DNA from: a virus
Length of the DNA: 24,046 nucleotides
Reading direction: 5' to 3' (one strand)
IMG/VR virus record: IMGVR_UViG_3300024348_000247
Coordinates: 1-24,046 of that record
Shown: positions 1 through 24,046 of the stretch, piece by piece
Numbering within the stretch: the stretch's first letter is position 1
Layout of the letters: each line of letters starts with the position of its first letter
The notes under the pieces: generated by a model
What the model was told of the DNA's origin: nothing
The model's database searches: none
Seen by the model: only the letters and a program-made list of their open reading frames with translations
Program-made: the position numbers and the translations under genes

Positions 1-3000
1 GTTTTAGAAGCACTGCTAAAGGTGCAGATGAAAATGGTGATCCTAATATTTTCGGTCCATTATATGAAACTTTTAGTAGAAAAGCATTACAATTAATAAA
101 TAAATCCAATATATTTGGTGAATTTGTTAGAGGCAGTGTATTGCAACCTAGAGCAAAATCTAGTCAAACTGCATTTGATGACGCTCTTTTACAAGATGAT
201 GGAATTATTGGTCTTGATTTTAAAGGTTTTCCGAAAAAAAATTTATCAGGTGGCTCGGTTGCTAAACACATGAATGATAAATTAAAGAGAGTTGCTCAAA
301 CTGATCCTGAACAAGCGGCTAAAATAAAAGAAGGTGTCATGGTTTTCAATGAAACTGGCCATGAAAATCAATTGCCATCTGAGTTTGGTAAAAACTTTCT
401 TGAATTAGCTGGAACAAGTTATTCTCAAATATTGAAGAATAGCCCTGATCTTGTAAAAGGATTGTCCGCAGAAACAAATAGTTTATTAAATAATTATGTA
501 AAAAATCCTGAGTTCTTGGCAATGAATGCTGCAAAAGGTTTTATTCCTAACTTTGCGTATAAACAAGCAGTAATGGGCTTAGAAGAAAGCATGAGCGGAG
601 AAAAAGCCGTATTCGATACTAAGCCTTTCCCGCACATTAGAAATAAAAGTCAGCCAACATTTAGTTCCGCAATATCTGATCATGGTGGTTTAAGTAATGC
701 TTTGAGTGATTCAATGAGAGGGCAGAAGCATGCTGGATTGATGAATAGAGGATACGTTCCGAATTTTGCAATAGTTGATCCAAATGCTGCGTTTCCTGGT
801 TTAGGATATGCAGCTTTACAAGACGTAGAACAACAAGTTTTTGATAAATTAAATCAAGAATTAAACAGATTAACAAGTGATACAAGTTTGACTGGGGAGG
901 AGATGTATGATTTGAGCAAATCAATAAAAGCAAATGCTCTAGCTCTTCATAATACAACTGGTTCTGCTGAAATAGTAACTCAATCTCAAAAAGCTCTTGA
1001 TGATTCTTATCATGAAAATATGCAAGCTCAAAGAGCGGCAGCGGCAGCGGCAGCAGCGGCAGCGGCAGCAGCGGCACAGCCAGTACCACCAGTACCACCA
1101 GTACCACCAGTACCACCAGTACCACCAGTACCACCAGTACCACCAGTACCACCAGTAGTAGCTTCAAGATTTGAACAATTTTCAGAAGGTTTGAAGAAAG
1201 CTAGTACAGCTATAGCTATTGCTGGACCAATGATTGCTGGATTGGCTGAACAAGTTATGTATGGTAACAGAAAACGCGCAGACATGACTTCTGAAGAAAG
1301 AATGGGTCAGTCAGCTTTAAGTACTGGTTTGAGTTCCATATCTACAGGCGCTGGTATTGGCGCTTCATTTGGTTTGCCTGGGGCAATTATTGGAGGAGCT
1401 ATAGGAAGTTTAGTTGGTTTCACTTCAGCTTTAAACGCCGCCACATTAACTGCTGAAGAGTTAAGTCAATTAAATCAAGAGCAAGCTCAAAAGGCACAAG
1501 TTAACATATCCGCTGCATCATCTTACATTGAGGCTCAAAAATCTTTGACTCAAATGATTTCGTCTGTAGCTTCATCTTCTGATATAGAAATGGCTACTAA
1601 AAAATTATCTGATAATTTTAATCAAATTAAAGATGTAAAATTGCAAGAAATATTTAATGCTACTGGAGGTGATGTAACTCTAATGACAAAACAATTGCAA
1701 GAATATACTAATGAAGTTACAAAAGAATCCGCAAGAAAAAGTGGTTTGTATGGAGAAGATTTAAAACCAGAAGAAAGAGCTTCTGCTCTTTCTTTGGGAT
1801 TGGGTAAAGAAGGATCAAAAGATTTTATTTCTAAAGTTACAGAAGGTTTATCAAATGTGGAAGAGAAAAGAAAAAGAGCTTTGAAATTTGCGCCAGTTGG
1901 TATGGTTATGGGTGCGCCTAATCTTGTGGAAATGTCTGAGATTGCTAAAAGAGTAGAAACAGAAAAATTAGCTGAAAGTATAGTTCCTAAAAATGAACCC
2001 GAAAGAAAGTCTAGTGTTGAAGCTTTAACAAAAAACCTTTTAGATAAAAATTTTGAAGAAGTTTTAAAAATATTAGAAAAAATTAATATAGTTTCAGGCG
2101 CTAATAAAGCTGCTGTTGATTTCAAACAAGCTGCAACAAGATCTTTTAATCAAATCTTCTTGGATATGGAGCAAGTAATTGCCAAATCGGCATTTGATGT
2201 AGCTTTAAGTTTTGAAAAAGATTCCGGTTCAAGAAGAATACAATCTGCGGTCCTTGATTTTTCAATGAATTTTCAAGATAGTTTAAATTCTTTTATATCT
2301 AACAACCTTCCAGATGCTAGAAAATTTGATTTTACCGCCGCAACTGCTGGTCAAAAAGCTCAAATGTTATTGCAAAAATCTCAACAAGATTACGATAAAG
2401 CGATAGCCGAACAAGCTAATGAAAAGAGTATTTTTCTTACTAAAAATTCTGAAAATCTAATGAAAGAATTTAAATCTTCATTTTTGCCTTCTCAAGCGTC
2501 TGCTGAATTTTTCCAAAGCAATACTCTGCCGCAAATTCAAGCTGGAACATTCACTGGAGACGCTAAATCTTTATCTGAACAGTTTAAAAGCGCTAGTTTT
2601 GAAAAAGCTAAATCTAGCTTTTCTGAAGCGGGTATGGCTGGAGGTTTAGATAAAAATAATATAACTTCTGAGTTAGACAGAGTTACTAAAGTTATGGAAG
2701 CCCTAGCGGATGCAGGTCTTGTAAATGAAAATCAATATAAAAAACTTCAAGAAGCTCAGAAAGATTTAACCGATTTGCAAAATCAAACAGTATTATTTCA
2801 AAACAAAAATGAAATGACAAAATTGCAAAATGTTATAACCACATCTGTGCGTGAGCAGCAACAATTTGAACAAAAACAAGCCAACGCTAAAAAAGAAGCA
2901 GAAATAAACAAACAATTAACAGATGTAAAAATAAAAGCCGATAAACTTTTAGCAACAGAAAAAGCGAAAGTTGATAAGGAAAATTTATTGCGTATGGAAA

Positions 3001-5441
3001 AAATGAAAAACCTTTCCGCAGACATAGGCAACAATCTTGAAATATCTAAAGCCGAATCGGGTGCAAAAGTATCTTCGTTTCAAAGAGAAATGTCGAATCC
3101 AAGACTTGATTACGGTTTAAATGCTACAGAAGTGACTAATCGAAAAATAGGATTAGAAAATAAAATAGTAGCAGAACAAAGAGTTCAAGAAGACGCAGCT
3201 ATAAACGCAGAAATCCAACAAAGAGTATTGCAAATGGCCGCAGAACAAGAAAATACAAGTGCTTTATACGCTCTCAATGAAACTATAGGTTTGTATATGG
3301 GTAAATTATTAGAACAAGATTTAGGAGGTGCGGGCGCTATCGCAGAAATGCAAAATAATCCTTATGTAGGAATGAATGAGCAACAGCTTTCTGCCGCTAA
3401 AAACGTTAATTTTACTAAGATGTACTCAGCAGTATCTTCTCCTGAAGAACTTAATAAAGATACTGCCGCTGCTGCTGCTGCTGCTGCCATAGCAGATCAA
3501 AAACAGATAGAAAAAGCTCAATCATATACTCCAAAACAATTAGCTCAATTTCAAGCTTATCAACGCACTCAACAATCACATAAAAATTTCAACTCATCTA
3601 ATACAATTGCTGCCGATTTGGAAAGTATAAAATTTAATGATATAAAAGATCCAATAAAACAAATAAAAGAATTAGATAAATTATCAGCGAACTACGCAAA
3701 AACAGGAGATATAGTTGCTAAAAATGCAATAGACCGTTATATAAAAGAAATACAAGCAAAAGGCACATCTTTAAAGATTACTAGACAACAAATCGATGCA
3801 GATAGAGCGCAAACCCAAGGTCTTGAACAACAAAGCCGTGTTCTAACAGAAAGATTTAAAAAAGGATATTCTGGAATGAGCGCCGCTTCTGACAGAATGA
3901 TAGAAGATTTAGTAGAAAGAACTCCTGAAAGATTTGCTGATGGTATGACAAACGCATTAATGGAAGTCGCCAAAGGAACCAAATCTATTGGTGATGCGTT
4001 TACAGATATGGCTATCAATTTTGGACAAGAAATTATGCAAGCCGTTATGAGAGCAGCAATTGGTAAAATGGTTGGAAGTGCGTTTACTGGTTTATTTGGT
4101 CAAGCTGGAGGTTCTGTGACTTCTAGTAAAATTGGTCGCCAAACTGGTGGTATAATACACGCGCAAAATGGTATGTATATCAGTGGTGGTCGTACTGGTG
4201 ATAAAAATCCCGCCATGTTAGAAGATGGCGAATATGTATTAAACAGAGAAGCTGTAAAATCTTTTGGCGGTCCAAGACAATTGGACAAAATGAATTATGA
4301 TATGGCCCCGCGATTTGGTAAGAAAATGCAAGGTGGTGGATCGTTTGACTTCTCTCCAGAAACAGCTTTCGACAAAGAAGGGCAACGCTATGATACTGGT
4401 AACTTAATGAGCAGCGGAAGTAATATTGGTCAAATTGATCAAGCGAATTATTCAGCTTATGCATACGCTGAAGATGCATATTTTACAAAAATGAGAGAAA
4501 AATCGGTTAGAGAAGAAGCGGAAAGAGTAGACAAAAAATTTAAAAAACAACAAAGAACTGCTCAATTAGTAAGCTCTATAGTAGGTGCGGTGGGCAGCGC
4601 AATGGTCGGGCATGGAATCAGCGGACTTGCCGCAAGTGCAGAAGCGTCAAAAGCGACACAGGCAGCGTCAGGTGCAATATCGACAACAGCAACTGCTACG
4701 AAAGAAACTGTGAATGGTTTAATAGCGGCTAAAGAAGCGGGAGGGAAAACTCTTATGACTTTTGTCAAAGAGCATTCTAATGAACTTATGGTAAATGGCA
4801 AAAGTTTTGATTATTTAAACTCACTTAACCAAGTAAAACAAGGTCTTGCTAGTCAAGATGTAACTGGCTTATTTTCTAAAGGAGTTGCGGGTAGTCGTCA
4901 GCTTACTTCTTTATTGCAACAACAAGGATTTCAAGCAGCAACAAAAGCAGCCGGTTCTGGATTTTTAACTAATACGTTTAAAGCTGCCACTACTAATGTT
5001 TCATCAATGTTTAACTCTAATAGAAGAAGGCAACAAAAAGGTGGTTTAGTGGGATTTAATAACGGCGGATTTGTTCCTTACGGATCTAGATTATCGGACA
5101 CAATCCCAGCGTTATTAACTGGTGGTGAATACGTTATGAATAATACAGCAGTAAAGAAATATGGCCTAGGTACGATGAGTTCAATGAATGCTGGCGCTTA
5201 TCAAGAAGGTGGCTCTACAGACACAACAAATAATAAAACAAATAATAACGCTACAAATATTGCTATCAATATCGATAAATCTGGAAAGTCTGTTTACGGA
5301 GGGGACTCTTCTAGTTATGAAAAACAAGATATAGTTATAACTAAAAACATGGCAAGACAAATTAATTCTATTGTTTTAAGATCGATGTCGAATGAAAAAC
5401 GTTATGGCGGTGAATTGTATAAAAATCCAACAAGAACATAA
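1..5441 (+). CDS. Tail tape measure protein, 5' partial (lambda gpH-like)
   Basis: This protein scaffolds tail tube assembly, sets tail length and is probably ejected with the DNA. The frame is open from nt 3, so at least 1812 residues are visible and the true start lies upstream; the TTG at 141 is only an internal codon. In order it has two NPNFA-type motifs (528-557 and 741-770), a poly-Ala run plus Pro-Val-Pro repeats (1035-1157), a Gly/Ala-rich hydrophobic stretch (about 1340-1440), long Gln/Lys/Glu-rich helical and coiled-coil sequence (about 1450-3850), and a lambda-type tape measure C-terminal segment (about 3871-4105, with FADGMTNAL and KGTKSIGDAF). After that come two copies of a GDxxPAMLxxGEYVxNxxAV-type motif (4146-4268, 5041-5166). 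At about 0.15 nm per residue the visible part alone implies a tail of roughly 270 nm or more. Its stop overlaps the next ATG by one base (TAATG). The family call is firm; the N-terminus is not visible. Confidence 0.92.
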   Translation, partial: FRSTAKGADENGDPNIFGPLYETFSRKALQLINKSNIFGEFVRGSVLQPRAKSSQTAFDDALLQDDGIIGLDFKGFPKKNLSGGSVAKHMNDKLKRVAQTDPEQAAKIKEGVMVFNETGHENQLPSEFGKNFLELAGTSYSQILKNSPDLVKGLSAETNSLLNNYVKNPEFLAMNAAKGFIPNFAYKQAVMGLEESMSGEKAVFDTKPFPHIRNKSQPTFSSAISDHGGLSNALSDSMRGQKHAGLMNRGYVPNFAIVDPNAAFPGLGYAALQDVEQQVFDKLNQELNRLTSDTSLTGEEMYDLSKSIKANALALHNTTGSAEIVTQSQKALDDSYHENMQAQRAAAAAAAAAAAAAAQPVPPVPPVPPVPPVPPVPPVPPVPPVVASRFEQFSEGLKKASTAIAIAGPMIAGLAEQVMYGNRKRADMTSEERMGQSALSTGLSSISTGAGIGASFGLPGAIIGGAIGSLVGFTSALNAATLTAEELSQLNQEQAQKAQVNISAASSYIEAQKSLTQMISSVASSSDIEMATKKLSDNFNQIKDVKLQEIFNATGGDVTLMTKQLQEYTNEVTKESARKSGLYGEDLKPEERASALSLGLGKEGSKDFISKVTEGLSNVEEKRKRALKFAPVGMVMGAPNLVEMSEIAKRVETEKLAESIVPKNEPERKSSVEALTKNLLDKNFEEVLKILEKINIVSGANKAAVDFKQAATRSFNQIFLDMEQVIAKSAFDVALSFEKDSGSRRIQSAVLDFSMNFQDSLNSFISNNLPDARKFDFTAATAGQKAQMLLQKSQQDYDKAIAEQANEKSIFLTKNSENLMKEFKSSFLPSQASAEFFQSNTLPQIQAGTFTGDAKSLSEQFKSASFEKAKSSFSEAGMAGGLDKNNITSELDRVTKVMEALADAGLVNENQYKKLQEAQKDLTDLQNQTVLFQNKNEMTKLQNVITTSVREQQQFEQKQANAKKEAEINKQLTDVKIKADKLLATEKAKVDKENLLRMEKMKNLSADIGNNLEISKAESGAKVSSFQREMSNPRLDYGLNATEVTNRKIGLENKIVAEQRVQEDAAINAEIQQRVLQMAAEQENTSALYALNETIGLYMGKLLEQDLGGAGAIAEMQNNPYVGMNEQQLSAAKNVNFTKMYSAVSSPEELNKDTAAAAAAAAIADQKQIEKAQSYTPKQLAQFQAYQRTQQSHKNFNSSNTIAADLESIKFNDIKDPIKQIKELDKLSANYAKTGDIVAKNAIDRYIKEIQAKGTSLKITRQQIDADRAQTQGLEQQSRVLTERFKKGYSGMSAASDRMIEDLVERTPERFADGMTNALMEVAKGTKSIGDAFTDMAINFGQEIMQAVMRAAIGKMVGSAFTGLFGQAGGSVTSSKIGRQTGGIIHAQNGMYISGGRTGDKNPAMLEDGEYVLNREAVKSFGGPRQLDKMNYDMAPRFGKKMQGGGSFDFSPETAFDKEGQRYDTGNLMSSGSNIGQIDQANYSAYAYAEDAYFTKMREKSVREEAERVDKKFKKQQRTAQLVSSIVGAVGSAMVGHGISGLAASAEASKATQAASGAISTTATATKETVNGLIAAKEAGGKTLMTFVKEHSNELMVNGKSFDYLNSLNQVKQGLASQDVTGLFSKGVAGSRQLTSLLQQQGFQAATKAAGSGFLTNTFKAATTNVSSMFNSNRRRQQKGGLVGFNNGGFVPYGSRLSDTIPALLTGGEYVMNNTAVKKYGLGTMSSMNAGAYQEGGSTDTTNNKTNNNATNIAINIDKSGKSVYGGDSSSYEKQDIVITKNMARQINSIVLRSMSNEKRYGGELYKNPTRT
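1035..1076 (+). repeat. Poly-alanine codon run (14 Ala) in tape measure gene
   Basis: Fourteen consecutive alanine codons alternate GCG and GCA in an imperfect order, directly before the Pro-Val-Pro repeat. The use of GCG here differs from the mostly A/T-ending codons of the surrounding gene. It probably encodes a flexible or helical linker and looks like the product of slippage or unequal recombination. Confidence 0.9.
1080..1157 (+). repeat. 9-bp tandem repeat CCAGTACCA encoding Pro-Val-Pro
   Basis: Eight perfect copies of CCAGTACCA run from 1080 to 1151, followed by a partial unit CCAGTA. They encode (PVP)8PV inside the tape measure protein, likely a stiff polyproline-like spacer between the N-terminal part and the hydrophobic/coiled-coil part. 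Perfect identity at the DNA level, including third positions, suggests recent expansion. The antisense frames over this repeat are open only because of its composition. Confidence 0.95.
3465..3488 (+). repeat. Short poly-alanine codon run (8 Ala) in tape measure gene
   Basis: Eight alanine codons (GCC, six GCT, GCC) lie within the helical region of the tape measure protein. This is a second homopolymeric alanine tract, with different codons from the GCG/GCA run at 1035, so the two tracts arose independently. It is probably a linker between helical segments. Confidence 0.85.
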
Positions 5442-6355
5442 TGAATAACGCGATTTTAAATTACGAAAACACGTTCTTTTTAGAAGGAACGGCTTTATCT
5501 GGAGTTTTATCGGTTGATGGATCATATAATATAGATTATAAGCCAATCAATGTTATAGGCCAAGGATTTGTAAAACAAGTTATCTCTTCGATACCAACTG
5601 CTGAGTTATCTTTATCAAGGTATTTGGTTAGTAACGATCCGATTTTAAATTTAACAGGACAACAGTCAAATTTTTCAGCAGTGCCAATAAATGCTGGATT
5701 GTATTATAAAAATAAATATTTTGCTTTTCAAAAAGGATATTTAAAATCAATTGGAATAAGCTGTTCAGTTGGAGAGATTCCTCAGATAGAATCGTCGTTT
5801 GATGTTTTTGGTAATATTGGTCCTAATTTTAATCCATCTGGTAATAATTATGCGGGTTCAGTGTTTGTTCCTCAAGTTAAAAATATAACAATAACTTGTA
5901 GAAACTCAACAACAAATAGAGTAAAAGATTTTAATATTAATTTTAATAATAAAAATTTACCTATTTATGCGTTGAGATCTCTAAGTCCAGAAATTCCTGT
6001 TGAGGTTAATATAGTTGGGCCTATAGAAGTAGAAACTTCTTTTACATTAGATGTGGACGATTATCAAACTAAACAGTTGTTTTCTGATTTAAACAGCAAT
6101 GGAGTTGCATCTTTTACAATTAATGTTAATGGTACTATTTTAAATGATTTACCTTTAACAGATCATAATGGTGTTACTCTTCAAGCAATAAATAGCAGTG
6201 TTCTAACAGACCTATTTTCTTTTTTAAAAATAGAAGATTCTGTTCCTTTGTTTAATTTTACTAATTCAAACGCTATAATACAATCAGAACAAGTTAGTTC
6301 GTCTTCAGATGATGTTGTTGGTGTAAAACTATCATATAAAACATATTTAAACTAA
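5441..6355 (+). CDS. Putative tail structural protein, tube-like beta fold (304 aa)
   Basis: Function is not certain. The 304-residue product is beta-rich, with no signal peptide or membrane segment. A central stretch around residues 98-125 (KGYLKSIGISCSVGEIP) resembles the 'SxxxSVGEIPxxxxxFEG' signature I associate with phage tail tube-like proteins; this is pattern recognition, not a search. The start codon overlaps the tape measure stop (TAATG), so the two are probably translationally coupled. It may be distantly paralogous to the 264-residue protein at 8098: both have a KSxxxS...P..ES/SAEFD/FD..GN block, a following xFxxSF/NF strand and a (K/T)DxxGxxLxxxxxSxVLT segment in the same order. 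It could be an additional tube-like ring or a distal tail/tail-tip protein. No Shine-Dalgarno sequence is seen. Confidence 0.75.
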   Translation: MNNAILNYENTFFLEGTALSGVLSVDGSYNIDYKPINVIGQGFVKQVISSIPTAELSLSRYLVSNDPILNLTGQQSNFSAVPINAGLYYKNKYFAFQKGYLKSIGISCSVGEIPQIESSFDVFGNIGPNFNPSGNNYAGSVFVPQVKNITITCRNSTTNRVKDFNINFNNKNLPIYALRSLSPEIPVEVNIVGPIEVETSFTLDVDDYQTKQLFSDLNSNGVASFTINVNGTILNDLPLTDHNGVTLQAINSSVLTDLFSFLKIEDSVPLFNFTNSNAIIQSEQVSSSSDDVVGVKLSYKTYLN

Positions 6356-6356
6356 A

Positions 6357-8096
6357 ATGGCTAAATTTACAGACTTACCAGTTATTCTAGCGGCAACACC
6401 TATTACTGATGCTCATGTATTTGCTGTTGCAACAAGCAGTACAACTAGTCAATTATCATTAACTGAATTACAAAAATCAATGACTGGTCTTACGGCTAGA
6501 GTTGATTCTTTTAGTATTATTGGTAAGACTGTTCCTAGTGGTTTAACTGTTGGCGATAATGGATACGTTGGAGTAGATAATTTTAATCCACTCTTCACTT
6601 TAGATATTGGTGATCAAGGAACTCAATCTCCAGAGGTTAGATTAAGAACGAGAGCCGCTGCCAGACAAGCTTCGTATTCATTGTTTGCTCCAGATGTTGC
6701 TTGGCGCACTGTAAAAAAATCTAGTGACACTGATTATTACATACAAGTATCTCAAGACTTGGGTTTTAATTATACAGGCGTTTTTAATATTGATGTGAGT
6801 GGTAGAGTTGGAATTTTTGATGGATCAGCGAATTTGACAGATAAATTTTACGTTTCTGGCGGAACAATAAAATTTGAAACTGCAAATAGTGGTATTTCTT
6901 TTGACCCTCAAAATGCAGATATAAGTTCTACTGTAACATCAGATCCTTTGACTTTTAATTATAATAGCGTAAACGATGTAATTATTGGTACAAACGTTTT
7001 ATATATAGAAAATGGAACAAATTCTTATGTTGGAATAAATAATACTATACCTGCATATCCATTGGATATTAGCGGAGCGGGTTTAACAAAAAGGATTAGA
7101 TCTTCAACACCTTCAGTTTCTGAAGCGTTGGCTAATACGGCAAATACTGGGTATATAAATTTAAATAGCAATAGTTTTTCTATTGGTCCGACAAATGGTT
7201 TAAGTAATAACAATTTAGTTTATAATATATCTAATAAAAGATTGGGTGTTGGGGAAAGTTCGATGTCGGCTAAACTGCATGTTGCCACATCAGATTACAC
7301 AAATAGCATATTTGAAACACAACAAAGAAGTATATCAGAAGTTACTATTTTAAATTCTTATACAACTGGACCTGTTGATATGGCGCTAATGACTTTTGCA
7401 ACTGGAAGTGCGGCTTCTTTAGATCGGAGATGGTCTGCTGGATTTTATAACACAGGATCTTATGTTGATTCTTTCGCTTTGTTATATGGTGGTGGCACTA
7501 ATAATAGCGCTGCCAAGTTTATTGTTGATAGCGATGGCGATGTAAATGCAAAAGGAAGTTATACTACAAACGATGGATTTTGTAAAGGTAAATTTATACA
7601 AGTGCATCATACGAGAGTAACTGGTAATTGTATATATTTTAATCCATTTTTTTACGGACCGGGAAGTTGCAGTACTAATCCAAGCGGTCATACAGATAGT
7701 TTTGCACCATTTAGTATAACTCCATATGCTGGAACTATAGAAGAAATAGATATCATATCTTCAGATAGTCAGGCTCATACGATGGGTAGATTAGAAGTGT
7801 CTTCTGTTTTATCAATAGAAAATGGAGTTGTACCTAATGGGTTCATATCTGGTTTTTCTATTAGCCCGCCAAGTAATCCAATATCTCCATTTCCAGTAAG
7901 TGGAATAATTGGATATGTGGATATGACCGCTGTAACAAAAAATACCGTTAAAAGATTGACAAAAAATCTTTTTGTTGGAGGCACATCTTTTCAATCTGGC
8001 GTAATGTTACAATATAGAATATGCGAGGCAAATGGTGCAAAATCAAACAATGTTGATTATACTATAATTTCTAAAGTATCCTACACAGTAACATAA
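6357..8096 (+). CDS. Tail fibre / appendage protein with VGI-LDVSG repeats (579 aa)
   Basis: The N-terminus (AKFTDLPVILAATPITDAHVF) resembles the short attachment segment common at the start of phage fibre proteins. The shaft carries several copies of the fibre motif VGI/VGV...P...LDIxG: near residues 69 (YVGVDNFNPLFTLDIG), 149 (GRVGIFDGS), 224 (YVGINNTIPAYPLDISG) and 295 (RLGVGESSMSAKLHVAT). Such motifs typify trimeric beta-structured shafts. The last ~175 residues form a different, hydrophobic beta-rich domain (from about KFIQVHHTRVTGN) that I read as the receptor-binding head. I see no C-terminal intramolecular chaperone (peptidase S74-like) signature. The gene starts one base after the previous stop in a TAAAATG junction. 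Role as a side or tip fibre is inferred. Confidence 0.78.
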   Translation: MAKFTDLPVILAATPITDAHVFAVATSSTTSQLSLTELQKSMTGLTARVDSFSIIGKTVPSGLTVGDNGYVGVDNFNPLFTLDIGDQGTQSPEVRLRTRAAARQASYSLFAPDVAWRTVKKSSDTDYYIQVSQDLGFNYTGVFNIDVSGRVGIFDGSANLTDKFYVSGGTIKFETANSGISFDPQNADISSTVTSDPLTFNYNSVNDVIIGTNVLYIENGTNSYVGINNTIPAYPLDISGAGLTKRIRSSTPSVSEALANTANTGYINLNSNSFSIGPTNGLSNNNLVYNISNKRLGVGESSMSAKLHVATSDYTNSIFETQQRSISEVTILNSYTTGPVDMALMTFATGSAASLDRRWSAGFYNTGSYVDSFALLYGGGTNNSAAKFIVDSDGDVNAKGSYTTNDGFCKGKFIQVHHTRVTGNCIYFNPFFYGPGSCSTNPSGHTDSFAPFSITPYAGTIEEIDIISSDSQAHTMGRLEVSSVLSIENGVVPNGFISGFSISPPSNPISPFPVSGIIGYVDMTAVTKNTVKRLTKNLFVGGTSFQSGVMLQYRICEANGAKSNNVDYTIISKVSYTVT

Positions 8097-8097
8097 A

Positions 8098-8892
8098 ATG
8101 TCAAACTTTTTAAGTTATCAAAATATTGATTTTAGATTTGGCGATCAAAATTATTATGCAAGTAGTGTAAGCTTGTCTGCACAAGCTTCTGTTGATGCTG
8201 TTTTGTTGAATGATGGGTCTTTATTAAATTACGCTCCAAATGGCGCAGTGGTTGGTGGTTTATCAGTTGATTTTTATTTAACGGGGTCTTTGCCTAGTTT
8301 TTTACAAATTACCGGATTGAATGAATCTCCGATAGATGTTTCTTTTGCTGGAGTAAAAATTAATCAAGTGTATTCAAAATCGCTTTCTTTTTCCGTTGAA
8401 CCTTTTCAGCCTATTATTATATCAGCAGAGTTCGATTGGTATGGAAACGTTTTATTAGAAGATTTTAATGAACAGTCAAAATCAACACTACAAAATAAAT
8501 TAATTCCTGATTATATAGCAAATGGATATAAATCATTTATAACAACAAGTGATATTGAAGGTGTTGGATTTATCGTTTCTTTTGATTATAATATGTCGTG
8601 CGATAGACCTGCTTACTTTAATGTTGATGAAGTTGTTCCTTTTAGAGTGGCAAAGTTAAATAAAACATCTGAATTATCAATTAAATCAAATTCTTTAGGT
8701 AAAATTTTATCAATCGATGGAAAATCTGCAATTACAAATATTACATTGAAAGATACATATGGCATTTCTTTAGATTTATTTAAAGTGAGTGGGGTTTTAA
8801 CAAATCAAAATTATGAAATTTCAGAAGGTCAATATTTGTTAGCTTCCGCCAAAATAACTCAAACAATACCAGAAACAAAAACTTTAATATAA
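8098..8892 (+). CDS. Putative tail protein, possible paralogue of the 304-aa protein (264 aa)
   Basis: This is a beta-rich, soluble-looking 264-residue protein without recognisable enzyme motifs. By eye it matches the 304-residue product at 5441 in order and spacing of several blocks: an N-terminal (N)xLxYxN start, KSLSFSVEPFQPIIISAEFD against KSIGISCSVGEIPQIESSFD, GFIVSFD against DFNINFN, and KDTYGISLDLFKVSGVLT against TDHNGVTLQAINSSVLT. The identity is low, so this is a suggestion of duplication. The two would flank the 579-residue fibre gene, which suggests they form its ring or collar. The start is ATG in a TAAAATG junction one base after the upstream stop, with no Shine-Dalgarno sequence. 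Exact role unknown. Confidence 0.72.
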   Translation: MSNFLSYQNIDFRFGDQNYYASSVSLSAQASVDAVLLNDGSLLNYAPNGAVVGGLSVDFYLTGSLPSFLQITGLNESPIDVSFAGVKINQVYSKSLSFSVEPFQPIIISAEFDWYGNVLLEDFNEQSKSTLQNKLIPDYIANGYKSFITTSDIEGVGFIVSFDYNMSCDRPAYFNVDEVVPFRVAKLNKTSELSIKSNSLGKILSIDGKSAITNITLKDTYGISLDLFKVSGVLTNQNYEISEGQYLLASAKITQTIPETKTLI

Positions 8893-8893
8893 A

Positions 8894-10786
8894 ATGAGTT
8901 CAATTATTTCAGGTCTTAATATAAAAAATATTTTTGAGTATGATCCTTTATTGGCTTATGATAAATTTGATATAATTGATTATCAACTTATTACTGGTAT
9001 TTCAGTCTATCCTAGTTATACGGGTTTAGGAAATACGGGGTTGTGTAGTTGGTTTAATAATGATAATTTAGAGGATTTTAAAACAGATGGGAATTTTAAT
9101 ATTACAGGTTGGAAAAACAAAGTAATTAACAGTGGAGATTTATTACAGTTTTCTGAGGATGATAATGTAAGACCAAATGTACAATTTAATGAACCATACA
9201 TAACATTAAAAAATTTAGAACTTTTGAGTGGTACTGGTTTTGAACATACTAAGAGAACTATTTTTCTTGCCGTTAATTCTTCAGAGCCAAATAAACCTAA
9301 AACAGATAACCAAAAAATAATTAAATTTGGACCGTTAGATTCTCCTAACGGTTCTTTACAAATTTCTGGTAAAAATTCATATTTTGATGCACAACTTATT
9401 TTAGATAGTACTCCGTTTAATGCGAAATCTCCCATTTATAATGCCATTAATATATTCACATTAATTCAAAACGACTCACCTTCGCCTACTTTAAAGATAA
9501 GACAAAATGGATTGCAGATTGGTCAGATTGTTCCTAACGCTCAGTGGAATTCTAGTTATTTTGAAATAGGAAACAATCCAGGAAACAATGGAATAAACTA
9601 TTATGATCTTTTTTATTTTTCAGGTGTTTTGTCAGAAACTGAAATAGATTACTATGAAAAATATTTGTTTGAAAAATACTTCTCATATTTTGATGGTTTG
9701 TTTTTTGCTAAACAAGATGTTCCTGCTGGAGAGCAATATTCTCCTATTTTTTTTGAAGGGGAAGATTATTGGACAAAAAATATAAATGACATATTTAAAT
9801 TTAATTATGGTTCTTCGGTCAATTTTGCAGCTAAATTATCTCCGTTAAACATGGGTGATGGTTACAAAACAAACATTGTAAATGGAATAAATACATTAAC
9901 CGCTACTTTTAATTTAGTATATGATGGTTTGACGGATAAACAAGCTAAGTGTTTAATTGCTTTTTTTGAAAACACTCCTGAAGCTCCTGATAAGAGTTTA
10001 TATGAAGGTTTTCAAGGAGTGTCTACAAATTTATTTGCCCCTTATAAAACAAATGCAGAATTATATTTTAAAAGTATAAATCATAACTCATCTTATAATA
10101 ATATAAATAAAATAACAATAGAAGCGGAATCATTATATGATAGCGCTATTGATCATAAAGGTATGTTCGTTGTATTGGATGAAAAAAATATAAAAACTTA
10201 TGAAAGTGTTGTCAGCTCTATATTAACTAATGATGTTTTTTATTTTGAATCTGATAATTTTTTTAATAGAGGATATTATTTTTATACAGGATTAAACTTA
10301 AATGCTTCTAATGGTTCTAGTGGTCCTAGTGGTCCTAGTACTAATAATAAAATTACTATTTTACCTGAAAATAGTCCAACAGGAGTAAACTCTTTTTTTA
10401 CTAAAAATTTTTATTTCAAAGGCGATTTAGAATACGACATAAATGAAAACATTAGATTGTTTTCAACTGAGATGAAGAATTCGACAATCGAATATTCAAA
10501 AGATGGAATAAATTATAATAATTTAGAATTTAAAGTTTCTTTCAAGAAAAGAACAAATCAAGAAACTAAATCTATATTAAAATTTTTAGACGATAAAGCT
10601 GGATTTAAAATATTTTACTATACTCTTCCTCAACCTTACAATAAGCTTATTTCTGTTTATTGCCCAGAATGGGATCATACATATAATTTTTATGATAATA
10701 ACGATATAAGTGTAAAGTTTATTGAGTTTAAAGCTCCTAGTGAACCTGTTGCTTATTTCAATACAGATATACAATTTTTATCATGA
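8894..10786 (+). CDS. LamG-like domain fused to two gpM-like minor tail domains (630 aa)
   Basis: Lambda gpM (about 109 residues) is a tail-tip protein between the tape measure and gpL. Here three parts can be read. Residues ~35-265 look like a concanavalin/LamG-type sandwich: it begins CSWFNNDNLEDF...GWKNK and ends SGVLSETEIDYYEKYLFEKYF, the usual 'LsxxExxxxxxYLxxKY' close. Residues ~297-415 resemble gpM (NMGDGYKTNIVNGINT, then TDKQAKCLIAFFE and NLFAPYK). Residues ~500-615 resemble a second gpM-type unit (LEFKVSFKKRTNQETKSILKFL, then KLISVYCPEW). A short GSSGPSGPS linker (about nt 10312-10338) separates the two gpM-like parts. The product is nearly six times the length of gpM. The stop overlaps the next ATG (ATGA, 10783-10786). 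Position between tape measure and gpL supports the gpM call. Confidence 0.75.
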   Translation: MSSIISGLNIKNIFEYDPLLAYDKFDIIDYQLITGISVYPSYTGLGNTGLCSWFNNDNLEDFKTDGNFNITGWKNKVINSGDLLQFSEDDNVRPNVQFNEPYITLKNLELLSGTGFEHTKRTIFLAVNSSEPNKPKTDNQKIIKFGPLDSPNGSLQISGKNSYFDAQLILDSTPFNAKSPIYNAINIFTLIQNDSPSPTLKIRQNGLQIGQIVPNAQWNSSYFEIGNNPGNNGINYYDLFYFSGVLSETEIDYYEKYLFEKYFSYFDGLFFAKQDVPAGEQYSPIFFEGEDYWTKNINDIFKFNYGSSVNFAAKLSPLNMGDGYKTNIVNGINTLTATFNLVYDGLTDKQAKCLIAFFENTPEAPDKSLYEGFQGVSTNLFAPYKTNAELYFKSINHNSSYNNINKITIEAESLYDSAIDHKGMFVVLDEKNIKTYESVVSSILTNDVFYFESDNFFNRGYYFYTGLNLNASNGSSGPSGPSTNNKITILPENSPTGVNSFFTKNFYFKGDLEYDINENIRLFSTEMKNSTIEYSKDGINYNNLEFKVSFKKRTNQETKSILKFLDDKAGFKIFYYTLPQPYNKLISVYCPEWDHTYNFYDNNDISVKFIEFKAPSEPVAYFNTDIQFLS

Positions 10787-12177
10787 GTCTTTATTATACA
10801 GGCATTCTTTTAAACAAAGTTCCCGCAGGTTTTGGTTTTTATACTGGGTTTGTTTTAACAAATGGTGGAAACTTTCCAGTTGAGTATGAAGTGAGTATAT
10901 CAAGAACAGACCTTACTGGTATATCCAGTGCTGACGTTATTGGGGGTGAGGTGCCAAATAAAACAATATTTATATCTGATAGTTTAGAAAATAAATACGC
11001 TGACGAAGATTTTATTAAAAAAACATTGAACCAGAACGATTCTGAGACTTTTTACATACTCCATAGACCTTTTTCAAATTATGAAGATACTGCGACGAAA
11101 CATACTGGATATGAATCGGGAATTATAACTATTAAAACAAAATCTATTTTAAACACTTTAGATAATGATATTATAATTGCCGTTTCAGGACAAAGAATAT
11201 TTACTCAACCAACACCCAAAACAATAGGCAAATTTTATGCAGTTACTGATTATCAGCCTGATTCAAAAGTAAATATTCAATATAATTGGAGCGTTATAGA
11301 TTCAGAAAATTATTTAACAGGTTTTAGAATAGAAACTTATAAAGATGCAAGTTTTACGACTCTTCAAAGTGAGGATGAGTACATTATACCGAAAAACACT
11401 AATGTTAATGATCCTTTGTATGGAACATATAATTCTTTTTCGGGGCAGAATTATACTTATACTTTAAAGAACTTAGAAGTTTCTCAAAATTATTTTGCAA
11501 GAATTTCTGGTTTAAATGCAAACAATTCAGGCGCAAAAACTTTTGCTACTGGTTTTATAATTTATAATCCTGTATTAGATAGTACTGCATATAGTGGTTT
11601 AACTCCTTCGCCTGGAACTAATTTAAAATTTGAATATAGAATATTGAATTTAAATAAAATTTCTGAAAATGAAACTGATTTTGATTTGATGAACTTTTTA
11701 TACGAAAACAACAATAATAGTTATGATTTTACAAAATATTCAGGCGCGATTGTGAATTTTTTTCCTAAAAATAATTTACAGGCTAGATATTTAGCTAGTG
11801 ATACTACCAAAGGTGCAATAAATTTTATAGTTCCAAACGGCAAAAATTTTTCCTTCAGCACTGATGCCACAAATATTTTTAAAATGCAATTAGAATTTGA
11901 AAATGTAAGTTTGCGAGGATTTGGTGGCGTAGGAGCAACAGTGGACGCAAGTGGACAGAATGGAGGTTGCGTCTTTAATCTTGCAAAAATACCAAGTCAA
12001 GATGGAGAGAAAAAAATTAATTATCATATATATAAAGATAATGACAGTTCTTTTTTAGTAGGTGTTGGCGGTGGAAAATCTTACGCTGTACAATTGACTA
12101 ATAACCAAAGTATACCAGCAATACAAATTCAAGGCGGAAAAATAGATTATGTAGAAGAAAGAGATATTTTTGGTTAA
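10783..12177 (+). CDS. Tail-associated protein with FN3-like domain and Gly-rich C-terminus (464 aa)
   Basis: The family is not recognised as a whole. Residues ~1-140 are beta-rich and unlike anything I can name. Residues ~145-265 look like a fibronectin type III domain: KVNIQYNWSV, TGFRIETYKD and the F/G-strand pattern YTLKNLEVSQNYFARISGLN match the usual LxW...YxV/I...L.xxxxYxxRVxAxN spacing. The C-terminal ~90 residues include a Gly-rich turn region (LRGFGGVGATVDASGQNGG) followed by VFNLAKIP, which echoes ALFNLAQAP near residue 70 of the next gene. Start ATG overlaps the upstream stop by four bases (ATGA), so coupled translation is likely. A tail-tip adhesion or spacer role is inferred from the domain and the setting. 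Confidence 0.7.
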   Translation: MSLYYTGILLNKVPAGFGFYTGFVLTNGGNFPVEYEVSISRTDLTGISSADVIGGEVPNKTIFISDSLENKYADEDFIKKTLNQNDSETFYILHRPFSNYEDTATKHTGYESGIITIKTKSILNTLDNDIIIAVSGQRIFTQPTPKTIGKFYAVTDYQPDSKVNIQYNWSVIDSENYLTGFRIETYKDASFTTLQSEDEYIIPKNTNVNDPLYGTYNSFSGQNYTYTLKNLEVSQNYFARISGLNANNSGAKTFATGFIIYNPVLDSTAYSGLTPSPGTNLKFEYRILNLNKISENETDFDLMNFLYENNNNSYDFTKYSGAIVNFFPKNNLQARYLASDTTKGAINFIVPNGKNFSFSTDATNIFKMQLEFENVSLRGFGGVGATVDASGQNGGCVFNLAKIPSQDGEKKINYHIYKDNDSSFLVGVGGGKSYAVQLTNNQSIPAIQIQGGKIDYVEERDIFG

Positions 12178-12191
12178 ATTAAACAAATAAC

Positions 12192-12204
12192 TATAAAGTT
12201 TATA
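12192..12204 (+). promoter_or_regulatory. Short AT-only inverted repeat in the intergenic gap
   Basis: The 32-nt gap before the ATG at 12210 contains TATAAAGTTTATA, a perfect 6-bp inverted repeat around one G. It could weakly pair at the start site of the downstream gene or include a TATAAA-type promoter element, but in DNA this AT-rich it may well be chance. It has no G/C stem or U-tract, so it is not a terminator. Confidence 0.2.
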
Positions 12205-12209
12205 AACAT

Positions 12210-13682
12210 ATGGGTACTTTTAAATTAGGCGGTTTTAATATAACGAATGTTCCTTCTATTAACGTTTTAGGGGATAATGCGAGTGCAGATGACGAACTGT
12301 TTTATTCTAGCAGTTCACCGGCTGCGTCAGCTGAGTCGAATGTGGCGCAAAATGTTAACGGCTCAAATGTAAACATTCTTGCCCTTCAAAAAAAGCAAGC
12401 TGGCAATGCGGGCGCTTTGTTTAATTTGGCACAAGCTCCTAATGTGTTTTTTAATTTAAGATCAAGACCAATTATAGATACAAATGATTTTTTATTTAAA
12501 TTTGAAACTTCAAGCTTAACAGATGCTAATTTTACTAGTGCTAAATTGCCAAGCTGGGTTTCTAAAAGCGGATTGCAAGTTTCTCCAATAACTTTACAAG
12601 CATCAAGCGGATCGCCTTTAAAAGTAGTAAAAGCTTATGGTAAATATTTTTATGAATTAGACAGATTGAATACATCGCCATATGGAACTACGATTAAAGC
12701 TGAAGTTGTTTTGCCAATTAAAACAGAACCATCGTATACTATTTTAGTTTATGCGGTAGGAAGAGCAAGCCTCACTAATGTGATATTTCCTGTCCCTTTA
12801 AGAATCTCTGGGGTTCATCTTTTTTGTGACGCAAGCAGCATTTTGTCAGCAACAAAGACTTTTAATATAGGAAACCAAACCAGACAAGTAAATGGTCCAT
12901 TCAACATGAAAATTAATTTATATAATTTAAAAGCTAGTTTTGTTGGAAATACTTTAAACAGTAAAATATATTCTATCGAAAAAACCCCTCAAAGAGCCAG
13001 CTATAATAAATACATAAATATATTTGGCGATATTTCTAATAGCTTTGTCAATGCGGATAGCAAATCTGAATTTTTTAATTCATCGATAATTGGAGACGCT
13101 TCTGTTCAAAACTATTATAGTTTAGATTCTTCAAATATTTCATATTCATCGACTAACATTAATACTCCAAGTGATAGTGTTAAATTTATTTTAGAAACTG
13201 CGAATGGTAATCCTAGAACCAGCATAACTTCTACACAATTAGATCAATTTTCATTATATTTTGTAGAAATGTTTTCTTACATGGAGGGATATGAAAATGG
13301 AAGTAGAACTTTAAAACTTCAAACTTTTGTAAATGGTATGTTAACATATGATGGATCAATGGCTTTAAGTAATTCTGTAGCTGTAAATAATACTAACACT
13401 TTTCTAATTCGTTTGTCGAGCGATGCGCCGAGTATAGTAAATGGGCAAAATCCAGAATTAGATAGAATGTTTTTGTTTGATTATTTACATGGAACGTCTA
13501 ATACATCAGCCGAACAGATGAAAATAAAAAGTAAAAAAATTATAGAATCGTTAGCTTATGATTATAGAAATATTCTATTAAAAAGTCAAACAGATCTTCA
13601 AATTAGAGATAAAACATTTTCTTTAGGATTCCAATCTAAATCGTCACATCCATTTTTAAAAATCTTCAGTAAAGGCGTTTAG
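12210..13682 (+). CDS. Putative LamG-like tail protein upstream of gpL (490 aa)
   Basis: This is a 490-residue beta-rich protein. Residues ~1-80 are low-complexity (Ser/Ala/Asn-rich: SSSSPAASAESNVAQNVNG) and look like an attachment or linker segment. From ~residue 90 (FLFKFETSSLTDANFT...LPSWVSKSG) to ~450 (DRMFLFDYLHGTSN...KKIIESLAYDY) it follows the opening 'xWxDAsxLs...W.DkSG' and the closing 'EvxxYxxxLs...xxxxYLaxxY' of the concanavalin/LamG-type domains seen in the proteins at 8894 and 13712, but with more divergence. The next-gene context (gpL, with an inserted LamG-like domain) suggests a related source. Start ATG at 12210 follows a 32-nt gap with no Shine-Dalgarno. Carbohydrate binding is inference; no active-site motif is visible. 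Confidence 0.68.
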   Translation: MGTFKLGGFNITNVPSINVLGDNASADDELFYSSSSPAASAESNVAQNVNGSNVNILALQKKQAGNAGALFNLAQAPNVFFNLRSRPIIDTNDFLFKFETSSLTDANFTSAKLPSWVSKSGLQVSPITLQASSGSPLKVVKAYGKYFYELDRLNTSPYGTTIKAEVVLPIKTEPSYTILVYAVGRASLTNVIFPVPLRISGVHLFCDASSILSATKTFNIGNQTRQVNGPFNMKINLYNLKASFVGNTLNSKIYSIEKTPQRASYNKYINIFGDISNSFVNADSKSEFFNSSIIGDASVQNYYSLDSSNISYSSTNINTPSDSVKFILETANGNPRTSITSTQLDQFSLYFVEMFSYMEGYENGSRTLKLQTFVNGMLTYDGSMALSNSVAVNNTNTFLIRLSSDAPSIVNGQNPELDRMFLFDYLHGTSNTSAEQMKIKSKKIIESLAYDYRNILLKSQTDLQIRDKTFSLGFQSKSSHPFLKIFSKGV

Positions 13683-13711
13683 AAAACAACAACAAAATTA
13701 CAATAATAGTT

Positions 13712-15922
13712 ATGTCAGATTTATTTTTATTAAAAAATTTACAAATCATAGATTTATTTGAAATAAAAATCAATGATTTTGAAGGTTACCTTCGTTTTCA
13801 TGGTTCGAAAAATTTTAATAAAGATTTAATCTTCAAAGATGCAGTCTATTTATACATTCCTTCGGAAATATCTAATTTAGAATACTCTTCAGACGGAAAA
13901 CAAAGTCGGCCCACCTTGAGCATATCTAATGTTAATAATTTTATAAGTCTTTTTATTAAAGACAGAAATGATTTATTAGGCTGTCGTTTTTTTAGAAAAA
14001 AGATTTTAGCTAAAGATTTAGATGATATAAATTTTGATCCGTCTGGCGAAGGAAAAGATAAAAACAATCTTGGGGTAAGTTCTTTTAGGTCTTTCGTGTC
14101 TACTGATTCTTTTGTGATTCAGAAAAAAAGTTTAGAACAAAAAGATAAAGTTGATTTTATTTTAGCTTCTGTGTTAGACGTTGATGGTTTAGTCGTGCCG
14201 TATAGAAAAATATTTAACGACTCTTGTCAGTGGCAATATAGAGGTTGCGGATGTAATTATGGAAAAATAAATGGTTATAACGGACCTTCATTACCAATAA
14301 AAAAAGTTGACTTAACATCATTAGTAGCTGTAAATAGCGAATACGGCATGCAAAACGATTTAATCGCATGGTTTGATGCAAGTGGAGCTAATTTAACCGT
14401 TTCGGGTGAAGCTTATGCGACAATAATAGATATTAGAAGGTTTATAATAAGAGAAGCTGGTTGGCGGACATCTGCCGAATATGCGTATGAGACTGTTGCT
14501 ACACGAAAAAAGTTTCCAAGAGTAACTGATTGGACAGATTCTTCACCTAATATTAATTCAGTAACGGTAAATACCACACATGCGGCCACTTTGATTACTG
14601 TAACAAATGTTGCATCTGGCGAGTTAGCTATTGGTCAAGTTGTATCAGGTACAAATATTCCTTCTGGTGCAACTATTATAGCACTAGGAACTGGAACAGG
14701 CGGCATAGGAACTTATACATTGAGTGCGGCGTGTACTGCTACTGGTTCTGGTATAACAATGACAGCGAAAACAAAAATGTTTTTATCGGGTTTCCCGAAA
14801 AAATATACAAATAATGACGGTAATACGGGAGTTTTCTTTTCTGCAGTAGATCAAAATACAGATAATTTTCCAGACGCTATGGAAATTAAATTAAATTTTA
14901 GTCTTCCCGCTAAAGATTGCACGATCTTTTATGTAAACTCGATGGCAAAGCGTGGTTCTAGAACAAAATATTATTATGACAAATTCAGACCAACCACATT
15001 GGTGGTTCCCTCCGGAAGAGGCTTAACTTCTAAAACGGGTGAAAGTCCTGATTTTAGTTTAGGTTACGAACCGGATGGGATCGGCAATCAATTAGAAGAT
15101 GTTTTTAAGCTTGGAACTTATGTTGCAAACTCAAAAAAAGATAAAACTGATGAAAATAAAGTTTATGTGGCTGTAATGCCAAAAGACACCAGCTCAAAAA
15201 CATTTTTTTATAAAGACGGAAATAAAATAACAGAAAAAAGCGGTTTCACGGGGCAAATTAAAAATTTTGGTATTAATATAAATGACGGCAAAATAGATAG
15301 TTTTGGGGAAAAACTTAACCATAGTGACGTAATTGTTTATGAAATAATAATTTATAAAGCCGTTTTAAACGACGCGCAGGTAAAAGCTGTTAGCACTTAT
15401 TTAGCATATAAATATAAAACGCCTACTGTTTATGCTAAAACTGTTGTAACTTATAAAGATAGTGTTCAGTTTTTTTCTAATTTTCCTAATGATGGTAATT
15501 TAGGTGTTCCTATAGCAGACGAAAACAACAAGCTTTTTTTTGACTCAAATGGTGCTGTATCTTTTCTTACTAGTTTTCAAAATTATGGAATAAAAGGGCA
15601 AGATTCTAATTATAGAGGAGATTATGATAATACAACCGAATATAAAAAAGGAGATTTTGTAAAGGTTGATCCGCCTTTAAATTATGATTTTAATGAAAAA
15701 TCCACTTTCAATAATTCAGAAACACCTTCTAGATTTTTTATTTGTGTAATAGATAGCGTTAAAGGAAATCATCCTTTTTACAATACAGTAGCTTGGAAGG
15801 AAGACAAATGTTCAAAAAATTTAAATGGCTGCTTGTTGAGATTTGGTGGGGCGAAAGAAAAAATAAATATTCCTTTTGGATCATTTCCTGGGACAGTTAG
15901 TTATGATTATAGGCTTCCATAA
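13712..15922 (+). CDS. Tail tip protein L (Fe-S cluster family) with large inserted LamG-like domain (736 aa)
   Basis: In lambda, gpL is a ~232-residue tail-tip component binding a [4Fe-4S] cluster through four cysteines. Here the first pair is Cys172/Cys181 in CQWQYRGCGCNYG (with an extra Cys179), and the second pair is Cys700/Cys707 in KCSKNLNGCLLRFGG, followed by IPFGSFPG, the family's closing motif. Between the pairs lie about 518 residues instead of the couple of dozen expected. Within that insert, residues ~216-570 form a LamG/concanavalin-like domain (DLIAWFDASG opening; LNDAQVKAVSTYLAYKYK close), itself carrying a fibre-type beta module at ~289-352. Residues ~630-695 (YDNTTEYKKGDFV...FFICVID...VAWKEDKC) look like a small aromatic binding-type fold leading into the second cysteine pair. 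The start is ATG 29 nt after the previous stop. Very likely gpL; cluster binding is inferred from the cysteines. Confidence 0.86.
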   Translation: MSDLFLLKNLQIIDLFEIKINDFEGYLRFHGSKNFNKDLIFKDAVYLYIPSEISNLEYSSDGKQSRPTLSISNVNNFISLFIKDRNDLLGCRFFRKKILAKDLDDINFDPSGEGKDKNNLGVSSFRSFVSTDSFVIQKKSLEQKDKVDFILASVLDVDGLVVPYRKIFNDSCQWQYRGCGCNYGKINGYNGPSLPIKKVDLTSLVAVNSEYGMQNDLIAWFDASGANLTVSGEAYATIIDIRRFIIREAGWRTSAEYAYETVATRKKFPRVTDWTDSSPNINSVTVNTTHAATLITVTNVASGELAIGQVVSGTNIPSGATIIALGTGTGGIGTYTLSAACTATGSGITMTAKTKMFLSGFPKKYTNNDGNTGVFFSAVDQNTDNFPDAMEIKLNFSLPAKDCTIFYVNSMAKRGSRTKYYYDKFRPTTLVVPSGRGLTSKTGESPDFSLGYEPDGIGNQLEDVFKLGTYVANSKKDKTDENKVYVAVMPKDTSSKTFFYKDGNKITEKSGFTGQIKNFGININDGKIDSFGEKLNHSDVIVYEIIIYKAVLNDAQVKAVSTYLAYKYKTPTVYAKTVVTYKDSVQFFSNFPNDGNLGVPIADENNKLFFDSNGAVSFLTSFQNYGIKGQDSNYRGDYDNTTEYKKGDFVKVDPPLNYDFNEKSTFNNSETPSRFFICVIDSVKGNHPFYNTVAWKEDKCSKNLNGCLLRFGGAKEKINIPFGSFPGTVSYDYRLP
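14353..15420 (+). other. LamG-like domain inserted between the two cysteine pairs of gpL
   Basis: This segment encodes about 355 residues from DLIAWFDASG to LAYKYKTP. The opening, a central HSDVIVYEIIIYKAVLND and the closing YLAYKYK follow the concanavalin/LamG-type pattern also seen in the gpM-fusion protein at 8894. The frame is uninterrupted, so the insertion is accommodated in one polypeptide. Boundaries are approximate. Confidence 0.68.
14577..14765 (+). other. Fibre-type beta module nested inside the LamG-like insertion
   Basis: These ~63 codons encode a module of the form ITVTNVASGELAIGQVVSG...GTGTGGIGTYTLS, which I recognise as a common building block of phage fibre proteins (LTVTAVSSGTLAVGQ...GTGTGGTGTYTVS). 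It sits in a loop of the LamG-like domain, and its DNA looks somewhat richer in G and C than the flanks. It is therefore a probable insertion within an insertion. Confidence 0.7.
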
Positions 15923-15924
15923 TT

Positions 15925-16257
15925 ATGAAATTTCCTATTCAAGAAGAATTATTAAATGAATTAAAAGAAAAATCTAAAAATTCTGAAAAAGAAATATGCG
16001 GTTTTTTAATTAAAAAAAATAATGTTTATAGTGAATTTGTGGAATGTTTTAATTCGCATCCTGATCCTGTGAATTATTTTTTAATATCTCCGAAACAATG
16101 TGTTTTTGAAGATGACTCTATTTTATTTCATAGCCACCCGTTGCATTCAGATTTAATTGGTTTTTCGGATTGGGATTTAGAAAATCAACAATATTTTTAT
16201 TTAAAAATGGTTGTTTACAGTGTAAAGAATAATGAGTTTTACTATCAAACAATATGA
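15925..16257 (+). CDS. gpK-like JAMM/Mov34 metallopeptidase, standalone (110 aa)
   Basis: This small protein has the zinc-peptidase (JAMM/MPN) motif of lambda gpK's N-terminal half: Glu23 in KEICGFL, then His69-Ser-His71-Pro, Ser81 and Asp84 (FHSHP...GFSDWD). The spacing between His71 and Ser81 leaves nine residues rather than the canonical seven, a two-residue extension of the loop. Lambda gpK (about 200 residues) also carries a C-terminal NlpC/P60 domain; this 110-residue protein ends right after the JAMM fold and no NlpC/P60 gene lies nearby. It starts 2 nt after the gpL stop and ends in a 4-nt ATGA overlap with gpI, in the classical L-K-I order. It probably acts in tail-tip assembly; the substrate is unknown. 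Confidence 0.87.
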   Translation: MKFPIQEELLNELKEKSKNSEKEICGFLIKKNNVYSEFVECFNSHPDPVNYFLISPKQCVFEDDSILFHSHPLHSDLIGFSDWDLENQQYFYLKMVVYSVKNNEFYYQTI

Positions 16258-16829
16258 TTAATATAGTTTTACATGGTGTTCTTGGGAAGAAATTAGGCAG
16301 AACTTGGTTATTAGACGTCGATTCTGTTCACGAGATTTTCGAGGCTGTAGAAGCTAATAGTCAAAAAATAAACAAATATTTTTCTGATTTTAAAAAATTT
16401 GTTTCTCATTTTGTCGTTTATGTCGATGGTAAAATTTTACCGCCTTATTTGTTAAAAAGTAAAATATTAGAAAACGGAAATAAAGTGGAAATAATTCCTG
16501 TTGTTCAAGGAGGCGCGTTTATAACTCCAACCGCGTGGGTAGTAATAGGTTTATTATTAATAGCTTTATCAATAGTATTATCTATTGTTTTAAGCCCTAA
16601 AGTGCCAAAAGATGTCAAAACTAATTCAACTACATTAGGGTCTATAACTAATGTTCTACAAAGAAACGCTCCAGTTCCGTTGGGATACGGAAGGTTAAGA
16701 ATAGGTAGTTTAGTAATTACTAATGACATAAACACGGTTAATATGGCAGCTGTTTCTGCAATTAATACTTCTCTAGATGGTTCGTTAAAATTGGATATTT
16801 TTGGAAATGAAGATTTTAACGGAAACTAA
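16254..16829 (+). CDS. Tail assembly protein I (lambda gpI-like), 191 aa
   Basis: Lambda gpI is needed for assembly of the tail tip with L, K and J and is absent or scarce in the finished virion. The N-terminal ~82 residues (HGVLGKKLGRTWLLDV...NGNKVEIIPVVQGG) match the ubiquitin-like domain of the family. A single hydrophobic helix follows at residues 93-114 (TAWVVIGLLLIALSIVLS), then the conserved NAPVPLGYGRLRIGSLVIT block at 138-156. Length is close to lambda gpI (about 220). It overlaps the JAMM gene by four bases (ATGA) and is followed within 10 nt by the J-like gene, so K, I and J are probably translated as a coupled set. The ubiquitin-like/JAMM pairing is the standard one for this locus. 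Confidence 0.9.
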   Translation: MINIVLHGVLGKKLGRTWLLDVDSVHEIFEAVEANSQKINKYFSDFKKFVSHFVVYVDGKILPPYLLKSKILENGNKVEIIPVVQGGAFITPTAWVVIGLLLIALSIVLSIVLSPKVPKDVKTNSTTLGSITNVLQRNAPVPLGYGRLRIGSLVITNDINTVNMAAVSAINTSLDGSLKLDIFGNEDFNGN

Positions 16830-16838
16830 TAACATAAA

Positions 16839-19800
16839 ATGTCTTTACCCTATTTTATAAAAAAATTAGATGTTGCAAAAATAAACTCCCAGAATAACGG
16901 AATGGGAGGAAAATTAGAAACAAATGAAAAATTGTTTGTAATAGACGCTTTGTGTGAAGGTCCGATTGAAGGTTTGGTGGATAAAGAAGGCAGTTTGTTG
17001 AAATACATTTCAGAGTCAACAGAGGGAGGTGTTGAAAGTATAATTTTAGGTAAAGGTATTTATTATAATGAAGTTCCTTTGTTAGATACAAACATAAATA
17101 AATTAAATTTTGTTACATCGGGCTTTGATATATCTTATGGTGAAGAAATCAATAATTATAAAAATACATATGCGTCAACTATTTTTCGTTATCTCAAAAA
17201 ACTATATTTAAATGATATTGAATATCTTCAACAATTAACAAAAGACCTTGCTGCCCCTGCGACGTTTACAAAAGGTCTTCTTTTTCATGAGGCTGATGGC
17301 GCTCAAGCCGATGCAATTAAAAAAATAATAACGGACGCCATAAATACTGGTCAAGTTTTTATACATAAAATAGTAAATAAATATTGTAATCATTTGTCTA
17401 TTAATTTAAAAATTGATTCTTTATTTTCTACTAGCGGCGGAAATACTCTGGTTGAAACTTTTTTATATGGAATTCAAATAGAAGAAGATAACACAGGTAT
17501 AAATTATAATTTTATTGGCACGATAACTGGAATATCAAAAGGAAGTTATGTTTTGGACATTCCGATACTTTTAAATCTAGACTCTCTGAAAAAAAGTACT
17601 TATTATGTAAAAGTAATAGCTTTAAGCGCAAAAATACCTCCATCCAATGCAAATAATTTTAAAGAAATATCTGTGTCTGCAATAATAGAAAGAGTTATTC
17701 CTAAAAATTCTTTTTCGTACCCATTTACCGCTGTTGTTAGATCTGGTGTTAGTTCAGAACATTTTAATAATGATCCTAAAAGAACATATGATTTAAAGCT
17801 TTTAAAAATAAAAACGCCAAAAAATTATGATTCAGAGGTTTCTCAATACGAAGGTAATTGGAATGGGCAGTTTGATAATTTTTTAAGATGGACCGATAAT
17901 CCCGCTTGGATTTTTTATGATTTATGCGTGAATAGTAGATATTCAATATCGAATGGAAATATTTCAGATAGAGATATAAATAAATGGGAACTATACAAAA
18001 TATCAAAATATTGCGACGAACTTGTTTTAGTCAATACTCCAAGTTTTTATAGTGAAGACTCTTTTACTGTTTTTGATGAAAATACTATTCTTGTAGATAA
18101 ATCTGATTTTAATAATGTAGCGTTGACTTTGAAAGATTTCAAACAAAAATATCCAGCTATCAATGATGACACAAATTCCGCAAGTAATGGTGGATTTAAT
18201 AATTCAATTATTTTTTTATATAATTTATCTAGCTCTAATAATCTTGAAATAGAGGAAAACTTTAAAAAAATAATCGTTTCGGTTGATGAAGTTGATTTAA
18301 GCGCAGATGGTAAGGAAATAATAGTTCAACCCGATGGTGAGGGAACTTCATTCAGGATTCAATTAATGAATGATTTTGGTCCAAGAAAGTTTTTTGAAAA
18401 AAATAATGACACTGAAAAATTTTTACAAGCTTTTATTAACGCTAATGTAAAAACGTATGATACAAAAAGTTTAATTTCTGACAGGATAAAAAATTCAAAA
18501 AATAACACGGAATCAGGTGCAAAAAATTTTATATTGTCTGAGCTTAATAAGCTAAAAAACCAAAGTAATTCTTTTGCTTCTAATTTTATTAAACAACCTT
18601 GTTTTTCACAAGATTTTTTGAAGGATGAATTTGGCAATAAAAGAGTAATAAAAGGTTTTTGTTTACCAAAAAAATTAAATTATAAAGATCCATTAGAAAA
18701 AAGATTTTCTTGTAACGTATTGATAGACAATGAAACTGAATTTTTAAAAATTTTAAATGATATAGCTTCAACTTTTAGAGGTTTAACTTATTGTAAAAAT
18801 AATTTAATTACAGCTACTGTTGATGTAGACAAGCCTATTTCATATTTATTTAACAACTCTAATGTAAAAGATGGTCATTTTTCTTATTCTAGCGGTAGTG
18901 TTGATGGTTCTTACTCTGTTGCAAAGGTTGTGTATAGAGATAAGTATTCGAACTATGATCAACAAGTAGAAATTGTGGAGGATTCTTATTTAATAAACAT
19001 TTATGGGATATCTACAAAAGAAATTTTAGGTTTTGGAATAACTTCTAGAGATCAAGCTAGAAGAATAGGAGAATGGTTGTTGGCTACAAATCGTTTTGAA
19101 AATCAAACTGTAACTTTTACAACTGACTTGCAGGGTTTGATGCTAAAACCTAGCGATGTAATTCAAATAGAAGATCAATATAAAAATAATTTTGTGTTAC
19201 AAGGAAGGGTAATTGAGGTTGATTATGTTAACAAATATATAATTATAGACAGAAAATTGAATTTAAATTGCACTGGCCAAATTATAAAGTTTATAGCTGA
19301 CGTACAAAACAAAACAATTTCTTCTTTAGACAATCAATTGTCTGTTAGCGACAGAGATATAGATGATTTAAATTCAAAAAATTTAATACAATTAAGAATC
19401 GAAAGAATTGAAAACAATGAAAATAAAATATATTTTCATCAAGATTTTAACTTTGTAGATTTTTTTAAAATAACCAAAAGCGCCCCTTTTATAATAGAAA
19501 ATGATAAGAGTAACATTGTGTCTGCTTTGTATAAAGTTGTTAGTATTTCTGAGGCGGATGATAATCAATATAGTTTTTTTTGCATAAGACATGATATTGA
19601 AAAATATAAACTTTTAACTAAAAGCTCTTTTAAGAAAAATAATCTCTTTGCAAATAATACTATTTCTTTCGCTGATTCGGACTCTTTGAAAGAGGTCGAT
19701 TTTTCAGGAATATCTGGTGATAAAGCCTACTCTATTGATAGTTATTCGATAAATCAGATAAATTCTTTATTCATTGATTATAATTTTAACGAAACAAAAG

Positions 19801-20120
19801 GATCTTTACTTTCCGTAATAAATAAAAACTACTATGTTTTGACTATCTTTGTTAGTCGTCTTTTCAATTTTATTCAAGAAAAAAGTTCGGCTAATGTAGA
19901 GTATTATAAAAACATTCAAAACATTATAAACCTTAAAGGCGGTTTACTATTTAAAATTATTTTAAAAAATCAATGTTTAAAATTCAAAATTCAAGGGACA
20001 GACCTTTCAGACAAAAGGGTTTTTTTAGGAAATTTTGTCACTTATCCGAATATAATTTCTTCAATTTCTGCTATTAAAATTTATGTTTTTGATAAAGATA
20101 ACAGAATTATTGATGTGTAA
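16839..20120 (+). CDS. Central tail hub / tip attachment protein J (lambda gpJ-like), 1093 aa
   Basis: gpJ forms the trimeric hub at the tail tip and, in lambda, carries the receptor-binding C-terminus. Family landmarks are in order: ALCEGPIEGLVD (residue ~37), a FLRWTDNPAWIFYDL...RYSI block (~348-370), DINKWELYKISKYCDELV (~380-396), RFSCNVLID...ASTFRGLTYC (~622-650), GFGITSRDQARRIGEWLLAT (~730) and GLMLKPSDVIQIEDQ (~767-781). About 210 extra residues sit between YCDE (391-394) and RFSCN (622) compared with lambda. After ~residue 800 the sequence is divergent, Asn/Lys/Ile-rich, and no FN3 series or adhesin is visible, so the host-binding part is probably on the next gene, which lies in the same frame after two TAA codons. 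The start is ATG in TAAAATG, 9 nt after gpI; there is no Shine-Dalgarno. Confidence 0.9.
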   Translation: MSLPYFIKKLDVAKINSQNNGMGGKLETNEKLFVIDALCEGPIEGLVDKEGSLLKYISESTEGGVESIILGKGIYYNEVPLLDTNINKLNFVTSGFDISYGEEINNYKNTYASTIFRYLKKLYLNDIEYLQQLTKDLAAPATFTKGLLFHEADGAQADAIKKIITDAINTGQVFIHKIVNKYCNHLSINLKIDSLFSTSGGNTLVETFLYGIQIEEDNTGINYNFIGTITGISKGSYVLDIPILLNLDSLKKSTYYVKVIALSAKIPPSNANNFKEISVSAIIERVIPKNSFSYPFTAVVRSGVSSEHFNNDPKRTYDLKLLKIKTPKNYDSEVSQYEGNWNGQFDNFLRWTDNPAWIFYDLCVNSRYSISNGNISDRDINKWELYKISKYCDELVLVNTPSFYSEDSFTVFDENTILVDKSDFNNVALTLKDFKQKYPAINDDTNSASNGGFNNSIIFLYNLSSSNNLEIEENFKKIIVSVDEVDLSADGKEIIVQPDGEGTSFRIQLMNDFGPRKFFEKNNDTEKFLQAFINANVKTYDTKSLISDRIKNSKNNTESGAKNFILSELNKLKNQSNSFASNFIKQPCFSQDFLKDEFGNKRVIKGFCLPKKLNYKDPLEKRFSCNVLIDNETEFLKILNDIASTFRGLTYCKNNLITATVDVDKPISYLFNNSNVKDGHFSYSSGSVDGSYSVAKVVYRDKYSNYDQQVEIVEDSYLINIYGISTKEILGFGITSRDQARRIGEWLLATNRFENQTVTFTTDLQGLMLKPSDVIQIEDQYKNNFVLQGRVIEVDYVNKYIIIDRKLNLNCTGQIIKFIADVQNKTISSLDNQLSVSDRDIDDLNSKNLIQLRIERIENNENKIYFHQDFNFVDFFKITKSAPFIIENDKSNIVSALYKVVSISEADDNQYSFFCIRHDIEKYKLLTKSSFKKNNLFANNTISFADSDSLKEVDFSGISGDKAYSIDSYSINQINSLFIDYNFNETKGSLLSVINKNYYVLTIFVSRLFNFIQEKSSANVEYYKNIQNIINLKGGLLFKIILKNQCLKFKIQGTDLSDKRVFLGNFVTYPNIISSISAIKIYVFDKDNRIIDV

Positions 20121-20129
20121 TATTAATAT

Positions 20130-23100
20130 ATGCAGATAATTACTGGATCAACAACTACTAGTTTTAGTAAATTTTCAATAGAAAGTTTATCGATTGCTAA
20201 TTTAAACGTTTTTTCAACTTTAGATTTTGAAGCTGATCCTTCGCTTCATGGTTTAGACGTTGAATCTAAATTTGTTTCAGGAACGATTAATCAATCTGTT
20301 TTAAATTTTAGTCTTTCTGTAAAAGATCCGGAATCTTTAGCGTTATCAAACGGTGCGCAAATAAATTCGCAATCATTTTCTGGGATAACTGTTGATTTAT
20401 TTTCAACTGGAGTTACTAGACAATTAATTACAAATTTAGTTTCAAATTCAATTGAAAGCTCTTTTAGTTTTAATAGTTCAGATCTAGCTAAATCTATAAT
20501 AAATTTTACTGGCGTTTCGGGTTTCAATAATACAAGAACTTTTTTTTTAGATTTTAAAACATTTGATGTTGCTGGTAATACAGATGTTTTTCGCGCATTA
20601 TTGAAATATCCAGAGTGTAAAATTACGGGAATTTTAATAGGGAATGCTAATCCAATAACTATCACCCCTTTGGTTTCGGGATTTGATAGTTTAAAAAGTA
20701 TTGATATTTATTCAGTTTTTGACAAAGACGTTGTTCCTACAAACATTGATGCTGGTTTTTTTGATTTAACTAGCGGTTATTATTATCAAATTTTTGATTA
20801 TGAAAATTTTAGATCTGAGCAAACTTTTCAAATACAAAATCCTGTTTCTGACATCAATGCATCGAATATTGCTTTGCCTTTTAATTTGGTTGCTATACCT
20901 AGCGATTATCTAAGCACAGGAGACTTCTTCTTAAGTTCAGGGGTTAAGGCTTCGTATTATAATACAGCGCAAGTTCCTACTTCAATAGATGATATAACTG
21001 GTTACATTAATTGCACACAAAATGTTTATGATAAAAATTTAGATATTCAGGCTGTTGCAAAGTGGAATGCAATAAAATCTAATAGACCTTTATCGTTTGA
21101 AGCTTATATTTATGAAGACGGGGCTACCGAAAATTCAAGTTATGTATTTACTTCTAATAATCCACAAGTAGAAGCGATAAGTTCAATAGTTTTCGGTACT
21201 GGGGACAATTTAATAAGAGATAATATAAATTCAACTTATTATTCTGGAACTACTCCCATTTTTGATAAGTTTGGAACTTCAGGTGTTAAATGGCAAGATC
21301 ATACTTTATTCATTGACAATTACTATTCTTTGCCTCTTGGTTTATATCCAACGGATAAAAAATTGAAGTATGTAACAGAGGTCAGAATTCCATCTGGAGT
21401 AATAACTTCTCCAGAAGTATATTTTGTATATGGATACAATACTGGAAACAATGAATTTTTTATATTGCCAAGCGGAGGGCTATATACAGGAAGTATTTAC
21501 ACAGGAACTTATTCAGGATATCGTAAGTTTTCTAATTTAATTCCTGATTTAGAGTTTACTTATTTAGGGGTATCTTATCCTGCTGTTGATCCAGGTGTTG
21601 GTAATTTAACGTCTGATATTTCTTTATCTTCTGATAATGTTACTCAAATTTATCTTGACGCTATAGACGACAATGGATTTAGTGTTGCAACTTGGTTGTC
21701 AAGTATTACAACTTTCATTAAAATTTCAAAGAAAAATGATATTAGTGTTTATCAAATACTAAATGTTAGTGCTGACACAAATGAAGGTGGTTGGTTTACT
21801 TTAGATGTAACAAGTTTTAGAGATAATAATGCTGTGGGTTTTCAAGTTAATGATCAATTAATAATTTCTCATGTTAAACCCAGTATTGAACAAGTTGTAA
21901 ATGAAACTGGTATTTTATTAGCGTCTAGAATAACAGGCTCTTCTGACTTTGTATTTTCTCAGTTTGAGCCTTCAATTCAATTTCCAGTTAAGCCTAATAA
22001 AAATTACGATGTAAAAGTTAGAGCTTCTTATCAAGATGGAAGCTACTCTGATTTTTCTGATATTCTAAGATTTACAAAAAATCAAATACAAACAGAAGTC
22101 TATAGAGTTTTTCCAAATAAATATGTTATTGATGGTCTAGGTGTTAGTGGATATATACCAAAATTCTCTGATTCAGACAGTTTAACAACAGGTACGTTAT
22201 ATTATAGCGGTAGTAATAATTTAGTATTTACTGAATTGCCAACAACGACAACTTCAGAAAATTTATATAAATTAGTAGTTGAAGATAATATTGTAAAAAA
22301 ACAATTAGATACAGGGAGCGGCACTTCTTTAATTGAAGAGTTTACTGTTACTGCTCATGGTTTTGTTGCTGGTGATGTTATTGGATATAATGGAGCAAAT
22401 TATTTTAAAGCGCGAGCAGACAGCGCCGCAAATGCAGAGGTATTGGGTGTGGTTAAGTCGGCAACTTTAAACACTTTTAAAGTAGTAATAGATGGATTAA
22501 TAACTGGTTTGACGAGTTTGACCGCTGGTGAAGTTTATTTTTTGTCAACTGCAACTGCTGGTACATGGCAAAATACAGAACCGTCAACTTATGGACAAGT
22601 TTCTAAACCTATTTTATTTGCATTATCCGCTACAACTGCAAATGTATTAACGTATCGTGGATTTGTAGTTGAACCTGTTAGTGGAACGTCAGGAACTTCT
22701 GGATCAAGTGGAACTTCAGGAAGCAGTGGAACTAGTGGAAGCAGCGGTTCGTCAGGAACAAGCGGCACTCCAACAGTGGCTAATACTTTAGCTAGATATA
22801 GTAATACTACTCAAACTATAGCTTCAAGCACAAATACCATAGTCGTTTGGAATAGCGATGATACTGCAAATACTCAAGGAAATACCAATTTAACTTTTAA
22901 TGGAACAGATAAATTTACAAATAGTTCTGGAGCTTCTTATATTGTAAATATTGATGGTTATGTGAGTTGGGACTCTGGAGGAACTGCTGGAACTGCTAGA
23001 TCAGTGTTTATAGTCAAGAATGGAATCGCTTCTTCTTTTCCAAGGTATTCTTACAATAGTATTCCAGCAAACAATGCTTATCCTGTAACGCATTTCAGTT

Positions 23101-24046
23101 CAACGTTAACATTAGCGAATAATGATTATTTTGAAATATATGTTTGGCATAATAATTCTTCCTCGCAAGATATAAATGTAAATACTTTTCCTGGTAGTAG
23201 AATTTTAATAAGTAAAATTGAAGGAGTGCAAGGGCCATCTGGAAGTAGTGGAACAAGCGGATCAAGTGGTACTAGTGGAAGCTCTGGAACAAGTGGGTCT
23301 AGTGGTACAAGCGGTTCTTCTGGTACAAGCGGATCATCTGGAACGAGCGGATCATCTGGTACAAGCGGATCATCTGGAACTAGCGGTTCTTCTGGTACAA
23401 GCGGATCTTCTGGTACAAGCGGATCATCTGGAACGAGCGGATCATCTGGAACGAGCGGATCTTCTGGTACAAGCGGATCTTCTGGAACAAGTGGATCATC
23501 TGGAACGAGCGGTATTACAGGTGGATTTGGTGGCGATACTTTATTTTTTAATGCTATACAATATCTTCCAGCTACTCCAGTTCCCGCAAGTGGCAAAATT
23601 TTATTTTATAATGATAATTTAAATACAACTATAATATACGTTTCTCGTTATGATAGAAGTGGTAATGATGCTCAATCATGGTTCACTTCAATTAGTAATG
23701 TCGGTGGTGCTATAAAAGCTAACGCTAAAATAACTGATATATCTGATAATCTTAGTTTTAATAATTATACAATAAATTCTTTATCTTATACAGCGGGTGG
23801 ACAGTATTGGACATTAAATGTTACTTCTACTGCAATAGGAGCCGCTGGAAACTTTCCTTTTACAGCTGCATTCTCTATAGCATTAACTGGTGGTGGTAGT
23901 TCAGGATCTTCTGGTACAAGCGGATCTTCTGGTACAAGCGGTTCTTCTGGAACAAGTGGATCTAGCGGTTCTTCTGGAACAAGTGGTTCTTCTGGAACAA
24001 GTGGATCTAGCGGTTCTTCTGGAGCAAGTGGTTCTTCTGGAACAAG
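20130..24046 (+). CDS. Giant tail fibre with collagen-like blocks and C1q-like domain, 3' partial
   Basis: The frame is open from ATG at 20130 to the window end, at least 1305 residues. Reading order: beta-rich N-terminal region (1-490) with FN3-like stretches (e.g. TSGYYYQIFDYENF); beta module copy 1 (491-583); an FN3-like unit (~610-655, KNYDVKVRASYQDGSYSDFS); a fibre module (~738-850, HGFVAGDVIGYNGANYFKA...YGQVSKPILFAL); collagen-like block 1 (852-881); a C1q/TNF-like jelly roll (~882-1034, with ASYIVNIDGYVSW and NNDYFEIYVWHNNS); collagen-like block 2 (1035-1127); beta module copy 2 (~1155-1254); and collagen-like block 3 from 1256 to the edge. The protein is probably a trimeric receptor-binding fibre attached at the J hub. 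It starts 9 nt after the J stop, in frame with J, and no Shine-Dalgarno is present. Truncation is by the window edge, not by mutation. Confidence 0.88.
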   Translation, partial: MQIITGSTTTSFSKFSIESLSIANLNVFSTLDFEADPSLHGLDVESKFVSGTINQSVLNFSLSVKDPESLALSNGAQINSQSFSGITVDLFSTGVTRQLITNLVSNSIESSFSFNSSDLAKSIINFTGVSGFNNTRTFFLDFKTFDVAGNTDVFRALLKYPECKITGILIGNANPITITPLVSGFDSLKSIDIYSVFDKDVVPTNIDAGFFDLTSGYYYQIFDYENFRSEQTFQIQNPVSDINASNIALPFNLVAIPSDYLSTGDFFLSSGVKASYYNTAQVPTSIDDITGYINCTQNVYDKNLDIQAVAKWNAIKSNRPLSFEAYIYEDGATENSSYVFTSNNPQVEAISSIVFGTGDNLIRDNINSTYYSGTTPIFDKFGTSGVKWQDHTLFIDNYYSLPLGLYPTDKKLKYVTEVRIPSGVITSPEVYFVYGYNTGNNEFFILPSGGLYTGSIYTGTYSGYRKFSNLIPDLEFTYLGVSYPAVDPGVGNLTSDISLSSDNVTQIYLDAIDDNGFSVATWLSSITTFIKISKKNDISVYQILNVSADTNEGGWFTLDVTSFRDNNAVGFQVNDQLIISHVKPSIEQVVNETGILLASRITGSSDFVFSQFEPSIQFPVKPNKNYDVKVRASYQDGSYSDFSDILRFTKNQIQTEVYRVFPNKYVIDGLGVSGYIPKFSDSDSLTTGTLYYSGSNNLVFTELPTTTTSENLYKLVVEDNIVKKQLDTGSGTSLIEEFTVTAHGFVAGDVIGYNGANYFKARADSAANAEVLGVVKSATLNTFKVVIDGLITGLTSLTAGEVYFLSTATAGTWQNTEPSTYGQVSKPILFALSATTANVLTYRGFVVEPVSGTSGTSGSSGTSGSSGTSGSSGSSGTSGTPTVANTLARYSNTTQTIASSTNTIVVWNSDDTANTQGNTNLTFNGTDKFTNSSGASYIVNIDGYVSWDSGGTAGTARSVFIVKNGIASSFPRYSYNSIPANNAYPVTHFSSTLTLANNDYFEIYVWHNNSSSQDINVNTFPGSRILISKIEGVQGPSGSSGTSGSSGTSGSSGTSGSSGTSGSSGTSGSSGTSGSSGTSGSSGTSGSSGTSGSSGTSGSSGTSGSSGTSGSSGTSGSSGTSGSSGTSGITGGFGGDTLFFNAIQYLPATPVPASGKILFYNDNLNTTIIYVSRYDRSGNDAQSWFTSISNVGGAIKANAKITDISDNLSFNNYTINSLSYTAGGQYWTLNVTSTAIGAAGNFPFTAAFSIALTGGGSSGSSGTSGSSGTSGSSGTSGSSGSSGTSGSSGTSGSSGSSGASGSSGT
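21600..21878 (+). repeat. Beta module, copy 1 (protein-level repeat in fibre)
   Basis: It encodes GNLTSDISLSSDNVTQIYLD, DNGFSVATWLSSI, IKISKKNDISVYQIL, WFTLDVTSF and a closing IISHV strand. The same order of elements recurs at 23592-23891, so this is a diverged duplicate domain with little DNA identity. I have seen this module type beside collagen-like blocks in phage fibres. Confidence 0.65.
22683..22772 (+). repeat. Collagen-like Gly-X-Y block 1 (10 triplets)
   Basis: Ten uninterrupted Gly-X-Y triplets (GTS/GSS, ending GTP) join the fibre module upstream to the C1q-like domain downstream. X and Y are almost only Ser or Thr. It likely forms a short collagen-like triple-helical or flexible trimeric stalk. 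Confidence 0.9.
22773..23231 (+). other. C1q/TNF-like jelly-roll domain between collagen-like stalks
   Basis: About 153 residues, starting TVANTLARYSNTTQTIAS and ending SRILISKIEGVQ. The pattern TxTIVVWN...DTQGN..F...FTNSSGASYIVNIDGYVSW, then RSVFIVKNG, FSSTLTLANNDYFEIYVW and a final SRILISKI strand follows the ten-strand C1q-type fold. It is flanked on both sides by Gly-X-Y repeats, the arrangement typical of C1q-family trimeric proteins. Confidence 0.65.
23232..23510 (+). repeat. Collagen-like Gly-X-Y block 2 (31 triplets)
   Basis: One GPS triplet is followed by 30 perfectly alternating GSS and GTS triplets: an 18-bp unit repeated 15 times with consensus GGA TCW TCT GGW ACR AGC and synonymous drift, mostly at third positions. 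There is no proline after the first triplet. Open frames in other registers and on the complement are artefacts of this periodicity. Confidence 0.95.
23592..23891 (+). repeat. Beta module, copy 2 (protein-level repeat in fibre)
   Basis: It encodes GKILFYNDNLNTTIIYVS, RSGNDAQSWFTSI, AKITDISDNLSFNNYTI, YWTLNVTST and a closing FSIALTG strand, matching element by element the module at 21600-21878. It lies between collagen-like blocks 2 and 3. Confidence 0.65.
23895..24046 (+). repeat. Collagen-like Gly-X-Y block 3, continues past window end
   Basis: At least 16 complete triplets of the GSS/GTS type, with one GAS variant near the end, begin right after module copy 2 and run off the window. Unlike block 2 the strict alternation is broken by GSS-GSS pairs, giving a larger period in part of the block. 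Its 3' boundary and the fibre's tip lie outside. Confidence 0.93.

Follow-up and report, generated by a model that had tools for sequence, protein, structure and literature searches.

This locus raises the question of what kind of fibre places a C1q-like domain between two Gly-X-Y repeats, and of where such a domain stands among its relatives. The window, a 24,046-base IMG/VR virus record, is a fragment whose genes form the lambda-like tail module of a siphophage, in which the genes for the tape measure, the minor tail proteins, tail assembly and a gpJ-like protein stand in order, with the fibre ORF lying after J (Table 1). Within this module, matches were obtained to the PHROGs phrog_339 (weak, 0.0012), phrog_30, phrog_32 and phrog_31 and to the Pfam families Phage_min_tail, Phage_tail_L and Phage-tail_3. 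The weak tape-measure match lies on a long 5'-open ORF, and small tail assembly proteins are also encoded. The fibre ORF is likely to encode a long tail fibre of the phage, as the sequence-only reading had supposed, since it adjoins the gpJ homologue. The PHROG tail fibre matches of the whole ORF were not used for membership because they lay mostly on the repeat and were gone when the domain alone was searched. It should also be noted that the 5'-open tape-measure-like ORF contains a nine-base tandem repeat (1080–1157, 8.7 copies, 100% match) which encodes a Pro-Pro-Val tract preceded by a run of alanines, and that a 110-aa ORF (15925–16257) matches only residues 305–388 of the 544 of phrog_30 (minor tail protein), as if it were a shortened form of that protein.

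Table 1. Features of the fibre ORF and of the gene directly upstream of it in the window.
Feature	Coordinates	Strand	Remarks
Lambda gpJ-like tail tip protein	16839..20120	+	Directly upstream of the fibre ORF; phrog_31, E 1.6e-97
Fibre ORF	20130..24046 (ORF 20130-24044)	+	At least 1305 aa; no stop before the contig ends within a Gly-X-Y repeat
N-terminal half, residues 1-658	20130..22103	+	52% identity over 470 aa with the N-terminus of L070, whose bead is different
Module B, residues 492-589	21603..21896	+	Resembles the later bead B'; missing in L070
Conserved module, residues 659-850	22104..22679	+	Precedes the first Gly-X-Y run; 25 viral loci
First Gly-X-Y run, 10 triplets, residues 852-881	22683..22772	+	
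Predicted C1q/TNF-like jelly-roll domain, residues 882-1032	22773..23225	+	Model and structure matches
Second Gly-X-Y run, 33 triplets, residues 1032-1130	23223..23519	+	Mostly (GSSGTS)n
Second bead B', residues 1130-1252	23517..23885	+	Resembles module B; model pLDDT 37
Third Gly-X-Y run, at least 16 triplets, residues 1256-1303 (23895-24038)	23895..24046	+	Cut by the contig end

The longest Gly-X-Y run of the fibre ORF, at 33 triplets, compares with a maximum of 6 when the whole ORF was shuffled 2000 times and of 7 in as many shuffles of the 99-residue repeat alone. Pfam Collagen (PF01391) matched the ORF with an E value of 1.2e-20 (73.5 bits, cut-off 27.2), while the stretch covering the first run (10 triplets) and the beginning of the second scored 17.8, below this cut-off. 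The coordinates given earlier for the two stalks hold. They had previously been counted as 10 and 31 triplets; the first figure is right, and the second left out a GVQ at the start and a GIT at the end of the run. The second bead and the third Gly-X-Y run that follow were absent from that account. Long overlapping ORFs across the repeat (23126–23596 on the minus strand and 23218–23622 on the plus strand in another frame) mirror the triplet repeat, with no evidence here that they are genes.

An AlphaFold2 model of residues 882–1032, made with seven sequences, was all-beta, with the best of five models reaching a pLDDT of 74.3 and a pTM of 0.74 and the remaining four being weaker (pLDDT 68 to 50). 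Foldseek searches of the PDB with this model gave the central spike of phage phi812 as the best match (E 1.7e-7, TM 0.75) of 45 at E ≤ 0.001, among them the TNF-like lectin PLTL. The VIA-align Z scores were 15.1 for the phi812 spike (9eul), 13.1 for BclA (1wck), 13.0 for the C1q domain of Caprin-2 (4oul), 12.7 for PRD1 P5 (1yq5), 12.2 for C1q (1pk6), 11.9 for the short fibre of cyanophage A-1(L) (8ke9) and 11.8 for collagen X NC1 (1gr3), over 123–138 residues and a model range of about 1–151. In addition, 390 viral models matched the domain model at E ≤ 0.001, several of them named as C1q domain proteins. The predicted fold of the domain can be regarded as settled, namely a C1q/TNF jelly roll. 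The sequence-only reading had assigned a jelly roll of the C1q kind to residues 882–1034, and the model agrees with it, no other fold having been predicted.

Residues 882–1032 have no direct match in Pfam or PHROGs, and the window domain gave no direct profile match to Pfam C1q (PF00386) above its curated cut-off. A distant relative, L021, does pass it (33.9 vs 23.7 bits, 4.1e-08; one of 13 aligned members), so that the proposed check against C1q family profiles succeeds through a relative and fails for the window domain. Among 50,697 phage records neither the domain nor the whole ORF had a direct homologue, a PDB sequence search returned nothing meaningful, and the prokaryote genome contigs searched with alignment A4 gave no match. 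A first scan of viral contigs with the domain found seven loci at 75–99% identity and one (L009) at 34%, and a profile search extended the domain relatives to L018–L021. L009 is a 518-kb virus contig in which 3585–5465 encodes a Pro/Thr-rich collagen-like protein (GPTGPTG-type) that matches Mtd_N weakly near the start and is closed by the relative of the window domain.

The position of the domain was tabulated in 27 loci, comprising 20 close loci (the window, L002–L008, L042 and L055–L065) and seven distant ones. In all 20 close loci Gly-X-Y triplets lie directly on both sides of the domain, which upholds the internal placement first noticed in the window. The run before the domain has 10 triplets in nine of these loci and 4 triplets in the other 11. 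The run after it has 11 to 150 triplets, counts which are lower bounds in all close loci except the window because the other 19 contigs end inside the repeat. The domain ends the protein in all seven distant relatives (L009, L019, L020 and L066–L069), with 3 to 23 residues after the match. With L066 as query, and not the window, 10 phage records were matched, mostly of Pelagibacter phages, and in all nine that were inspected (the tenth being a RefSeq copy of one of them, and a second place in HTVC115P being left out) the domain match stops 54–90 bases before the end of the CDS. Among solved phage relatives with readable ends, the domain is C-terminal in PRD1 P5 (to residue 340) and in the cyanophage A4 structure (to residue 372 of a chain of 372).

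In none of the 20 close loci does the domain form a C-terminal head to the Gly-X-Y stretch, as it would in a C1q-type collagen protein; it is internal in each. From these positions, the domain appears to be a tip domain that has turned internal in the clade of the window fibre. Since the close loci form one clade and several are nearly identical, the internal position probably represents one evolutionary event and not 20. The likeness to C1q proteins and spore-surface filaments that had been drawn from the sequence is thus one of fold but not of position.

In C1q and collagen X the jelly roll adjoins Gly-X-Y, and BclA of the Bacillus exosporium has a bacterial Gly-X-Y stalk, rich in Pro and Thr, with a C1q-like knob. 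The gC1q domains of C1q, collagen X NC1 and Caprin-2 share the predicted jelly roll of the window but are C-terminal, whereas the window domain is internal and has no direct Pfam C1q match; the BclA knob, similar in fold, is also terminal. The phi812 central spike, the A-1(L) short fibre and PRD1 P5 are phage attachment proteins of the same fold, but the P5 knob ends its chain and for none of the three is a long Ser/Thr Gly-X-Y stalk listed beyond the knob. The fibres of contractile injection systems do contain C1q domains and collagen shafts (PMC12923769, in excerpt). The prophage fibre EPclB of Escherichia coli O157:H7 resembles the window fibre in having two Gly-X-Y domains parted by an internal globular repeat (Pf2) and lengths that vary by triplets. 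It differs in that its bead is Pf2 and not C1q-like, its collagen is Pro-rich and charged, and it has a coiled coil and PfN and PfC ends (PMC3368898, in excerpt). With this Pf2 repeat as a precedent, the idea of an internal bead is not in itself novel. A literature search, mostly at surface level, found no description of a phage C1q-like domain between two Gly-X-Y stretches. The window fibre is a real, recurrent and unusual arrangement of known parts.

The nature of the stalks was considered from their composition and from the changes between their repeat units. In the 59 triplets of the window Pro occurs once at X and once at Y (2 of the 118 X/Y positions), there are no charged residues, and Ser or Thr occupies 112 of the 118 positions. 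Viral, bacterial and human collagen groups have 22–48% Pro at X together with many charged residues (PMC3368898, Table 4), and the collagen of EPclA has been shown to be triple-helical (same excerpt). The Pro-rich and charged X/Y positions of characterised collagens are not found in the window stalk and, because both kinds of residue are almost absent, its likeness to collagen is one of periodicity only. The earlier term 'collagen-like' is accordingly justified by the Gly-X-Y period and the PF01391 match but not by composition. Such a composition would suit flexible Gly/Ser/Thr tethers that form no triple helix, loose strands linking trimeric beads of which the C1q-like knob would be one, and this alternative is retained as a tentative possibility, somewhat short of even odds.

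A loose tether would have no need of regular glycines, and it is here that the codon changes bear on the matter. A comparison of codons one 18-base unit apart, which covered the window and seven relatives, gave 295 silent against 6 non-silent changes at Gly (expected silent share one third), in runs whose selection by a mostly-Gly pattern favours silent changes at Gly. The corresponding counts were 261 vs 287 at X and 394 vs 126 at Y, so that Gly is kept far more strictly than X. Glycine also remains at every third place in some relatives whose units have changed to GIN, GAN or GKN, although duplication of units can itself preserve a period for a while. The second runs take up all the sequence between the domain and whatever comes next, be it another domain or the end of the contig, and in L005–L008, four near-identical relatives, two or three Ser replace Gly within the repeat. 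A structural role for the stalk glycines is likely, the type of rod being putative. One more specific proposal is that the proline-free and charge-free Gly-(Ser/Thr)-Ser triplets of the stalks form a trimeric rod that differs from ordinary collagen (it might be polyglycine-II-like or glycan-stabilised). In it the C1q-like trimer would serve as an elbow node inside the fibre, and recombination between repeats would exchange beads and alter the lengths of the stalks. As a whole this proposal is considered improbable.

The conserved module that precedes the first run offers a view of what may follow it. Of its 25 viral loci, 12 continue with a complete C1q-like domain and one with a cut domain, four contigs end before the domain, four show Gly-X-Y and then the contig end, three have other sequence without Gly-X-Y, and one (L049, the same locus as L070) has a different bead; the contigs of L005–L008 are among the 25. 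This bead, of about 230 residues, lies between 16 and 52 + 25 triplets and is followed by a tip-like region. Besides the N-terminal match given in Table 1, a further 154 residues of L070 are 67% identical to the window fibre. Module B is missing from L070, where the match jumps from residue 469 to 580, and since module B also resembles bead B' (33% over 69 aa) it acts as a movable module. A relative of the L049 end, L071, starts in 25 triplets and continues for 457 aa to a stop. The tip-like regions of L070 and L071 suggest what may lie beyond the end of the window, the link from L071 to the window fibre running through L049/L070 only; the L071 record contains neither the fibre module nor a C1q-like domain.

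For bead B' no relatives were found in the viral contigs, nor any match in six records searched for it. Homology to a bead of L103 is not claimed (E 0.025), and the model of B', made from two sequences, was not used. The locus in question (L103, 1358–4508) is another fibre, with runs of 38, 18 and 35 triplets, a bead weakly similar to B' between the first two and a GIGTT-type region after the last. Since all 19 other close contigs stop inside the Gly-X-Y repeat, fibre tips are systematically lost from assemblies, and the stretch after residue 1130 is seen in the window alone. The far ends of the repeat-broken contigs L003, L005 and L008 were considered as a place for the other half of the fibre; among the matches listed, one end only was involved.

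Repeats are classic points of misjoining, and this, together with a B' region seen in a single contig and lacking viral relatives, raises the prospect that two unrelated fibre genes were joined at a shared repeat during assembly. The order of Gly-X-Y, domain and Gly-X-Y is no assembly accident, however, as it is found in 19 other contigs, with the junctions recurring in all 20 loci. Only the B' part could be chimeric, and it is resembled by module B of the same ORF; an assembly chimera is thus regarded as very unlikely.

The favoured reading, to which a probability of roughly 60% is given, is that of a long fibre of a lambda-like siphophage in which a C1q/TNF knob, usually terminal, has been overtaken by a stalk, a second bead and more stalk. 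Three chains would meet in the C1q-like jelly roll, which would set their register and hold the trimer part way along the fibre. The N- and C-terminal ends of C1q chains both lie at the base of the trimer (PMC5153404, in the passage available). The long outgoing Ser/Thr-rich Gly-X-Y stalk would therefore exit beside the short incoming linker, leaving the knob at an elbow or on the side of the fibre and not as a coaxial bead. This elbow is suggested by the topology of the fold and by that one passage, not by the coordinates of the present model. The real tip, with the main host contact, would lie beyond the contig end, and labour may be divided between knob and tip. In favour of this reading, the orthologous fibre L070 carries a different bead in the corresponding position and goes on from there to its tip-like region.

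The sequence-only reading had instead seen beads on a string, with collagen triple helix, C1q trimer and collagen triple helix on one axis and the knob as a node in a straight rod. The order and periodicity of the Gly-X-Y runs are in keeping with this, as is EPclB, for which electron microscopy suggests three globules and two stalks (PMC3368898, in excerpt). The shared base of the C1q chain ends fits it poorly, and so does the upstream run of just 4 triplets in 11 of the 20 close loci, which is too short for a rod there. With almost no Pro and no charge in the stalk as well, the coaxial arrangement is thought unlikely.

It may also be asked whether the internal domain, and not a distal tip, is the main receptor binder, a glycan lectin shown laterally with the tip as a second binder. 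Fibre tips of the TNF-like kind are sugar binders in Bdellovibrio (PMC10769870, in excerpt), PLTL is among the structural matches, and the different bead of L070 is what would be expected of swappable binders. However, the domain is conserved in the close clade, with a dN/dS of about 0.17–0.3 in three comparisons, and in phage HS1 the needle knob, also TNF-like, reportedly does not seem to give host specificity (PMC3741392, in excerpt). A main binding role for the domain is accordingly held to be rather doubtful.

Under the favoured reading of an overtaken knob, breaks at the Gly-X-Y repeat explain why such tips are missing from metagenomes. If the elbow node and the non-collagen rod are both true, this would be a fibre design for which no description was found in the literature searched, and if the nearly proline-free stalk does form a trimeric rod, the range of sequences allowed in triplet-repeat stalks would be broader. 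The keeping of a terminal knob inside a longer fibre could be a simple route by which phages lengthen their fibres and stack binding or folding modules.
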